From Chthonomonadaceae bacterium (GTDB lineage Bacteria; Armatimonadota; Fimbriimonadia; Fimbriimonadales; Fimbriimonadaceae): 64,000 nucleotides of DNA. This document shows, piece by piece, positions 1 through 64,000 of this stretch (the first letter of the stretch is position 1; each line of letters starts with the position of its first letter). The stretch is taken from assembly GCA_015709495.1 (NCBI GenBank), contig CP054189.1, positions 1,240,001 through 1,304,000 of the forward strand, written 5' to 3'. The translations under genes and the position numbers were made by a program. The notes under the pieces are model-generated. The model made no database searches. It was not told where the DNA came from and saw nothing but the letters and a program-made list of their open reading frames with translations.

Positions 1-962
1 GAAACGCCGAGCTTGTGGCTCATATACTCGTCGAGCCCCCTCAGCTTCGACCCTCCCCCGGTCAGCAAGATCAAGTCGACGTGGCCTCCCTGATCGGCTT
101 CGTTGAGCTGGGACTGGTAATAGTTGAGGGAGCGGCGCATCTCCCTCACAAGATCGTCCACATGAGGCTGAATCACCCGAAGAGGAGGGTTTTCCTTAGG
201 CTTACCATCGTCGATCAGTTCTTTGATGGTGAGTTGCGCCTTACCCTCTTCCGCTTCGAGGTTCGAAAGCTTGAAATACGAACCCAGCGCCTCGGTCAGG
301 AGGTTGCCGCCCTGGGAGATCGAGCGGGTCATCGCGAAGCGCCCGTTGCGAACCACGCTCATGTTCGTCTTGCTGGCGCCGATGTCGACCAGCGCGATCG
401 TCTTGTCGCGCCAATCGTTCGAAGCCGACACCTCGACGAGACCCCGATAAGCGGCAAACATCTCGACGTCTACGGCCTCAACTTCGAGCCCCGCTTGTTC
501 ACAAGCCGCCACGCGGCTCGAAATGACGTCCTTCGGGGCAGCGACGATCAGGACGTCCATTTGTCCGTCTTCGCTCTTGCCGAGAATCTCAAACTCGATG
601 TAGCTGTCCTCGACCGACGAGGGGACGTACCGTCCTGCCTCAAACTTGATGGATTTTCGGAGGGTCGCCTCGCTCATCGACGGCATGCGGACCGTCCGGA
701 CGACGACTGTTCCGCCGCCCACCGCGATGTTCGCGGCGTTGGAGCCAATGTGAGCCTCGCGCAGGAGTTGTCTGATTGCCATCCCCACTGACTGAGGATC
801 GACCACGACCCCATCGCGAATCGCGTCCGCCGGGGTCTCGATGGCGGCCATATTGCCGATCTCCCAACCGCTCTGCGCCGGAAGAAGCTCGACCGCGCGG
901 ATGTGGTTCGAGCCCATGTCCAAGCCCACGATGGACTTCTTTCTCAGAAAACTAAGCGACAT
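1..962 (-). CDS. pilM: Type IV pilus assembly protein PilM (C-terminus beyond window)
   Basis: Reading the minus strand from the ATG at 962 gives an actin-like ATPase of the PilM/FtsA fold, which in type IV pilus systems sits on the cytoplasmic side and binds PilN. Visible motifs are the N-terminal phosphate-binding strand VGLDMGSNHIRAVEL, a second phosphate loop ALVDIGASKTNMSVV, and LTGGGSKLRGLDEYM near the window edge. No stop codon occurs before base 1, so the gene continues outside the window. The start overlaps the stop of the upstream helix-turn-helix gene by 11 bases, which suggests translational coupling. PilN, PilO and PilQ would be expected further along the same strand; this is inferred from known pilus operons. 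Confidence 0.85.
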   Translation of the reverse strand, partial: MSLSFLRKKSIVGLDMGSNHIRAVELLPAQSGWEIGNMAAIETPADAIRDGVVVDPQSVGMAIRQLLREAHIGSNAANIAVGGGTVVVRTVRMPSMSEATLRKSIKFEAGRYVPSSVEDSYIEFEILGKSEDGQMDVLIVAAPKDVISSRVAACEQAGLEVEAVDVEMFAAYRGLVEVSASNDWRDKTIALVDIGASKTNMSVVRNGRFAMTRSISQGGNLLTEALGSYFKLSNLEAEEGKAQLTIKELIDDGKPKENPPLRVIQPHVDDLVREMRRSLNYYQSQLNEADQGGHVDLILLTGGGSKLRGLDEYMSHKLGV

Positions 963-1470
963 TAGAGTTACCTCCGGATCGGAACGACTCGAGCGTGAGC
1001 CATTCGTCCAAACTGGCCTTGGGGAATCGCCAGCGGCCTTCAATCGAAACCGCGGGCACGACGCCCTCGCGCGCCATATCGTCGAGAGCGGCCGGGGAAA
1101 TCCGCAGGTATCTCGCGGCTTCTCGTAGCGTCATCGTGCTGTGCTGCGTTCCTGCGACCGCGCGGAAGAGCTCGCTGAGTTGCTCGGGCGCGAGGAATAG
1201 CTCCAGGCGAACGACGTTGCCTCCTGCGATCGGAAGCGAAGGCGGTTCAGGAGCGGCCACCGGTTCCGTAGTGATCGCGTCGACGGTGAGCGGCCGGGGC
1301 TGCGGCGCAGGCTGGTCCGCTCCAGAAGCCAAAGCGGGCTCTGCGAATTGGGCTTCGGGCTGCGACTGCTTCTCAGGGGTTTCCCCCATCGGATTCACAT
1401 TCATGGATTTCTCCTCGGGTTCGGGCCGCTTCAGTTGCGCTGCCTGTCGAATCGCATCCGCCAAGTTCAT
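952..1470 (-). CDS. Helix-turn-helix (excisionase-type) DNA-binding protein
   Basis: This 172-residue protein has a low-complexity N-terminal half rich in Pro, Glu and Ala. Its C-terminal MerR/excisionase-like helix-turn-helix spans about residues 112-162 (TLREAARYLRISPAALDDM, then the wing GRWRFPKASLDEWL). Such domains usually bind DNA as regulators or recombination directionality factors. It lies between an ExeA-like ATPase (ATGA stop-start overlap) and pilM (11-base overlap), so it is co-translated with pilus genes and no integrase is nearby. A regulator of the pilus operon or an adaptor is more likely than an excisionase. That role is inference; the fold is well supported by the motif. 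Confidence 0.75.
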   Translation of the reverse strand: MNLADAIRQAAQLKRPEPEEKSMNVNPMGETPEKQSQPEAQFAEPALASGADQPAPQPRPLTVDAITTEPVAAPEPPSLPIAGGNVVRLELFLAPEQLSELFRAVAGTQHSTMTLREAARYLRISPAALDDMAREGVVPAVSIEGRWRFPKASLDEWLTLESFRSGGNSNVA

Positions 1471-2291
1471 GCCGCACGCTCCCGGTTCCCGGTGAACTCG
1501 GCGATCACTTCGTGCATAAGGAACCCGTCGATCATCTGAGCTTTCTTCGCCATCCCCACCATCAGCGCGTTATCGGCCATCTGGCAGATCAGGCGAGGAG
1601 TGCCATCGGTGTACTTGTGCATCTCGTAAATCGCATCGGGGGTGAACGCACTATGGTCGCCCGAATAGCCGGCCACCCGCAGCCGGTGCTCCACCAGCGC
1701 GCCGGACTCCTGAACGTCGAGCTTATCGAGCAGGTACCGGATCGACATCCTCTGTTCGAGCGCGGGGACCTTTGCGAGCTTATCCCTGAGTTCGAGCTGG
1801 CCCAGAAGCAGCAAACTGATCAGGAACTGGTCGTTCATTTGGCAGTTCAGGAGCAAGCGGAGCTCTTCGAGCGTCTGAGTCGAGCGAATCAGGTGAGCCT
1901 CGTCGATCATCAGCACCACTTGCTGGCCCCGCTCATAGAAGCTGACGAGGACGTTGTGGAGTTCTTGCACCAACACCTGCCGGTTGCGAGTCGTAGCGGG
2001 ATGCCCGACCTGCGAGAGAATCTCGTGCAGGATTTGAACCGGTGTCAGGATGGGATTGACGATCAAGACGGTCCGAAACCTCACGGGATCGAGCAGATCG
2101 AGAAGCTTGCGGCTGACCGTGGTTTTGCCCAGCCCGATGTCGCCACAGAGCATCGCCGCGCCCTTGTTGCGATGGATGGCGTAATGCAGCATCGTGAGCG
2201 CGTCTTCGTGTCCGCGACTCAAGTAGAGGAATCGCGGGTCTGGCGTTAAGCTAAAGGGCGGTTCCTGCAAACCCCAATAGGACTCATACAT
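1467..2291 (-). CDS. ExeA-like AAA+ ATPase
   Basis: This 274-residue ATPase belongs to the ExeA/GspA group (AAA_22), which uses ATP to help assemble secretin or pilus machines. The family hallmark MYESYWGLQEPPFSLTPDP opens the protein. Walker A is GDIGLGKTT (about residues 50-58) and Walker B is VVLMIDEAH (about 125-133), followed by an arginine-containing helical lid. A TTG two codons upstream is possible, but the ATG at 2291 has a GGAG eight bases before it and begins exactly at the conserved family N-terminus. No peptidoglycan-binding domain follows, unlike full-length ExeA. The stop overlaps the next gene start (ATGA). It is the first visible gene of the pilM operon. Confidence 0.85.
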   Translation of the reverse strand: MYESYWGLQEPPFSLTPDPRFLYLSRGHEDALTMLHYAIHRNKGAAMLCGDIGLGKTTVSRKLLDLLDPVRFRTVLIVNPILTPVQILHEILSQVGHPATTRNRQVLVQELHNVLVSFYERGQQVVLMIDEAHLIRSTQTLEELRLLLNCQMNDQFLISLLLLGQLELRDKLAKVPALEQRMSIRYLLDKLDVQESGALVEHRLRVAGYSGDHSAFTPDAIYEMHKYTDGTPRLICQMADNALMVGMAKKAQMIDGFLMHEVIAEFTGNRERAA

Positions 2292-2638
2292 AAGCAATGC
2301 TCCGGTGGCTCAATCCCGGTAGATGTATCGGGCGATCCGCTCGCAAACCTCAGGCGGGACGTGGGAGAAATCGGCGAAGAAGGGCGCGCCGCGCGACTGC
2401 CGAGACCGCCGCGCTCAGGAGTGATCTCTGCGCGGTTCGTTGGTTTCGGTGATGGGTTTCGTCGGGCGGTCAACACCAAGGGTTCGTTTTCCGCACTTGG
2501 CCGAACCCTCTATCCGCTTCTGTGCCAGGTTGCCCCGGTCGAAGTGCGGGATTAGGGGGGAACTGAACTGAGCGCTGGGGTCGTTGGACCGATGAGCCGG
2601 GACGTTAGGAATGGCGGGAGACGGCAGGGAACGCTGGC
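2292..2638. other. Intergenic stretch without a convincing gene
   Basis: This 347-base stretch separates the pilM-side operon from the next minus-strand gene. The short open frames in it have Pro/Arg-rich, low-information translations and no good ribosome-binding sites. Apart from a short palindrome near the ExeA-like gene start, I see nothing recognisable. Confidence 0.5.
2315..2332. promoter_or_regulatory. Near-perfect 18-bp palindrome upstream of the ExeA-like gene
   Basis: The sequence cccggtagatgtatcggg is an inverted repeat with 7-base arms (one mismatch) and a 4-base centre. It lies about 24 bases upstream of the start codon of the ExeA-like gene. The position would suit an operator or a short leader hairpin. 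There is no experimental or comparative support here. Confidence 0.25.
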
Positions 2639-3028
2639 TCAGTAGAGGTCCAGCCTCACCTTGATCCACCGGCCATCGACCCAGACACCATTTTGGAAGT
2701 GGCGGATTGTTGCCCGGCGAGGAATCCGCAAGGCGACCTCCGAATCGTTTTGCCAGGTTATTCGCACTTCGCCTGCGCCCGAAGTCTGCAGCACGACGTC
2801 GCCGCCGAACCTCGATTGGCGGGCCTTGATCGTCACATCGTGATCCATGCTCGACATGGCCCCCGGGTTGACTTCAGTCACCTGCGCCTCGATGCGCTCG
2901 TTTGGGCTTGGAACGGGCGGCAGTGGAGTGCGCCCGATCCAACACGAGAGGAGTCCGTTGATGAAACAGAATCCCAAGCCGACGACCACACCCATCAGAC
3001 CGATCGTGCGGAGCAGATTGTCGGCCAT
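2639..3028 (-). CDS. Hypothetical protein with one N-terminal membrane helix
   Basis: I do not recognise this 129-residue protein. It starts with MADNLLRTIGLMG and has one hydrophobic segment (about residues 8-30). A beta-rich extracytoplasmic domain follows, with phrases such as EVRITWQNDSEVALRIPRR and a C-terminal WVDGRWIKVRLDLY. The frame extends upstream to a TTG at 3100, but the ATG at 3028 puts the membrane helix at the N-terminus and is preferred; neither start has a strong ribosome-binding site. It lies between the pilus operon and the DUF559 unit, with no clear operon partner. Confidence 0.55.
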   Translation of the reverse strand: MADNLLRTIGLMGVVVGLGFCFINGLLSCWIGRTPLPPVPSPNERIEAQVTEVNPGAMSSMDHDVTIKARQSRFGGDVVLQTSGAGEVRITWQNDSEVALRIPRRATIRHFQNGVWVDGRWIKVRLDLY

Positions 3029-3110
3029 CTTTCGTATGCGGATTGTCGTCACCCTTGTCCCCGGTTCGATCCTTGGATTCGTTACCCATTCTGACCCCAA
3101 TTTCCCTGCC

Positions 3111-3157
3111 TTCCCCCTCGCCCCTCTGGGGGAGAGGGGGCCAGGGGGTGAGGGGCA
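3111..3157 (+). repeat. 47-bp repeat, left copy flanking the DUF559 gene
   Basis: A 47-base G/C-tract repeat runs from ttccccctcg to gtgaggggca and can itself fold into a hairpin (cccct...aggggg). The right copy at 3613-3659 is its reverse complement with one difference (t versus c at the hairpin loop). The left copy ends 6 bases before the stop codon of the DUF559 gene. Confidence 0.9.
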
Positions 3158-3163
3158 CGGTTC

Positions 3164-3553
3164 TCAGGTCATGACGTCTGGGAAGGCCTTCCGGCCCGAA
3201 CGCTGCTCGCACAGGCTCACGACGGTGGCAACATCGTCTTGGTAGGGCGTCGGGTCGAGGAGAAGAAACCGCCGGTTCGGAATGCGATGAATCAGAATCC
3301 CCAGGTTCGATAGCTCTTTGTCCCTCGTTGCATCGCGGTTGGCATCATGTTGCTCGCCGTCCATTTCGACACCGAGCATCGCTTCGCGGCAAAAGAAGTC
3401 GATTCGAAACCCCCCGACGGGGTGCTCTCGTCGAAACTTGAATCCTGTTCGGGAGGCGCGAAGAAACTCCCACATGATGTCTTCGGCTACGGACGGACCT
3501 TTGCGGGACGCCCTGGCGAGGTCGCGCGACGTGGGATGCCGGTCGCGTGGCAT
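3164..3553 (-). CDS. DUF559 (VSR-like endonuclease fold) protein
   Basis: This 129-residue protein matches the DUF559 family, small proteins related to the very-short-patch-repair and restriction-endonuclease fold. Visible family features are SVAEDIMWEFLRAS, FKFRREHPVGGFRIDFFC (the DFxC strand carries the metal-binding Asp), LGVEMDGEQH (second acidic residue), and IHRIPNRRFL. The ATG at 3553 is chosen because upstream residues in the open frame are translated from the flanking repeat. The gene is bracketed by inverted 47-bp repeats at 3111-3157 and 3613-3659. Cellular function and DNA target are unknown; nuclease activity is inferred from the fold. Confidence 0.85.
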   Translation of the reverse strand: MPRDRHPTSRDLARASRKGPSVAEDIMWEFLRASRTGFKFRREHPVGGFRIDFFCREAMLGVEMDGEQHDANRDATRDKELSNLGILIHRIPNRRFLLLDPTPYQDDVATVVSLCEQRSGRKAFPDVMT

Positions 3554-3612
3554 GGTCTGGATTGTACAGGCTTGATTGGCCTGGCGGGAAGCCCGGTGGG
3601 CCGGAAAGTCCT

Positions 3613-3659
3613 TGCCCCTCACCCCCTGGCCCCCTCTCCCCCGGAGGGGCGAGGGGGAA
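3613..3659 (-). repeat. 47-bp repeat, right copy flanking the DUF559 gene
   Basis: This copy is the inverted partner of 3111-3157, 46 of 47 bases identical. It begins 60 bases upstream of the DUF559 start codon and ends 8 bases before the left end of the IS3-family element. Confidence 0.9.
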
Positions 3660-3667
3660 TGTTGCCC

Positions 3668-3690
3668 TGCGGCGAAATTTGTGGACACCT
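3668..3690 (+). repeat. IS left terminal inverted repeat
   Basis: These 23 bases, tgcggcgaaatt followed by tgtggacacct, pair with the right end at 4864-4886; the only differences are two adjacent bases. Confidence 0.9.
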
Positions 3691-3715
3691 ACTTGTTCTG
3701 TCAGGAGAAAATAGG

Positions 3716-4027
3716 ATGGTGTCTCGCCGTAGTTTCAGTCGTGAGTTCAAGTTAGGCATATGCCAGGAGATCGTTTCTGGCTTGCGGTCAAAGGCTCAGG
3801 TGTGCCGGGAGCATGGTTTGTCTCCGGGGATGCTGGATCGTTGGGTGGACCAGTTCAAGGTCTTGGGTTCGGATGCGTTTCCGAATTCCGGGCGTTCGGG
3901 TTCGGGGATGGTGCTGGACCGTACGAAGGAGCTGGAAGCGCTCGTGGGTCGTCAGGCTTTAGAGATCGAGTTTTTGAAGGCCGCACTAAAAAAAGGGGAG
4001 GAACTCCGGGAGAAAAGGCAGCCATGA
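3716..4027 (+). CDS. IS3-family transposase OrfA
   Basis: OrfA is 103 residues with an N-terminal helix-turn-helix (REFKLGICQEIVSG, then AQVCREHGLSPGMLDRWV) and a C-terminal leucine-zipper-like helix (TKELEALVGRQALEIEFLK). It binds the element ends. The ATG at 3716 has AGGAG about 10 bases upstream. Its stop overlaps the possible independent start of orfB (ATGA at 4024). A run of seven A residues before GGGGAGG near its 3' end allows -1 frameshifting to make the OrfAB fusion. Confidence 0.92.
   Translation: MVSRRSFSREFKLGICQEIVSGLRSKAQVCREHGLSPGMLDRWVDQFKVLGSDAFPNSGRSGSGMVLDRTKELEALVGRQALEIEFLKAALKKGEELREKRQP
3988..3998 (+). promoter_or_regulatory. Candidate -1 frameshift site in the IS
   Basis: In the orfA frame the codons read CTA AAA AAA GGG. 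A slip back by one base on the seven A residues moves ribosomes into the orfB frame, which is open from 3760 onward. The following ggggagg could act as an internal Shine-Dalgarno stimulator, as known for other IS3 elements. The slip itself is inferred. Confidence 0.6.
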
Positions 4028-4863
4028 TTCGCGCTCTTCGCCCGGAGTTTCCGTCCCTTTCGGTTCACCGCATGTCCCAATTGGTGGGCATATCTCGCTC
4101 TCTGGTGTACGCTCCGCAGAGGCAGAAATCGCGTCCCGAGTTGCTGTTGGCGATCGAGAGGCTGGTGGTCTTGTTCCTGGGTTACGGCTACCGCCGGGTT
4201 CGGCGCGCGCTTCAGCTCGAGGGCGTTGCGGTCAGCGAGTATGCAGTTCGCAAGCTCATGCGCGAGCACGGGCTGATGGCGCGAAGGCCGCGCAGCCGCG
4301 GGGTGACCCGGCCGGGCGCTCGGGATCGCCGGGCAGGCAACCTGCTCAAGGGCCTCAGCGCCTCGGCCCCCAACCAGATCTGGGTCGCCGACACCACGCG
4401 GGTGCGCACCGACTCGGGGCCGCTCTACCTGGCCGCCCTCATGGACCTGTATTCGCGCAAAGCGGTGGCCTGGCACCTCTCGCGCCGAAACGACGAAGCC
4501 CTGGTGCGCGATTGCCTCTTGAAGGCTCTGCAAACCCGCAAACCGAACCTCGGCTGGATTCACCACTCCGACCAAGGCTCGACCTACACCGCTTCCGGAT
4601 ACATGAGGCTCATCCGCGACGCAGGCGGCAAAACCAGCTTCTCCGCTCCCGGAAAACCGCGCGACAATGCCCACATGGAAAGCTTCTTTCGGACCGTGAA
4701 GCTCGAAGAAGTCGACCGCAACCGCTATGGGTCCTTCCTCGAAGCCCAAGCATCGCTGGAGCATTTCATCGATGCAATCTACAACCAACAGCGCATGCAC
4801 TCAAGCCTTGAGTACATGAGCCCCGACCAATTCGAATCTCGCCCAACAAAGGAGGCGCGATGA
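4024..4863 (+). CDS. IS3-family transposase OrfB (DDE integrase core)
   Basis: The catalytic part is 279 residues if started at the ATG that overlaps the orfA stop. It has an HTH_21 segment (LGYGYRRVRRALQLEGV) and a retroviral-integrase-like core. The acidic triad is visible as the D of VADTTRV, the D of HHSDQGSTY and the E of DNAHMESFFRTVKLEEV, the last with the usual Lys seven residues later. The C-terminal YNQQRMHSSLEYMSPDQF is typical of IS3 transposases. It is probably made mostly as an OrfAB fusion by frameshifting at 3988-3995. Confidence 0.93.
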   Translation: MIRALRPEFPSLSVHRMSQLVGISRSLVYAPQRQKSRPELLLAIERLVVLFLGYGYRRVRRALQLEGVAVSEYAVRKLMREHGLMARRPRSRGVTRPGARDRRAGNLLKGLSASAPNQIWVADTTRVRTDSGPLYLAALMDLYSRKAVAWHLSRRNDEALVRDCLLKALQTRKPNLGWIHHSDQGSTYTASGYMRLIRDAGGKTSFSAPGKPRDNAHMESFFRTVKLEEVDRNRYGSFLEAQASLEHFIDAIYNQQRMHSSLEYMSPDQFESRPTKEAR

Positions 4864-5038
4864 AGGTGTCCAACAATTTCGCCGCATTTCATGTCCTTGA
4901 TTCTTCCCGGTCTGCTCTTCGAGTCAGACCGGGGCGCCGGGAGTGAAATGCAGCGAGGCGAAGGGGAGTTGGGGAGTTCTGACTGAGGCTGGGTTACTGG
5001 CAGCCGCCGGGTTGGTTTGTGCGGTAATGTGAGGCCGA

Positions 5039-5806
5039 ATGGCCGAGTCTGACCAGCCCCAGGCGAAGACGTGGCGTGAGTTCTTCGACGAACACGCGCC
5101 GCGTTACATGGAAAACCCGTTTACGAAGGACACGCTCGCCGAGGTCCAGTTTCTGATCGACAAGCTAGCGCTTCAGCCTCCCGCGCGTGTGCTCGACATC
5201 GGATGTGGTACGGGGCGGCACGCCATCGAACTCGCGCTGCGGGGATTCGAGGTCGTCGGACTGGACCTTTCTGAGGGCATGATCGCCGAGGCGCGGAAGG
5301 CGGCTGGGCGGCGCGGCGCCAGCGTCGAGTGGATCGTCGGCGACGCAAGGGAGTTCGATGGAGCGGGCCGGTTTGACGCTGTCCTCTGCCTTTGTGAGGG
5401 CGGCTTAGGCCTGGCGAACCTCGACGACGACCCGATACTGCATGACCTGAAGATTCTTCAATCCGCCTTTTCGAGCCTGCGCCCAGGCGGAGGATTCCTG
5501 GCGACCGCGCTGAACGGCTACGCATTGATTCGCCGAATGACCGATGAAGACGTCGAACGGAACACGTTCGATCCAACGACGATGCTTGCGAGGTACGTCG
5601 ATGAGTGGGAGTTGCCCGAAGGACGGGTCGCGATGATGATCCGCGAGCGGCTGCTGATACCTCCCGAGATGGTGGCGATGCTGCGCCATGTCGGATTCGA
5701 GGTTCTTCACGTATGGGGAGGAACTGCCGGAGACTGGGGCGAGCGGCCTGTGAAGCTCGACGAGGTTGAGGCGATGTACGTCTGCAAGCGGCCGGAGCTA
5801 CCTTAG
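5039..5806 (+). CDS. Class I SAM-dependent methyltransferase
   Basis: This 255-residue enzyme has the S-adenosylmethionine-binding motif I VLDIGCGTGRH (about residues 51-61), the acidic end of strand two VVGLDLSEGMIAEA, and motif IV-like FDAVLCLCEGGLG, as in the Methyltransf_25 group. The substrate cannot be read from the sequence. The ATG at 5039 has GAGG six bases upstream. The gene is convergent with uvrA and its last 9 bases overlap the uvrA stop, so this gene occupies the place where the second half of a normal uvrA would lie. It may have arrived with the event that shortened uvrA; that link is inference. Confidence 0.85.
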   Translation: MAESDQPQAKTWREFFDEHAPRYMENPFTKDTLAEVQFLIDKLALQPPARVLDIGCGTGRHAIELALRGFEVVGLDLSEGMIAEARKAAGRRGASVEWIVGDAREFDGAGRFDAVLCLCEGGLGLANLDDDPILHDLKILQSAFSSLRPGGGFLATALNGYALIRRMTDEDVERNTFDPTTMLARYVDEWELPEGRVAMMIRERLLIPPEMVAMLRHVGFEVLHVWGGTAGDWGERPVKLDEVEAMYVCKRPELP

Positions 5807-7702
5807 TTTGGTTTTTTTGAGCGGGCACGGGCTCGTCGGCTTGCGGCGCTCTTGGGGAACCGGAATCGACCGCTCGCCGTTGAGGTACTGAGCTGTGAGG
5901 GAATCCGAAGCGAGCACGGTTTCCAGCGTGCCTTGCGCGACGATCTCGCCGCCGTGTTCGCCCGCGCCGGGGCCGAGATCGATCAGCCAATCGGCGGCCC
6001 TCATGGTCTCTTCGTCATGTTCGACGACGATGACGGTGTTTCCCACGTTTCGAAGTCGCTGGAGGGTTTCGATCAGCTTGTGGTTGTCTCTCTGGTGAAG
6101 CCCGATGCTGGGTTCGTCGAGGATGTAGAGGCATCCCATGAGGCCCGATCCGATCTGCGTGGCGAGTCGAATCCGTTGCGCCTCGCCCCCGGCCAGAGTC
6201 CTGGCGTTTCGATCGAGCGTCAGGTAGCCAAGTCCGACGTCCAAGAGGAACCGCAGCCGCTCCGAAATCTCCCGAATCACCCTTTCGGCGATCGTCAGTT
6301 GACGGGCGCTAAGGAACTTGGGCAAGCGGTCGAAGTAAGCACCCGCGGCTTCGATGGTGAGCCCAGTGATGTCGGCGATCGAGACTCCGGAAGGATCGAC
6401 CTTCTTGGCGGGCGAGGGCAAGAGGACGTGGAGGGACTCCGATTTGAGACGCCTTCCGGCGCAAGCGGGGCAAGGACGGGTGGATTGGTATTGGGCGAGG
6501 TCGTTTCGGACCCATTCGCTCTCCGTGGATTCAAAGCGTTTGCGGAGGGCGGCAAGTACGCCATCCCAGCCGGTCATGAACTTGCGCTCCCTTGAGCCAT
6601 ATCGCATGACGACTTCGACCTGCTCTTCGAGTCCCTCCCAAACCGCCTTCATGCCCGCTTCGGGGATCTGATTCACCGGAAGGGAAGCATCGAAACCGCA
6701 AGCCCGGCCGACCGCATCGAGCATCTCCGGCCACCACTCCTTGACTTCGCCGGATTTGTAGACAAACGGCAAGATGGCGCCGTTTCGAAGCGGCTTCTTG
6801 GGGTCGGGGCAGATCAGGTCCGGATCGAACTCGGTCTTCGTGCCGAGTCCGGTGCAGTCGGGGCACGCTCCGTAAGGCGAGTTGAACGAGAACATCCTGG
6901 GCTCGGGTTCGGGCATGCTGAATCCGCAAGTGGGACAAGCGAAGTGCTCGCTGTAGGTGGCCTCCTGCTCGGCCCCATCGTCGACTCTCCAGAGGAGCGT
7001 CGTGAGCCCTTTGCCGAGCTTCATGGCGATCTCGATGGAGTCGGCTACCCGCTGCCGCATGTCGTCGCCCACGATCAAACGGTCCACGACCACTTCGATG
7101 GTGTGCTGCTTGTACCTGTCCATCGGGATGTCGTCGGTGACCTCGTACATCTCCCCGTCAACCCGCGCCCGCACAAACCCCTGGCGATTGATGTCTTCGA
7201 GCACCGACTTATATTCGCCCTTTCGACCGCGAACGACCGGGCCGAGAATCTGAAGCATCGCGCCCTGAGGCAAGCTGAGCGCGGTATCCACAATTTGATC
7301 GGACGTTTGCCGCTCGATGGGCCCGTGGCCGTTCGGGCAGTAGGGCGTCCCGGCCCGGGCAAAGAGGATTCGGAGGTAGTCGTAGATCTCGGTGACGGTG
7401 CCGACCGTGGAGCGTGGGTTGCGGCTCGCGCTCTTCTGGTCGATCGAAATCGCTGGCGAAAGCCCGTCGATGTGATCGACATCGGGCTTATCCATCTGGC
7501 CGAGGAATTGGCGGGCGTACGCGCTGAGGCTCTCGACATAGCGCCGCTGCCCCTCGGCGTACAGCGTATCGAACGCAAGACTCGACTTCCCCGAGCCTGA
7601 GAGCCCGGTGATCACGACCAGCCTGTCGCGAGGGATCTCAAGCGAAAGGTTCTTGAGGTTGTTCTCGCGGGCGCCGACGATCACGATCTTGTCTTGCGAC
7701 AT
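5798..7702 (-). CDS. uvrA: UvrA excinuclease subunit lacking its second ATPase half
   Basis: UvrA finds DNA lesions and loads UvrB in nucleotide excision repair. This protein has 634 residues, whereas UvrA is normally about 940. It contains the first ATPase half: Walker [10 protein letters not shown] (residues 33-41), the UvrB-binding and insertion regions, zinc pair CPTC...[13 protein letters not shown], signature [12 protein letters not shown] (from residue 503) and Walker [17 protein letters not shown]. It then stops shortly after [15 protein letters not shown], where the second half with its own Walker A, zinc finger and signature should begin. No remnant of that half is found downstream; the convergent methyltransferase occupies the space. 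The ATG at 7702 has GGAG upstream. Function as a complete UvrA is doubtful unless another copy or a separate C-half exists. Confidence 0.9.
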
Positions 7703-7849
7703 CGAAGCTCCATTCTACCGCACGGAAGAGTAGACGCATGACGGCTCGTCTTGAGTTCTCCGCCTGTCCTTCGGCATCGGTAAACTCGGGGCGCGGGCAC
7801 GAGCGTAGAATCTCATTGTGCCCGCACCCGTGCGAGTTCGGTCGACCTC

Positions 7850-9715
7850 ATGAGCAAGACGGCGAGAGAATCCATCGAAGCCAAGTTGAAACAGCTTCCG
7901 GCGTGCCCTGGGTGTTATCTATTCAAGGACGCCGAAGGCGAGGTGCTCTATGTTGGCAAGGCGCTCGCGCTCAAGAACCGAGTTCGGAGCTACTTTCAAT
8001 CCTCGACGCGGCACAGCAATCGCATCGCCCGAATGGTCTCGCGAGTTCGGGACCTGGAATGGATCGTCGTCGAATCGGAGTTGGAGGCTCTGGTTCTTGA
8101 ATGCAACCTCATCAAGCGGCATCGCCCGCCCTACAATGTCCGCCTTCGCGACGACAAGAGCTATCCGTTCATCACGATCACCCACGAGAAGTTCCCCAGG
8201 GTCCTTTTCACCCGGAAGTTGAGGAAAGACGGGGCCAAGTACTTCGGCCCTTACACGTCCGCGTACACGGTCCGCGAAACGCTTCAGACTCTGCATAAGC
8301 TGTTCCCGCTGATTCCATGCGGCAAGTCGTGGAGCGGTCGCGAAGAGCAGAGGCCGTGCCTTTACTATCACATGAGGCAGTGCCTTGCGCCGTGCGCGGG
8401 CCTTTCAAACTCAAAGGAGTATGCCGAAGTGGTGCAGCAGGTGGCGTTGTTCCTGTCCGGGAAGGGCGACGCACTCATCAAGAGGCTTCGCACGCAAATG
8501 GAGGACGCGGCGGAGGCTTTAAAGTTTGAGAAAGCCGCCGCTCTTCGGGACAAGCTGGCTGCGATCGAGAGCGTTCTTCAGCGTCAATCGGTGCTTTCGA
8601 GCGAGCCGGTCGACCGCGACGTGATCGCCGTCGTCAAGGACGATCGCGGATCGGCAATCCAAATGCTCTATGTTCGGGGAGGGAAGCTGATCGGCCAGAG
8701 GCAGTTCTTGCTCGACGGTTCGGGAGACGTTCCGCCCAACGAGGTGGTGCAGGAGTTCGTGAAGCAGTACTATGCGACCGCGCCGGAGGTCCCGCGCGAG
8801 GTACTGCTGCCCGTCGAGATCGAGGAGCGGAAGATCGTCCAGCAATGGCTGAGGAATCGAAAGGGGGGCACGGTGTCGATCGAAGTCCCTCAAGGGGGAG
8901 ATCGCCTGAGGTTGGTGGACCTGGCCGCTCAGAACGCCCAGCAGGCGCTCGTTGCCGCTTCGCAGGCGGTGGCGCAGAGGGAGGCGTGGTTCGAAGAAGC
9001 CCAGAGCCAGCTTCAAGACGCCTTGGAATTGCCGGGCCCCCCGTTCCGAATCGAAGGTTACGACATCTCGAACGTTCAGGGCGCATTGCCGGTCGGATCG
9101 ATGGTGGTCATGGAGGGAGGTGAGCCCGCCAAGAGCGAGTATCGTCGTTTTCGAATCCGCTACAACCCCGAAACTCCGAACGACTTTGCGATGATGAAGG
9201 AGGTCCTCTTGCGGAGGTTTCGGGCGTACGCCGAAGGCGACCCGAAGTTCGGGAAGCTGCCCGACTTGATTGTCGTGGACGGAGGACGTGGGCAATTGGG
9301 GGCCGCTATGGAGGCCCGGGACGAGGTCGGGGTGACGGTTCCGATGGTGGGGCTTGCCAAGCAACTCGAGCTCTTGGTCGTGCCCCTCGAAGAGAGGCCG
9401 TCGAAGGAGTCGGGCCCGCGCTACCGTGACGTCGAGCTTCCCCTTCAGTCGCCGGGATTGGTGTTGGTTCGAAGGCTTCGCGACGAGGCGCATAGGTTCG
9501 CGCAGAGTTTTCACCGCAAGCTGCGCGACAAGAACATCTCTCGGTCGGCGCTCGAAGAGGTTCCTGGGGTCGGACCCCGTCGCAAACGGCTGTTGCTGCG
9601 GACCTTCGGGTCGCTTGAGGCCATCCGGCGCGCGTCCGCCGAAGAGATCGCCGCCGTCCCGACGATGACGCATCGCATCGCGCTTGCGATCAAGGACCAC
9701 CTGAAAGAAGCGTAG
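7850..9715 (+). CDS. uvrC: Excinuclease ABC subunit C
   Basis: UvrC makes both incisions around a lesion after UvrB binds DNA. The 621-residue protein is full length. It has an N-terminal GIY-YIG nuclease (PGCYLFKDAEGEVLYVGKA, about residues 20-38, for the 3' cut) and a UVR helical hairpin near residues 205-240 that contacts UvrB. The RNase H-like nuclease has GYDISNVQG and IVVDGGRGQL acidic residues for the 5' cut. Tandem helix-hairpin-helix motifs lie at the C-terminus (LEEVPGVGPRRKRLLLRTFG, then IAAVPTMTHRIA). It is divergent from uvrA across a 147-base spacer, so both may share a regulatory region. Confidence 0.96.
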   Translation: MSKTARESIEAKLKQLPACPGCYLFKDAEGEVLYVGKALALKNRVRSYFQSSTRHSNRIARMVSRVRDLEWIVVESELEALVLECNLIKRHRPPYNVRLRDDKSYPFITITHEKFPRVLFTRKLRKDGAKYFGPYTSAYTVRETLQTLHKLFPLIPCGKSWSGREEQRPCLYYHMRQCLAPCAGLSNSKEYAEVVQQVALFLSGKGDALIKRLRTQMEDAAEALKFEKAAALRDKLAAIESVLQRQSVLSSEPVDRDVIAVVKDDRGSAIQMLYVRGGKLIGQRQFLLDGSGDVPPNEVVQEFVKQYYATAPEVPREVLLPVEIEERKIVQQWLRNRKGGTVSIEVPQGGDRLRLVDLAAQNAQQALVAASQAVAQREAWFEEAQSQLQDALELPGPPFRIEGYDISNVQGALPVGSMVVMEGGEPAKSEYRRFRIRYNPETPNDFAMMKEVLLRRFRAYAEGDPKFGKLPDLIVVDGGRGQLGAAMEARDEVGVTVPMVGLAKQLELLVVPLEERPSKESGPRYRDVELPLQSPGLVLVRRLRDEAHRFAQSFHRKLRDKNISRSALEEVPGVGPRRKRLLLRTFGSLEAIRRASAEEIAAVPTMTHRIALAIKDHLKEA

Positions 9716-9907
9716 GCCCTTGCAGGGGGATGTTGCTGGGGAGTGGGACCTTCGGGCCGTGATTCTATCGGCTTGTGTTAGAATCCCTTTGTCATGCGTC
9801 GTTGAACTTCCGGGACGGGTCGCAGGCCTTACGCCCGGCTCGATCCAACCTCAGGCACTCGTCATTTGTCCGGCGACGTCGGACCATGAGCAGAACCCGG
9901 AAGCACT

Positions 9908-11221
9908 ATGTCTCCCTCACATCCGCTACGCATACCTCAGTTTCGCAACCTCTGGCTCGGCCAGGCGATTTCGCAGTTTGGCGACGCGGTCTACTACGCG
10001 ATCTTCATGTTTATGGTCGCGAAGGTCACGGGATCGATCGCCGCTGTCGGTTACGTGGGCGCGATCGAGACTCTTCCGTTCTTGCTGTTCAGCCCCTATG
10101 CGGGCGTACTCGCTGACCGGATCGACCGTAGGCGGATCATGCTGCTTTCCGACGTTGTGTGCGGTTTGCTGCTCGCGGGATTCGCGCTTTACATCGCCTT
10201 TGAACCGAAGCCTGCGTTTTGGCTGATCGCCTCCGTGGCGTTTACGCTTTCGACGGTGCGTTCGTTTTTCATACCGGCCAAGAACGCCGCGATCCCAAGG
10301 CTCGTCCCTTCGTCGTCGCTGCTGGAAGCCAACGCCTTCAGTCAGATGACCCAGAGCTTTATGCTCATGGGAGGGGTCGCTCTCGCCGCCGGGGTCTCTG
10401 CCGTGCTTTATGCGATCGCGCCGGGCGAGTTCTTTGTCGGTACGTTTGCTCTCAACGCGATCTCGTTCTTGGGATCCGCTTACTTTATCGCCAAGCTTCC
10501 CCCAATCGCGCCCGAAGGCGAGGTCGCGGACCGGCACCCTTTGAAGGAGATCGTAACCGGTGGCAAGTACGCCATCGGGCGTCCGGAACTGCTGGTATTG
10601 ATGGGACTGCAAGCGCTCCTGATGCTCTGTATCTCTCCGTTCTTTCCGATCTACGTTGCGGCCAACGAGAGCTGGTTTGGGGGCAAGCCGAACACCCTGC
10701 TCCTTTTTGAGTTCGCTTTCATGTTCGGGCACATCCTTGGTAGCTTATGGGTCGGCAAGTCCTCTTCGAAGTGGCCCGGCCGCGCCTATATCGTGGGATC
10801 GTTCTTCGTGGGCCTGACCGTTGCCGGACTCGCCTTCAGCCAACACATCGCGCTGTTCATTCTCTTTAACTTCGCTGCGGGATTGGCGGTGCCTTGGGCA
10901 TCGATCCCCGTCATGACCTACCTTCAGCTAACGGTGCCCGACGAGTATCGGGGGCGCGTGAACTCGATGTTGAATATGATCACGATGGGCGTTCACCCGG
11001 TGGGCTTGAGTTTAGCGGGCCGGATGATCGCCGCGATCGGCTTGGTGTGGGCGTTCCTTGTGATGGGCGCGGGGATGGGCGTCGCGGCGCTCTTGGGGCT
11101 TTTCAGTAGGGCGTTCCGAAGCCTGCAAATGCCGAGTTCGGCGGTTTCTACCCCAGAGGATGGATCCATGGAGGAAGGCTCGCCGGTTCTCGACGAGAGC
11201 CCACTGCCTGTGCAAGGATAA
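9908..11221 (+). CDS. MFS transporter (MFS_3/EntS-like exporter)
   Basis: This 437-residue membrane protein has about twelve hydrophobic segments. It begins RIPQFRNLWLGQAISQFGDA and carries the major-facilitator loop 2-3 motif AGVLADRIDRRRIM. This pattern is typical of the MFS_3 group that includes the enterobactin exporter EntS and macrolide efflux proteins. The substrate is unknown; no siderophore or resistance genes adjoin. The ATG at 9908 has GGAAG upstream. The gene is convergent with the metal ABC permease, only 10 bases apart. The last 40 residues are a polar, Pro/Ser-rich tail. Confidence 0.85.
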   Translation: MSPSHPLRIPQFRNLWLGQAISQFGDAVYYAIFMFMVAKVTGSIAAVGYVGAIETLPFLLFSPYAGVLADRIDRRRIMLLSDVVCGLLLAGFALYIAFEPKPAFWLIASVAFTLSTVRSFFIPAKNAAIPRLVPSSSLLEANAFSQMTQSFMLMGGVALAAGVSAVLYAIAPGEFFVGTFALNAISFLGSAYFIAKLPPIAPEGEVADRHPLKEIVTGGKYAIGRPELLVLMGLQALLMLCISPFFPIYVAANESWFGGKPNTLLLFEFAFMFGHILGSLWVGKSSSKWPGRAYIVGSFFVGLTVAGLAFSQHIALFILFNFAAGLAVPWASIPVMTYLQLTVPDEYRGRVNSMLNMITMGVHPVGLSLAGRMIAAIGLVWAFLVMGAGMGVAALLGLFSRAFRSLQMPSSAVSTPEDGSMEEGSPVLDESPLPVQG

Positions 11222-11231
11222 TCAGGACGAG

Positions 11232-12134
11232 TTACTCGTTCGCGCCGCCTGAGCGCTGGCGGATGAGCAGCCTTGCGACGTAAGCGACGGCGACGATTGA
11301 GCCGATGGTGGCCACGATGGCAGGCCCCGACGGCCAACCAGCCGCGCCCGCGTATTCGATCGTCGATTCCGCCTCATGGACGTGGTGCAGCTTGAGCGCG
11401 GGGGCATGATACGAGACAAGGAGACCCAAGATGCTTCCGATCACGCCAACGGGCAGCGCGACAGCCGCCGCCGCCAAGAGCTTGTCGACGAAGAAGAACG
11501 CCACGACGGCGGGCATGACGAGCCAAGAAAACACCACGAGCACTCCGGCGATCTTCACCGAAGAGGCCACAACGAAGCCCAGAAGGGAATAGAACACGAA
11601 GTCGAGCAGCACAGACCTTGCCCCCTTTTCCTTTTCACCCGCAAGAGTCAAGCGAGAGATCGAACGCCAGAGGACCAGTAAGATCGCCAGAATGATCCCG
11701 TAGCTCCATGCGGTCGAACGCAGTTGGTCGGAAGTCACGAACAAGATGTTTCCCGCCAGCATGTTCTTGAGCTCTTCGAGCCCATGGCCTGAAGGGGAGA
11801 ACTCGAGCACGATGATCGAAGCCGCTGTCGCAAGCACATAAACGACGCCGATGATGGCCTCGTGCGGGACGCGCCCCAAGCGGAACCTCGTCACCGAAAT
11901 GAGGAGAGCACCCGCGAGGGCAAAACCCACCGAATACCAGTACGCCGTCGGGGATTGAGCCTCATAGCCTTGGCCGATCGCGAGGGACATTCCAAACGCG
12001 GCAACTTGGGCGACCGCAAGGTCGATGAAGATCAGTCCCCGTCGAACGATGTGAAGGCCAAAAAGCGCATGGATCGGGCTCATGAACACAGCAGCGAGCA
12101 CCGCCGGGCCCATGAAAGTCCAAAACTCGCCCAA
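11232..12134 (-). CDS. Metal ABC transporter permease (ZnuB/MntB type)
   Basis: This 300-residue integral membrane protein of the ABC-3 family has about eight to nine hydrophobic segments. Hallmarks are GLHIVRRGLIFIDLAVAQVAAFG near the N-terminus and SSVKIAGVLVVFSWLVMPAVVA near the C-terminus. It would form the channel for zinc or manganese uptake. It lies 2 bases downstream of the solute-binding protein gene. No ATP-binding subunit gene is adjacent, so the ATPase must be encoded elsewhere if the transporter is functional. The exact metal is not determinable. Confidence 0.88.
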   Translation of the reverse strand: MGEFWTFMGPAVLAAVFMSPIHALFGLHIVRRGLIFIDLAVAQVAAFGMSLAIGQGYEAQSPTAYWYSVGFALAGALLISVTRFRLGRVPHEAIIGVVYVLATAASIIVLEFSPSGHGLEELKNMLAGNILFVTSDQLRSTAWSYGIILAILLVLWRSISRLTLAGEKEKGARSVLLDFVFYSLLGFVVASSVKIAGVLVVFSWLVMPAVVAFFFVDKLLAAAAVALPVGVIGSILGLLVSYHAPALKLHHVHEAESTIEYAGAAGWPSGPAIVATIGSIVAVAYVARLLIRQRSGGANE

Positions 12135-12136
12135 CC

Positions 12137-13153
12137 CTACCTCGAAAGCGCCTCAGTAATTCGCTTGATGATCGAATCGAACAGGCTGATGTAATCCTTG
12201 GCGTCTGAGGTGTGGCCCACGTTTCCAGGGACGACGACAACCTTCGCGGAGGTTCGACTGGCCACGAAATTTGCGTTTCGCGTGCTGTAGATCGGCTCCT
12301 GCAAGATCAGCTTCACCCCTGAGGCCTTCACCTCTTCGATCACATGCGCCACATGGCCTGGAGTCGGGTCAAGCCCGGGCTTGGGTTCGAGATAGTCGAT
12401 CACTTTCAACCCGAATCGGGCGACGAAGTAAGGCCAGCTCTTGTGATACGTGATTACCGGCGCCCCTCGGAACGGGCGCATGGCCCCTTCCCATCCTGAG
12501 AGCGAGGCGAGTTCGCCACGGCTCGTGAGTTCTTGGATCAGCCAGCCGCCGTTTTCCCATGCCCAGAGCGCATCGCCGCCGTGCTTGCCGACGAGAGCCT
12601 TGCCGAACATCGCGTCATCGATCCTTCGCACAAAGGCGACTGCGTTCGCGCGGTAGGTGGCTGCCTGTGGGGGGTCGAGCTCCCCCATTCGCTCGGCAAG
12701 CCGCTGCGCGATGATGCGTCCGTTGAAGGGATCGAGCCATACGTGAGGGTTGCCGCCGGGGTGGACGTCGCCCTCCGCCCGGCTTACGGAGGCGGGGATT
12801 TCCAGCACCTTGACCCAGTTGGCCGCGTTCACGTAGCCTTTTGTGCCTGGGCGAATTCTTGGGTTGCGGCTCCCGTCGATGATGGGCCTTTCGTAGGCGA
12901 TTTCGAGGTCGAGGCCGATGGAGACCCATAGGTGGGCTTGAGCGGCGCGGCTCATGTAGCTGGGCTTGGCCTCAATGCGGTGGGGGTCTCGCGCCCCCAC
13001 TACGATCGCGCTCACCGAGACTTTGTCCTTTCCCACCTCCTTCACGATCGAGGCGAGGTCAGGGGTCGTCGTCAGGACATTCAGGTTCGCGAGGGCCGTT
13101 CCGGAGAGTCCCGCAACGATCCCCAAGCCGACAAAAGTTCGATGAAGTTTCAT
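12137..13153 (-). CDS. Metal ABC transporter substrate-binding protein (ZnuA/TroA family)
   Basis: This 338-residue exported protein has a signal peptide (MKLHRTFVGLGIVAGLSGTA). The TroA fold is shown by LTTTPDLASIVKEVG, DPHRIEAKPSYM (first His ligand), GNPHVWLDP (second His) and ITYHKSWPYFVARFG (third His). An acidic ligand is probably in ILQEPIYS. There is no long His-rich loop as in many ZnuA proteins. It delivers zinc or manganese to the permease encoded immediately downstream. The upstream gene is an outer-membrane barrel, so the three may form one metal-uptake operon. Confidence 0.88.
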   Translation of the reverse strand: MKLHRTFVGLGIVAGLSGTALANLNVLTTTPDLASIVKEVGKDKVSVSAIVVGARDPHRIEAKPSYMSRAAQAHLWVSIGLDLEIAYERPIIDGSRNPRIRPGTKGYVNAANWVKVLEIPASVSRAEGDVHPGGNPHVWLDPFNGRIIAQRLAERMGELDPPQAATYRANAVAFVRRIDDAMFGKALVGKHGGDALWAWENGGWLIQELTSRGELASLSGWEGAMRPFRGAPVITYHKSWPYFVARFGLKVIDYLEPKPGLDPTPGHVAHVIEEVKASGVKLILQEPIYSTRNANFVASRTSAKVVVVPGNVGHTSDAKDYISLFDSIIKRITEALSR

Positions 13154-13162
13154 GTCGCTTTC

Positions 13163-14194
13163 TCAATAGACATGGGCCGGGTGCGCCCCGATGACCCACT
13201 GGAATTGCAGGGTCAGGTACCTGCGGTCGTTGCCGAAGTTGCTCGTAAGGCTCTGGTACTCGACTCGCCAGCGGTGGAACTCGGTGGCGCGGAACGTCGC
13301 GCCGAAGAGCCACCCTTTGCGAACGTCAGACGTTCCAGGCAGTTCACTGTAATCGTAGCCTCCTGTGAACGACCATCGATTGGGGAGGTTGAGGGTTGCT
13401 CTTCCGAACCAACCGAACGTCTTGTCGGAATAGTCGGAAGGCTTGGCCCAAAGGGCCTCCGATTCGAGCACCCATGACGCCGAGGCGCCCTCAGGTTGGT
13501 ATTTCATCGTGAAATCCAGTCCCGTGACCTTTGCGTTGCCGCCTCCCAGATCAGGACCTCGCATATAGGTTGCGCCGAACTGCGCCGAAAGGCTGTCGCT
13601 GAAGTCGTGGAAGGTGCGGAAGTGGCCCAACCATGCCGGATCGTCCACGGCCGTTCCGCCGAAAACCGGGCCGTCCTCCTGAACGTCGAACATTTCGACG
13701 GTCGCCTCCATGAAGCGATTGCCTGGGAAAAGGTAGCTCAGGCTCGCACCGGGATGGCGGAAGCCCTCCTCTCCCAACACGTCCTGAATCACGAGCGGGT
13801 AGTCCATGAAGTTGAGGGCATCGACGTGGTTGCGTTGGACTCGGCCGATTGCTCCCGCGAGCTTTCCGAACTTCATGCTGATCCCCCGGCCGATGCCTTG
13901 GTATCTGCCGAATCCCTCTTCGAGTTCGATCTTGGTTTCGTCGTCTTCCTTGACGATGGAGTAGTAGAGTTCAACTCGGAGCATGGGGTCAGCGTCCGCC
14001 GCGAATCCGAATTCGATTTCGCGGAAGTCGGCCCGCCGCTTCTCGCCGTCGTTTCGGTCGAGTTGGATCGCGAAATCGCCCACGACGCTGATTTGCGGGT
14101 TGAAGGCGTTCTTGTTGTCCTGAGTCGGTTGCGGGGGTGAAAAGAGCGCCGCGGTCGTAGCAACCGTCGACGCGATGCTCGATGCCAAGTTCAT
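13163..14194 (-). CDS. Predicted outer-membrane beta-barrel protein
   Basis: This 343-residue protein begins with a signal peptide (MNLASSIASTVATTAALFS). Alternating-hydrophobicity strands rich in aromatic residues follow, ending in YLTLQFQWVIGAHPAHVY. It resembles the uncharacterised porin-like proteins often encoded next to zinc ABC transporters. The ATG at 14194 is chosen over upstream codons because it has a perfect GGAGG six bases before it and starts the signal peptide. It is 9 bases from the binding-protein gene, so an operon is likely. A role as outer-membrane channel for the same metal is inference from context. Confidence 0.7.
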   Translation of the reverse strand: MNLASSIASTVATTAALFSPPQPTQDNKNAFNPQISVVGDFAIQLDRNDGEKRRADFREIEFGFAADADPMLRVELYYSIVKEDDETKIELEEGFGRYQGIGRGISMKFGKLAGAIGRVQRNHVDALNFMDYPLVIQDVLGEEGFRHPGASLSYLFPGNRFMEATVEMFDVQEDGPVFGGTAVDDPAWLGHFRTFHDFSDSLSAQFGATYMRGPDLGGGNAKVTGLDFTMKYQPEGASASWVLESEALWAKPSDYSDKTFGWFGRATLNLPNRWSFTGGYDYSELPGTSDVRKGWLFGATFRATEFHRWRVEYQSLTSNFGNDRRYLTLQFQWVIGAHPAHVY

Positions 14195-14227
14195 TTTTTC
14201 CTCCGGGAGTCCCTTATCGCAACATTT

Positions 14228-14254
14228 TTGCATTGTGGGCTCGAATAAATGCAA
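14228..14254. promoter_or_regulatory. Inverted repeat upstream of the metal-uptake operon
   Basis: The arms TTGCATT and AATGCAA are perfect inverted repeats of 7 bases separated by 13, located about 35-60 bases upstream of the barrel gene start. An A/T-rich dyad here would suit a Zur- or Fur-like operator, but the sequence does not match a consensus I can name. Low confidence. Confidence 0.25.
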
Positions 14255-14299
14255 GGTCGCGCACGAAAAAATCTTGTGAGGGCGATCCTTACGACCCGC

Positions 14300-16459
14300 T
14301 CAGTCGGCTTCAAAGAAGGGGCCGCCGGATTGGCCGAGTCTGGCTTCGAGTTCGTGGAGGCTGACGAGCACTTCGCGGGGTCGGGGGCCGTCCCTAGCGC
14401 CAACGATGCCCTGCTCTTCCATCATGTCGAGCAGCCGAGACGCCCTCTGGAAGCCGATCGAAAACCTGCGCTGAAGCATCGAGGTGGAGGCTTGGCCTCT
14501 CTCCACGACCCACTGCACGGACTCCTCCCAGAGCGGGTCGGAGTCGCCCGCGTGCTCCCCATGGGGCTTTCCGGACTCTTCGTGCTGGACCGCCTTGGGG
14601 TCGATCTGGAATCGCGGAGACTCCTGTTCTCGCCAGAAACGGCATACCTCCGCGATCTCCTTCTCGCTGACATAGCAGCCTTGGATGCGAAGTGGCTTCG
14701 AGGCATCGATCGGCAGGAACAGCATATCGCCTCTGCCGATCAGCCGCTCCGCTCCCGCTTGGTCGAGAATGGTCCTCGAATCGACTTGCGACGATACGGT
14801 AAAGGCGACCCGGGAAGCGATATTCGCTTTGATGGTGCCGGTAATGACGTCGACTGAGGGTCGCTGGGTGGCGACGACGAGATGGATGCCCGTTGCTCGC
14901 GCGAGCTGCGCCAAGCGGCAAATCGAAGTCTCGACTTCCGCAGCCGCCTGGATCATCAAGTCGGCAAGTTCGTCGATCACCACTACGATGTAGGGCATCT
15001 TGTCTTGGAACGTGGCCTTTTCGTTCCATCCGTCGATGTTGCGAACTCCCGCCTCGGAGAACTTGTCGTACCGTCGGTCCATCTCGCGCCACACCGCTCG
15101 CAGCACACCCGGCGCTTCCTTGACGTCCTTGATCACCGGGCACATCAGGTGGGGAATGCCGTCGAAGAGGGCGAGTTCGACACGCTTGGGGTCGATCATC
15201 ACCAGGCGCACGTCCTTGGGGGTGTTTCGTAGGATCAGCGACATGATGAGCGAAGCGAGGCCGATGCTCTTGCCGCTGTTCGTCGCTCCTCCCACCAGTA
15301 GGTGGGGCATCTTGGCTAGGTCGGTGTATCGGTTGCCCCCGCTGACGTCCTGTCCGAGCGCGACCGCGAGTCGGGACGGGTGTTCTCGGAACTCCTTGGT
15401 CTCGACAACCTCCTTGAGAGACACGGTGGCGGGGTTGGCGTTGGGCACTTCGACGCCGATGGCGGCCTTTCCGGGGATGGGAGCCTCGACGCGGACGTGG
15501 GAGGCGGCGAGGTTCATCGCGATGTTGTCGGCGAGCGAAGTGATGCGATTGACGCGGATTCCGGGTCCGAGTTGGATTTCGTACCGAGTGACCGTTGGGC
15601 CAGTTGCGACCTCGACGACGTTGGCTTCGATTCCGAACTGCTCGAGCGTGCCCTCCAAAGTCTCGATGTTCTCTTGCATCTCCTCGGGCGTTCGTTTGCG
15701 GCGCGGCTGAGGAGGTTGGAGCAGGGCGAGCGGCGGGAGCTTGTAGCCTTCTTTGGTGGGCTCCGTTTCGAGCGCGAGTTCGGGTTGATTCGCGTCGCGG
15801 AGAATCGGTGCGGTTCGCTGCTTGGGGGTCGGGTCGGGAGCGCTTGCATCCTCGGCCATGATGACGGCCTTCGCAGGTGGAGGGCTGACGCGTTTAGGTT
15901 GGGACCGGCCGACTTTGAGTCGAGCGGCACGCTGCGCAAAGGCGTCGTAAACGGCGCGAAGGGGCATCTGAAGGCAGAGGATCAGCCCGACGGTCCCGAG
16001 CGCCCCCAGCCCTACGAGCTTGGCGTCGCCGAGCAGCCTTTCCATCGCCCACGAAACCGAGGCGCCCAAATAGCCGCCTGAAGCCACCATCGCATCCGGG
16101 TCGAAGACGTTGGTCCCATAGGGTCGGGCCAGCGCGCCGAGAATCACCGCATACATCAGCACAAGGCCCCAGGAAAGCTGAAGCGACTCGGCGCGTTTTC
16201 GCCCCGCCAGGAGTCCCAGCCCCCAGAGGCCGAACACCGCGACCAGCCCCCACGAACCTACGCCGAACATCGGCCGGAAGAACGACTGGAGCGCCCCGCC
16301 GATGAGTCCGGAATTCGAGGAATACAGGGCGATTCCCGTTATGGCCGCGAGCGCCAGTAGGGCAACGCCCAGCATATCCGCCGAACGATGCGAACGGGTC
16401 TCGTTTGCGGCGCTTGCAGCGCGGGCGCGAGGCGCCCTAGATCGAGGAGCAGTCTTCAT
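14300..16459 (-). CDS. ftsK: DNA translocase FtsK/SpoIIIE
   Basis: FtsK is a septal, membrane-anchored ATPase that pumps chromosome DNA and helps dimer resolution at division. The 719-residue protein has about four N-terminal membrane segments and a short linker rich in charged residues and proline. The motor has Walker A GGATNSGKS, Walker B VVVIDELADLM and AQRPSVDVITG. A C-terminal winged-helix gamma domain is present (VQWVVERGQASTSMLQRRFS, then ASRLLDMMEEQGIVG) that reads KOPS-type sites. The frame runs on into the upstream SEDS gene; the ATG at 16459 (AGGTGG upstream) is preferred, with 16483 as alternative. The linker is short compared with E. coli FtsK. Confidence 0.94.
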   Translation of the reverse strand: MKTAPRSRAPRARAASAANETRSHRSADMLGVALLALAAITGIALYSSNSGLIGGALQSFFRPMFGVGSWGLVAVFGLWGLGLLAGRKRAESLQLSWGLVLMYAVILGALARPYGTNVFDPDAMVASGGYLGASVSWAMERLLGDAKLVGLGALGTVGLILCLQMPLRAVYDAFAQRAARLKVGRSQPKRVSPPPAKAVIMAEDASAPDPTPKQRTAPILRDANQPELALETEPTKEGYKLPPLALLQPPQPRRKRTPEEMQENIETLEGTLEQFGIEANVVEVATGPTVTRYEIQLGPGIRVNRITSLADNIAMNLAASHVRVEAPIPGKAAIGVEVPNANPATVSLKEVVETKEFREHPSRLAVALGQDVSGGNRYTDLAKMPHLLVGGATNSGKSIGLASLIMSLILRNTPKDVRLVMIDPKRVELALFDGIPHLMCPVIKDVKEAPGVLRAVWREMDRRYDKFSEAGVRNIDGWNEKATFQDKMPYIVVVIDELADLMIQAAAEVETSICRLAQLARATGIHLVVATQRPSVDVITGTIKANIASRVAFTVSSQVDSRTILDQAGAERLIGRGDMLFLPIDASKPLRIQGCYVSEKEIAEVCRFWREQESPRFQIDPKAVQHEESGKPHGEHAGDSDPLWEESVQWVVERGQASTSMLQRRFSIGFQRASRLLDMMEEQGIVGARDGPRPREVLVSLHELEARLGQSGGPFFEAD

Positions 16460-16565
16460 CCCTAATCCACCTGTGCTCGCCATCCATGGCCAGCCCCTAG
16501 GATTATACAGACTTCTCGCCAAGTTGGGGGCTCGAAGTTGGGAACTCTGAGGAATTGAGTGCAAT

Positions 16566-17702
16566 TCACGAGAAGAGGACCGGCCTTTCCCGTGCGCTGA
16601 TGTTGAGCAGCAGGCCCACGCACGCAAGGCACAGCCAGATCGCGGTTCCTCCGTAGCTCATGAAGGGCAGCCAAAGCCCCACAACGGGCAGCAACTCTAG
16701 GTTCATGCCCAAGTTGACCGTCATGTGAAACGCCAGCATGGAGAAGACCCCGGCAACTAAGAGCCGGTGAAACGGCTCAGTGGCGCGGATCATCAAGAGC
16801 CAAATGCGATAGAAGAACATCCCGAACGCGCAAAGGAGCAGGGTCGAACCGACGAGGCCGCCCTCCTCGCCGATGACGGTGAAGATGAAGTCGGTGTGTT
16901 GGGCTGGGACGTACCCTGCGCGCTTATGCTCGCCCTTGAGGTATCCCACCCCTGTCAGGCTGCCGACTCCGATCGCGATCTCCGCTCGGGAGGTCTGGTA
17001 GCGGTTGTTGCGCTCATCGCCCCCAAACATCGCCATCACCCGCTCCTTCTGGTAGTCGCGAAGGACACCGGGGACGAGGAACGCCAGGCTCAGGATGCCA
17101 GCGGCGCCCAAGACCGTCGCCAAAAGCAGCTTGGCCGGCACACCCGCCACGAGGCTGATCCCCAGCCAAATCGCGAGCATCACGAGCGACGCTCCGAGGT
17201 GAGGCTGTTTGAAGATGAGAAGAAGCGGCACGAGAACGTGAAGGAGCGAGAGGAACCAGACTCTTGCCGAGCGAATGCGGTCCCAGTTGTTGGCAAGGAA
17301 GGCGCTCAGCGTGATGATTGTGAACAGCTTGGCCATTTCGCTGGGCTGGAAGTCGATCGGTCCCAGGTTGATCCAGCGCTGGGCTCCTCCCGCGGATGAT
17401 CCTATGAGCAGCACGAGCAGCAGCAAGATGAGGTTCAACACGTAGATCGCGTTCGCATACCGAACGAGAGCCTTGAGATTGAGGAAGAAAAAGAACGCAA
17501 ACGGAATGACGCCGACGGCGAGCCGCTGCATGTGCCGGAGAAACGTTCGCGAGTTGGCGGAATCGTAGTCGATGCTGTAGAGCGACATCACGCCGATCGT
17601 CAGCAGAATGAGGCTCGAAGCCAAGAGCCACCAGTCGAACCCAAGACCGCGGGCGAGTCCACGTTCAACGAGGGGCCCCTTTGCTTCCCCGAGGGAAGAC
17701 AT
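16566..17702 (-). CDS. rodA: SEDS peptidoglycan polymerase, RodA-like
   Basis: This 378-residue polytopic protein of the RodA/FtsW/SpoVE family polymerises lipid II into glycan strands with a class B penicillin-binding protein. Signature stretches are GPIDFQPSEMAKLF, GVGYLKGEHKRAGYVPAQHT followed by DFIF, and LPFMSYGGTAIW. The PAQHTDFIF form is closer to RodA (PEQHTDFIF) than to FtsW (PEAHTDFIF), so RodA is favoured, although FtsK next door could suggest division. The ATG at 17702 has GAGGAG upstream and follows the lipoprotein stop by 2 bases. No PBP2 or mre gene is visible in the window. Confidence 0.85.
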   Translation of the reverse strand: MSSLGEAKGPLVERGLARGLGFDWWLLASSLILLTIGVMSLYSIDYDSANSRTFLRHMQRLAVGVIPFAFFFFLNLKALVRYANAIYVLNLILLLLVLLIGSSAGGAQRWINLGPIDFQPSEMAKLFTIITLSAFLANNWDRIRSARVWFLSLLHVLVPLLLIFKQPHLGASLVMLAIWLGISLVAGVPAKLLLATVLGAAGILSLAFLVPGVLRDYQKERVMAMFGGDERNNRYQTSRAEIAIGVGSLTGVGYLKGEHKRAGYVPAQHTDFIFTVIGEEGGLVGSTLLLCAFGMFFYRIWLLMIRATEPFHRLLVAGVFSMLAFHMTVNLGMNLELLPVVGLWLPFMSYGGTAIWLCLACVGLLLNISARERPVLFS

Positions 17703-17704
17703 CC

Positions 17705-18343
17705 CTACTCCTCCTCGACTGGCGTCTCCACCCAAGTTCTCGTCGAAGCATGGCCGAACTCGCGCTTCAGAATCCCTCGCTGAGGCACGAACCAGAAGGT
17801 GAGCGAGCGCGCTGCGGGGGCAGGTCCGCCGCTCTCAAGGCGAAGCTCGACATCGACCCGGACCGCTTCGAGTGAAACGCCATTGACCACCAGGGAGTCT
17901 TTGCGCGCAGCGACTTCGGCTTCGCCGTTCCACGAGACCGTTCCTGAGATGAGTTTGCCCTTCCAATCCCACTTGTCGCCTAGGTTCATCGGGAATCTGA
18001 GCAGGGGAAGCGTCGGGTCGTACACGGCCTTCGCGGCCTCGACGAGCGAGAAGGACTCCCGCGTGGACTCATACCGCTCGACTTCCAGGGTTTGATTGTG
18101 CGCGAGGAATTCGAACTCGACAGCAGATCCCTTCACCTCTGACCGCACCGTGACCGGGATCTTCGTCCCGCCCAGCGAGATCACCGCCGATTCTCCGGGC
18201 TTCGTCGCCGGAAGCAATTCTTGGGCGTCCTGAATCAGCCTGCCCAGGGACTTCGTTCCCGTGCAGCCTGCGAGAGCGACGGCGAAGAGCGCCGCCAGTG
18301 CCATTCCCCGAAGGGACTCAGTTCGGTTGGGTGAATTTGACAA
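17705..18343 (-). CDS. Lipoprotein, fourth member of a tandem family
   Basis: This 212-residue protein has a signal peptide ending in the lipobox ALAGC (Cys about residue 27), so it should be anchored to a membrane. The body shares a pattern with the three genes upstream: a FPMNLGDKWDWKG segment, a beta-rich middle, and WFVPQRGILKREF near the end. This resembles DUF3108-like periplasmic lipid-binding folds, but I cannot name the family. It overlaps the preceding gene by 26 bases and is followed at 2 bases by rodA. The function is unknown; location suggests a link with envelope biogenesis. Confidence 0.75.
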   Translation of the reverse strand: MSNSPNRTESLRGMALAALFAVALAGCTGTKSLGRLIQDAQELLPATKPGESAVISLGGTKIPVTVRSEVKGSAVEFEFLAHNQTLEVERYESTRESFSLVEAAKAVYDPTLPLLRFPMNLGDKWDWKGKLISGTVSWNGEAEVAARKDSLVVNGVSLEAVRVDVELRLESGGPAPAARSLTFWFVPQRGILKREFGHASTRTWVETPVEEE

Positions 18344-18923
18344 GGGTTGTTGTTGTGACCGTTTCCCGATCGGCGATCTTGCGCCACTCCTTAAACTCGA
18401 TCAGTCCGATTCCTTGCGCGTAGATCGCTACTTGTTTCGATTCGATTTTGGTTCCGCCTCCCGTATCGAGCACACCCGTCACCGTGCTTTCGATTACGTT
18501 GGCCGTCATTCCCAATACGGTTCTTTTCCCCTTTGCATCGGCAGTTCCCCGCAAAGTGAGAGGCACCGGGATGGTTTGCATCGGAGTCATTCCCGAAAAC
18601 TCCCAGGACGTTCGCTTGCCGTCGAACTTGAGAACGGGGATCGGCTCGCTGAGAGGGGAGTCCTGCTTGAAGGCGAGGATGTGGATCGTGTTGTCGATCA
18701 GTCCATAGAACCGCGTTTCGATGACTTTGCCGTCGATTTTCGAGGTCACCGGGAACGCCATCTTACCGTCGATCCGGATGGGGGGAAGCGCCTCGTCGAC
18801 GACCACGTTCGTTTGGTCGCCCGACTTCTCCTCGTACACCCAGCGAGTTCCCGAAGTCAGAGGAAAGTAGTCCTCGACGACGCCTTGGCAAAGCGAACCG
18901 AGCAGCAGGGCAACGGCGATCAT
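18318..18923 (-). CDS. Secreted protein, third member of a tandem family
   Basis: This 201-residue protein has a short N-terminal hydrophobic signal (MIAVALLLGSLCQG) that includes a Cys but is not a clear lipobox. The opening YFPLTSGTRWVYEEK and the closing QGIGLIEFKEW parallel FPMAEGNQWTFE and GIGLVRYVQR of the first member. These proteins therefore look like diverged tandem copies sharing a beta-rich fold. The 3' end overlaps the next family member by 26 bases, and it lies 10 bases from the second member, so all are probably one transcript. The function is not known. Confidence 0.7.
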   Translation of the reverse strand: MIAVALLLGSLCQGVVEDYFPLTSGTRWVYEEKSGDQTNVVVDEALPPIRIDGKMAFPVTSKIDGKVIETRFYGLIDNTIHILAFKQDSPLSEPIPVLKFDGKRTSWEFSGMTPMQTIPVPLTLRGTADAKGKRTVLGMTANVIESTVTGVLDTGGGTKIESKQVAIYAQGIGLIEFKEWRKIADRETVTTTTLVKFTQPN

Positions 18924-18933
18924 AACTTGATTC

Positions 18934-19692
18934 TCATTGGGTCAACTCGATCCGGATTTTCGCCTTCTTGCCTTCGGAGTCCTTGGCCTCGATGACTAGC
19001 TTGAGCATTCCCACGTCCTTGGCAAACCACGCCGTCATGGTTGATTCTGTGGTCTTACCCGCCGTAGCCAATAGGCCCCTGCCCGTAACTTTGGCCGCTT
19101 GAAACTCACCGGCTTTGACCTTGACCTTCTCAAACCCCACGACCTTCAGTTCGGTGGACTGTTTCGCCTCGACTTCGGTGGGGAGCTTGAACTTGCCTGA
19201 GGTGGACCATGAAGTTCCCTTCTCGATCTTGGACGGCATTTCGATCGACATCGGCTCGATGGGGGAACCCGCGAGCATCGTGGAGTAGAGACCGTCGGAC
19301 TTGAGAACGAACTCCTGGTTGCCGAGCGGGGCCAGCGCCCCCGCACGTTCCATCAAGAACTTCGCTTCGTTGTCCTTCACCTCGATCAGCTTGACGGTGA
19401 CGGAGCCCTCTGAGGGGGCCTTATCGTCGACTGCGTACTCGAAGAGCATGGGTTCCGACCGGCCCAGCCCGTAATACGTGAACGCGTCGTTTTTGAGGGA
19501 TGCGGGCAGTTTGTCGATGGGAAGGGCGGTGGGGGAAGAACTCTCCTCGATCTCCGTTTCGCCCGATGGCTGCGCCGTGGACGCCGTTTCCGGCTTACCG
19601 GGCTCGGAAGGCGCGCCTTTGGACCCGCATCCCGTCAGCGCCAGCGCCGAGAGGATTCCGAACAAGGACAAAAGAAAGAGGTTGCGCTTCAT
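18934..19692 (-). CDS. Lipoprotein, second member of a tandem family
   Basis: This 252-residue protein starts MKRNLFLLSLFGILSALALT with lipobox ALTGC, followed by a Ser/Glu/Pro-rich spacer of about 35 residues and a beta-rich domain. The family pattern is visible as KIEKGTSWSTSGKFKLP and AWFAKDVGMLKLVIEA, corresponding to the W-rich strand and the GIGL strand of its neighbours. The ATG at 19692 is preferred over the long upstream extension because it places the lipoprotein signal at the N-terminus. It begins 2 bases after the first member ends. The function is unknown. Confidence 0.75.
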   Translation of the reverse strand: MKRNLFLLSLFGILSALALTGCGSKGAPSEPGKPETASTAQPSGETEIEESSSPTALPIDKLPASLKNDAFTYYGLGRSEPMLFEYAVDDKAPSEGSVTVKLIEVKDNEAKFLMERAGALAPLGNQEFVLKSDGLYSTMLAGSPIEPMSIEMPSKIEKGTSWSTSGKFKLPTEVEAKQSTELKVVGFEKVKVKAGEFQAAKVTGRGLLATAGKTTESTMTAWFAKDVGMLKLVIEAKDSEGKKAKIRIELTQ

Positions 19693-19694
19693 CG

Positions 19695-20411
19695 TTACTT
19701 CACCACGTAGGACTTCAGTCGAAGGGTCTGCCCTGAGGTCGCATTGCCCACGGCGATCCTCTGGACATACCGAACAAGGCCGATCCCAGGCGACCAATAG
19801 GTTGTCGAGGCCATCGTCGCGGGAACATCCTGCCCGTCGACTTTCGCCATAAACTCAGCGTAGGTTTGGATCGGCAGGGCCGTCACTCGCCCGATCCCTG
19901 AATCGACCAACTGCCATGCCTGGACTTCGTTCTTGTGGGAGCTCGGCCCCGCTTGCCCGATCGGCAGGAGCGCCGTTCCCTTCCAAGCGAACTTCTTCCC
20001 GACTTCGATGGGAAACGGGACGGCGGTTTGGCGAGGCGAAAACGTGACTTCGGGGTTCCCGGCTGAGAGTTGGAAGATGCCGTTCGACGTGATCTCCCAC
20101 GCTTGCTTGTCGATCACCTGAGTCCCCGACGTGAATTCGAGCCGCGCCTTGATTCCACCCTCCATAGGCGAAACGCTGATGACCTTGAGGGTGATCTCGT
20201 CGGTGCGTCCGGCGGCCTCGACCTCAAAGGTCCATTGGTTGCCTTCGGCCATAGGGAAAAGGGTGGCTTCCTTCCCCGGCTCGACGGGTTTCACTTCGGC
20301 TTTCTTCGAAGGCTTGGGTTGATATCCCGAAGCTTTCTGCGAATTGCATCCGATCAGGGTCAGGCTTGCCAGAAGGGCAAAGGCTAGGGTCGCTTTCCAA
20401 ATCATAGACAT
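19695..20411 (-). CDS. Lipoprotein, first member of a tandem family
   Basis: This 238-residue protein has signal MSMIWKATLAFALLASLTLI and a lipobox LIGC. A Lys/Pro-rich linker (KPSKKAEVKPVEPGKE) leads to a domain beginning LFPMAEGNQWTFEVEAAGR and ending WSPGIGLVRYVQR. AGGAG precedes the start closely. It lies 5 bases after a SecD-P1-like gene and is followed by three related genes. I do not recognise a named family with certainty. A periplasmic or outer-membrane binding role in envelope transport fits the neighbourhood, but this is inference. Confidence 0.75.
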   Translation of the reverse strand: MSMIWKATLAFALLASLTLIGCNSQKASGYQPKPSKKAEVKPVEPGKEATLFPMAEGNQWTFEVEAAGRTDEITLKVISVSPMEGGIKARLEFTSGTQVIDKQAWEITSNGIFQLSAGNPEVTFSPRQTAVPFPIEVGKKFAWKGTALLPIGQAGPSSHKNEVQAWQLVDSGIGRVTALPIQTYAEFMAKVDGQDVPATMASTTYWSPGIGLVRYVQRIAVGNATSGQTLRLKSYVVK

Positions 20412-20416
20412 CTCTC

Positions 20417-21532
20417 CTACTCGTCGCGTTGATTGATCGCCTCACAGGCGTCTTGCACGAGGGTCAGGTCCGTCAGTTGGCTTATTGTAACCTGGCTCAG
20501 GACCAATTCGTGCGAAATCCGGGGTGCAGCGATGGCGATTCCGTCCCAAACCAGCAGCAACTGCGAGCCCAGATTGTCTCGGCTGTACTGCCAGAGCCGG
20601 GTTCGGCCCTCGCCATTTAGGTTCAATTCCATTGTGTAAATGGGCTTCCCATTGCGGTCTCGCCGCTCCGAATAGCCCGCCGAGTCGATTAAGTCGGAGT
20701 TGACCACGACCGTCACGCTGTTCAGCAGACTTTCGGGAATCTCGGCGTATCGCTTCAAGTTCTCTTCGTCGAGGAGAGACTTGAGGTGCCCGCCGATGTC
20801 TTCCCGCAACTCAGCGTTATCGAGCAACTTTTGTGCCTCTTCGCGGTAGGCGCCCAGAACGATCGCCGAAGTGATCTCGGGTTTCTCTTTGTAGCGATCG
20901 AAGACCGTCCGGGCGAAACGGGTTTGGAACGGGATCGGCAGCGTCCCGACCAGCTTCTTCACCCGTCCTTCGACTTTCGCCTCGACGGTGATGGGGAGTT
21001 CGATCACGATCCCTTGTTCGAGGGCTTCCGTTCGCACCACTCCCAACGGGGTGCCGTCGAGTTGGATGTTGAGGTCGGACTCAAGCTTGGCTTTCAGCTC
21101 GGCGTCCCCGTCGAGGGCCTTGAGGAGTTGATCGCGGGGCCAAACGACGGGGTAGGGCGGCAGGTCGCCTTCGTCGATGTTGTTGACGGACATGAGGAAG
21201 CGCCCGAGGGCATTCGAGTCCCCCTGAAGCGCGCGGAGCATCTCGCGAATGGGGATTCGCTTGGCGTTGGAGAGGTCCGGCTTTTCTCCGCGGTCGGAGG
21301 GCGCCTCAAACTTGCCTCCCCCTCCCTGCACGAGGTGGGCAATCTGATTGGAGACGACGATGTGGTAGCCCTTGCTTGTATCGACCCCCAATAGATTGAC
21401 TCGCCTCGGCAAAAGCGGTTCAAACTTCTGGTTCTGGAGGTAATACGAGGTTAAGGTCCGATAGCCGAAATACGACGCGGCGATGACGGCGATGAATCCG
21501 ACGAGTATCTTTGTAGAGGCTCGCAACTTCAT
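20417..21532 (-). CDS. Membrane-anchored protein with a SecD/SecF P1-head-like domain
   Basis: This 371-residue protein has one N-terminal membrane helix (ILVGFIAVIAASYFGYRTL) and a large extracytoplasmic part. The C-terminal 75 residues read MELNLNGEGRTRLWQYSRDN, then LLLVWDGIAIAAPRI and QVTISQLTD. This closely follows the SecD P1-head pattern (Gly-x3-Phe, AIVLDG, SAP, I-x-G). No SecD-like multi-helix channel segment is present, so it is not a translocase SecD. The upstream 250 residues are unlike anything I recognise. It lies between an ABC exporter permease and the lipoprotein family on the same strand. A periplasmic chaperone or handling role is speculative. Confidence 0.65.
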   Translation of the reverse strand: MKLRASTKILVGFIAVIAASYFGYRTLTSYYLQNQKFEPLLPRRVNLLGVDTSKGYHIVVSNQIAHLVQGGGGKFEAPSDRGEKPDLSNAKRIPIREMLRALQGDSNALGRFLMSVNNIDEGDLPPYPVVWPRDQLLKALDGDAELKAKLESDLNIQLDGTPLGVVRTEALEQGIVIELPITVEAKVEGRVKKLVGTLPIPFQTRFARTVFDRYKEKPEITSAIVLGAYREEAQKLLDNAELREDIGGHLKSLLDEENLKRYAEIPESLLNSVTVVVNSDLIDSAGYSERRDRNGKPIYTMELNLNGEGRTRLWQYSRDNLGSQLLLVWDGIAIAAPRISHELVLSQVTISQLTDLTLVQDACEAINQRDE

Positions 21533-21621
21533 GTCTCGGGGTTCTCAAGCGGATTCAACATCGCTAGTTCGATGAAAGTTCGCGGTGCGAGGGGCATTGT
21601 ACCGTTCGGTCCTCACTTGAG

Positions 21622-23316
21622 CTAGTCGGAGGGGTTGTAGTCGGCGTAGAGCCTTCCGGCGGCGAGAGCGCCTACGAATGCGATCCCCCAACAGACCGCC
21701 GAGCCGAAGACCGCCGCCAACCAGGCCGGAACGCCCGCGATGAGCAGGCCGATGAAAAGTCCGGCAGGAGGGAACGCCATGATCGCGATCGAGAGCATCA
21801 TCATCAGGCCCTTGAACTGCCTCTGACTTTGATCGTCGATGTCGGGAAACAGAATCGTGATGCAGAAGACGGCCGCGCTGAGGAGCAGCGACAGAGCGGG
21901 GCAAAAGAGGATCGCCGCGAAAATGTAGGAAGCCAGGTCGGGTTTGATCGCCAAGCTCACGATGCAGCCCACCCAGCAAACCACAGAGCCCAAGACCGAC
22001 TTCGCGAGCATCTCGAAGAACACGATCGAAGTCGGGGTGAACGGAAGCGACTTTTGCAGATCGACCCTGCGCAACGACTCCATGAACCCCGTGCTCGCTT
22101 GCGCCATCGTGACGATGAACACCACCATCATCTGCATCCCCAGAAAGAACGCTCCGGACGCCGTGCCTTTGAGTTGGGAACTCGTCAGAGCCGGCATCAG
22201 CGAGAGCGCAAGGCCGGCTACGGACGAAGCGAGAAGGGGGAACATCATCCCGCGCCCTTGAAGCAGGAGGTCCTTGTACACCAGCGCCCAGGGGCCCGGA
22301 GCCCAGATGCGCTGGAGAAGCCGAAACTGCCTCGTCTTGGACTTGCCTTCGCGAGCGAGTTCGGCGGCAGCCGCATATACGTCGCCCGACCGCTGAGCCG
22401 ACCGGAGCGCTTGGCCTTGACTGACGCGAACAGCGGCTTGGTCGTAGAGCCAGCCAACCTGCGAGTACGTCTTCCAGACCGCGAAGCCGATGATCGCGAT
22501 CAACCCTCCGAAGCCGAACGCGCCTGCAGCCCAGGACCCGCTGAGGGGGGCGGTCGCGAACATCGTGGCGAGCGAAGCCGTCGGGAACGCGATCCGCAGG
22601 AACGGAGATTGGGCGAGTCGCACCAGGTCGTCGAGCGAGCCCAGCTGAGTGAACCCCCATCCCACATAGCCCGCCACCGCGAGGGTCAAAATCCCGATTC
22701 CCCAGTTGAGCGCCTTTCTCAATCCGTCGTATCGAGTCTCGCTGCGGTTGAACAGCAGCGTGAACATGTACGCCAGGGTGATCCATACCATCGACACGAG
22801 AATCCAGGAGAGGTAGACGAGTTGAGCCGTCAGAGTCGAAGCTGAGGGGTCGGGAAGATTACGAAACAGCATCGACCATCCCGCAGACATCGGCCGGATG
22901 CCGAAAAGGAGGATCAGGAGCGGGAAGAGCAGGGTGAAAAAGAGGTCACGGAGGAGTCGGAACGTGAGGACGATCTTCGGATCGACCGGTGTCGCAAAGA
23001 GTACATCGGCGTCGGCGGGTCTGAACCCCTGCCGAGGGCTCAGTACACCCAGCATCAGCAAGAACGAGATGCCCAAGAACAGCGCGAAAACCGCGGCGTC
23101 GATGACGGCGATCGGGGGAAATTCGAATTTGGGAAGCGAAGAGGACTGGAGCTTGTCCCACGACCGTCCCGAGTTTCCGTAAAGGACGGGCCGGACGAAC
23201 CACATGAAGTAGTAGCCCACCAGGAACAGGATGCCGATAAGGCGTGTGGGCGAGCCCAGCGCCCGCATGACCCCGTTGTAAGCGGTCCTATAGCTCAAAT
23301 ACAGCAGGGGCTTCAT
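21622..23316 (-). CDS. ABC exporter permease, large polytopic type
   Basis: This 564-residue protein has about a dozen hydrophobic segments and begins MKPLLYLSYRTAYNGVMRAL. A segment LGVLSPRQGFRPADADVLFA after the second helix and a charged cytoplasmic loop near the middle are typical of the putative ABC exporter group with permeases of 500-600 residues. It pairs with the ATPase gene immediately upstream; the two overlap by 29 bases. The substrate is unknown. The following genes encode envelope lipoproteins, so envelope-lipid or protein export is possible but unproven. Confidence 0.78.
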   Translation of the reverse strand: MKPLLYLSYRTAYNGVMRALGSPTRLIGILFLVGYYFMWFVRPVLYGNSGRSWDKLQSSSLPKFEFPPIAVIDAAVFALFLGISFLLMLGVLSPRQGFRPADADVLFATPVDPKIVLTFRLLRDLFFTLLFPLLILLFGIRPMSAGWSMLFRNLPDPSASTLTAQLVYLSWILVSMVWITLAYMFTLLFNRSETRYDGLRKALNWGIGILTLAVAGYVGWGFTQLGSLDDLVRLAQSPFLRIAFPTASLATMFATAPLSGSWAAGAFGFGGLIAIIGFAVWKTYSQVGWLYDQAAVRVSQGQALRSAQRSGDVYAAAAELAREGKSKTRQFRLLQRIWAPGPWALVYKDLLLQGRGMMFPLLASSVAGLALSLMPALTSSQLKGTASGAFFLGMQMMVVFIVTMAQASTGFMESLRRVDLQKSLPFTPTSIVFFEMLAKSVLGSVVCWVGCIVSLAIKPDLASYIFAAILFCPALSLLLSAAVFCITILFPDIDDQSQRQFKGLMMMLSIAIMAFPPAGLFIGLLIAGVPAWLAAVFGSAVCWGIAFVGALAAGRLYADYNPSD

Positions 23317-24037
23317 GTTTCTCGGCTGTGAGCTTCAGGAACACTTGCTCCAGTGTCTGGCCCTCCGATTGGCTCAGTTCGCGCAGTTCCTCGAGGGTGC
23401 CTTCGGCGATCTTTCGGCCTTTCGCAAGGATCGTCACCCGGTCGCACAGCCTCTCAGCCGTGTCGAGCAAGTGGGTCGAAACCAGAATGGAGCATCCGGC
23501 AGCCCGAGCTCGCGCGAGTTCGGCCTTGAATTCGGCCACCCCGGCGGGGTCGATGCCGACGATGGGTTCGTCGAAGAGAAGCACGTTGGCGTTGTGGATC
23601 AGGGCGCACGTGATCGCCAGTTTTTGCCTCATGCCCTTGCTCAGAGTTGCTACCAGCGAGCGCCGCTTCTCTTCCAAGTTGTAGCGCTTCATGAGCTCGT
23701 TGGCTCGGGCTTCGTAGGAGCGGTCCATGCCATAACACATCGCCACGAATCGGATGTGCTCTTCGACGGTCAGAAGCTCATAAAGCGACGGGAGTTCGGG
23801 AACGAACGCGAGGTTAGCCTTGGCCCGCGCCTGGTCGCTCACCAGATCGTAGCCGTTGATTCGCACGTGTCCCAAAGTGGGGCGAAGGATCCCCGCGATG
23901 CATCGCAGCGCGGTCGTCTTTCCCGCTCCGTTGGGCCCCAGCAACCCGACGATCTCACCAGGGCGAATCGTGAAGGTCAACTGGTCGACCGCTCGGAGCT
24001 TCTTGTATTCCTTGGTGAGTTCGTAGACTTCGAGCAT
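23288..24037 (-). CDS. ABC transporter ATP-binding protein
   Basis: This 249-residue nucleotide-binding subunit energises the adjacent permease. It has Walker A GLLGPNGAGKTTA (about residues 32-44), signature LSKGMRQKLAI, Walker B NVLLFDEPIVGIDP and the switch His in STHLLDTAERLCDR. The ATG at 24037 matches the usual family N-terminus (MLEVYELTKEYKK); an upstream ATG at 24082 would add 15 residues without family support. It overlaps the start of the permease gene. It belongs to the ABC-2/CcmA-like exporter ATPase group rather than an importer. Confidence 0.9.
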   Translation of the reverse strand: MLEVYELTKEYKKLRAVDQLTFTIRPGEIVGLLGPNGAGKTTALRCIAGILRPTLGHVRINGYDLVSDQARAKANLAFVPELPSLYELLTVEEHIRFVAMCYGMDRSYEARANELMKRYNLEEKRRSLVATLSKGMRQKLAITCALIHNANVLLFDEPIVGIDPAGVAEFKAELARARAAGCSILVSTHLLDTAERLCDRVTILAKGRKIAEGTLEELRELSQSEGQTLEQVFLKLTAEKHEAPAVFEL

Positions 24038-24108
24038 GGGCCGGCGAGGTTTGGTTGTACCCGTATTCAGGCGTTCGAACATGGGACCGGACGCAAGGTC
24101 GAGAGCCG

Positions 24109-25840
24109 CTACCGTCCTCCGAGACCGCTGAGAGACACCCCTTCGATGAAGTACTTCTGGGCGAAGAAGAACACGGCGAGGACCGGCACGATGGACATTG
24201 TGGCGAACGCCATCAGGAGGCCGGGTTCTGCGGCTCGGTCGGCTTGATAGAGCTGCACCGCGTAGGCGATCGGCATCTTCTCGGAGGAGTTGATGAAGAT
24301 CAGTGGCCCCATGAAGTTGTTCCATGCGCCCATGAACGTCCAGATCGCCACGACGGCGACGGCAGGCTTGAGTTGGGGGAGCATGACCTGCCAGTAGGTT
24401 CGCAGCGGATTGCAGCCGTCGAGCGTCGCCGCGTCTTCGAGTTCCTTCGGTATGCCGAGAAAGAACTGCCGGAAGAGGAATACATTGAACGCCGACGCGA
24501 AAAACGCCGGGACCCAAAGGGGCATAAGGGTATCGACCCATCCGAGCCACCGAAAGATCAGAAAGTTAGGAAGCATCGTAACCGCCGCAGGCAGCATCAT
24601 GGTCCCGAGCAGAACGAGGAACAGGGTCTCGCGTCCCGGAAACGGGATCCTCGCGAATCCGTAGGCGACGAGCGAAGAACTGAGGAGCGTCCCGATCACG
24701 GAGAGGACGACGAGGATCAGTGTGTTGTTGAGGTACGCAAGGCCGAGGTTTGCCTCGGGGGAGGTATTGCAGCGCTTCCCAGTAGTTTTGCCAGCGGAGT
24801 CCAGGCTGCCGGATGTCGGGGGCTTCACCAGGGCGCGCCTGCACGAGGCGGCCCTTCATTTCAGGCGGATCGAACACTTCGACCAGCCTCCCGCCATCGT
24901 CGAGTTCTTGAACGACCCGTCCCCGTGCTTTCCTGCCGTCGAGGGTGAGGTGGGCCAGTGGGACTTTCCGCGCGACGATTCGGAGGGGTGGCTGCGCGGT
25001 GACGGTTCTGCCCCTGAGCATGTAGGGCTCCGCGATGTCGATCACGGCGGACCCGTCGGGGTTGCGCTGGAGGATATCGCCTCGCGCCGTAAAGCCTTCG
25101 AGCTGGGTTTCCACGAGCGGTCGCTCCGGATCGTAATAGGGAACGGTTTGAGTGACCTTGGGAATCCACACAAGGCCCTCAGGCGAGGCCATGTCCACGT
25201 CCTCTTTGAAGCTGGTGAGGAGAAGCCATACGAACGGCAGGCCGAACACGACGGAGCCCACGGCCAGCGCAAGGTGTTGCGCCCCGAGTTTCAACGTCTT
25301 GGCTGCCGGGTGGCGTTGGAACCACACCATCAAGGAGGTGGCGCCCACCAAGAGGATCAGAATCCCTACCGCCGCGATCCAGGGAACTTGGGCAACCCCC
25401 CGGAGCAGTTCGACGGGGCCGCCCACAACGACGTGGAGGACGCCAAACAGAGCTGCGCCGAGCGTCCAGAATAGGGCTACCCGAATCCAAGACCGGTCGT
25501 CTTGCGAAGGGGGAGAAGCGAAGTGGCGTAGTGCCGTCCCGATGGCGGCTGCAGCGCAGGCGAGCGCTCCCCACGCCGTCCAAGGCGCGACGATCCAGAA
25601 GATCGGAATCGGGACGCCCCCTCCGAGCGGCCTTCCCGCCGCCTGGGCCACTCCCCCTGAGAGCACGAGGAGCCCTCCTCCGAGGCTAGCCGTCCAAGCC
25701 AGCGAGACTCCAACGGCCCTGCGATCGGTCCAAGGTCGGGCCAACGCCAATTGCAGCGCCATTACGACCGCTCGGGCCGCAAGCAGCCATCCCGCCCAGG
25801 AGGCGAGCACACCGATAAGGTAGGCAAGGTCGGCCAACAC
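24109..25840 (-). pseudogene. Sugar-type ABC permease (MalG-like) split by a frameshift
   Basis: Two overlapping minus-strand frames together encode one MalG-like permease. The first (from a GTG at 25840) contains about five extra N-terminal hydrophobic segments, the first core helix ending WLLLTSFKEDVDMASP, and a roughly 130-residue extracytoplasmic insert up to WQNYWEALQYLP. The second resumes with EANLGLAYLNNTLILVV and carries the EAA loop ELEDAATLDGCNPLRTY plus the remaining helices. The switch falls in a run of five G on the plus strand at 24757-24761. Removing one base restores a single frame of about 575 residues. It may be a real pseudogene or a homopolymer sequencing error. No partner permease or binding protein adjoins. 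Confidence 0.8.
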
Positions 25841-25898
25841 CGCTTACTATCTTGCGCCAAAACGACCGGGCGAACGCCGAAAGTCGCTCGGAGCCGCG

Positions 25899-28055
25899 CT
25901 ACTTGCCGAAGTTCGCCGGTAACTTCAGCCCGAGGTTTTTCACCAAGAACGCATAGGTATCGGCGACCTCGTCGATGATCTTGTCGGTGGGCTTACCTGC
26001 GCCGTGCCCCGCGCGGGTCTCGATTCGGATCAGGATGGGGGCATCCCCAGCTTGGGCCGACTGCATGGCGGCGGCGTACTTGAAGCTGTGCGCGGGAACG
26101 ACCCTGTCGTCATGGTCGCCCGTGGTCACCAGCACCGCCGGGTATTGGGCGCCCTTGGTCACATTGTGATAGGGCGAATAGGCGAACAGGACCTTGAAAT
26201 CCTCCTCGCGCTCCGGCGATCCGTAGTCCGAGACCCACGCCCACCCGATGGTCCATTTGTGGAAGCGGAGCATGTCCATGACTCCCACTGCGGGCAGCGC
26301 GGCGCCGAAGAGGTCGGGCCGTTGGTTGACGCAAGCGCCCACGAGCAGCCCCCCGTTCGATCCACCTTGGATGGCGAGCTTCGAAGGGGAAGTGTAGCGG
26401 TTGTCGATCAGCCATTCGGCAGCGGAGATGAAGTCGTCGAAGCAGTTCTGCTTGTGTTTCAGGCGGCCCGCGTCATGCCAAGCGGTGCCATACTCACCCC
26501 CGCCGCGGATGTTGGCGATCGCAAGCACACCGCCCATTTGTACCCAAGTGAGCCTGGACACAGAGAAATAGGGCGTCTGCGAGATGTTGAACCCGCCGTA
26601 GCCCGACAGCAGCGTGGGGCTCGCCCCGTCGAGCTTGAGGCCCTTGCGATACACCAAGAACATCGGAACGAGCGTCCCGTCCTTGCTGTGGTAGAAGATT
26701 TGCTTGGTTTCGAAGTCGGCGGGCTTCACATCGACCTTGGACTGGAAGACCACTTCCGTCTTGCCGGTCGAGATCGCGTAGGAATACACGACGCGAGGGA
26801 ACGCGAACGACTGGAAGTCGAAGAACGTGGTCGTGTCGGTGTACTTGCCGCCAAAGCCGCCAGCCGATCCGAGCACGGGCAGTTTAACTTCTCGTACCAG
26901 CTTGCCGACCGTGCTGTAGACCTTGACGACTGAGTGGGCGTCCTTCAGGTACTGCGCGACGAGCCTTCGCCCCACATGCGAGACGGATTCGAGCTTCTCC
27001 TTTGCCTCGGGCAGGATCGTCTTCCAGTACTTGGTTTCGGGCTTCTTGATGTCGATTTCGATGACCCTGCCCCGCGGAGTCTTGAGATCGGTCTGAAACC
27101 AGAACTTCGTCCCCGAGTTGCCGATGAAGCCATAGCTCGCGTCCGCGGTTTTCAAGAGTTCGACGACCTTCGAGCTTCGAAGTCCGAGGTCCTTGTAGAA
27201 CACCCGGTTCTCGCGCTTGGTGCCTTCCCACACGGTGATGAGGAGATACCGGCCGTCGTCGGTGACCCGCCCGTCGAACCCCCACTCCTTCTTGTCCTTG
27301 CGCTCGTAGATGAGCGTGTCCTTCTCCTGTCCTGAGTTGATTCTGTGAAAGTAGAGCTTGTGAAAGTAGTTGACGGCTTCGAGCTCTTGCCCCGGCTTCG
27401 GGGCGTCGTAGCGGCTGTAATAAAACCCCTTGTTGTCCTTCGTCCACGAAGCTCCTGAGAATTTGCTCCAACGGACCTGGTCGGGCAAATCCGCGCCCGT
27501 ATCCACGCGGCGGACGCGCCACTCTTGCCAGTCCGAACCTCCGCTCGCAACGGCGTAAGCGAGGTATTTCCCGTCGTGGCTGATGGAAATCGCGGAGAGT
27601 GCGACCGTTCCGTCCTTGCTCAACTTGTTGGGGTCGAGCAGCACCTTCGGCGTGCCTTTGAGCGAGGTTGCCCAATACAGCACGGACTGGTTCTGCAGCC
27701 CGTCGTTCTTCGTCCAGAAGTAGCGGCTGCCCTTCTTTTCGGGAATGCCAAAGCGTTCGTAGTTCCAGACCTTTCGCAAGCGGTCCTTGATAGGCGTCCG
27801 CTCTGGAATCCGCCCAAGGTAATCGAATGTGAGCTTGTTTTGCGCTTCGATCCACGTCCGCACATCGGGTTCGTCCGGGTTCTCAAGCCACCGGTAGGGG
27901 TCCTTGACGCGAACGCCGAATCTCATCTCCGAAACGTCCTGTCGGCGAGTCTCGGGATACTGGAGCTTGTCGTTGGGCTTCATGAAGTCTGTAACTTGCG
28001 CGTCCGGCATGAGGGGCGCAGCGAGGAGTCCGAGTGCGATGCCGAATTCGATCAT
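25899..28055 (-). CDS. Prolyl oligopeptidase family serine peptidase (S9A)
   Basis: This 718-residue exported peptidase cleaves short peptides after proline. The N-terminus is a hydrophobic leader (MIEFGIALGLLAAPLMPDA). An N-terminal hook (YRWLENPDEPDVRTWIEAQN) leads into a seven-bladed propeller region and a C-terminal alpha/beta-hydrolase. The catalytic Ser is in GGSNGGLLVG, the Asp in TTGDHDDRVVP and the His in RAGHGAGKPT. The region DPYRWLE is diagnostic for S9A. It is encoded just upstream of the frameshifted permease and downstream of purK on the same strand; no functional link is evident. Confidence 0.93.
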   Translation of the reverse strand: MIEFGIALGLLAAPLMPDAQVTDFMKPNDKLQYPETRRQDVSEMRFGVRVKDPYRWLENPDEPDVRTWIEAQNKLTFDYLGRIPERTPIKDRLRKVWNYERFGIPEKKGSRYFWTKNDGLQNQSVLYWATSLKGTPKVLLDPNKLSKDGTVALSAISISHDGKYLAYAVASGGSDWQEWRVRRVDTGADLPDQVRWSKFSGASWTKDNKGFYYSRYDAPKPGQELEAVNYFHKLYFHRINSGQEKDTLIYERKDKKEWGFDGRVTDDGRYLLITVWEGTKRENRVFYKDLGLRSSKVVELLKTADASYGFIGNSGTKFWFQTDLKTPRGRVIEIDIKKPETKYWKTILPEAKEKLESVSHVGRRLVAQYLKDAHSVVKVYSTVGKLVREVKLPVLGSAGGFGGKYTDTTTFFDFQSFAFPRVVYSYAISTGKTEVVFQSKVDVKPADFETKQIFYHSKDGTLVPMFLVYRKGLKLDGASPTLLSGYGGFNISQTPYFSVSRLTWVQMGGVLAIANIRGGGEYGTAWHDAGRLKHKQNCFDDFISAAEWLIDNRYTSPSKLAIQGGSNGGLLVGACVNQRPDLFGAALPAVGVMDMLRFHKWTIGWAWVSDYGSPEREEDFKVLFAYSPYHNVTKGAQYPAVLVTTGDHDDRVVPAHSFKYAAAMQSAQAGDAPILIRIETRAGHGAGKPTDKIIDEVADTYAFLVKNLGLKLPANFGK

Positions 28056-28079
28056 GGCTTTACCGTCCTGGGGACTCGA

Positions 28080-29240
28080 TCATTCTACTTGCTGGCCCGC
28101 ATCTTCGGCCCACGCCTCATAGAATCGGTCTCGGGCCTCCCGCGCCCGCCGCACGAGCGAGGGGGTTTCTTGGGGGGAATATCCCCAGCTTCGACCCGGT
28201 ACGTTCAGGTGACCCATTTTGCGCCCGTGCCGCGCGGGCTCCTTCTCGTACCAATGCACTCTGACCTCAGGGTCTTTCAGCGCAGCTTCGATCCCCCTTC
28301 GGTAATCGCCTGAGGGTTGAAGCCCGAGGAGGTTTGCCATGCAGGTCGCCCAGCCGAGCGGCTCTACCGCCGGCCACCCCATGACCAGGCGTACGTGCTG
28401 CTCGAACTGACTGACGCCTCCCCAATCGAGCGTGTAATGCCCCGTGTTGTGGGGTCTGGGGGCTAGTTCGTTGACCAAGATGTTGCCGTTTTCGAGTTCG
28501 AAAAGCTCCACCCCGAACAAGCCCTTACCGCCCACAGCTTCGACAGCCGCAAGCGCGATCTCGCTCCCTTCGGCGTCGCAGGGGAACACAAGGTCGCACA
28601 CGTGGTTCACTTGGATCGTCTCCATCGTCGGGAAGGTCCCTCGAGATTGCCCGCCGATAAAGACCATTGCGGCGAGTTCCCGGCGAAACTCGACGAACTG
28701 CTCGGCGAGCCAGCCGCCGTTGCCCCACTCCGCTCGGAGCGATTCCAACTGCTCTAAGTCACGAACGAACCTCGTGCCTTTGCCATCGTAACCTCCAAAG
28801 CGAGCCTTGAGCACCATAGGGAAGCCGAGTTGACGCACGGCTTGGGACCCGTCGCCCTCCAGCGCGAGCGCCCGTGGAGTCGGAACTCCGGCCCTTGCGA
28901 GCGCATGCCGCTGAAGGAGCTTGTCTTGGACCGTAGCCAAGGAATCAAGGGGCGGCGTGAGGATCCCTGGGTCGGTTCCGGATGCGTCCAGCGCTCGTTG
29001 AATCGAGGCGGCCGGGACGAACTCATTTTCTAATGTGACGCGATGGCACCGGCTCAAGACCTCGACGAGGGCTTCGGGGTCGTCGAGTTGGGCCTGCAAG
29101 GACTCGGCGATGCGAGAAGACGGACTCTGAAGCGAAGGATCGATCGAAAGACACCGCAGCCCCATTCGTTGGGCGGCCTGGATCGACATCCGGGCGAGTT
29201 GCCCGCCGCCGAGGAACCCGATATCGAAGTCACGCTTCAG
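28080..29240 (-). CDS. purK: 5-(carboxyamino)imidazole ribonucleotide synthase
   Basis: PurK is an ATP-grasp enzyme that converts AIR, ATP and bicarbonate to N5-CAIR in purine synthesis. The N-terminal IGFLGGGQLARMSIQAAQRM is the family hallmark. ATP-grasp segments are visible as QLGFPMVLKARFGGYDGKGT and FELENGNILVNELAPRPHNTGH. No ATG or TTG precedes the domain at the right distance. A CTG at 29240 has GGAGG six bases before it and gives 386 residues. A GTG at 29318 would overlap the upstream gene by 89 bases. PurE, its usual partner, is not in the window. Confidence 0.9.
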   Translation of the reverse strand: MKRDFDIGFLGGGQLARMSIQAAQRMGLRCLSIDPSLQSPSSRIAESLQAQLDDPEALVEVLSRCHRVTLENEFVPAASIQRALDASGTDPGILTPPLDSLATVQDKLLQRHALARAGVPTPRALALEGDGSQAVRQLGFPMVLKARFGGYDGKGTRFVRDLEQLESLRAEWGNGGWLAEQFVEFRRELAAMVFIGGQSRGTFPTMETIQVNHVCDLVFPCDAEGSEIALAAVEAVGGKGLFGVELFELENGNILVNELAPRPHNTGHYTLDWGGVSQFEQHVRLVMGWPAVEPLGWATCMANLLGLQPSGDYRRGIEAALKDPEVRVHWYEKEPARHGRKMGHLNVPGRSWGYSPQETPSLVRRAREARDRFYEAWAEDAGQQVE

Positions 29241-30120
29241 TTCGCACCTCCGAGACGACCTGCTCCGGCGCGATCGCGAGCTTGGTGGCCCCTGGCACGT
29301 CCCGTTCGCGGATGGCACCGACCAAGTGAGCAGGGCTTGGGGTGCGGTACATCTTGCGAGTCTGCTGGTTGAGGAACTCCACGATGGGATCGACGGGCGT
29401 GAGATCAGGCAAGGTCAGGTTAAGGCTGACCAGCCCGCGCCTTCGGGACGGTAGGTAGGTTGCAAGAGCCCGGACCCCGAGGAACCGTTCGTCGCCTTCT
29501 TGACGGAGCCTTCGGACGCTTCCGGCGAGCCGCTTGGCGATCCGGCTGTCGGCGTCGGCAAACGTGAAGTGGAGAGCGATCACGAAGTCCCTTACGCCCG
29601 TGTAGGTGACGCCAAGGCGAGGATGAACCTGCGTGGGGCCGTAATCGGACGAGAGCTTCTTCCCCATCAGGCCGCCAAACCCCCCAAGCCTGAGTTCCGC
29701 GAGTTCGGACTCGCTTCGCACGCCTTCCGACCGCTCGTATAGAAACACAGGCAGATCGTAGGTTCTTGCGAGACGTTCGCCGAAGGCGCGGGCGACCGAA
29801 AGAAGCACTTCCTTCCCGCCGGTCCAGCCCGCTCCCCCGACTTCGACGAACGGGCAAACATCGAGCGCGCCAATTCGGGGAAATGCGCCCACGTGGCGGT
29901 TGAGGTCGATACGGTCGAAATAGAGAGAGCAGAGTTCATAGAGGGTTCCGATAACGTGGTTGGGCTTGCCGCTGAACGCCGTGACGGCTCGGTTGAGATC
30001 GACATCGGATCGGCAGTAATGGAGACTCACGTTCGCACCCCTGATTAAGTCCTCGACGGCGGAAGTCAGGACTCGATCCCTACCGAGCGACCATTGAGGA
30101 ATTGTGAGCAGGAGCGCCAC
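29230..30120 (-). CDS. Formiminotransferase-domain protein (FtcD N-terminal type)
   Basis: This 296-residue protein follows the glutamate formimidoyltransferase pattern: SDVDLNRAVTAFSG, then RIDLNRHVGAFPRIGALDVC continued by PFVEV, where the family has DHNRSV and H-x-G-x-HPRxGAxDVxPF. FtcD transfers a formimino group between formiminoglutamate and tetrahydrofolate. Here the usual H-P-R is F-P-R and the second, cyclodeaminase domain is absent. The first change alters a conserved His position, so substrate and activity may differ. It lies between fabI and purK, overlapping the purK start by 11 bases, so a role in one-carbon metabolism is plausible. Confidence 0.75.
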   Translation of the reverse strand: MALLLTIPQWSLGRDRVLTSAVEDLIRGANVSLHYCRSDVDLNRAVTAFSGKPNHVIGTLYELCSLYFDRIDLNRHVGAFPRIGALDVCPFVEVGGAGWTGGKEVLLSVARAFGERLARTYDLPVFLYERSEGVRSESELAELRLGGFGGLMGKKLSSDYGPTQVHPRLGVTYTGVRDFVIALHFTFADADSRIAKRLAGSVRRLRQEGDERFLGVRALATYLPSRRRGLVSLNLTLPDLTPVDPIVEFLNQQTRKMYRTPSPAHLVGAIRERDVPGATKLAIAPEQVVSEVRTEA

Positions 30121-30129
30121 GAAGCCTCC

Positions 30130-30894
30130 TCAAAGACCGACGATGTTGTACCCACTGTCGATGTAGAGGATTTGACCCGTGACCCCTACGCTCAGGTCGC
30201 TCAACAGATACAGCGCGGATTGCGCCACCTCTTGTTGGCCGAACTCCCTCTTGAGGGGCGCGCGTTCTTGAACATGGTCGATCATGTCGAGGAGTCCCCG
30301 AACCCCGCGCGCGGCGACGGTGTTGATGGGTCCTGGCGATAGGACGTTGACGCGAATCCCCCGAACTCCCAAATCGACCGAAAGGTACCGCGCCGAAGCT
30401 TCGAGAGCGGCCTTGGCCACGCCCATCACATTGTAGTTGCCCACGACGCGCTGCGAGCCCAAGTAGCTGATCGTGACCACGCTGGCATCGTCGGCGATCA
30501 CCCCTTCCAGCACTTGGCACAGCTTCACCAACGAGTAGCAGGAGACGTCGAGGGCGGTCGCGAACCCGTCGCGCGAGGTGTCGAGAAACCTGCCCGAAAG
30601 GTCCTCCTTCTTCGCGAAGGCCGCCGAGTGTACGAGGAAGTCGATCTTGCCATAGGCTGCGGCGACCGAATCCCGGAGCGCCTCCATCTGATCGTCGAAT
30701 TTGAAGTCCACCATGAACGGGTTGAGATTGGATCGACCTTCGAGAAGGGGCTCGACGCGCTCCATCATGCGGTCGTTCTGCGCGCCCACACCCACCTCAG
30801 CGCCTTCGCTCGCAGCGGCATCGGCAATCGCCCAGCCGATGCTGCGGTCGTTGGTTACGCTGAGCACGAGCCCTTTCTTGCCCTTGAGTAGCAT
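30130..30894 (-). CDS. fabI: Enoyl-[acyl-carrier-protein] reductase (NADH)
   Basis: FabI performs the last reduction of each fatty-acid elongation cycle and is the triclosan target. The 254-residue short-chain dehydrogenase has GLVLSVTNDRSIGWAIADAA (cofactor-binding loop), a catalytic pattern VTISYLGSQRVVGNYNVMG followed by AKAALEAS (Tyr-x6-Tyr, then Lys), and LSPGPINTVAARGVRG. The length is normal. It lies 9 bases upstream of the formiminotransferase-like gene and 7 bases downstream of the DHDPS-family gene, suggesting one operon. Confidence 0.93.
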   Translation of the reverse strand: MLLKGKKGLVLSVTNDRSIGWAIADAAASEGAEVGVGAQNDRMMERVEPLLEGRSNLNPFMVDFKFDDQMEALRDSVAAAYGKIDFLVHSAAFAKKEDLSGRFLDTSRDGFATALDVSCYSLVKLCQVLEGVIADDASVVTISYLGSQRVVGNYNVMGVAKAALEASARYLSVDLGVRGIRVNVLSPGPINTVAARGVRGLLDMIDHVQERAPLKREFGQQEVAQSALYLLSDLSVGVTGQILYIDSGYNIVGL

Positions 30895-30901
30895 GGACCG
30901 A

Positions 30902-31819
30902 TTATGGCGAATCCGGCGGACGGGGCACAGAAACGGGCTCCTTGCCTCCGAGGGCTCGCACGGCTGCCTCTACGCGGTCGATCTCCTCTTGGCTTGGCTC
31001 GGTTAGGGGCGGTCGCATGGAGGAGTGCTCGAGAATTCCTCGCTTCTTCAGAATCGCCTTGTGGCAGCCCGGTTGCGGCGCTTTTCGGATCGCTTGGATG
31101 CAGGGCAGGACGTATTCGAACTTCGCAAGCGCGGACGGGCGGCTACCCTCGAAGTACTCGCTCACCACGCTCGAAAGCCACCCAGGGATCACGTTGGCCG
31201 CTCCGCTGATCGTCCCGTGCCATCCGGCGGCAAGGGCGTCCCCAAGGAGGGTTTCATCCCCCACGAACAGCCTGTGCTCAGGACTCGTAAGGACCTCCCG
31301 AAACTCGCCGAGGTTATCGGCCCGCCCTGAACTGTCCTTGATCCCAAGCAGGTTGGGGTGGTGGGTGAGTGACTTCAGGAGTTGGGGAGAGATCTCCGCA
31401 CCGGCCCGTTGCGGGAAATTGTAAAGAAGCAGGGGGACCGTCGAGCGATCGAGCACCGACAGGAACCACCGACGCAGCAACTCTTCCGTCGCATGGGGAT
31501 AGTATCCGGGCGCCATCACGAGAGGAACGGCCGCCAACTCCTCCGCTCGGCGGCAGAGCCATGCGCATTCCTCGATGGAGGCCGTCGCGACGCCAAGGAT
31601 CGGCTTCAGATTTCGCCAGGCTGCCGCCTGAGACCCAAGCAATTCTTTCTTTTCCCGCGCGATCAGCGAGTACCCCTCGCCGTTGCTTCCCCCCACAGCG
31701 CAACCTTGGCATCCGGAGCTTTCGAAGTAGGCCAGCAGCTTCGCCAACGAGGCGCCATCGACCTCGCCCTTCAGGCCAAATGGGGTCACGGCTGCGGGGT
31801 ATACGCCAGGCTTCAACAT
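30902..31819 (-). CDS. Dihydrodipicolinate synthase/N-acetylneuraminate lyase family protein
   Basis: This 305-residue class I aldolase of the DapA family begins GVYPAAVTPFGLKGEVD. Substrate-loop GGSNGEGYSL stands in place of the common GTTGE. The catalytic Tyr is in LLYNFPQRAGAE and the Schiff-base Lys in LLGIKDSSGRADN. Because the GTTGE motif is altered, lysine synthesis (DapA) is less certain than a related lyase such as a keto-deoxy-sugar aldolase. It heads the fabI cluster on the minus strand and is divergent from the CNNM gene with only 38 bases between starts. Confidence 0.85.
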   Translation of the reverse strand: MLKPGVYPAAVTPFGLKGEVDGASLAKLLAYFESSGCQGCAVGGSNGEGYSLIAREKKELLGSQAAAWRNLKPILGVATASIEECAWLCRRAEELAAVPLVMAPGYYPHATEELLRRWFLSVLDRSTVPLLLYNFPQRAGAEISPQLLKSLTHHPNLLGIKDSSGRADNLGEFREVLTSPEHRLFVGDETLLGDALAAGWHGTISGAANVIPGWLSSVVSEYFEGSRPSALAKFEYVLPCIQAIRKAPQPGCHKAILKKRGILEHSSMRPPLTEPSQEEIDRVEAAVRALGGKEPVSVPRPPDSP

Positions 31820-31842
31820 CTCGTGATTATGGGGCGATTGGT

Positions 31843-31848
31843 TACAAT
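31843..31848 (+). promoter_or_regulatory. Candidate -10 box for a leaderless CNNM transcript
   Basis: TACAAT lies 9 bases before the ATG at 31858, and no Shine-Dalgarno sequence is present between them. If used, transcription would start at or next to the start codon, giving a leaderless mRNA. No convincing -35 box is seen, so this is tentative. Confidence 0.3.
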
Positions 31849-31857
31849 GGCACTTGA

Positions 31858-33168
31858 ATGGAAGCTTCGGACTTAGCGTCCCTGCTGGCTAGCATAGGTC
31901 TGGTGCTCGCCAATATGTTCTTTGTGGCTGCCGAATATTCTCTCGTCGGCTGCCGGAAGAGCCACATGCAGGCGCTCAGTAGGCGGGGCAACCGCTGGGC
32001 GGGGATGGTGGTCCAGGCTCTCGACCGCATCCACGACTACGTAGCAGGGATTCAAATCGCGATCACGATGTGCGGAGTCGGCGCGGGTTCGATCACGGAG
32101 CCCTTTCTGACCGCGCTTCTTCGGAACTGGTTTGGAGCGGGAGTCGACCGCAGATTCAGCTTCGCACTGGCATTCCTTCTCGTCACCTACGTGATCGTCG
32201 TCGTTGGCGAACTGTTGCCGAAGTATCTAACTTTGCGAGCCTCCGAAAGGGTCGCTCTCGCAGTGATCGGCCCTTTGCGAGTCGTTGTGACGATTCTCAA
32301 TCCGGTGATTTTCGTTTTTCGCTCGACCGGAACCGTGTTGCTGCGCCTGTTCGGAGTTCGAATCGATGAGGAGACCAAAAACCACCTCACTCGCGAGGAA
32401 TTGCTGCTGCTTCTGCGCTCCCAACACGAAGAAGGCGCGATCGAAGTCCTACACGCGGGAATGGTCGCCAAGGCGCTTCGGCTCGACCGTCTGGATGCCG
32501 CCGACATCATGGTTCACCGGCTCGACATCCAGTGGGTGGACGTGGATACGCCTAAGGCTAAGGTGCTCGCCGAGGTGCAGCGGATTCCGCACAGCCGCTT
32601 TCCGGTGTGCCGAAACGACGTGGACGAGGTCGTCGGTATCGTGTACCTACACGACGTGGTTCGTCAGTTGGACCTCCCTGACTTTTCACTCGAGAGAATC
32701 GCCCGCCCTGCAGTCATGGTTCCTGAAACTCTCACGCTCGACAAGGCGATCGGCATCATGCGCGAAGACAGGACGCAGATTCTCATCGTGGCGGACGAGT
32801 ACGGCGGCACGAGCGGGCTTATCACGCTGGAAGACATCGTCGAAGAAGTGTTCGGGGAACTGGAGGACAGCCTCGAATCTGAGCAGGAGGCGATCCGGTT
32901 GCTTCCGGGAGGGCGAATCTCCGCGCGCGCGGAAGTGAGATTCGATGAGATCGTCGAGAAGCTGGGAATCGAGTTGGAGCAAGAACCAGGTACGGAGACG
33001 CTTGCGACCCTGATGGTGAACTCGCTCGAACGCGTGCCCCGGCTGGGCGATACGGTGGAGACCCCGCTTGGGGTGATGCGAATCGAAAACATGGCGAGAA
33101 ACCGCATCACGCGCCTTTCGATCCAACTCTCCCAGTCGATCCGCGCTCAAGCGAACGGCGAAGCGTAG
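31858..33168 (+). CDS. CNNM/CorC-family membrane protein with CBS pair
   Basis: This 436-residue protein has an N-terminal DUF21/CNNM membrane domain with about three to four helices (LASIGLVLANMFFVAAEYSL at the start, then VVVGELLPKYL). A cytoplasmic CBS-domain pair occupies about residues 210-330 (MVHRLDIQWVDVD, SRFPVCRNDVDEVVGIVYLH, ILIVADEYGGTSGLITLEDI). The C-terminal CorC_HlyC domain ends IENMARNRITRLSIQ. Homologues transport or sense magnesium or cobalt and were once called hemolysins. It is transcribed away from the DHDPS-family gene, possibly from a leaderless mRNA. Confidence 0.92.
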   Translation: MEASDLASLLASIGLVLANMFFVAAEYSLVGCRKSHMQALSRRGNRWAGMVVQALDRIHDYVAGIQIAITMCGVGAGSITEPFLTALLRNWFGAGVDRRFSFALAFLLVTYVIVVVGELLPKYLTLRASERVALAVIGPLRVVVTILNPVIFVFRSTGTVLLRLFGVRIDEETKNHLTREELLLLLRSQHEEGAIEVLHAGMVAKALRLDRLDAADIMVHRLDIQWVDVDTPKAKVLAEVQRIPHSRFPVCRNDVDEVVGIVYLHDVVRQLDLPDFSLERIARPAVMVPETLTLDKAIGIMREDRTQILIVADEYGGTSGLITLEDIVEEVFGELEDSLESEQEAIRLLPGGRISARAEVRFDEIVEKLGIELEQEPGTETLATLMVNSLERVPRLGDTVETPLGVMRIENMARNRITRLSIQLSQSIRAQANGEA

Positions 33169-33177
33169 GGCCACGCG

Positions 33178-33191
33178 CCCCGCCTGCGGGG
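33178..33191 (+). terminator. Short GC hairpin after the CNNM gene
   Basis: CCCCGC and GCGGGG form a 6-base stem 9 bases after the CNNM stop. There is no T-run after it, so it may be a weak terminator or a pause/processing hairpin before the next cassette. Confidence 0.25.
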
Positions 33192-33242
33192 AAGGTGGTT
33201 GACGCTTCCGGTCACAAACGCCTACCCCGATGGGAGGTACCC

Positions 33243-33581
33243 ATGAACTTAGCTTTGTCCCTCGAAAACCTCGGCAAGCGGGAGACTTCGACCGTGACGG
33301 GGTCGACCGTCAAGAGGCTCTTCGGCGCTTCGAACGCCACCGGCAACTCACCCTTGAGAAAGGGGGTTCAGGTCTGCAATCACAGTCCCGCGTACGCGCT
33401 CAGGCTCAAACTCGTCGCGAAGAATGCAACTCTGCCGACGGTCAGCGCTTCGGATTTCGACTACTTGGTGTTGCCAGGATCGACCGTGCTGATCCCCGCT
33501 GGCGAAGGCATCGACGTTTGCGCCCTCAATAGCTCGGGCGCGTCGGGAACTGCCGCTTATTCGGCGTTGGAGGTGTTCTAA
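33243..33581 (+). CDS. Small hypothetical protein of the phage-spike-like cassette
   Basis: This 112-residue protein starts at an ATG with GGGAGG a few bases before it. It has no signal or membrane segment. A beta-rich second half includes FDYLVLPGSTVLIPAGEGID, which recalls small phage head or tail decoration proteins where a pseudo-symmetric sheet presents an IPAG-type loop. It overlaps the next gene by one base (TAATG). I do not recognise a specific family. The neighbours suggest it belongs to a virion- or spike-like set. Confidence 0.6.
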   Translation: MNLALSLENLGKRETSTVTGSTVKRLFGASNATGNSPLRKGVQVCNHSPAYALRLKLVAKNATLPTVSASDFDYLVLPGSTVLIPAGEGIDVCALNSSGASGTAAYSALEVF

Positions 33582-33829
33582 TGGTTTTGGGCGACGTGCA
33601 AGGCGCGTTTCTAGGCGTGGCGACGGGCGGCGCTTCGATTACGCCGGTGGACAGCGATCTCTCGGCTCCCGTCCGCGCGATCTGGGTTGGGACCCAGGGC
33701 AATCTCCGCGTGACGACCGTCTCCGGAGACGATTTCGTGCTTCCGAACGCCGTTGGACTGATTCCCATTGCCGTTCGGCGCGTCTGGGCGACCAACACGA
33801 CCGCTACCGGAATCGTGGGGCTCCAATGA
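33581..33829 (+). CDS. Spike-base-like protein (GTA/phage family)
   Basis: This 82-residue protein resembles the spike base protein family known from gene transfer agents and tailed phages (RCAP_rcc01079 type). The shared pattern is APVRAIWVGTQGNLRVTTVS followed by LIPIAVRRVWATNTTATGIV. In that family a trimeric base joins tail fibres to the virion. It overlaps both neighbours by 1-4 bases (TAATG and ATGA), so the three genes are translationally coupled. No capsid, portal or terminase gene is present, so this is not a prophage. The family match is from memory of the pattern and needs a profile search. Confidence 0.6.
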   Translation: MVLGDVQGAFLGVATGGASITPVDSDLSAPVRAIWVGTQGNLRVTTVSGDDFVLPNAVGLIPIAVRRVWATNTTATGIVGLQ

Positions 33830-34620
33830 GGATCGGGCTCGGCCTGGAACTCGCGGCGCGAGGCGCGGGCGTCACGCCGCCGGCGATCCCAGGGCTCGCA
33901 CTGTGGCTCGACGCGACTTCGTCGGGCCTGTATCTCGACGCGGGGCTATCGCTCCCGGTAAGTTCGGATAACGACCCCGTCGGAGGCTGGAAGGACCTAA
34001 GCGGTGGCGGGTTTCATGTGGTACAGGCGACGGCGACGAAGCGGCCCTTGTGGAAGGAGTCGGCGCTCAACGGACTTCCCGCCGTGCGGTTCGACGGAAC
34101 GGACGACCATCTGACAGGAGACCCGTTGGCCGCGCTGTTCTCCGGCAGCGACGTGCCGTGGTCGTTCTTTTGCGTCTGGCAGCCGCTCAGCTTGGGTTCG
34201 ACGACGCACACGCTCGCTTGCTTGGCCTCTGGCTCCTCCAGCACCCAGATCGAGACGTTCGTTCGCGTGGATACCGCGAGCAAGTACAACGTTCGACGAG
34301 TCGACAACTCGGGGGTAGCGAAGAACCCGATCGCAAGCGCCTCGACTTCTGCGGTCGTTCAGCGGACGTCGGCAATCATGACGGGCACGACCGTGGAGGC
34401 GTTTCGAGACGGGGCAATGGTCGGGGGCATCGGCCCTGCGGCGGATTACGACGTCGGGTCGCTCACGCTCGATAGGTTTGCCGTGGGAATCAGGAGGACC
34501 ACGTTCGACTCCAATCCCCTTCATGGGGACGTGGGCGAATTGATCCTCTACGGCCGGGCGCTAAGTTCGGGCGAGCGGGCGCAAGTGGAGGCCTACCTCC
34601 AGCGAAAGTGGGGCGTTTGA
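33826..34620 (+). CDS. LamG/concanavalin-like protein of the spike-like cassette
   Basis: This 264-residue protein has no clear signal peptide. The body follows the LamG-like jelly-roll pattern seen in phage tail and spike proteins: LALWLDATSSGLYLD, GGWKDLSGGGFHVVQATATK, LPAVRFDGTDDHLTGDPLAA, and a closing GELILYGRALSSGERAQVEA followed by YLQRKWG. Such domains bind carbohydrate. It is the last gene of the cassette and is coupled to the spike-base-like gene by ATGA. A role in surface binding is inferred from the fold. Confidence 0.65.
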   Translation: MRIGLGLELAARGAGVTPPAIPGLALWLDATSSGLYLDAGLSLPVSSDNDPVGGWKDLSGGGFHVVQATATKRPLWKESALNGLPAVRFDGTDDHLTGDPLAALFSGSDVPWSFFCVWQPLSLGSTTHTLACLASGSSSTQIETFVRVDTASKYNVRRVDNSGVAKNPIASASTSAVVQRTSAIMTGTTVEAFRDGAMVGGIGPAADYDVGSLTLDRFAVGIRRTTFDSNPLHGDVGELILYGRALSSGERAQVEAYLQRKWGV

Positions 34621-34642
34621 AGGCGAGAGTCGAAGACGGCGA

Positions 34643-35023
34643 TTAGGCACCCGGCGCGTCGGCCATCTGGTCGGCTTGACGCAAGAACACCGAGTGTACG
34701 AACTCCGCGATCGCGGCCCGTTGCTCATGCGTCGTCGGAAGAAACCGAAAACCGCTGGAGAACATCCCGGCGGTCGGGTCTTCGCGGCAATAGCGGACTT
34801 CCGCTTGAATGATCAGCGGGTCCTGGTCGCCCCGGCCAATGTGCAACTCGCACGTCTCCCCTTGGTCCAAGGCTGACTTGGAGCGAAGCTGAAGGCCCCC
34901 CAAGCCGATGTCCGTGATGATGGAGCGAAGCGGGTCCGTCCCGCTCTTCGCGTGGATGACGACGTAATCGACCACCTCGAATCGCTCGAAACGCCTGTCG
35001 TAAGCCGTGTCCTTAAAGCCCAT
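34643..35023 (-). CDS. PilZ-domain protein (putative c-di-GMP receptor)
   Basis: This 126-residue protein has a PilZ-like layout: DRRFERFEVVDYVVIHA (an RRxxR-like Arg pair near the N-terminus), ITDIGLGGLQLRSKSALDQG (D-x-S-x-x-G-like, here DIGLGG), and a C-terminal helix. PilZ domains bind cyclic di-GMP. The Arg motif is not exact (DRRFERFE) and the Ser of DxSxxG is replaced, so nucleotide binding may be weakened. The ATG at 35023 has GAGG eight bases upstream and is preferred to the longer frame. It is convergent with the spike-like cassette. Pilus genes at 1-2.3 kb may be related functionally, but this is inference. Confidence 0.7.
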   Translation of the reverse strand: MGFKDTAYDRRFERFEVVDYVVIHAKSGTDPLRSIITDIGLGGLQLRSKSALDQGETCELHIGRGDQDPLIIQAEVRYCREDPTAGMFSSGFRFLPTTHEQRAAIAEFVHSVFLRQADQMADAPGA

Positions 35024-35111
35024 AGTCGCCCTCTTGGGGAATCGTCCGATTTCTGTGGAGGTTTCCCCGATAGTGTTGTCGGACGAATCGGGCGAGGTCT
35101 TCAGTGCCGAA

Positions 35112-35149
35112 CACAAAACAAAGCGGACGCTCCTTTCGGGGCGCCCGCT
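35112..35149 (-). terminator. Rho-independent terminator after the Ig/stalk gene
   Basis: On the minus strand AGCGGGCGCCCC, a GAAA loop and GGAGCGTCCGCT form a 12-base stem with two G-T pairs, followed by TTGTTTTGTG. It lies 20 bases past the stop of the gene at 35170-36600. Confidence 0.8.
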
Positions 35150-35169
35150 GCGATCCTAACCGGGGAGGA

Positions 35170-36600
35170 TCAGTTCTTGACGTTGGTGATCAGCACGTGC
35201 CCCGTCTTGGAGTCGTACTCGATGTGATACTTCAGCGACTCTTCGATGAAGCTGAGCGGAACGATGACCCGGCCGCGCTCGATGAACGGGAGCATTTCGA
35301 GCTCGATCAGGCTGCTGTCAACCTTGGCGTAGCGGTCGCCGACCTTCAGGTAGATCGACCGGCCCTCCGCTTGAGCGGACACTGCCTTGCTCTGGTGTTC
35401 CCAATCCACTTCGCCACCGGCGGCCTCCAAGAGGTGCCGGATCGGCGTGAGGGGCACACCCTCTTGGACCCTCGGGCTAACATCGAACTCAACGAACTTG
35501 CCGTTGAGAGCGATGTTGAAGGAGCCGATATTCGGCATCTTTTCGCCCTTGGAGATGCGGAGCGTGGTCGGCGAGGTCGCTGCCACCGAGGTGGTGGGCA
35601 CCACTGCGCCGGCAGAAGCGCTCACCGACACGCTGCCTGCCGAGGTGGCGGGGGGCGTGCCTTGCGCTTGCGTTGCGGGAGCGGTCTTCACTTCCGTGGA
35701 CTGGGGAACCACAACTCGCCCGTTCGAGGTCATCGGCGAAGCGAGCGCGGGCGACTTCACATCGACCTTCGCGCCTACCAGGGCGATGATCGCGTTCATG
35801 GCGATCAGCGGCGAAAGCGGAGGAGTGCTCAACGTCGACATCGTCGAAGCGATCGTTCCCGCCGAGACCGTCGAAGCGACCGGCACCTTCGAGGAAGCTA
35901 CGACCGCTTGGGTGGGCGGAGGCAACACGAGGGCGCCTGTCCCGGTCTCGGGGTCGCGGCGCTCGGTCCGGCCCTGAGGGTTGTTGATGAAGACTTTGAC
36001 CTTGCGAGTCTTGAACGTCGCGCTATTCTCGTCGACGACCCACGCCTCGACTTCATGCCAGCCGTTGGTCTCGCGGACGGTGTCCCACACAAACGAGTAC
36101 GGCGAGGCGTTCGTCATGGCCTGGAATTGGTTGTCGATGAAGAAGCTGACATAGACGTTGCCCATGTTTCGGGCGAATCCCAGCTTCACGTCGACGATGC
36201 CTTGCACCGTAGCTCCGAGTTTCGGGTTCGTGATCTTCACGAGCGCGCTGTCTTCGGTTTCGGCGGCGACATAGGTCTTCTCTGAGCCGAGCGGGCGGCC
36301 ACTCTTGTCGAAAAGCCGAACCTCAAACTCGTTGTCGCCCGGCTGTAGGGTCTTCATGTCCAGCGTGAAGTTCGTCTCCCCGCTGGCCTTGTCCCCTGAG
36401 AGCGCCCGAGTGCCGATGCTGATCCCGTTCAAACGGAACTCGATCAACGTCGCGCGCGCGCCGCTGTACTTGATCGTCAAGGTCGGACTGTTGAGGCTCC
36501 GATCAATGGTGATTTGTACGTCGACGCTCGCAACTGCCAACGCGGCGATCAGTGACGCCACGAACAAGACGCATATCTTTGCGATGATTCTCCGGTTCAC
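35170..36600 (-). CDS. Secreted protein with Ig-like domains and copper-amine-oxidase-type N domain
   Basis: This 476-residue protein starts at a GTG with AGGAAGG six bases before it and has a signal peptide (IIAKICVLFVASLIAALAVA). Two Ig-like parts follow; the second contains VKITNPKLGATVQGIVDVKL and NGWHEVEAWVVDENSATF (Big_7 pattern). Next is a Val/Ser/Pro/Thr-rich linker of about 120 residues. The C-terminal stalk domain of the copper amine oxidase N family is shown by FVEFDVSPRVQEGVPLTPIR, IYLKVGDRYAKVD and RGRVIVPLSFIEESL. Such stalk domains bind cell-surface structures, and no enzymatic domain is present. An upstream ATG at 36642 would add 14 residues before the signal. Confidence 0.8.
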   Translation of the reverse strand: MNRRIIAKICVLFVASLIAALAVASVDVQITIDRSLNSPTLTIKYSGARATLIEFRLNGISIGTRALSGDKASGETNFTLDMKTLQPGDNEFEVRLFDKSGRPLGSEKTYVAAETEDSALVKITNPKLGATVQGIVDVKLGFARNMGNVYVSFFIDNQFQAMTNASPYSFVWDTVRETNGWHEVEAWVVDENSATFKTRKVKVFINNPQGRTERRDPETGTGALVLPPPTQAVVASSKVPVASTVSAGTIASTMSTLSTPPLSPLIAMNAIIALVGAKVDVKSPALASPMTSNGRVVVPQSTEVKTAPATQAQGTPPATSAGSVSVSASAGAVVPTTSVAATSPTTLRISKGEKMPNIGSFNIALNGKFVEFDVSPRVQEGVPLTPIRHLLEAAGGEVDWEHQSKAVSAQAEGRSIYLKVGDRYAKVDSSLIELEMLPFIERGRVIVPLSFIEESLKYHIEYDSKTGHVLITNVKN

Positions 36601-36715
36601 GATATCCTTCCTCGCACGCGCAATCGACCGCGTGCTCCACATGGTCTCCCCATTGTTGCAGGTTTTCCAATCCCTGTCAACCCGCCGATTCGACGGAATC
36701 AACCCAAGCAATCGT

Positions 36716-37072
36716 TCAGGGCAGGGGCGTCCGCAGGTTGGTTTTTCCCGATTCGGCGACTACGGACGAGCCGATGCCGCCCCGGACGTTGAACTTACCG
36801 GTAACTCGAATCCAACGGGGGCCGCAAACCGCTACGAGGTCATCGTGGATGCGATTGATGACTGCCTCAAAAAAAATGCCCTCGTCTCGAAACCCGAAAA
36901 AGTACAGCTTGAGCGATTTTAATTCGATGCACAGTCGATCGGGGACGTATTCGACGATGACGGTTGCGAAGTCGGGGTTGCCCGTTTTAGGGCAAACGCT
37001 GGTGAACTCAGCGGTCTCGTGCCGGATCCAATAATCTCGCTCAGGCGCGGGGTTGGGAAAAGTCTCGATCAT
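36716..37072 (-). CDS. queF: NADPH-dependent preQ0 reductase (QueF)
   Basis: QueF reduces the nitrile of 7-cyano-7-deazaguanine to preQ1 for queuosine in tRNA. The 118-residue protein is the short, unimodular type. Nucleophile Cys is in [14 protein letters not shown], with the catalytic Asp seven residues later. The hallmark [16 protein letters not shown] follows. The conserved His-Glu pair (normally FHEA) reads FFEA here, encoded by ATT TTT TTT GAG, so a catalytic or binding His is replaced by Phe. The start overlaps the stop of the dihydrolipoyl dehydrogenase gene by one base, implying one transcript. No queC, queD or queE is nearby. Confidence 0.9.
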
Positions 37073-38613
37073 TAGACTTTGTGAATCGCGTGGCCGCCCG
37101 CATCTTCGTAGGCTTCGAGCATCGCCTCGGCCATCGTCGGGTGGGCGTGGATCGTAGCCGCTAGGGAATCTACGGTGGCTTCGTGGGAAAGCGCCACCGT
37201 CGCTGCGGCGATCATGTCGGAGACGTGCGCCCCGATCATGTGGACGCCCAGCACCTCTCCGTACTTCTTCTCAGCGACGACCTTCACAAAGCCGTCCTGC
37301 TCGGCGATCGCCATCGCTTTGCCCAACGGCCGAAAAGCGAATTTGCCGACCGTTACTTCGTGCCCCTGAGCTTCCGCCTCGCTTTGCGATAGCCCCACGG
37401 ACGACACTTCCGGCACCGTGTAAACGCAGTTCGGGACCGCTTTGTAGTCGAACTTCGCGTCCCCTCCTTTCACGATGTTCGTCACCACATGAATCCCCTC
37501 GGCCGATGCGACATGCGCCAATTGGATTCGGCCCGTCACGTCGCCGATGGCGTAGATGTTTCGCGCATGGGTGCGAAGGCTGTCGTCCACGACCTCGACC
37601 CCGCGCCGGTGCAGCTTCACCCCAACCTTTTCGAGGTTCATTCCTTCGGTGTTGGCCTTGCGCCCGACCCCGAGCATCACCACCTCGACCTCGACGGTCT
37701 CCGTCTCCGTTCCCTTCTTGAGAAAGCACTTCCAACCGCCCTTGGTCTTTTCGACCTGTTCGAGGGTCGAAGAGGTCTTGATGGCGATCCCTTGCCGCCC
37801 CAGTAGCTTGCCGAGTTCGACGCCGAGGTCGGTGTCCATCATCGGGATCAGATTCGGCATGATTTCGACGAGCGTGACTTGGCTGCCGAGCCCGTTGAAA
37901 ACGTACGCAAACTCGACGCCCACCGCGCCGCCCCCGACGATCAGCATCGACTTGGGGACGTGAGGGGCGGTAACGGCGTCGTCCGAGGTCCATACGCCCT
38001 CGTCTCTGCCCCCTTTCAGGCCGGGAATGTCGAGCATCATCACCGACGATCCCATGGCCAGCACGAAGTTCTTCGAGCGGATTCTCTCCTTCTTGCCGTC
38101 TTTGGCGACCTCGAGGGTGTTCGGATCGATAAACGTTGCGAAGCCTTCGACGTGCCGAACGCCGTTTTTCTTGAAGAGCATCCCGATTCCGCCGCGCTGG
38201 GTCGTGACGATCTTGTCGCGCCGCTCCGAGAACTTCTTGAAGTCGATCTTCGCCTCGCCCTCGACGACGACCCCAAGCGCGCCCGCGTGCTTGACCTGAT
38301 TCAGACGCTCGACGCTGGCGATCATCGCCTTGCTCGGAATGCAGCCCCAATTGAGGCAGGTGCCCCCAAGGTATTCCTTTTCGACGCACACGGTCTTCGC
38401 GCCGAGTTGCGCCGCCCGAATCGCCGCCACATAGCCGCCAGGGCCCGCTCCAATGATCGTGATGTCAGCGTCGAAAGAGTCGTTCGGCATGGTTTTTGGA
38501 TTCTCCTCTGCGAGGGAAATGTGTTCGAGTTGTTCGATGATCTGCGACACGAGGGCTGTCGTCGTGGCGGGCGCGCAGGCTGACTCCACAGGACGGTTGA
38601 TTGAGTCGCTCAT
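37072..38613 (-). CDS. lpdA: Dihydrolipoyl dehydrogenase (E3)
   Basis: This flavoenzyme re-oxidises lipoamide in 2-oxoacid dehydrogenase or glycine-cleavage complexes. It has the FAD motif [14 protein letters not shown], the redox disulphide [15 protein letters not shown], the NAD motif [16 protein letters not shown], the second FAD segment [17 protein letters not shown], and the dimer-interface His-Glu pattern [16 protein letters not shown]. The ATG at 38613 gives 513 residues with a roughly 40-residue helical extension. The ATG at 38490 would start at the usual site but has no ribosome-binding sequence. QueF is encoded directly downstream; no E1 or E2 gene is visible. Confidence 0.92.
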
Positions 38614-38785
38614 CGTTGCGGTCGCGTCCCTCAAGCGACGACACGATTTTACCTGGACGGCTCCGACTCCCGGAGCGCGAAATGGACCGGCCAGAAGTCG
38701 TCCGTGCGGCTCCGGCCCCAAGAAACCCGCCCGGAGGCGTCACATTTCGCGGCCCATTCAACGATGACCTAGTGGGAGAGTACGA

Positions 38786-39613
38786 ATGTCAATGAAAGCC
38801 CACTTCACATCGGCCCTGATCCTATCAGGCGCGCTCGTCGGAAGCCCCGCCCTATCCGCTCTTACGCCCTCGTTCCAAGTGCAAGGCCATGTCGCAGGGC
38901 AATTGGTCGCCGATTCGAGCCAGACGGGAGGCTTCAACGGCGCCTATACGTTTTCACTCAGCGGCATGCCCGCATCCTCCGTCGTCCTCAAGGCTTACTT
39001 ATACGGCAGCGCTTTTGCGGCGCAGGGTTCGGCCAACGCGACCTTTGTCGGCACGAACTTCGGCGCGCCCACGAATACGGGCTCCGACGGCGGATTCACC
39101 TGGTACAGGTGGGACGTCACTGGGTTCGTGACGGTCAACGGAGTCCACGCCGCCCAGCTCAACATAGTGGGGCAACTCTACGGAGCCGCCCTTGGGGTCA
39201 TTTACAACGACCCCAGCCTTCCGTTGGGTGACGTGGCGATCAGCGACGGCGGCATCGAGCTGAGCGAGGTGTTCCAACTCGAACAGGGGCAAACGATCTT
39301 CAACGGGTTCGCAGCGAATCCGGGAAAGCTCAGCGTGTTTACGGTGGGCGACGACAACTCTTCTTCCAACGAGCGGCTGGACTTCAATAGCGCTACGGTC
39401 GGCGGTCCTTTCGATGGCAACCTGGGGAGCGCCGCGAGCCTGGTCCATGCGAACGTCACCACTACGGGCGGAGCCGAAGTGGTCGATATGTACGCCAACG
39501 GCGATCACATGGCGTGGCAGGTCGCGATGCTTCAGTCCGCGGTTCCGGAACCGTCGAGCTTGGTCGTGCTGGCCGCAGGGATCGGTGGGCTCTTGCACCG
39601 GAGGCGCCGTTGA
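38786..39613 (+). CDS. PEP-CTERM sorting-domain protein
   Basis: This 275-residue secreted protein has signal peptide MKAHFTSALILSGALVGSPA, a beta-rich body (YTFSLSGMPASSVVLKAYLY, FTWYRWDVTGFVTVNG), and a textbook C-terminal PEP-CTERM tail: VPEPSSLVVLAAGIGGLLHR plus basic residues. This signal is cut by an exosortase, which must be encoded elsewhere in the genome, and usually accompanies exopolysaccharide-producing species. GGGAGAG precedes the ATG at 38786. The specific role is unknown. Confidence 0.9.
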   Translation: MSMKAHFTSALILSGALVGSPALSALTPSFQVQGHVAGQLVADSSQTGGFNGAYTFSLSGMPASSVVLKAYLYGSAFAAQGSANATFVGTNFGAPTNTGSDGGFTWYRWDVTGFVTVNGVHAAQLNIVGQLYGAALGVIYNDPSLPLGDVAISDGGIELSEVFQLEQGQTIFNGFAANPGKLSVFTVGDDNSSSNERLDFNSATVGGPFDGNLGSAASLVHANVTTTGGAEVVDMYANGDHMAWQVAMLQSAVPEPSSLVVLAAGIGGLLHRRRR

Positions 39614-39830
39614 GAACGCTTCGGTACGACTTACCCGACCCTCGATCCAGCTTTGGCCTTCGCGCATCCGTACCAAGCCTTCAACCGGGATTCGGTGCAG
39701 TGCGGGCAAGGATCGCAGACCGGGTTCTGAGGCCCAATCGTTGCCAGAGAAAGGCAGGATTGCTTTGCGACCTCAACAGCGATCTTCTCTTGTGTTTCTA
39801 TCTGACTCGGGAAGACTCGTCGCGACCGCG

Positions 39831-40484
39831 TCAGTTGCCGGATTCAAAGTGGTCGTCCCACTTGGTCCGCATATCTGTGAATAAGCGCCAGAATCGGAAG
39901 CTCTCACGGTTTGCCGTTCCAGGAAACGGCGCCAGCGAAAGGCGTGCCACGTCAAGAGAGCCGTCCATTCGAATTCGATTCAGCCGACCCGAGTACAGAA
40001 AAGGCACGCGCCCGCAAAAGGCTTTGTCGCTAGGCCAGCGTCCGTTCAGCTCGCCATGCACTCTGCATGCCAAGACGCCAGGATTCGAATCTACTCTCGA
40101 GATTTCCTCCCAAACACGGTTGTCTTTGTCAAAGGGCCAAAAGTAGGAGCTATTCAGAGGCTCTACCTTGCCCTTGCACCGATAGAACGCCGACTGATCA
40201 CCGAGAATGGGGTCGACAGGGCAGATCAGCAGGACCTTGCTTAGGGATGGAGGGCCCTCAGATAGTGCGGTGGGGCTGAAGTATCTGGGCTCGCCTCCCG
40301 ACTCCTCCATGTACATCTGAAGGCTCATGTAGACCTGTCTCAGGTTGGAGACGCAAACGGTGGCCTGTCCTTGGCGTTTTGCGCGCGCCAAGGCTGGTAA
40401 GATCAGACTTGCTGTTAGTGCGACAATCGCCACCACAAGTAGTACCTCAACCAAGCTGAAACCGCCTTCGAGTTGCTTCTTCAT
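39831..40484 (-). CDS. Type II/IV pseudopilin-like protein
   Basis: This 217-residue protein carries an N-terminal prepilin signal: basic leader MKKQLEGG, then FSLVEVLLVVAIVALTASLI, with Gly-Phe cleavage and Glu at mature position 5. The globular part has several Cys residues. Its start overlaps the stop of the upstream four-helix protein (ATGA at 40481-40484), so translation is coupled. It is shorter than the DUF1559 proteins at 43-46 kb and lacks their FPVFAQAK signature. It probably assembles in a pseudopilus or is processed by the same prepilin peptidase. Confidence 0.8.
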   Translation of the reverse strand: MKKQLEGGFSLVEVLLVVAIVALTASLILPALARAKRQGQATVCVSNLRQVYMSLQMYMEESGGEPRYFSPTALSEGPPSLSKVLLICPVDPILGDQSAFYRCKGKVEPLNSSYFWPFDKDNRVWEEISRVDSNPGVLACRVHGELNGRWPSDKAFCGRVPFLYSGRLNRIRMDGSLDVARLSLAPFPGTANRESFRFWRLFTDMRTKWDDHFESGN

Positions 40485-40840
40485 TCCTGTACGCTCCAGT
40501 AGGAGAAGGCCGACCTTGAAGTACCGTACGCGATGGCCAGGAGTAGGGGATAGGTTGCGATTGCCGCGACCGCGAACAGCGCTTTGTCTTCGATTCGGGG
40601 AATGGCGACGTAAAGAAGCAAGACCCCACCAAGTCCGACCAACGCCACAAGCCAGGGTCGTCGAATCCCGGACCACCCGCAGACGGCAAGGGCAAAAAGA
40701 AAACTAACTGTTGCAGCAACTTCCGCAAAGAGCGTGAGGTTTCGAACACCAAAAACTCCCTGACTGACGAAGCCTGCAAGCCATACAGCAAGAAAGACGG
40801 AAATCGACCCAGTAAGGGCAGCAATCAACCTGTTGAGCAA
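40481..40840 (-). CDS. Small four-helix membrane protein
   Basis: This 119-residue protein has about four hydrophobic segments (LTGSISVFLAVWLAGFVSQG, FAEVAATVSFLFALAVCGW, WLVALVGLGGVLLLYVAIP, LFAVAAIATYPLLLAIAY). I do not recognise a family. It is translationally coupled to the pseudopilin-like gene downstream and lies about 60 bases from the Cys-rich secreted protein upstream, so the three may act together. Confidence 0.65.
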   Translation of the reverse strand: MLNRLIAALTGSISVFLAVWLAGFVSQGVFGVRNLTLFAEVAATVSFLFALAVCGWSGIRRPWLVALVGLGGVLLLYVAIPRIEDKALFAVAAIATYPLLLAIAYGTSRSAFSYWSVQE

Positions 40841-40901
40841 TTCTTGGTCACCTCCCTAACTTGTCAGATGATCGCGAACTGCCATATCTAAGGCGATTCG
40901 T

Positions 40902-41348
40902 TCATTGACAGGGGAGTTCATTTGGGCCCTCTGTGCAAGGCGGTTCTATTGGGTCATCGGATCCGCAGCAACCAGAATCCTCCCATGATCCGCAACGGAC
41001 TCCGATGATCGGGCCGGCGCAGTCGTAGAAATCCACGGTTCGCTCGAATTCGAAGTTAGTGTGATAGGGAAAACCGTCGTAGCACCCGCCCGACAAGTCG
41101 ACGCACCAATGATGGTTGGTTGACGTGAGGTAGGTGCACTCTCCACAATTGACGGTCTTGCTCATCGTCCACATTTCCGTTGCGGAAACTTGGGGTCTGT
41201 CACCGGAACCGGAATCGGTCCCGCAGCACCCACCGAGTTTGACCTGAAGGTCCTTCGGACCGGCGAATTGCCCGCCAGCGATCGCCAGATTCAGGCCAGC
41301 AAGAACGACCAGGGTGCAGAACAGCAGAAACAGCCGACGTGTCTTCAT
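40902..41348 (-). CDS. Secreted cysteine-rich protein
   Basis: This 148-residue protein has signal peptide MKTRRLFLLFCTLVVLAGLN ending near AIAGG. The mature part holds twelve Cys residues, including two CC pairs (GGCCGT, SGCCGS), likely forming six disulphides in the periplasm or outside the cell. It ends CTEGPNELPCQ. GGAGG precedes the ATG, and a good promoter lies at 41370-41398. No family is recognised. Downstream are the four-helix and pseudopilin-like genes. Confidence 0.75.
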   Translation of the reverse strand: MKTRRLFLLFCTLVVLAGLNLAIAGGQFAGPKDLQVKLGGCCGTDSGSGDRPQVSATEMWTMSKTVNCGECTYLTSTNHHWCVDLSGGCYDGFPYHTNFEFERTVDFYDCAGPIIGVRCGSWEDSGCCGSDDPIEPPCTEGPNELPCQ

Positions 41349-41369
41349 GACGTCCCTCCCTATGCCGCA

Positions 41370-41398
41370 CTGTTACCCCCCTTTTGTCTGAAAGTCAA
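41370..41398 (-). promoter_or_regulatory. Sigma-70-type promoter of the Cys-rich protein gene
   Basis: On the minus strand TTGACT (-35) and TAACAG (-10) are separated by 17 bases. The predicted start is near 41363, about 15 bases before the ATG at 41348. Confidence 0.6.
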
Positions 41399-41503
41399 GT
41401 GCTTGACCAAGAAATGCTCAAGAAACTCGAATACAGGGTAGCGGGCGTGGCCGTGAGGGTCATCGGGAGTCTTGTACGCATGCGGCTGCATTGCGTGGCA
41501 AAT

Positions 41504-42718
41504 CTACCGATCGATCTCGCCCAGCACGATATCGATGGAGCCGATGATCGCGATCACGTCGGCGATCAGCCGCCCGATGGCCATGACTTCGAGCGACTTG
41601 AGATTCATAAACGAACTGGGGCGCTCGTGCCAGCGATACGGCTTGTTCGTGCCATCGCTAATCACATAGAAGCCGAGCTCGCCCTTGGAACCCTCAATCC
41701 CCACATACGCTTCGCCCACGGGCGTATGAAAGCCCTCGGTCCACAGCTTGAAGTGATGTATCAGCGATTCCATCGAGCTGTCGATTTCGCTTCTGGGTGG
41801 GGGGATGACCTTTCGGTCGGAAGTGCTCCAGGGCCCTTCGGGCAACCCATCGAGAGCCTGGCGAAGGATCTTGCAGGACTCCTTCATCTCGGCGATCCGA
41901 ACCAGGAACCGATCGTACACGTCGCCATGCTCGCCGACCGGGATTTGGAAATCGAACTTCTCGTAGCTGCAATAGGGGTTGCTTTTGCGGAGGTCCCATT
42001 CCACCCCGCTCGCCCTCGCGATCGGGCCGGAACAGCCGAGTTCGAGCGCTTGCCGCGCCGTGAGGACTCCCACACCGATCGTTCGTTCCTTCCAAATCGG
42101 GTTTTCCACGAGCAAGCCTTCAACGACTTCGAGCTCCTTCGGGAACTCCATGAGGAACGCGTTGAGCTTGGCATCGAACCCTTCCGGCATGTCGCCGCGC
42201 AACCCACCGGGGACGATCCACGACGGCATCATGCGGACGCCCGAGAACATCTCGAACATATCGAGGATCATCTCGCGTTGCTGCATGATGTAAAAGAATG
42301 GGGTCATCGCCCCAAGGTCGAGGCCGTGCGTTCCGAGCCAGACGCAATGCGAGGCGATTCGGCTGAGTTCCGCCAGTATCACCCTAAGGTATTGTCCGCG
42401 CGGCGGGACCTCGCAACCGAGGAGCTTCTCGATGGAAAGCGCGAGAGCGAGGTTGTTGCCGTTCGCGTTGAGGTAGTCCATGCGGTCGGTCATGACCACG
42501 GATTTCAGGTAGGTCTGGTACTCGGCCTCCTTCTCCATCCCGGTGTGCAAGTAGCCGATTTGGCATTTGCATTGGACGATGACCTCGCCCTCCAACTCGC
42601 AAATCACCCGCAGGACGCCGTGGGTGGAGGGGTGCTGAGGTCCCATGTTCACGACCATGGTGTTCTCGCCCGTCTTTTCGAAGACGGTTTCGGTGGAGGG
42701 CATGAAGGTTTGGGACAT
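41504..42718 (-). CDS. nuoD: NADH-quinone oxidoreductase subunit D
   Basis: NuoD is the 49-kDa-type subunit of complex I that forms part of the quinone pocket on the cytoplasmic arm. The 404-residue protein has MGPQHPSTHGVLRVI, LHTGMEKEAEYQTYLKSVV, TDRMDYLNANGNNLALALS and the C-terminal GSIDIVLGEIDR. It is full length. On this strand the upstream neighbours are tiny lipoproteins and DUF1559 genes, not nuoC, which is 3.2 kb away. NuoE and the rest are not downstream in the window. It therefore needs its own promoter. Confidence 0.95.
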   Translation of the reverse strand: MSQTFMPSTETVFEKTGENTMVVNMGPQHPSTHGVLRVICELEGEVIVQCKCQIGYLHTGMEKEAEYQTYLKSVVMTDRMDYLNANGNNLALALSIEKLLGCEVPPRGQYLRVILAELSRIASHCVWLGTHGLDLGAMTPFFYIMQQREMILDMFEMFSGVRMMPSWIVPGGLRGDMPEGFDAKLNAFLMEFPKELEVVEGLLVENPIWKERTIGVGVLTARQALELGCSGPIARASGVEWDLRKSNPYCSYEKFDFQIPVGEHGDVYDRFLVRIAEMKESCKILRQALDGLPEGPWSTSDRKVIPPPRSEIDSSMESLIHHFKLWTEGFHTPVGEAYVGIEGSKGELGFYVISDGTNKPYRWHERPSSFMNLKSLEVMAIGRLIADVIAIIGSIDIVLGEIDR

Positions 42719-42828
42719 GGAATTCCTACCGCTCGCGATCGGCCGCGGCTCGATGGAAGGATACCATCGGAGCGCCGTCGAGCGAAAACCGTGGGCCGGT
42801 TACGAGACGCGAATCGGGCTAACCGAAG

Positions 42829-42990
42829 TTATTGTGTCGAACTTGCGGACTCGGAAGGAGCGCCGCCTCCGGGCCCCTGGAGCCCGCCGCCCTCGCCCTT
42901 GGAGCCTCCCGAGGGCTCGGGCTCCGAACTGCACCCGAAGGCACCCAAGGCCACCAGGCAAATCAACATCCAAGCAACGAGTCTTCGCAT
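42829..42990 (-). CDS. Tiny lipoprotein, third of a family
   Basis: A 53-residue gene reads from the ATG at 42990 to TAA at 42829. It starts MRRLVAWMLICLVALGAFGC with lipobox AFGC and continues with a Gly/Pro/Ser-rich tail (SGGSKGEGGG, GAPSESASSTQ). The same design, a lipoprotein anchor plus a flexible tail with GG and a SES/SEA motif, occurs at 43091-43348 and 44531-44704. It lies 100 bases after the second small lipoprotein gene and 110 bases before nuoD. Confidence 0.65.
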   Translation of the reverse strand: MRRLVAWMLICLVALGAFGCSSEPEPSGGSKGEGGGLQGPGGGAPSESASSTQ

Positions 42991-43090
42991 CGTTCGATCA
43001 CCTCACGTTCACACGCAAGTATACGCTTCCCCAAAAAAGGTGGGGGTCTCTGCTGGTGCAGAAACCCCCGCGCTTCGGCGTTGCAGCCGG

Positions 43091-43348
43091 TCAGTTACCT
43101 TCGCCAGCGGACTCTGAGGTACCCCCCGAAGCGCCCGATTCAGGAGCGCTTTCGGTTTCGGTGGGCACAGTCGAGGGGCTGTTAGCCCCCGGCTGGGCTC
43201 CACCGCCGGCCGGAGTCGAGATGTCTTGCATCTGCGAGCCCGGATGGTTCTTGCCCGTGGGCGGAGGGGGACCGGGGTTCTCCTCACCGCATCCGGCAAG
43301 GAGCCCCGTTCCCATGATGACAGCGCTGAGAAACGCGAGTTTTTTCAT
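43091..43348 (-). CDS. Small lipoprotein, partner of a DUF1559 gene
   Basis: This 85-residue protein has MKKLAFLSAVIMGTGLLAGC with lipobox LLAGC. A flexible tail follows, rich in Gly, Pro, Ser and Glu, ending SGASGGTSESAGEGN. It starts 10 bases after the stop of the DUF1559 gene at 43359-44270, the same spacing as in the second module. The function is unknown; the repeated pairing suggests it acts with the DUF1559 protein. Confidence 0.75.
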   Translation of the reverse strand: MKKLAFLSAVIMGTGLLAGCGEENPGPPPPTGKNHPGSQMQDISTPAGGGAQPGANSPSTVPTETESAPESGASGGTSESAGEGN

Positions 43349-43358
43349 ACTCGCAATT

Positions 43359-44270
43359 CTACAGCGAGGGCGCCATCCACTTCAGCCACGGAACCAAGGC
43401 CGGGTCTTCGATTCGGCCAGTGATGCCGCCGCGCCAGTTCACGCCAGTGGCGTGGCCGTCGGTCGCGACGATCGTGCTCATGCCATCGGGCCAAGGCAAG
43501 GCGCCGAGACAGCTCGGGAAGCCGTCCGTACCCTTCGGGTCGTCACCGCCGGAGCATCGGACTTTGCGCTTGCGAGCGTGCGGGCCGATGTAGTTGGTGG
43601 TTGCGAACACGTTGAGCGAAGGATCGACCCAAGTGCCGTTCAGCCAGAAGTAGTTCATCGGGTTTTGGGCTCCGACGAATCCCCAGCCGTAGTCCCACAT
43701 GCCGCCTTCCGAGATCATCAGAGTATCCGCCGGTCGGGCGATCTGAGTGTTGGAGAGCGACGAAGCAGGCTGATGGACGCCCCAAGCGTTAGCGAGGCCA
43801 CCGTAACCTCCCACGCCCTCGAAGCGGCGCTGTTCGCCACCGGTCATCGAAGTGCTTTGGAAGTAGAAGTAGCCGGTCGCCATCGAAGAAGCGTGGGCTT
43901 GCGCGCGAAGCGGCATACCCCAGTGCGCTCGGGACTGGTAGTACCAAGCGGCGCTGTTCGTGTCCGTAGGCAGAGCTCGCAGCTTCGGGTGAGCAAGGAT
44001 GCCCCAGTTCTTGATGTAGGGCTGGCACATGCCTTGCCAAGTATCGAAGGAACTGCCTTCGATCCTCAGCACCAGCGGCAGCACGTCGTCGAAGTCCGAC
44101 GAGTACATGAGCTGGGAAAGGCCGAGCTGCTTACAGTTGCTCAACGCGGCGGAGTCCTTCGCGGACTCCTTGGCCTGAGCAAAGACAGGGAACAAGATGG
44201 CGGCGAGAATTGCGATGATCGCAATCACCACCAGCAGTTCGATAAGTGTGAATGCATTTTTTCTATGCAC
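43359..44270 (-). CDS. DUF1559-type prepilin-like protein, copy B
   Basis: This 303-residue protein has a prepilin N-terminus ([20 protein letters not shown], then [15 protein letters not shown]) with cleavage expected before Phe. A large head follows with conserved [25 protein letters not shown] and [14 protein letters not shown], ending in DUF1559-like [19 protein letters not shown] at 44270 starts the protein, with AGGAGG about ten bases upstream. It is strongly similar along its length to copy A (44715-45620), so a tandem duplication is clear. DUF1559 proteins are abundant in Planctomycetes and Armatimonadota and their function is unsettled. Confidence 0.9.
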
Positions 44271-44530
44271 GAAAGGATTCCTCCTATGGGTTCATCTGGG
44301 CACATTGCGGAAAGCGTGCCCACGGTTCATACGCACAGGAGACGGACCGATCGTGCGGAATTGTTCAAAAATCAGTACCAAATCATGGTCATAGTACGTT
44401 GGTCTGGCGACGGAAGGCAGGGGACAAACTGGACAGGACGAAAGACAGCAGGACCCCAGGGAAAGTGCAGAAACGACCCAGGCCCCGAATGGACTTCGGA
44501 GCCTGAGTCGCGGATTTGCTGACCTGAGCT

Positions 44531-44704
44531 TTACTTGTCGGTCGCCGAAGCTTCCGAGGTTCCGCCGCCTGGATCGGTTTGAATGCCCGCTCCAGGGTTA
44601 TCCGCGCCAGCGGCTGGCGGGGGACCGGACGCGGGTTTTTCCCCACATCCGCACATGGCCCAAGCGGAGCCGATTACGAGTGAAAGCAGGATCAACAATC
44701 TCAT
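44531..44704 (-). CDS. Tiny lipoprotein, partner of a DUF1559 gene
   Basis: This 57-residue gene reads from ATG 44704 to TAA 44531. It starts MRLLILLSLVIGSAWAMCGC; the Cys lies in AMCGC, a plausible though unusual lipobox. The tail is Gly/Pro/Ala-rich and ends DPGGGTSEASATDK. It begins 10 bases after the stop of DUF1559 copy A, repeating the arrangement of the first module. Confidence 0.65.
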   Translation of the reverse strand: MRLLILLSLVIGSAWAMCGCGEKPASGPPPAAGADNPGAGIQTDPGGGTSEASATDK

Positions 44705-44714
44705 GGCATTAACC

Positions 44715-45620
44715 TCACAGTTGCGGCGCGTGCCACTTCATCCACGGAACGTTGTTCGCGTCGTTGATTCGGCCCGTGATGCCGCCGCGCCAGTTTACAC
44801 CAGTCGCGTGGCCGTCTACGGCGACGAGCGTGGTCATGCCATCAGGCCAAGGCAGTGCGCCAAGGCAGTCCGGGAAGCCGCTCGCGGCCTTCGGGTCGTC
44901 ACCACCGGAGCATCGGACTTTGCGCTTGCGAGCGTGCGGGCCCATGTAGTTCGTGGTAGCGAACACGTTGAGCGCGGAGTTGACCCACGTTCCGTTCAGC
45001 CAGAAGTAGTTGAACGGGTTCTGCGCGCCAACGAAGCCCATGCCGTGGTCCCACATACCGCCCTCACAAATGAGGAGCGTGTCCGCGGGTCGAGCGACCT
45101 GAGTGTAGGTAAGCGACGAAGCAGGAATTCGAACGCCCCACGCATTGGCGGGTCCGCCGTATCCAGAAACGCCGTCGAACCGATACTGCAAGCCACCGGT
45201 CATCGAAGTGCTTTGGAAGTAGTAGTAGCCGAACGGAGCGGCCGTGCCATGAGCTTGCGCTCGCAGCGGCGACGCCCAGTGAGATCGCGCCTGGTAGTAC
45301 CACGCTGCGCTACTGGTGTCGGAAGGAAGGGCGCGGAGCTTCGGGTGAGCCATGATGCCCCAGTTCTTCATATAGGGCTGGCACATCCCCTGCCATGTGT
45401 CGAAGGAGCTGCCTTCGATGCGCAGGTTCAGGTGAATGGCGTCGTCAAAGTCCGACCCGTACATGATCGCGGCGAGGCCATGCTGCTTGACATAGGTCAA
45501 TGCAGCGGCGTCCTTCGCGGACTCCTTGGCTTGCGCGAATACGGGGAACAGGATGGCCGCGAGAATCGCGATGATCGCGATTACGACCAACAGTTCGATG
45601 AGCGTAAATGCTTTCCGCAT
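44715..45620 (-). CDS. DUF1559-type prepilin-like protein, copy A
   Basis: This 301-residue protein starts [20 protein letters not shown] and continues [15 protein letters not shown]. The head shares [41 protein letters not shown] and [16 protein letters not shown] with copy B. The ATG at 45620 has GGAGG seven bases before it and is preferred to the longer frame from 45773. Inserted between nuoC and nuoD, it is followed by a tiny lipoprotein at 10 bases. Export and cleavage by a PilD-type peptidase is expected from the signal. Confidence 0.9.
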   Translation of the reverse strand: MRKAFTLIELLVVIAIIAILAAILFPVFAQAKESAKDAAALTYVKQHGLAAIMYGSDFDDAIHLNLRIEGSSFDTWQGMCQPYMKNWGIMAHPKLRALPSDTSSAAWYYQARSHWASPLRAQAHGTAAPFGYYYFQSTSMTGGLQYRFDGVSGYGGPANAWGVRIPASSLTYTQVARPADTLLICEGGMWDHGMGFVGAQNPFNYFWLNGTWVNSALNVFATTNYMGPHARKRKVRCSGGDDPKAASGFPDCLGALPWPDGMTTLVAVDGHATGVNWRGGITGRINDANNVPWMKWHAPQL

Positions 45621-45837
45621 TGATGAACCTCCATAGGATGTCGGTAATAGTACTTGTGGAGCACCCCCGCGGTCGCCCACGGATGAGTACGCCAACCCGC
45701 CCAACCTCAGGACAGGCAACCTCACGAAACCGCTATTCGCAGCCCCAATCGGTCCTCCCATGCCTAAAGTCAAGCAGATTCATGTAATGGTACTTCACTT
45801 TTGTACGATGTGCAACGAACTTTTTTTGTTCCGCGCG

Positions 45838-45864
45838 AAAAAAATCGCCCTCGCGGTTCGCCGC
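45838..45864 (-). terminator. Rho-independent terminator after nuoC
   Basis: Minus-strand hairpin GCGG-CGAA-CCGC is followed by GAGGGCGA and seven T residues. It lies about 40-65 bases past the nuoC stop and so should end the nuoA-nuoC transcript before the DUF1559 module. Confidence 0.6.
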
Positions 45865-45901
45865 CGGGAGTTAGGAAGGTTCGAAGGAGGGCTTCTCGGC
45901 G

Positions 45902-46504
45902 CTATCTGCCGCCGACTTCTTTCGAGCCGGTCTTGCCCTCGAAACTCTCGCCGGCGTGGGGAACTTGAACGTCCTCGACCGCGGGCCCCCGCGAACTCTG
46001 GTCGAAGAGTACGTCTTCTCCGCCCAAGGGGTACTCCTTCCGCAAGGGGTGTCCGACCCAATCGTCGGGCAAGAGGAACCGCTGCTCCTGCTCGTTGCCC
46101 TCAAAGACGATCCCCAAAAGATCCCAGACCTCGCGCTCGGGATAATCCGCGCCGAGGAACAGGCCCTTGAGCGAGGGCACCTTCTGGCCGTCGTCCACGC
46201 CGACCTTGAGGAACAACCTGCGTTGCAGTTTCAGCGAGTACAGGTTATAGATGACCTCAAAGCGCTCGACGAAGTCCCGCTCGTGCTCCCACTGGCTGTA
46301 ATCAGCCCCCAGGCACTCGCCGAAGTAGGAGAAGTCCAACTCTGGGTCGGTCTTGAGGAACTCGACGACTTCGTGCAGGCGCTCCCTCTGAACGCACAGC
46401 CATGCGTCGCCGCGGAACTCTTTGACCTTCACCACGGCCTCTGGGAACCGCTTGACCACTGTGGAGATCTCGATTCGATCCGACACCGTTGGCAGAGCGC
46501 TCAC
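45902..46504 (-). CDS. nuoC: NADH-quinone oxidoreductase subunit C
   Basis: NuoC is the 30-kDa-type peripheral subunit of complex I. The 200-residue protein has [20 protein letters not shown] and the family signature [20 protein letters not shown], then [20 protein letters not shown]. Its ATG overlaps the nuoA stop (ATGA). The usual intervening nuoB is missing. The C-terminal 25 residues ([13 protein letters not shown]) are polar and not conserved in the family. A terminator follows. Confidence 0.94.
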
Positions 46505-46956
46505 GAGCCGCCTCCAAGGATCGCGGCGTGGGGTGCGGCGGCCTCTAAGGTAGAGCTAGCCAGTTTCTCTTCCGGAAGCGAAGTCGTCTCGTCCCAATCG
46601 ATCGCCCCCACCCGCATCGCATAGGCGTCACCGAGAATCCACAACAACATATAGATCGCGACCGCCCAGAAGCTAAAGACCATATAGGCGCGGTCCGCAT
46701 GCTTGAACACCGTCATCCAGCTCCAAAGGAACACGACTTCGATGTCGAACAGCACGAAAATGATCGCGACCAGATAGAACTTGACCGGGAATCTCTCTCT
46801 CGCGCTCCCCACCGGCGCGACGCCGCACTCGTAGGGCGACTCCTTGTAGGGCGTTTTCTTCTTGGGGCCGAGCAGCCAGCTGCCGAACACCATCGCCGCG
46901 CACACGATTGCCGCGACCCCGATCAGCACGATCAGCCCCAGATACCCGCTGTCCAT
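46501..46956 (-). CDS. nuoA: NADH-quinone oxidoreductase subunit A
   Basis: NuoA is a small membrane subunit of complex I with three helices. The 151-residue protein has [20 protein letters not shown], the conserved loop [20 protein letters not shown], and [13 protein letters not shown], all diagnostic. The ATG at 46956 removes a spurious upstream extension. The C-terminus is prolonged by about 30 residues ([20 protein letters not shown]) and overlaps nuoC by 4 bases. It is transcribed divergently from trpD, with 56 bases between starts. Confidence 0.93.
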
Positions 46957-47012
46957 TGGAAAGATTCTACCCACCGCAGGTCCGCGCTGCCGAGGGCATG
47001 TAAACTTGGCTG

Positions 47013-48029
47013 ATGGAGTTCGGACCAACCTTGACCGCTTTGCTCTCGGGTGATGAACTGACCTTCGACGAAGCAGCCGAACAAATGAGGAGGATCGCCG
47101 ACTCGGAACTGAGCGAGGCGCAAGTGGGCGCTCTGCTCACGGCGCTTCGATCTCGACCCTGCGTAGCTGAAGAACTCGCCGGGTTCGCCAGCGTTCTAAG
47201 GCAACGATCGTTGAGCCTCGACCTCGCGACCCCGGGGCTGGTCGACACCTGCGGAACCGGAGGCGGCATCCCCAGCTTCAACATCTCGACAGCGGCGGCG
47301 ATGATCGCCTGCGCGGCGGGAGTTCCCCTCGCGAAGCACGGCAACCGCAGCGTCACGAGCTCGTGCGGAAGCGCCGATGTGCTCGAAGCCCTCGGCGTGG
47401 GGCTGATCGCCGAGCCGGAGGAATTGACGCACGTGTTCGAACAGACGGGGATGGCGTTCCTCTTCGCCCCCCACCTTCACCCCACGATGAAGCTGGTCGG
47501 CCCGATCCGAAAGCAATTGGGCATTCGCACGGTGTTCAATCAACTCGGCCCCCTCGTCAATCCCGCCTCGGCGAGGTTTCAGGTTTTGGGTGTGTACGAC
47601 CCGCAGTTCCTGCGACCCACGGCGGAGGCTCTGGGCATCCTGGACGCACAGGAGGCCTGGGTCGTCCACGGCCAAGATGGGCTCGACGAGGTTTCACCCC
47701 GCGCGCGCACGAGCTATGCCCGGATGGTCGAGGGCCGCGTCGTCGAGGGGGAGCTACTGCCTCAGGACTTCGGAATCGAACCTGTGCCGGAGTCGGCGCT
47801 CGCGCCCGGAGAAACGCTCGGCCAAAGCGCGGCTATCCTCCGGGAAGCGATCTCCAATGTGGACTCCGACCGATTCCGAGCGGTGCTTCCCAGCGCGGCG
47901 ATTGCGATCAGTTTGGGCAAGCAGATTGGGGGCCTCCTCGACGCGTCCGAACTGGCCGAGGAGACCGTGCGGTCGGGCAGGGCGTCCGCGAAATTGGACC
48001 ACCTCATCGAGGTGACCCGGCAGCCATGA
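47013..48029 (+). CDS. trpD: Anthranilate phosphoribosyltransferase
   Basis: TrpD joins anthranilate and PRPP in tryptophan synthesis. The 338-residue enzyme has [20 protein letters not shown] (PRPP loop), [20 protein letters not shown] (anthranilate/PRPP site) and [20 protein letters not shown]. It overlaps trpC by ATGA. The three trp genes here are coupled, whereas trpE, trpG, trpA and trpB are not in the window. Promoter elements probably sit in the 56-base nuoA-trpD spacer, but none is clear. Confidence 0.96.
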
Positions 48030-48808
48030 GCGTGTTGGAGTCGATCCTGCGGGAGAAACGCGCCGAAGTCGCACGGCTGAGGCGAGAGACGCCGTGGGAC
48101 GAGTTGGAGTCCGAGTTGGCGCTTGCCGCACCGCCTCGGGACTTTATGGGTGCCCTTACCAACCCTCATCGCCCGCTCGCGCTGATCGCAGAAATCAAGG
48201 CGAAGAGCCCGTCAGCAGGTCAGATCCGCGAATACCTCGACCCGGCCGAAATCGCGCGGCAGTACGAACTAGCTCAGGCTGACTGCCTCTCTGTATTAAC
48301 CGACGGCCCGCACTTCGGAGGATCGAAGGAGAACCTCCTCAAGGCACGGGCGGCCTGCTCGCTTCCCGTATTGCGAAAGGATTTCATCGTCGACGACTAC
48401 CAAGTCCTGGAGTCAAGGGCCATGGGCGCGGACGCGATCCTCTTGATCGTAGCGGCCCTGCCGGAGATTGAACTCGCGCGTCTGCACGGCTTTGCCCGTT
48501 CGATGGGAATGGCCGTTCTCGTCGAGGCGCACACGGAGGAAGAAGTCGATGGGGCTTTGCGGATCGGCGCTTCGCTGATCGGAATCAACAACCGTGACCT
48601 ATCCACGTTTCACGTCGATCTGGCGGTCAGCGAGCGGTTGATTCCGAGGATCGGAGCGTTGGCTTTAGCGATCAGTGAGAGCGGCTTCCAGACTCATCAG
48701 GACGTGATTCGAGCCGCAGGGGCTGGCGCAAAAGGGGTCCTCATCGGCTCGGCGTTGTGCTCCTCGCCCGACGTCCGCTCGAAGGTGATTGAGGTCATGG
48801 GGGCGTGA
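48026..48808 (+). CDS. trpC: Indole-3-glycerol-phosphate synthase
   Basis: This 260-residue TIM-barrel enzyme closes the indole ring from CdRP. Visible sites are LIAEIKAKSPSAGQIRE (catalytic Lys), LSVLTDGPHFGGSKENL, LPVLRKDFIVDDYQV (second Lys), GINNRDLSTFHVDL and ISESGFQTHQDV with the phosphate site GAKGVLIGSALC. It starts inside the trpD stop and its own stop overlaps the trpF GTG start. Confidence 0.96.
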   Translation: MSVLESILREKRAEVARLRRETPWDELESELALAAPPRDFMGALTNPHRPLALIAEIKAKSPSAGQIREYLDPAEIARQYELAQADCLSVLTDGPHFGGSKENLLKARAACSLPVLRKDFIVDDYQVLESRAMGADAILLIVAALPEIELARLHGFARSMGMAVLVEAHTEEEVDGALRIGASLIGINNRDLSTFHVDLAVSERLIPRIGALALAISESGFQTHQDVIRAAGAGAKGVLIGSALCSSPDVRSKVIEVMGA

Positions 48809-49407
48809 CGAGAGTCAAGATTTGCGGGCTCAAACGCCGCGAGGACGTCGAGTGCGCGGTTGAGGCAGGCGCGGACGCCCTTGGCTTTGTGTTCGAGCCG
48901 ACGAGTCCAAGGTTCGTGGGAGATGAAGGGCCCCCGCCTTGGCTCGCTGAGTTCGAGTTGCCCAAGGTGGCCGTGTTCGGGCCGGCGCGCCCAATCGACA
49001 ACCTAGAACGCTTCGATTGGGCCCAAGCGATCGGGCCCGCGCACCCCTCGTGGCCGGCTGGACTTCGCCGGGCGGCCGTGCTCCGCCTCGGCCAGACGCT
49101 GGACTTGGAATCGGCGCTGGGCAGCCTCGATCTCGACAGCGCGTTTGCCATCCACCTCGACGCCCATACGAACTCGGAATACGGGGGCACCGGCGAAACG
49201 GTCGATTGGGACCTTGCTGCAGAAATCGTTGCGCGGGCCCCCAAGCCCGTGATCCTCGCGGGGGGGCTGACGCCGGAAAACGTCGCGCGCGCGATCGAGC
49301 GGGTCCGGCCGTGGATGGTCGATGTCAGCAGCGGGGTCGAAGATGCGCCGGGAGTGAAGAACTCTTCGAAGGTTCGGGCGTTTGTGGCCGCGGCCAAGGG
49401 CGCCTGA
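48805..49407 (+). CDS. trpF: Phosphoribosylanthranilate isomerase
   Basis: This 200-residue TIM-barrel enzyme converts PRA to CdRP. It starts at GTG in a GTGA overlap with trpC. Motifs are TRVKICGLKRREDVECAVEA (catalytic Cys), GADALGFVFEPTSPRFV, ILAGGLTPENVARAIE and VDVSSGVEDAPGVKNSSKVR. It is the last gene of the trp cluster. The downstream hairpin carries its T-run on the opposite strand and is not a clear terminator for this gene. Confidence 0.94.
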   Translation: MTRVKICGLKRREDVECAVEAGADALGFVFEPTSPRFVGDEGPPPWLAEFELPKVAVFGPARPIDNLERFDWAQAIGPAHPSWPAGLRRAAVLRLGQTLDLESALGSLDLDSAFAIHLDAHTNSEYGGTGETVDWDLAAEIVARAPKPVILAGGLTPENVARAIERVRPWMVDVSSGVEDAPGVKNSSKVRAFVAAAKGA

Positions 49408-49433
49408 GTTCGAATCCGACACCAAATGGACAC

Positions 49434-49479
49434 AAAAAAATGCGGGAACGCTGAAAGGAGAGCAAAGCACGTTCCCGCA
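49434..49479 (-). terminator. Perfect 10-bp hairpin with T7 tract on the minus strand
   Basis: TGCGGGAACG and its exact complement CGTTCCCGCA are separated by 19 bases. On the minus strand the hairpin is followed by seven T residues. No minus-strand protein gene ends here, so it probably serves the candidate small RNA. Confidence 0.65.
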
Positions 49480-49548
49480 AGGCTTCTTCCAAGGCATGGC
49501 TTCTCTGCTGCGGGACAAGCCCACACGGAAACCCGAGACCCTTGGTGT
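49434..49548 (-). ncRNA. Candidate structured small RNA (about 115 nt), opposite strand to trpF
   Basis: A minus-strand -10 box TATAAT at 49560-49555 predicts transcription from about 49548. The RNA would contain CCAAGG (5') pairing with CCTTGG, with inner GGCTT/AAGCC and GGG/CCC helices. It would end at a perfect 10-base hairpin (GCGGGAACG...CGTTCCCGC) followed by seven T. No open frame of note lies within. Promoter, folded body and terminator together suggest a small RNA of unknown type; it does not match 6S, SRP or tmRNA patterns I know. Confidence 0.4.
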
Positions 49549-49554
49549 CAATAC

Positions 49555-49583
49555 ATTATATACGTGCGATTGGGTTTTGTGAC
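49555..49583 (-). promoter_or_regulatory. Minus-strand promoter of the candidate small RNA
   Basis: A consensus TATAAT (49560-49555) is preceded, at 17-base spacing, by GTCACA, which matches four of six positions of TTGACA. It points toward the T7-tailed hairpin at 49434-49479. Confidence 0.45.
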
Positions 49584-49778
49584 ATCTTTTTTTGCGTTTT
49601 TCGTCGCATGAAAGGCGCCCCGACCCTCCGGCTACAGTTCGCGGCGTTGCCGCTCATTGTCTGGGAACGATTCTGCGGCGAAAACCGTTCACGCGTTAGC
49701 AGGAGCGCTTGCTTTCGCCCGGCTCGAAGGTCGAAAGGTATACTCGCGCGGGACTTTTTCCAGGGAGGTGAGCACCCA

Positions 49779-50696
49779 TTGGGCGCTGCCATTGAGACAA
49801 GAGAGCTGACGAAGACGTACAAGTCGCGCGGAGGGGAAGTCAACGTCGTTGACAAGTTGAATCTGGAGGTCGAAGAAGGCGAAATCTTCGGGTTCCTCGG
49901 TCCAAACGGGGCCGGGAAGACGACCACCATCAAAATGCTCTTGGGCATTATTTACCCGACCTCGGGCGAGGCGTTCGTTCTGGACCGAGAGATCGGCGAC
50001 ATGGACGTTCATCGGGTGATCAGTTACCTTCCGGAACGGCCTTACTACTACGAGCACATGACCGGGCTGGAGCTTCTTCGCTTCTACGCTTCGCTCTTCG
50101 GCATCCACGACGACGAGAAGTGCCGGGCGCTGCTTCAGAAGGTGAACCTCCACAACGACATGACGAAGACGCTGTCGCAGTATTCAAAGGGTATGCAGCA
50201 GCGGGTGGGGCTGGCGCAGAGCCTTCTCAACGATCCCAAGCTGCTGTTCTTGGACGAGCCCACCGGGGGCCTCGACCCGATCGCCCACACGGAGATTCGC
50301 GACCTCATTCTCCAGTTCCGAGACGAAGGTCGGACGGTGTTCATTTCGAGCCATGAACTTAGCGAAGTTGAACGGATTTGCGATCGCGTGGCGATCATCA
50401 ACTTCGGCAAGCTCGAACGTCAAGGCAGGCTCGAAGACCTTCTGCGAGGGGGTCGAATCGAGATCATCGCGACCAGCGTCCCCAAGGAATTCGCCGAGAA
50501 GTTGCCGCAGGCGGATTCGACCGTTTCGTGGCACGAGGGGAGGCTCATCGTCGATATGCCGGAAAGTGAGGACGTGAACGACGTGATCGATGGCTTGCGA
50601 GGCAAGAAGGCTGAGATCGTCAGCATCATCCCTCGTCGTAAACGGCTTGAAGACCTGTTCGTCGAGACCGTTCGCGATTCGGGGGGCCGAGTATGA
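49779..50696 (+). CDS. ABC transporter ATP-binding protein
   Basis: This 305-residue exporter-type ATPase has Walker A GFLGPNGAGKTTTIKMLLG, signature YSKGMQQRVGLAQ, Walker B KLLFLDEPTGGLDPIAH, the switch His in ISSHELSEVERICDR, and a C-terminal extension of about 70 residues typical of ABC-2 ATPases. A TTG at 49779 preceded by GGGAGGTGAG is the best start; the open frame upstream does not look coding. It is coupled to the permease gene by an ATGA overlap. The substrate is unknown. Confidence 0.9.
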   Translation: MGAAIETRELTKTYKSRGGEVNVVDKLNLEVEEGEIFGFLGPNGAGKTTTIKMLLGIIYPTSGEAFVLDREIGDMDVHRVISYLPERPYYYEHMTGLELLRFYASLFGIHDDEKCRALLQKVNLHNDMTKTLSQYSKGMQQRVGLAQSLLNDPKLLFLDEPTGGLDPIAHTEIRDLILQFRDEGRTVFISSHELSEVERICDRVAIINFGKLERQGRLEDLLRGGRIEIIATSVPKEFAEKLPQADSTVSWHEGRLIVDMPESEDVNDVIDGLRGKKAEIVSIIPRRKRLEDLFVETVRDSGGRV

Positions 50697-51481
50697 GAGT
50701 GATCTATTCGATCGCCGCGACGACGGTCGGCGAGGCCATTCGGCGAAGGGTTCTCCTCATAATCCTCTTGATCGGGCTTCTCCTGCTCTCGATCATCCCG
50801 GGGCTCAGCGTGCTCACCGCGAGGTCTCAGCTTTCCGCGATCGTCAGCACGATGTATGCGGTGCTTCAGGGCACGAGCGTTCTCATCGCGATCATCCTGT
50901 CGATCTACATGATCCCGAACGAGATCGAGCGCAGGACCATCTATACGATCCTCTCGAAACCGGTCCAGCGCTGGCAGTTCTTGGTCGGAAAGTACTTGGG
51001 GGCGGTGTTTGCACTCGGACTCATGATGGGTCTGATGACAGTCGTGATGCTGGTGCTGTTTTATATCAGCCAGCGGCCGGACATGGCCAAACTCGCGGAG
51101 CTTGCCAAAGGACCGGTCTTGTACTTTGTTCAGGTGAGCTTGCTCGCGGCGGTCGCGATCTTCTTCTCGACCTTCGTGGCTCCGCTCGTCAACTTCTTCC
51201 TGAGCATCGGGCTGTTCATGGTCGGCACGATCCTGAACCCGCTCTATGATTCCTATTCGAAGAGCGCCGAGGTGCCGATGTTCATCAAGTCGGCTTCCGG
51301 CATCGTGCTGTCGATTCTGCCGAACTTTTCGAACTACGACGTGAAGAACCCGATCATCCACCCGGAACAAGAGATCGGGAACGAGACCGTGTACTACCTT
51401 GTCGCGACCGGATACGGGCTCCTTTACATCGGGGCGCTGTTGGTCGCGGCGATCCTTGTGTTCGATCGGCGAGAGGTCTGA
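50693..51481 (+). CDS. ABC-2 type permease
   Basis: This 262-residue polytopic protein has about six hydrophobic segments, beginning IYSIAATTVGEAIRRRVLLI. YMIPNEIERRTIYTILSKPV is the typical sequence after the second helix of ABC-2/NosY-like permeases. It pairs with the ATPase gene that overlaps it by 4 bases. The TPR-like gene starts 4 bases after its stop, suggesting a three-gene operon. Confidence 0.88.
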   Translation: MRVIYSIAATTVGEAIRRRVLLIILLIGLLLLSIIPGLSVLTARSQLSAIVSTMYAVLQGTSVLIAIILSIYMIPNEIERRTIYTILSKPVQRWQFLVGKYLGAVFALGLMMGLMTVVMLVLFYISQRPDMAKLAELAKGPVLYFVQVSLLAAVAIFFSTFVAPLVNFFLSIGLFMVGTILNPLYDSYSKSAEVPMFIKSASGIVLSILPNFSNYDVKNPIIHPEQEIGNETVYYLVATGYGLLYIGALLVAAILVFDRREV

Positions 51482-51485
51482 ACGA

Positions 51486-52889
51486 ATGGCGAAGCGTCGA
51501 GGAACCTTGCTGATCATCGCCCTGCTGGCCCTTGTCGCCCAGGGAGTGGTCCACAGCGCTTACCTGCGTGACAGGTGGTTGGCGGACTACGGCCCGAAGA
51601 ATTTCGGCGTGCGCGAGGAGCTTTCGCCCCAGTACGCGCTGATTCAGTTGCTCGGGTTCCGTGAGTTCATCTCCGACATCCTTTGGGTGCGAGCCGACAG
51701 CTTCTTCGAGTCGGGGAACTACGACGCCGTCCTGCCGCTGATTCGGCTTTCGACCTGGCTCGACCCGCACAACATCGACGTGTTTGCGACGGGAATGTGG
51801 CACCTGGGCTACAACTTCACGGACGAAGAGCAGCGGTCGGATCGAAGGTACATCCCCTATGCGCTCGCGTTGGGCAAGGAGGGCGCCGAACACAACCCGA
51901 CCACTTACGAGATGTTCTTTGAAACGGGCTGGATGTGGTACCACAAGATCGACGACGACTATGAGAACGCCGTCGAGTGGTTCAAGGCCGCCAACGAACG
52001 GCCGGACATGCTGCAGGCCCGTCGCAATCTGCTTAGCCCGGCGCTGCAACGCGACGGCAAGGTTCTCGAAGCCCTCGATTGGTACTACGACATTCTGGAA
52101 CGCGCCGAGCAGAGGGTCAAAGACACCCAAGGCGACTACTCCGCGACCAGCATGAGGAACACGATTGAGAACAATATCGACACCTTGATCGTTCGGATGG
52201 TGCAGCGTGGTTACCTCGCCCGTCAACGGAACGACGGGAGCTACGACCTTGGGGCGTATGACACGCGGCCCCCCTTCGATGTCGGGTTCAGCGCCCGGGT
52301 CACCGTCGAAGAGCCCAGGGTGATTCGGGTGGAAGGCACCTGGAACGTCTTGCCGGTGGGGACGCGGATTCGGATCATCCTTCGAGATGCGGATTTCGAG
52401 CATGGGAAGGAGGCAGGCATGAACTGGGACTACGCGGAATCGGTCCAATTGGAGCCGCCCGCGGACGCAACGTTCATGCAGGATCAGCTTTACGTCCGCA
52501 ACCGGAAGTTTAACAACCGGCTCGACATGAGCAAGGACCCGATCATGTATCCGTTCAAGGCGGACGAGTACGTGATCGATTTCATGTACAACCCGCGCAG
52601 CGCGCCGCCTCATATTCAGGACAAGTTCGGATTCGACGGCGAAGGAATGCACGACGAGAACTTTCTCAACACGAAGGTCCGGCCAGGGCAGAGAGTCATG
52701 TTCGCCCGCCTCAAACTCACACGAGACCAACTCTTGCGACGAGGGGAGTGGGCGCTCAAGACGCCGGTCGTCGAATCGAGCAACTACGTCCCCGTGAAGA
52801 CCACCCGCGCGATCGAGGGCGATATCCTCGTCGTGCCGGGACTCAGGTCGGAGGGCGCGACGCCACCGCCAAGCGGCGGCTCGCAGTAG
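51486..52889 (+). CDS. Membrane-anchored TPR-like protein
   Basis: This 467-residue protein has one N-terminal hydrophobic segment (TLLIIALLALVAQGVVHSAY). Helical-repeat segments around residues 70-230 read like tetratricopeptide repeats (SFFESGNYDAVLPLIRLSTW, YENAVEWFKAANERPDMLQA, EALDWYYDILERAEQ). A beta-rich C-terminal half contains VTVEEPRVIRVEGTWNVLPV. The ATG at 51486 follows the permease stop. It likely works with the ABC exporter in the envelope. No named family is recognised for the C-terminal part. Confidence 0.78.
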   Translation: MAKRRGTLLIIALLALVAQGVVHSAYLRDRWLADYGPKNFGVREELSPQYALIQLLGFREFISDILWVRADSFFESGNYDAVLPLIRLSTWLDPHNIDVFATGMWHLGYNFTDEEQRSDRRYIPYALALGKEGAEHNPTTYEMFFETGWMWYHKIDDDYENAVEWFKAANERPDMLQARRNLLSPALQRDGKVLEALDWYYDILERAEQRVKDTQGDYSATSMRNTIENNIDTLIVRMVQRGYLARQRNDGSYDLGAYDTRPPFDVGFSARVTVEEPRVIRVEGTWNVLPVGTRIRIILRDADFEHGKEAGMNWDYAESVQLEPPADATFMQDQLYVRNRKFNNRLDMSKDPIMYPFKADEYVIDFMYNPRSAPPHIQDKFGFDGEGMHDENFLNTKVRPGQRVMFARLKLTRDQLLRRGEWALKTPVVESSNYVPVKTTRAIEGDILVVPGLRSEGATPPPSGGSQ

Positions 52890-52958
52890 GGTATCCTTGG
52901 ACTCCGCCGGGGGACCGGCGATGTGGGAGTCGAAAGACGCTGGCACCACAGGTGAAAT

Positions 52959-53681
52959 ATGAGAAGACGAACACGGAAGAACCCGCATTCCCAGCGGTAC
53001 GCCGAAGCTGCTACGAGCTTCGACAGGAATCAATTCTACGACATCGACGACGCGATTTCGCTCGTCAAGAGCACCGCCACCGCGAAGAATTGTCCTGAAT
53101 CGGTGGACCTTGCCATCCGACTGGGGGTCGACGCGAAGAAGAGCGACCAAAACGTTCGAGGCATCACCCAGTTGCCCCACGGGACCGGAAGGACCAAGAA
53201 AGTGGCCGTTTTGGCGAAGGGCGATCTCGCAAGCGAAGCCGAGTCTGCCGGAGCGGATTACGTCGGCGCGGAGGACCTGATCGCGAAGATCACGGGGGGC
53301 TTTCGCGATTTCGACGTCGTTCTCGCCGCCGAAGACATGGCGCCGCAAATCGGAAAGATCGGCAAGATACTGGGCCCCAGGACGCCCAACAAGCGCAACG
53401 GAACCGTCACCAACGCAGTTGGCCAAGCCGTGAAAGAAATCAAAGCAGCGACGCGAGCCGAATACCGCATTGACAAGGCTGGCGTCGTTCACATGGGGAT
53501 CGGAAAGGCCGCATTCTCGCCCGAGCAGATCAAGGAGAACCTGTATTCCGCGCTCAACGCGATCATCAAGGCGAAGCCCGCTACCTCGAAGGGGCGCTAT
53601 CTTGTGTCGGTGACTCTGAGCAGTTCGATGGGACCTGGCGTCAAGATTGACCCATCGGTCGCGCATAAGTTCGGCAGCTAA
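52959..53681 (+). CDS. rplA: 50S ribosomal protein L1
   Basis: L1 forms the mobile stalk at the ribosomal E site and in many bacteria represses its own mRNA. The 240-residue protein has LAIRLGVDAKKSDQNVRGIT, QLPHGTGRTKKVAVLAKGD, GKILGPRTPNKRNGTVTNAV and the C-terminal KGRYLVSVTLSSSMGPGVKI. The usual N-terminal RGKKYRE region is represented by RRRTRKNPHSQRYAEAATSF, slightly diverged. AGGTG precedes the ATG. It is not next to rplK, rplJ or rplL, its usual neighbours, and a terminator follows. Confidence 0.95.
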   Translation: MRRRTRKNPHSQRYAEAATSFDRNQFYDIDDAISLVKSTATAKNCPESVDLAIRLGVDAKKSDQNVRGITQLPHGTGRTKKVAVLAKGDLASEAESAGADYVGAEDLIAKITGGFRDFDVVLAAEDMAPQIGKIGKILGPRTPNKRNGTVTNAVGQAVKEIKAATRAEYRIDKAGVVHMGIGKAAFSPEQIKENLYSALNAIIKAKPATSKGRYLVSVTLSSSMGPGVKIDPSVAHKFGS

Positions 53682-53705
53682 CTGCCGTGCCCCCTCCCAA
53701 ATATT

Positions 53706-53747
53706 AGGGCCGCCCGTCCTCGTAGGATCGAGCGGCCCTTTGCCTTT
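53706..53747 (+). terminator. Rho-independent terminator after rplA
   Basis: AGGGCCGC and GCGGCCCT form an 8-base stem with an 18-base loop, followed by TTGCCTTT. It begins 25 bases after the rplA stop and lies between the convergent rplA and pnp genes. Confidence 0.75.
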
Positions 53748-53758
53748 CGAACTAGGAG

Positions 53759-56242
53759 CTATCTTCGCGGCCGGAACCGAGTGGTCAGACCTTCCTCGTC
53801 GCCAGAGCTCCGCTCCTTCTTGGGGAAGGACGAGGGCACTTCGGGCGGCTCACGGTCTTCGTCGTGACTCGGGCGCTCGCGGGGTTCGCGGTCGCTTTCC
53901 TGACTCGAGCGTTCTCGGTCGTTCCGATCACCCCTGTCGTTCCGGTCATTCCGATCGCCTCGATCATTCCGGTCTCCCCGATCATTCCGGTCTCCACGGT
54001 CGTACCGGTCGCCTCGGCTGTACCGATCTCGACCCCCGGAGCGTCCTCCTCGGTCGCGGTCCCGGTCGTCACGTCCGCGTCCTCTTGGACCTCCTCCGCC
54101 CCTCATTCCTGGGGGTGGGGGCGTCACATCCTCGTTTCCAGCGAGGGAGGGCAGGTCTTGCTTCAATCCCAGAGCCGTGAAGTTCACTCGACCCATGCTG
54201 TCAATCTCGTGTACGACCACGTTGATCTCATCTCCGACGCTCACAACGTCGTCCGGCCTGCGGATGCTCTTGGCGGTGAGCTGTTCGACAGGAACCAACC
54301 CTTCGCGACCTGCGACGAACTCGACCATGGCTCCGCGTCCCATCAGGCGAGTCACCTTGCCTCGGAACTGAAGCCCGACCGCGATCTCGTCGGTGAGCGA
54401 CTTGATCGTGGAGATCGTGGTTTCGAGTTTGTCCTCGTCCGCGCAGACGATCATGATCCTGCCGTCCTGCTGGACGTCGATCGTCGAACCGGTTTGCGAG
54501 GTGATCTTGCGGATCGTCGCGCCACCGGGACCGATCAGCGCGCCGATCTTCTCGGGGTTGATCTGGATGGTCACGATTCGCGGGGCATGGGCGCCCATCG
54601 CCGATCTCGGGCTTGCGATCTCAGCTTCGATCACGTCGAGGATTTGCATCCGCGCCCGCTGCGCCTGCGAAAGGGCGTCCGCGAGAACCTTGTCCGGGAT
54701 TCCGGTGAGCTTCGTATCGAGCTGGAGCGCGGTGATGCCGTTGCGGGTTCCTGCGACCTTGAAGTCCATGTCGCCGCAGAAGTCCTCCATCCCCTGAATG
54801 TCCGTCAGGACCTTGAAGGTCTTTCCGTCGGACATCAGGCCCATTGCGATTCCGGCTACGGGCGCCTTGAGGGGCACGCCGCCGTCCATGAGCGCAAGGG
54901 TGGACCCGCACACCGAAGCCATCGACGTCGACCCGTTCGATTCGAGAACCTCGCTCACCAAGTGGAGCGTGTAGGGGAACTCAGGGTCGTCCAGCGGAAC
55001 CATAGGCTTCAGCGCGCGTTCGGCGAGAGCTCCGTGTCCGACTTCGCGTCGTCCGGGACCCCGCAGAGGCCGCACTTCGCCCACCGAATACGGCGGGAAG
55101 TTATAGAAGTGCATGTAGCGCTTGTCGACGTTCTCGTCGAGCGTGTCCATGATTTGCGCGTCGCTGGGTAGGCCGAGCGTCAAGACGGTCATGACCTGCG
55201 TTTGGCCCCGGGTGAAAAGGCCCGATCCGTGAACTCGCGGCAGAATACCGGCGACGGCTTCGAGTTGTCGAATGTCTTCAAGTCCGCGCCCGTCAGGCCG
55301 CTTATTCTTTTCGAGAATGAGCTTGCGAACGGAGCCTTTGACCACTTTGTCCGCGGCTTCCCGAAGCTGGGACAGCTTGTCGGGCTCTTCGGCGAAGCGG
55401 TCTTGGTAGCGGGCGACGATCTCATCGATTAGGTCGTTGAGGGCCGACTCGCGAGCCTGCTTGTCCGGGTTGACCAGCGCCGCCTCGACTTCCTTCGAGC
55501 ACTCCTTGGTGAGGAGTTCGAGAAGGCTCGGGTCGATGCGATGGACGTCGACTTCGCGCTTGGGCTTGCCGGCGACTTTGGCGAACTCCTCGATCCCGGC
55601 GCAAATTAGCTGGATCGCGTCGTGGCCGAACTTGAGCGCGGCCGCCATGTCCTCTTCGGTGACTTCGTTCGACCCCGCTTCGACCATCGAGATCGCGTTC
55701 TTATGTCCGGCGACCACCAGGTCCAGATCGGACTGCTCAATCTCTTCGAGCGAAGGGAACAAGATGAATTCACCGCCGATTCTGCCGACCCGAACGCCCG
55801 CGATCGGGCCGTTGAACGGGATGTCGGAGATCGTCAGCGCCGCGCCCGCCGCGCAAATCGCGAGGACGTCCGACGGATAGGCCGGGTCGAGAGCGAACGG
55901 CAGGGTGATCACTTGAATCTCGTGCCTGAGCCCGCTGTCGAACTGGGGGCGAATCGGACGGTCGATCAATCGCGACGTGAGGACTGCCTTGTCGGAGGGC
56001 CTGCCGCCGCGCTTCATGAACCCGCCGGGAATCTTGCCAATGGCGTACTTTCTTTCTTCGTAGTCGCACACGAGAGGAAGAAAGTCAATGCCCTCTCGCG
56101 GCTTGGCCGACATGGTGGCAGCCGCAAGAACGACCGTTTCACCCATGCCGAGGAGTACGGAGCCGCCAGCTTGCTTCGCCACGCGGCCTGTTTCGATGCT
56201 GAGGGTCTTGCCCCCAACCTCGAAGGAGTGTGTATGTATCAT
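53759..56242 (-). CDS. pnp: Polyribonucleotide nucleotidyltransferase with long Arg/Asp/Gly-rich tail
   Basis: PNPase degrades RNA 3' to 5' by phosphorolysis. The 827-residue protein has two RNase PH-type domains (ETVVLAAATMSAKPREGIDF; LRGPGRREVGHGALAERAL), a KH domain (KIGALIGPGGATIRKI) and an S1 domain (GLQFRGKVTRLMGRGAMVEF). These are followed by a roughly 110-residue tail made of RGG, RDR and repeated RNDRGD units, then a Glu/Pro/Ser/Arg end. The core is normal length (about 700). The tail is unusually repetitive and encoded by imperfect 18-base DNA repeats at about 53.92-54.06 kb. The gene starts 8 bases downstream of rpsO. Confidence 0.96.
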   Translation of the reverse strand: MIHTHSFEVGGKTLSIETGRVAKQAGGSVLLGMGETVVLAAATMSAKPREGIDFLPLVCDYEERKYAIGKIPGGFMKRGGRPSDKAVLTSRLIDRPIRPQFDSGLRHEIQVITLPFALDPAYPSDVLAICAAGAALTISDIPFNGPIAGVRVGRIGGEFILFPSLEEIEQSDLDLVVAGHKNAISMVEAGSNEVTEEDMAAALKFGHDAIQLICAGIEEFAKVAGKPKREVDVHRIDPSLLELLTKECSKEVEAALVNPDKQARESALNDLIDEIVARYQDRFAEEPDKLSQLREAADKVVKGSVRKLILEKNKRPDGRGLEDIRQLEAVAGILPRVHGSGLFTRGQTQVMTVLTLGLPSDAQIMDTLDENVDKRYMHFYNFPPYSVGEVRPLRGPGRREVGHGALAERALKPMVPLDDPEFPYTLHLVSEVLESNGSTSMASVCGSTLALMDGGVPLKAPVAGIAMGLMSDGKTFKVLTDIQGMEDFCGDMDFKVAGTRNGITALQLDTKLTGIPDKVLADALSQAQRARMQILDVIEAEIASPRSAMGAHAPRIVTIQINPEKIGALIGPGGATIRKITSQTGSTIDVQQDGRIMIVCADEDKLETTISTIKSLTDEIAVGLQFRGKVTRLMGRGAMVEFVAGREGLVPVEQLTAKSIRRPDDVVSVGDEINVVVHEIDSMGRVNFTALGLKQDLPSLAGNEDVTPPPPGMRGGGGPRGRGRDDRDRDRGGRSGGRDRYSRGDRYDRGDRNDRGDRNDRGDRNDRNDRGDRNDRERSSQESDREPRERPSHDEDREPPEVPSSFPKKERSSGDEEGLTTRFRPRR

Positions 56243-56250
56243 GTTGCCTC

Positions 56251-56532
56251 CTATCGAGGCCTAACTTCTCGAATGCCGAGCTTTTGAATCAACTCACGGT
56301 AGGCAACGACGTCCTTCGACCGGAGGTATCCCTCCAGCCTGCGACGCTTGCCGACGAGGACCGTCAGTCCTCGCCGCGTATGGAAATCCTTAGGGTTCCG
56401 ACGAAGGTGCTCGGTGAGTTGCTGAATTCGAGCATGCAAAATCGCGATTTGAACGTGCGTCGAACCGGTATCGCCTTCCTTCTGGGCGTTGTCCTGAATG
56501 ATTTTCTGCTTCGATTGACTTTGTAGCGGCAT
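56251..56532 (-). CDS. rpsO: 30S ribosomal protein S15
   Basis: S15 binds the 16S rRNA central domain early in assembly. The 93-residue protein has [40 protein letters not shown] and [20 protein letters not shown], all diagnostic. The ATG at 56532 is chosen over the longer frame because it begins at the conserved N-terminus. The rpsO-pnp order is the common bacterial arrangement. The start codon lies in a region able to pair with an upstream leader segment. Confidence 0.96.
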
Positions 56533-56584
56533 CCTTGAGAAGTAGTGCCTCCTGGTTTCTCCGAGGCCACGCACTTTTGCCGCT
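56525..56584 (-). promoter_or_regulatory. Candidate rpsO leader structure sequestering the start codon
   Basis: In the mRNA sense, AGCGGCA (56584-56578) is exactly complementary to TGCCGCT (56531-56525), which contains the end of the ATG and the second codon. Between them GTGC...GCAC and GGCCTC...GAGG can form an inner helix that includes the AGGAGG-like sequence. S15 autoregulates by binding such leaders in several phyla, so this may be a local version; no known S15 motif is claimed. Confidence 0.45.
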
Positions 56585-56647
56585 CTACGCAAACCCCCGT
56601 AAGGGCCTCCGTGCAACGGCAACAGGGCTCTTGGGCCTCGACGCCCG

Positions 56648-56674
56648 ATCATACCCTAATTGCCGCAAATGCAA
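56648..56674 (-). promoter_or_regulatory. Promoter of the rpsO-pnp operon
   Basis: On the minus strand TATGAT (-10, 56653-56648) is preceded by TTGCAT/GTTGCA (-35 region) at 15-16 bases. Transcription would start near 56641, giving a leader of about 110 bases, long enough for the structure at 56525-56584. Confidence 0.5.
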
Positions 56675-56720
56675 CGTTACATTTGTGAGTCGTGCGGCAG
56701 AAGGCCCACGCAAGGCGCCG

Positions 56721-57650
56721 TCAACGCGGTGGCAAAGGTTGCTTGGCCGTTCGTTTGAACTTCAGCTTAAGTCCCTCCTCCACGTTGAGCCAGTCGTCCG
56801 CTGGCACGAGCTTTGCGCTGCCATCGGCGAAGGCGACGATCCGCCTGCCGTCCGGCCAGGGCTTCGATTCGAAGAACATCGGCGTTTCCGCGGGCGATTC
56901 GATGTCTGCGTAACTCACTCCGCCGAGGTTCATATTGAACAGAAACCGACTGGATTCCGGGTTCCCGGTTTCCCAAACGCGGTCGTTCTTGAGGTAGGGC
57001 TCAATGACCTCCTGCACCTTCGAGGTGCTTTGAGGCCAAGGAAAGACGTCGTCCCAATCCGAGGTGTACAGAATCATTCCCAGCGCCAGTTGTTTGGCGC
57101 TCGAGAGTCCGGAAGATTGTTTGGCGCGGCTGTTTACGGCTGGGAAGCTGGCCAGGCCGAGCAGGTCCGACTTCTTGAGGTCGGGGCGGGGGACGAGCGC
57201 CTCGATCGCGTCGAGCTTGACGAGGTGAAGTCGGAGAGGCATTTTGGAAAGGTCCGGCGGGCCCTCGCCCATCATCAACGACATGTCGAAGTCGAATTTG
57301 TACGTGACGAGAAAATCGCTCGTGCCGATTCTGGCCGTTTCCCCCTTCGTCCAACTGATCTCCATGTACGTGAAGAACTTCATCGCAGCGGCCTGCTCGG
57401 GGTCTTGCTCACCCCCTCCACCGCCAAAGGAGCCCATCATTCCCATGAACATCCCCGTCATGCCGCCGAAGAGGTCCATGCCCTTGCCGCCGAACTGAAC
57501 CTTCACGGCGGAGAAGTCGTCCGGCAGGTCGGCAACGCTATAGACGAGGGGCATCGGCGATTGCCCCGAAAAAAGGGATCTAAGGTCGAGACCCTGAAAC
57601 TGCGCGCCCAGGGCCGAACACAGCATCAGACCGGCCAGAAAGCTGTTCAC
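56721..57650 (-). CDS. Secreted protein with a DUF1559-like head but no prepilin signal
   Basis: This 309-residue protein starts at GTG 57650 (AGGAGGA five bases before it) with a Sec-type signal (VNSFLAGLMLCSALG). The N-terminal half includes a Gly/Met-rich loop (MTGMFMGMMGSFGGGGG). The C-terminal 130 residues read SGLSSAKQLALGMILYTSDW followed by DDVFPWP, and PWPDGRRIVAFADGSAKLVP. This is the pattern of DUF1559 pseudopilin heads (SNLKQLGLALMMYAQDYDD). The hydrophobic prepilin helix is absent, so it should be a soluble or surface protein rather than a filament subunit. No enzyme motif is evident. Confidence 0.7.
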   Translation of the reverse strand: MNSFLAGLMLCSALGAQFQGLDLRSLFSGQSPMPLVYSVADLPDDFSAVKVQFGGKGMDLFGGMTGMFMGMMGSFGGGGGEQDPEQAAAMKFFTYMEISWTKGETARIGTSDFLVTYKFDFDMSLMMGEGPPDLSKMPLRLHLVKLDAIEALVPRPDLKKSDLLGLASFPAVNSRAKQSSGLSSAKQLALGMILYTSDWDDVFPWPQSTSKVQEVIEPYLKNDRVWETGNPESSRFLFNMNLGGVSYADIESPAETPMFFESKPWPDGRRIVAFADGSAKLVPADDWLNVEEGLKLKFKRTAKQPLPPR

Positions 57651-57728
57651 GGCGTCCTCCTCGCCCCGCAACTTGACGGGGACGAACGGAGTTTACGAGA
57701 TTGCTGATGCGCCCGTCTATGGGCGAAC

Positions 57729-58859
57729 TCACTTCAGCAGAGCGGCTTCTTGGGTTCTCTCCCAAGGAAACGCCGGGTTGCCGAAATGGCCATTCTTCGC
57801 GGTCGGAAGGTAGCGAGTGGTGAGAAGCCCTAAGTGCTCGATGATCCCTCGCGGAGTCAGAGGAAAAGCCTCGACGACCCTTCGCTGGATTTCTCGCGGA
57901 TCGACCGTTTCGGTTCCGAAGGTCTCTACGTCCACAGATACCGGCTCGGCCTTGCCGATCGCATACGCCAAGCCGACGACCACCCGCCGCGCCAATCCGG
58001 CAGCCACGATGCACTTGGCCACGTGGCGAGCCATGTAGGCCGCGCTCCGGTCCACCTTGGTGGGGTCCTTGCCGCTGAACGCTCCGCCACCATGAGGGCA
58101 CATCCCCCCATAGGTATCGACGATGATCTTCCGGCCGGTCAGGCCCGTGTCGCCCGCAGGCCCGCCCTTGACGAACCGACCTGTGGGGTTGAAGTGGTAA
58201 GTGATCTCGTCGGAGCTGAATTGCGCGAACTCCGCAAGCACCGGCTTTACGATGGCGCATTCGATCCGCTCCTTCATTTCAGCTTGCGAGACATCGGGTT
58301 CGTGCTGCTGGCTGAGGACGACCGTCTCCACCTTCAGAGGTCGATGGCCCTCATACAGGACCGTCACTTGGGCCTTTGCGTCGGGGCGGAACCCAAGCGA
58401 GGGGTCGGATCGGCGCGACTCGACCGCCTGCCTCGTAAGCCGGTGGGCGATATGGATGGGCAAAGGCATGAGTTCGGGAGTCTCGTCGCAAGCCATCCCA
58501 AACATCATTCCTTGGTCTCCGGCGCCGCCCTTGTCGACCCCCATCGCGATGTCGCTCGACTGCTCTTGAATCGTCACCAAGACGCCACAGTTGTCGCCGT
58601 CGTATCCCACGTCGGAGTTCGTGTAACCCACCGACTTGATCGTCTCGCGGACGCACTTCTGAACGTTGACGTAACCCTCGGTCGTGACCTCGCCCGAAAT
58701 GACGGCGACGCCGTGCGCGAGCATCGCCTCGATGGCGACCCGCGCCGTGGGGTCTTGTTCGAGAAACTGGTCGAGAAGCGCGTCGCTGATCTGATCCGCA
58801 AGCTTGTCGGGGTGTCCTTCGCTGACGCTTTCGGACGTGTGAATTCGGAGATTGCCCAT
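57729..58859 (-). CDS. metK: S-adenosylmethionine synthetase
   Basis: MetK makes S-adenosylmethionine from ATP and methionine. The 376-residue enzyme has SVSEGHPDKLADQISDALLD, the hexapeptide-like GAGDQGMMFG, and the P-loop-like GGGAFSGKDPTKVDRSAAY. All three domains are present. It supplies the cofactor for methyltransferases such as that at 5.0-5.8 kb. The gene is 42 bases downstream of the GNAT gene. Confidence 0.97.
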   Translation of the reverse strand: MGNLRIHTSESVSEGHPDKLADQISDALLDQFLEQDPTARVAIEAMLAHGVAVISGEVTTEGYVNVQKCVRETIKSVGYTNSDVGYDGDNCGVLVTIQEQSSDIAMGVDKGGAGDQGMMFGMACDETPELMPLPIHIAHRLTRQAVESRRSDPSLGFRPDAKAQVTVLYEGHRPLKVETVVLSQQHEPDVSQAEMKERIECAIVKPVLAEFAQFSSDEITYHFNPTGRFVKGGPAGDTGLTGRKIIVDTYGGMCPHGGGAFSGKDPTKVDRSAAYMARHVAKCIVAAGLARRVVVGLAYAIGKAEPVSVDVETFGTETVDPREIQRRVVEAFPLTPRGIIEHLGLLTTRYLPTAKNGHFGNPAFPWERTQEAALLK

Positions 58860-58901
58860 CGATTCGGTTACGGACTGTACCCCGACAATCGGCTCGGTTT
58901 C

Positions 58902-59669
58902 TCAGAACTGATCGGTCATGAACATCTGGGGGATTCCGGGGGAGCCGCAGCCCATCAGCAAGAGATCGGTGTTTCGGTTCAAAAGCGGAACGCCCAAGGC
59001 ATCGGTCATCGTTTCAAGCCCTTGCCACTCGGTCCCGGCCGGAACGGGCCATGATTCTTGGGGAGAGCTCAACAGGGCTTCTCGCACTCGGTGCCCTTCG
59101 AGGGCGAAGTACGCCGAACCCATCCTGTAGCAGGGGCGGACCGTCCAGTTCCAGTAGGCCCAACGAGTTTCGTCCCGTCGGAGTCGATTCGGGTGATCTT
59201 GGCTCCAGCGCTCATAGTTCGCCTGAACCTCTTCGAACGGCTTCACGTCAGGCAGGTTGCCCTGGCTCCGAATGGGCCCGGAGACAACGGAGTCCAGCGC
59301 TTCGAATCCCACCTTGCGGTAGAGCGATTCGTTTCGCGCGAAAAGATAGCTTGCGGTCTCGCCACTCGTGCGCGCGCATCGCAGGACCTCCCTGAGCAGC
59401 TCCGAGGCGAGCCCTTTGCGCCTCGCCGAAGGGACCGTGGCGACCCCTGCGATCCCGATGGCCGGTCCCCAGCCAAACTCCAACGGCACCGTGGTCATCA
59501 CCGAAAGCATATTGCGATTCTCAAAAAGCGCCCACTTGCGCCGGAGGTCAAAGAGCGGCTCGCTGAAAAACACGCTCTTCGCGCGGCCGAAATCGAGGCC
59601 GAACACTCGGCACAGGATCGTAAGGAAATCCTCTGCCTCACTGGGTTCGATCGGGCGGACTTCAACCAT
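58902..59669 (-). CDS. GNAT-family N-acetyltransferase
   Basis: This 255-residue protein has an acetyl-CoA-binding GNAT core: IGIAGVATVPSARRKGLASE (motif A with the R-x-x-G loop), then LFARNESLYRKVGFEALDSV. The C-terminal 120 residues are unlike short GNATs and resemble the two-domain Eis-like acetyltransferases (ENRNMLSVMTTVPLEF near the start). The substrate is unknown. It overlaps the stop of cdaR by 8 bases, so it is part of the c-di-AMP gene cluster transcript. Confidence 0.8.
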   Translation of the reverse strand: MVEVRPIEPSEAEDFLTILCRVFGLDFGRAKSVFFSEPLFDLRRKWALFENRNMLSVMTTVPLEFGWGPAIGIAGVATVPSARRKGLASELLREVLRCARTSGETASYLFARNESLYRKVGFEALDSVVSGPIRSQGNLPDVKPFEEVQANYERWSQDHPNRLRRDETRWAYWNWTVRPCYRMGSAYFALEGHRVREALLSSPQESWPVPAGTEWQGLETMTDALGVPLLNRNTDLLLMGCGSPGIPQMFMTDQF

Positions 59670-60597
59670 CGCCGGGCGGAGGGGGTTCAGCCACAGGAAT
59701 CGGATCGATCTTGATGCGGATTTCGATTCGATCTCGGCCCATCACGGACACACCTGCGGGAAGCTTGAGCCGAACCGATCGCACGGTGTTTTCCTTGAGC
59801 CCAGTCAGGTCCACGGGTTCAGTCTCGATGGTTCGCATGTCGGAGAGCCGCTTTCTTTCGCCTTGGACGGTGACTTCGTTCGGATTCACTTCGAGGGCCG
59901 CGACGACGAATCCAGGGGCGGGCTGGCCCGTCCACTTGGGCGAAACGAGCAGCGTCCTCCGAGGTTGCATGGGGCTCAGCGCGGGGCTGACTGATACGGC
60001 ATCCGGAACGACGCGTATTCCCGTGATCGGCTTGCCGTTCTCGTCAAACACCTCGACGGGGAGGGTGTACGTCTTGCCGGTCTCGACGTTGGAAAGCAGC
60101 AGCAGCACCCGAACCGTATCGACCTTGGAGACAACGCTTTTGGGGCCAGAAATCGTCACGGACTCGGGCTGGACCGTGACCGCGCCGAGTTCCAGGCCAG
60201 TAGGGGCCTCGCCCGATTCGACCACCGCCACCATCTTCGACTCCTGGGCGACCTGCTCGATCGCCACGACGATCCGGTTTTCGACCTCCCATTTGTACTT
60301 TCGCAGTTCCGAAGGGACCTCGAGCGAAACCGGGTACTCCGCAATGCCCTCCTCCGCGCCAGATAGGTCGACCACAGCCCGGACCTTGATCGACTTCGGA
60401 TCGATCTTATCGCGATCTTCGAGGGGCACATACAACGTCGCGCTGACCGTCGTGGGTATTTCAGCGACATCGATGTCCGCGCTCTTTCCACTCACATAAA
60501 GTTGCGCTGCGACCGTGATCGGCACTTTGGTGCTTTCAAGGCTTCGAACGTACAGCCACAAGCTAAGCCCGAGCACGATCGAGGTGAGGATCAACAC
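59662..60597 (-). CDS. cdaR: YbbR-domain protein CdaR
   Basis: CdaR is a membrane-anchored regulator of the diadenylate cyclase CdaA. The 311-residue protein has one N-terminal helix (LILTSIVLGLSLWLYVRSL) and about three YbbR repeats on the outside, with VTISGPKSVVSKVDTVRVLL and TVQGERKRLSDMRTIETEPV as the recurring V-x-G-x-x-x-x-L pattern. The start is a GTG at 60597, 10 bases after the cdaA stop with AGGA before it. The usual third gene glmM is replaced here by a GNAT gene. Confidence 0.85.
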   Translation of the reverse strand: MLILTSIVLGLSLWLYVRSLESTKVPITVAAQLYVSGKSADIDVAEIPTTVSATLYVPLEDRDKIDPKSIKVRAVVDLSGAEEGIAEYPVSLEVPSELRKYKWEVENRIVVAIEQVAQESKMVAVVESGEAPTGLELGAVTVQPESVTISGPKSVVSKVDTVRVLLLLSNVETGKTYTLPVEVFDENGKPITGIRVVPDAVSVSPALSPMQPRRTLLVSPKWTGQPAPGFVVAALEVNPNEVTVQGERKRLSDMRTIETEPVDLTGLKENTVRSVRLKLPAGVSVMGRDRIEIRIKIDPIPVAEPPPPGDG

Positions 60598-60607
60598 GAA
60601 GTCCTGT

Positions 60608-61477
60608 TTAAGGGTTTGGATCTTCGGCCCCCTTCTTAGAGTTTCGCCGCAGAATTCGAACCCGATTCGCGGGCTTGTGAGCTTGCCCTTCGCCCCGCAG
60701 ATCGCGCTGGAGGAGCTCGTGCAATTCAGAGGCCGAGACGCGAATAAGCTCGCCGTCCGAGGCGTAGCTGATCGCTCCCCGTTCCTCGCTCACCGCGATC
60801 GCAACGCACGAACGCTCTTCTGTGACGCCGACTGCCGCTCGGTGTCGCATGTGAACGGTGGGGTCGAGATGGAGGCTTTGGCTCATGGGCAGGTGGCAGG
60901 CCGCCGCAACGATGCGGTCGTCGCGAACGATGACCGCCCCATCGTGCAAGGGATTCCCCGGATAGAACATCGACTCCAGCAAGGCCGAACTGAGCTTGGA
61001 ATCGATGGCGATTCCGGTTTCGACGATGTCTTGGAGCTCGGGACCCGTTTCGACGACGATGAGGGCGCCGATCTTGTCGGCGGCCATTCGGGAAGCGGCG
61101 GCGATCAGTTCGTCGATCACACCTTGGCTCGCGCGAGTCTCAAACCCCGTAATGCGCGACGGCCAAAAGCCGAGCTTGCCGAACCCCTCAAGCGCGTGCC
61201 GCAGCTCAGGGAGAAGCAGGATAACGAGAGCCACCGGACCCAGCAACGTCGCCTTCTCCAATATCCAGTTGAGCGAATAGAGGCCAAGCTGCTTGCTAGC
61301 GACCAGCAAAATCACGAAGAAGACGACGCCAGAAACGATCCGCCATGCGCGGGTCCCCCGGATGAGGCCGAGAATGCGGTAGATCAGGTACGAGACGAGA
61401 AGAATGTCCAGCACCTGGACGAGCGTTTCGAGCGTCAGGCCGCGAAGCTCGAACAGTGGCTTGAGAAACTCACCCAA
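60608..61477 (-). CDS. cdaA: Diadenylate cyclase CdaA
   Basis: CdaA makes the second messenger c-di-AMP from two ATP. The 289-residue protein has three N-terminal membrane helices (LVQVLDILLVSYLIYRILGL; ARAWRIVSGVVFFVILLVAS; the third near ATLLGPVALVILLLPE). The DAC domain has both catalytic motifs, DGA in GNPLHDGAVIVRDD and RHR in HMRHRAAVGVTEE. The C-terminal tail is basic. The cdaA-cdaR order is conserved across Firmicutes and several other phyla. c-di-AMP usually controls potassium and cell-wall homeostasis. Confidence 0.93.
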   Translation of the reverse strand: MGEFLKPLFELRGLTLETLVQVLDILLVSYLIYRILGLIRGTRAWRIVSGVVFFVILLVASKQLGLYSLNWILEKATLLGPVALVILLLPELRHALEGFGKLGFWPSRITGFETRASQGVIDELIAAASRMAADKIGALIVVETGPELQDIVETGIAIDSKLSSALLESMFYPGNPLHDGAVIVRDDRIVAAACHLPMSQSLHLDPTVHMRHRAAVGVTEERSCVAIAVSEERGAISYASDGELIRVSASELHELLQRDLRGEGQAHKPANRVRILRRNSKKGAEDPNP

Positions 61478-61548
61478 TTTGCTTCCGCCCCCATTCTATC
61501 TTGTGAAGCCTCCAGTTTTGGGGCATCCCGCGAAGCCGCTAAGATTCG

Positions 61549-63642
61549 CTAGGAAAAGTCCAGCCGCATCACCCAATCACTGTAGGTTGCGGCGTACACG
61601 GCGCGGCCGTCCATCGCCGGGGACGAAAGAAAGTGGCCCGTCGGAAATTGGAAACTCCCAACAATTGCGCCCGAGGCCGCGTCGATTCCCCACAACGCGC
61701 CGCTCACCGATCCGACGGAAACGATGCCCTCGGAGACTGCGGGAGTGGAATCGTAGATCACCTGTCCTGTCGCCGCCGCCCACAGTTCCTTGCCCTCTTC
61801 GAGCGAAACACAGCGCACCTCGCCCTTATCGCCAAGGCAACCGATGAAGACGCGGCCGCCGTCGATCTGTGGCCCGGAGTATCCAAACTTGTCGCCGGGG
61901 GAGGCCGCCTTCCAGAGGGGCTCGCCGGAGGCGGCATCGAAGCAGTACAGCTCGTTGCCGTTGGCGGGTACCAGCACGCGATTCTGGGCCACCGCGGGTC
62001 CGCCGATCGCCGGAGAAAACGCAAAGGTGCTTTGGGTGCAGAGCCTGCGCCAGAGTTGCTTGCCCGTAAGCGCGTCGAGGGCATACAGGTGCTTGTCCCA
62101 CGAGCCGAAGTAGAACCGCTCGCCATCGGCCGCAGCCGGGCTTTGCACGAACGCCGTATCGCCAGGCGGGAGCTCGAAGCGCCACGTTTCCTTTCCGGTC
62201 TTGGGCTCGATTCCGTAAATGCGGCCGTCGCCTCCTCCGATCGCGGCCACACCTCGAGCGAACGCAGCCGACCCATACATCGGGCCTTGGGTCGGGTGCT
62301 TCCACAGAACGGCGCCGTCCTTGGGGTCGAGGCCATATACAAACCCGTCGGCGCTCCCAACCACCAACGTGCCCGCGCAGATTCGGGGCGAGGAATGGCA
62401 GTACCCTCCCGTCTTGGCTCGCCATTCGAGAGCGCCGTCGGATGCTCGCAGCCGGTAGACCGCCCCGTCCATGGCGCTCACGAACAAGGACCCTTCCGCG
62501 ATCAGGAGGTGCGACATCACCCCTCCGCTCAGCTTGCGTTCCCACCGGCTCCGGAAAAACGCGCTTTTTGAGTTCACGCGAATAGGGAACGATTCCGCTT
62601 GGCCCTCTTGCCCAGCGCGAAGGGAGAGTAGGTGAACGCCGGGAGAAAGGCCTTCGGTACCGAGAGAGCGGGACTCGATCGGCTTCCAGTTCCCCGCGTT
62701 CCATCGGAACTCGGAGGCGTCCGGGGGAGCCGTCAGCGGCGCGCCCGCTTCATACTCCGAGGGGCTAACGTGCCAGACTTTGCGCTTCTCTCGGTCGGAC
62801 GCCAGGTTCACCGCGGCCAGCAAGCGAAGTTGGGGCTTTTCCAGGGTGCGCCGATACAGCCGGATCTCCCCGCTCTCCCGATCCACTTCGACCTTTTGGT
62901 ACGAACCCTGGTACAGGCCCTTGTTCATCGTGCAAAGAAACCCGTCCCATCGCCAGAGGAGGTCGTTGTGGCCGTGCCCCGTGAGTACGATCTTGACGTT
63001 GTACGGCTCGATGACCTTCCGAAGCGCCGATTCGTTGTCCGCCATCACCTGGTCGCGGCCCACCCAATGGTGCGTGGCCAAAAAAACGGGCGTCCGCCTC
63101 CCCACGCGGTCGAGGTCGTCCTCAAGCCAACGGAGCATCTCGCTTTCAAAATGCCCCCAATGCGAGAGGGGAACTGTGCTGTCGAGGAGGGCGAAGTGGC
63201 AGCCTTCCCAATCGAAGGAGCGGTAGGGCGCGCCCACGCGCTCCGAGAAAATCTTCAGCCCCAACCCAGCCCACCGAACGTCGTGGTTGCCGGGAATGTG
63301 GTGGGTGCGGAATGGGAGGCCCGATAGAACGGAATCGTAGCTGTCGTATTCGCCCTTCCAACCGTAGTCGACGACGTCGCCACCGTTGATCGCGAGAGAC
63401 GGCCGGACGACGCCTTCGATTTCTTCCATCAACGCGCGGCATTCGGCGACGTTGCGTTTGAGGCTCACATGGGTGTCGCTGAAGTAGGCAAACGCAGGGA
63501 CGGCCGGTGGCGTCGAGTCGCGACCTGGAAGAAAGGGCCGCCACCGGATGGGAAGGCCCACGACCCCAAGGCTCAATCCCGCATTGAGGACTTCGCGGCG
63601 ACTCAAGCCCGGCGGTTTTTGCGTCAACTCGTCTCGCGCCAT
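61549..63642 (-). CDS. Tat-exported metallophosphoesterase fused to a PQQ-like beta-propeller
   Basis: This 697-residue protein has a twin-arginine signal (LSRREVLNAGLSLGVVGLP). A calcineurin-like phosphoesterase domain follows: FAYFSDTHVSLKR, LAINGGDVVDYGW, HHIPGNHDVRWAG, FLATHHWVGRD, and VLTGHGHNDLL, all metal ligands present. The C-terminal half is a PQQ-like propeller with repeated W-containing blades (GALEWRAKTGGYCHSSPRIC, KETWRFELPPGD, KQLWRRLCTQSTFAFSPAIG). The joining of the two modules is uncommon. Its substrate is unknown. It is upstream of cdaA on the same strand with about 70 bases between, so linkage to c-di-AMP signalling is possible but not shown. Confidence 0.88.
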   Translation of the reverse strand: MARDELTQKPPGLSRREVLNAGLSLGVVGLPIRWRPFLPGRDSTPPAVPAFAYFSDTHVSLKRNVAECRALMEEIEGVVRPSLAINGGDVVDYGWKGEYDSYDSVLSGLPFRTHHIPGNHDVRWAGLGLKIFSERVGAPYRSFDWEGCHFALLDSTVPLSHWGHFESEMLRWLEDDLDRVGRRTPVFLATHHWVGRDQVMADNESALRKVIEPYNVKIVLTGHGHNDLLWRWDGFLCTMNKGLYQGSYQKVEVDRESGEIRLYRRTLEKPQLRLLAAVNLASDREKRKVWHVSPSEYEAGAPLTAPPDASEFRWNAGNWKPIESRSLGTEGLSPGVHLLSLRAGQEGQAESFPIRVNSKSAFFRSRWERKLSGGVMSHLLIAEGSLFVSAMDGAVYRLRASDGALEWRAKTGGYCHSSPRICAGTLVVGSADGFVYGLDPKDGAVLWKHPTQGPMYGSAAFARGVAAIGGGDGRIYGIEPKTGKETWRFELPPGDTAFVQSPAAADGERFYFGSWDKHLYALDALTGKQLWRRLCTQSTFAFSPAIGGPAVAQNRVLVPANGNELYCFDAASGEPLWKAASPGDKFGYSGPQIDGGRVFIGCLGDKGEVRCVSLEEGKELWAAATGQVIYDSTPAVSEGIVSVGSVSGALWGIDAASGAIVGSFQFPTGHFLSSPAMDGRAVYAATYSDWVMRLDFS

Positions 63643-63686
63643 CGCTTTCAGTATAAGCCAACCTTCGAGCTTGGGGATCGGTTCGC

Positions 63687-64000
63687 TCAGCCCATCTCTT
63701 CGATGATGGCCCGGTGCTCCTCCGAAAGAGGAACCAACGGCGTCGTCGTTAGCTGCATCGATCCGTCCTCGCCCTTGCGGATGCAGGAGTTCACCTTGGC
63801 AGCTTCGGGGTCTTTGTTCGGAAAGTCGAGTCGGAAGTGCGCCCCGCGGCTTTCCTTGCGAGCCAGCGCCGAGCGGGAGATCGCCTCGGAAACGGTCAGC
63901 ATGTGGTGCAAGTCGAGAGCGGTGTGCCAGCCGGGGTTGAAGTCGCGGTTCCCGAAAACTCCGGCCGCCTTCACCCGTTCGCGCAGGGCGGCGAGCTTGG
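63687..64000 (-). CDS. sdhA: Succinate dehydrogenase/fumarate reductase flavoprotein, C-terminal fragment
   Basis: This gene runs off the right edge; the visible 103 C-terminal residues include the helical domain with NPGWHTALDLHHMLTVSEAI, SRSALARKESRGAHFRLDFP and the closing LVPLSEEHRAIIEEMG. SRGAHFR is the characteristic segment after the active-site domain in SdhA/FrdA proteins. It oxidises succinate or reduces fumarate, or it could be the related L-aspartate oxidase, which is less likely given the KESRGAHFRLDFP pattern. The start and FAD-binding part are outside the window. Confidence 0.8.
   Translation of the reverse strand, partial: KLAALRERVKAAGVFGNRDFNPGWHTALDLHHMLTVSEAISRSALARKESRGAHFRLDFPNKDPEAAKVNSCIRKGEDGSMQLTTTPLVPLSEEHRAIIEEMG

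Follow-up and report, generated by a model that had tools for sequence, protein, structure and literature searches.

A DUF559 nuclease gene bracketed by BoxC-class repeats as a candidate RAYT-like partner of those repeats

BoxC/triplex repeats, first found in E. coli in the 1990s, are scattered through many genomes. The closest described partnerships between a gene and palindromic repeats are the REP/RAYT (TnpA-REP) systems, with REPINs and REPtrons. In these systems a single gene sits between palindromic repeats in inverted or direct orientation, the repeats are dispersed in many copies and also form paired inverted derivatives, and different paralogues have different cognate repeats. DUF559 genes between triplex-type repeats, as at the locus described here, share these features, yet the enzyme is an EDxHD/Vsr-type nuclease rather than an HUH tyrosine transposase, and the repeats combine a C-arm, a G-arm and a mirror G-tail without GTAG. 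BoxC/PIT sequences are intrastrand triplex motifs, termed TM-ECO in E. coli (Holder et al. 2015, PMC4666352), and triplex folding of the E. coli motif has been demonstrated in vitro (PMC4666352). The 2015 survey counted 3610 motifs in 262 proteobacterial genomes and reported neither activities for genetic mobility beside the motif nor any functional class of neighbours (PMC4666352). For E. coli K-12, 23 BoxC copies have been published.

The window, meaning the whole 64,000-nucleotide stretch of DNA that was analysed, contains the unit at 3111–3659, with the following features:

3111–3160, plus strand: left repeat copy, BoxC/triplex-type (Y-arm 3113–3124, loop 3125–3127, R-arm 3128–3140, spacer CCA 3141–3143, mirror G-tail 3144–3155)
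3164–3553, minus strand: DUF559 gene (PF04480, YcjD/COG2852-like), 129 aa, EDxHD-type nuclease
3610–3659, minus strand: right repeat copy, in the opposite orientation to the left copy

The two arms (3111–3160 and 3610–3659, 50 nt each) are 96% complementary, and 46 of 47 bases agree over 3111–3157 and 3613–3659, with T3127 as the sole mismatch. Two matches occur in the real sequence, compared with none in 100 dinucleotide shuffles. A sequence-only reading had already described this 47-bp pair around a 129-residue DUF559 gene, and its coordinates and counts proved correct, as did its spacing: one copy lies within a few bases of the stop, the other some 60 bases before ATG 3553. The reading frame runs on the minus strand from that ATG to the stop at 3164–3166, and its product matches the PF04480/DUF559 profile with an E value of 9e-19. 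Starting upstream instead, at GTG 3622 or 3688, would place SPSPLRGRGGQGVRG, a translation of the right repeat, close to the N terminus; ATG 3553 is the preferred start, as it leaves the repeat outside the protein. Repeat-derived extensions of this kind also occur in other DUF559 frames among the loci examined. Each arm can form a hairpin, as had been proposed, with a modest folding z-score of -1.3 to -1.5, since base composition by itself supplies much of the energy.

A Pfam scan of the unit returned only DUF559 and the related REase_MTES_1575, with no known transposase and no Y1_Tnp HUH tyrosine transposase, in agreement with the earlier statement that the unit holds no transposase. Neither window repeat copy has GTAG at the foot of the palindrome, and a PADLOC search gave no defence-system match. 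The window's genome, a single contig of 2.9 Mb, carries one DUF559 gene and at least 28 copies of the window repeat, which occur singly or in arrays with about 100-bp spacing. Directly adjoining the right repeat, an element with an rve integrase-core (IS3-like) transposase occupies 3663–4890, with inverted ends at 3668–3690 and 4864–4886; a methyltransferase-like open reading frame lies nearby at 5039–5806. The end sequence of the IS3-like element also adjoins six other repeat copies (L004, L007, L017, L021, L022 and L028), so this IS seems to favour the repeats.

In the left window copy, read along the plus strand, a C-rich arm is followed by a short loop, then by a G-rich arm, the bases CCA and another G-rich block; both copies contain the C-arm, G-arm and mirror G-tail in one strand. 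Judged by sequence, the window repeat is placed in the BoxC/PIT intrastrand-triplex class as a different variant. The window copies do not fit the strict published pattern, CCCTCNCCCN3-6GGGNGAGGGN3GGGNGAGGG, and their longer G runs make the second loop exceed 3 nt under it. Across the families of repeats that accompany DUF559 genes, the second G block is a mirror of the G arm in which A may face A or T; 51% of motifs agree with this rule at 90% or better, compared with 19% when the tails are permuted. With asymmetric arms, the tail is a mirror in 68 cases and a direct copy in 4, with 18 ties, and the direct-copy model of the G-tail was rejected for the mirror. This mirror rule is the geometry predicted for a purine-motif triplex. 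The shared ground with BoxC/TM-ECO is thus the three-block architecture; in addition, the exact E. coli motif adjoins ycjD, and Enterobacter-type genomes hold hundreds of copies. The differences are that a partner gene is now named, that the motif is widened to many sequence variants and phyla, and that the window copy has longer G runs with the loop CCA.

The encoded protein belongs among EDxHD nucleases by residues and by fold. D51, E62, H68 and D73 are invariant in the alignment, and D64 is nearly so (numbering of the 128-aa translation 3164–3550). Among solved structures, the AlphaFold2 model of the window protein (pLDDT 85) most resembles the Neisseria endonuclease-like protein 3HRL and, next to it, the EDxHD homing endonuclease I-Bth0305I (3R3P, Foldseek E 2e-4), and a sequence profile search returns the same two in the same order. 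The window nuclease shares the catalytic core fold and the E, D, H and D residues with I-Bth0305I, yet it is a single-domain, stand-alone gene bounded by repeats and lacks the extra DNA-binding regions of that enzyme. That the closest characterised relative by profile and fold is a homing endonuclease favours one rival explanation, in which the repeats spread by other means and a selfish DUF559 gene cuts palindromic repeats and inserts into them. Such a gene would come to sit between repeats without disseminating them.

A second rival takes DUF559 to be a Vsr-like mismatch repair enzyme, with the adjacent repeats as incidental terminators or protective structures. Caulobacter VsrA, also a DUF559 protein and of a related PD-(D/E)XK-like fold, lends it support through SOS induction in cells without a cytosine methyltransferase and a proposed role in VSP/mismatch repair (PMC12907096). 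Against it, the window protein matches the E. coli Vsr fold much more poorly (E 0.27) than that of the homing endonuclease, and the pairing with repeats lies outside the Vsr model. Both this rival and a third, in which G/C-rich hairpins merely gather round small dispensable genes in high-GC genomes, can be weighed against how widely and how specifically the repeats accompany DUF559.

A scan of species genomes gave 80 DUF559 loci; because a single peptide pattern was used, the sample represents the YcjD-like branch of the family. These loci include Enterobacter, Buttiauxella, Xanthomonas, Pseudomonas, Neisseria, Desulfobacterota, Cyanobacteria/Melainabacteria, Nitrospira, Verrucomicrobia and Spirochaetota. 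A C-arm/G-arm hairpin lies within 250 bp of DUF559 on at least one side at 77 of 79 loci and on both sides at 55 of 79, compared with 18 and 3 of 275 control small open reading frames elsewhere on the same contigs (Fisher, about 1e-57 and 1e-41, respectively). With only two of the 79 YcjD-like loci lacking a repeat, the suspected tie of DUF559 genes to the repeat is borne out. Left and right repeats resemble each other, inverted or direct, at 51 of 78 DUF559 loci versus 9 of 251 controls. The window's phylum has DUF559 in 138 of 251 genomes. Twenty-nine DUF559 loci there come with sufficient flanking sequence: a hairpin stands on both sides of 18 and on one or both sides of 25, whereas the figures for 27 ParE toxin loci of the same phylum are 0 and 2.

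These data demonstrate that the pairing of YcjD-like DUF559 with triplex-type repeats is general across phyla. The motif is absent at five examined loci (L202–L206) of weak DUF559 matches in Enterobacteriaceae, matches that lie mostly inside large proteins. At another locus, L056, the DUF559 domain forms part of an open frame of 1335 aa, and the portion translated is similar to a large methylase-type protein. A literature search found no publication that connects DUF559, COG2852 or YcjD to these repeats; most subscription journals were outside its reach.

A pure terminator or composition effect is ruled out by the same-contig and ParE controls. The modest folding z-score of each arm does fit a coincidence of composition, but the near-zero control counts, the mirror rule of G-arm and tail kept in divergent families, and the behaviour of a reversed, backward-read control pattern, which has 0 matches in all 217 Enterobacteriaceae genomes surveyed, make that explanation scarcely credible. 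The small same-contig genes and ParE genes without repeats count equally against a Vsr-like repair enzyme beside incidental structures, and terminators would not be cognate to each paralogue, as described below; this reading is improbable, if somewhat less so than coincidence.

Copy number fits a partnership in which DUF559 disseminates its repeats. Among 217 Enterobacteriaceae species genomes, 25 contain a YcjD-type DUF559 (E below 1e-25), and 21 of these carry the exact published BoxC pattern in 4–230 copies, while only 5 of the 192 species without the gene hold at least four exact copies (p about 1e-20 with species counted as independent and kinship ignored). The four DUF559-positive genomes without exact BoxC have a repeat of another type, though of a similar general kind, next to the gene. 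Some genomes without the gene retain 6–21 BoxC copies, which are read here as relics. Repeat-rich genomes in this survey nearly all carry DUF559, so the repeat is not widespread without the gene, in keeping with the pairing that the sequence-only reading proposed. That repeat copy number follows gene presence speaks against a selfish gene that only inserts into repeats spread by other means.

Within E. coli, K-12 ycjD (b1289) has a BoxC copy between ycjD and fabI, and the gene occurs in 3365 of 5426 genomes of the species. Most ycjD-negative strains have fewer BoxC-like places, a coarse hint. Five BoxC sites were compared with MG1655 (flgF/flgG, ytfQ/ytfR, yraQ/dolP, lptG/yjgR and yhjE/yhjG; L158–L162 against L061–L074). 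At each, the intergenic stretch is replaced whole, with no clean insertion or empty site, and because the whole stretch differs these sites say nothing about insertion. At BoxC sites of other E. coli strains, MG1655 has different sequence, often classical REP-like. In E. coli ETEC6 (H71), ycjD is apparently broken by an IS1-like element.

Genomes with several DUF559 genes reveal the specificity of the association. Most examined paralogues have their own repeat pair, and some have none, for example L272 in G077. The tested repeats of four multi-DUF559 genomes are multi-copy in their own genome, and among the matches listed none crosses to another. Repeat and protein similarity are correlated (Mantel r 0.27, above all 2000 permutations); repeat and protein co-diversify, and vertical descent could contribute. 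An own dispersed repeat at most examined paralogues is a further point against a gene that merely rides on repeats.

One genome, G062, bears on movement. Its DUF559 unit (L264:1323-2025) is 703 bp long with 52-bp inverted ends, and the same genome holds dozens of MITE-like elements of about 150 bp (151 bp) whose 52-bp inverted ends are identical or nearly so to those of the unit. Between these ends lies a conserved interior of 47 bp; its outer bases are similar to the sub-terminal bases of the unit, and the elements therefore look like deletion derivatives of the gene unit. Their flanks are often palindromes, with no clear target-site duplication seen, and some elements occupy the exact centre of another palindrome (mirrored flank bases 23/24 at L390, 24/24 at L391 and 23/24 at L399). 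As with IS elements and their MITEs, the DUF559 unit is bounded by terminal inverted repeats and, in G062 only, has internally deleted derivatives that share those ends; unlike them, it has no known transposase. Elements seated at palindrome centres fit a homing-like gene that inserts into repeats; MITE-like elements that share the sub-terminal bases of the unit and look like its deletion derivatives speak against it. Taken with the copy-number and paralogue data, this leaves the homing-like explanation unlikely, although it is the strongest of the three rivals.

From the sequence comparisons, movement is supported by the MITE-like derivatives of G062 and not by the window copy. G085, the only other genome of the window's species examined, has the whole unit at the same site with 97% identity, so the window copy looks resident. 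The genome-wide comparison with G085 covered 2.4 of 2.8 Mb. The IS3-like element of 3663–4890 is absent from the corresponding G085 site. The window's genome has a 219-bp segment with another repeat copy (L027) that G085 lacks, a difference that may be an insertion or a deletion. G202, a genome of the same genus without DUF559, has synteny to the window limited to the upstream genes. None of the comparisons gave a clean empty site for a complete DUF559 unit; those for the window's unit were with G085 and G202. The proposed likeness to REP/RAYT pairs, with a Vsr-like protein in place of the RAYT, thus stands on the wider scale for the pairing itself, and the empty site expected for 3111–3659 did not appear. 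In G133, a decayed DUF559 frame (876–1118, three stops) lies at C12:744-1191 between copies of the repeat that brackets the intact unit at C23, and it is possibly a second copy of the whole G133 unit.

The block at 3111–3659 is probably a nuclease-plus-repeat unit in which DUF559 is a RAYT-like partner disseminating cognate BoxC-class repeats. This reading draws on what was observed: how broadly and specifically gene and repeat are paired, the link between copy number and gene presence in one family, the private repeats of most examined paralogues and the MITE-like derivatives in one genome. From these we infer enzymatic mobilisation of the repeats by DUF559. The nuclease would recognise the hairpin or triplex form of its repeat and would cut at or near the centre of such palindromes, after which repair or insertion would place a copy of the repeat, and only rarely of the gene, at a new site. 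Alternatively, something else may cause gene and repeat to travel together. The unit in the window's species now looks resident in these comparisons, as RAYT genes are.

Novelty is judged here by enzyme class, as transposable elements are classified; the pairing alone is of the REP-RAYT kind. The broader claim is finely balanced, with about an even chance. It holds that a class of mobile DNA has a stand-alone EDxHD/Vsr-type nuclease, DUF559, as its sole enzyme, which cuts hairpin/triplex-forming palindromes at the centre and copies the repeat and MITE-like derivatives. Such a class would explain the BoxC/triplex repeats of bacteria at large, E. coli K-12 with its ycjD among them.

DUF559 is a widespread family to which, to our knowledge, no general role has been assigned. 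The present association suggests that DUF559 is the long-missing enzyme that spreads or maintains BoxC/triplex repeats, and it hands both the family and the repeat a testable function. E. coli K-12 has both partners, ycjD and BoxC copies. Should mobilisation prove true, transposable elements would gain a class whose enzyme comes from a nuclease superfamily that is not known to act in this way. It would then also become testable whether a dedicated bacterial enzyme recognises triplex DNA by its structure.
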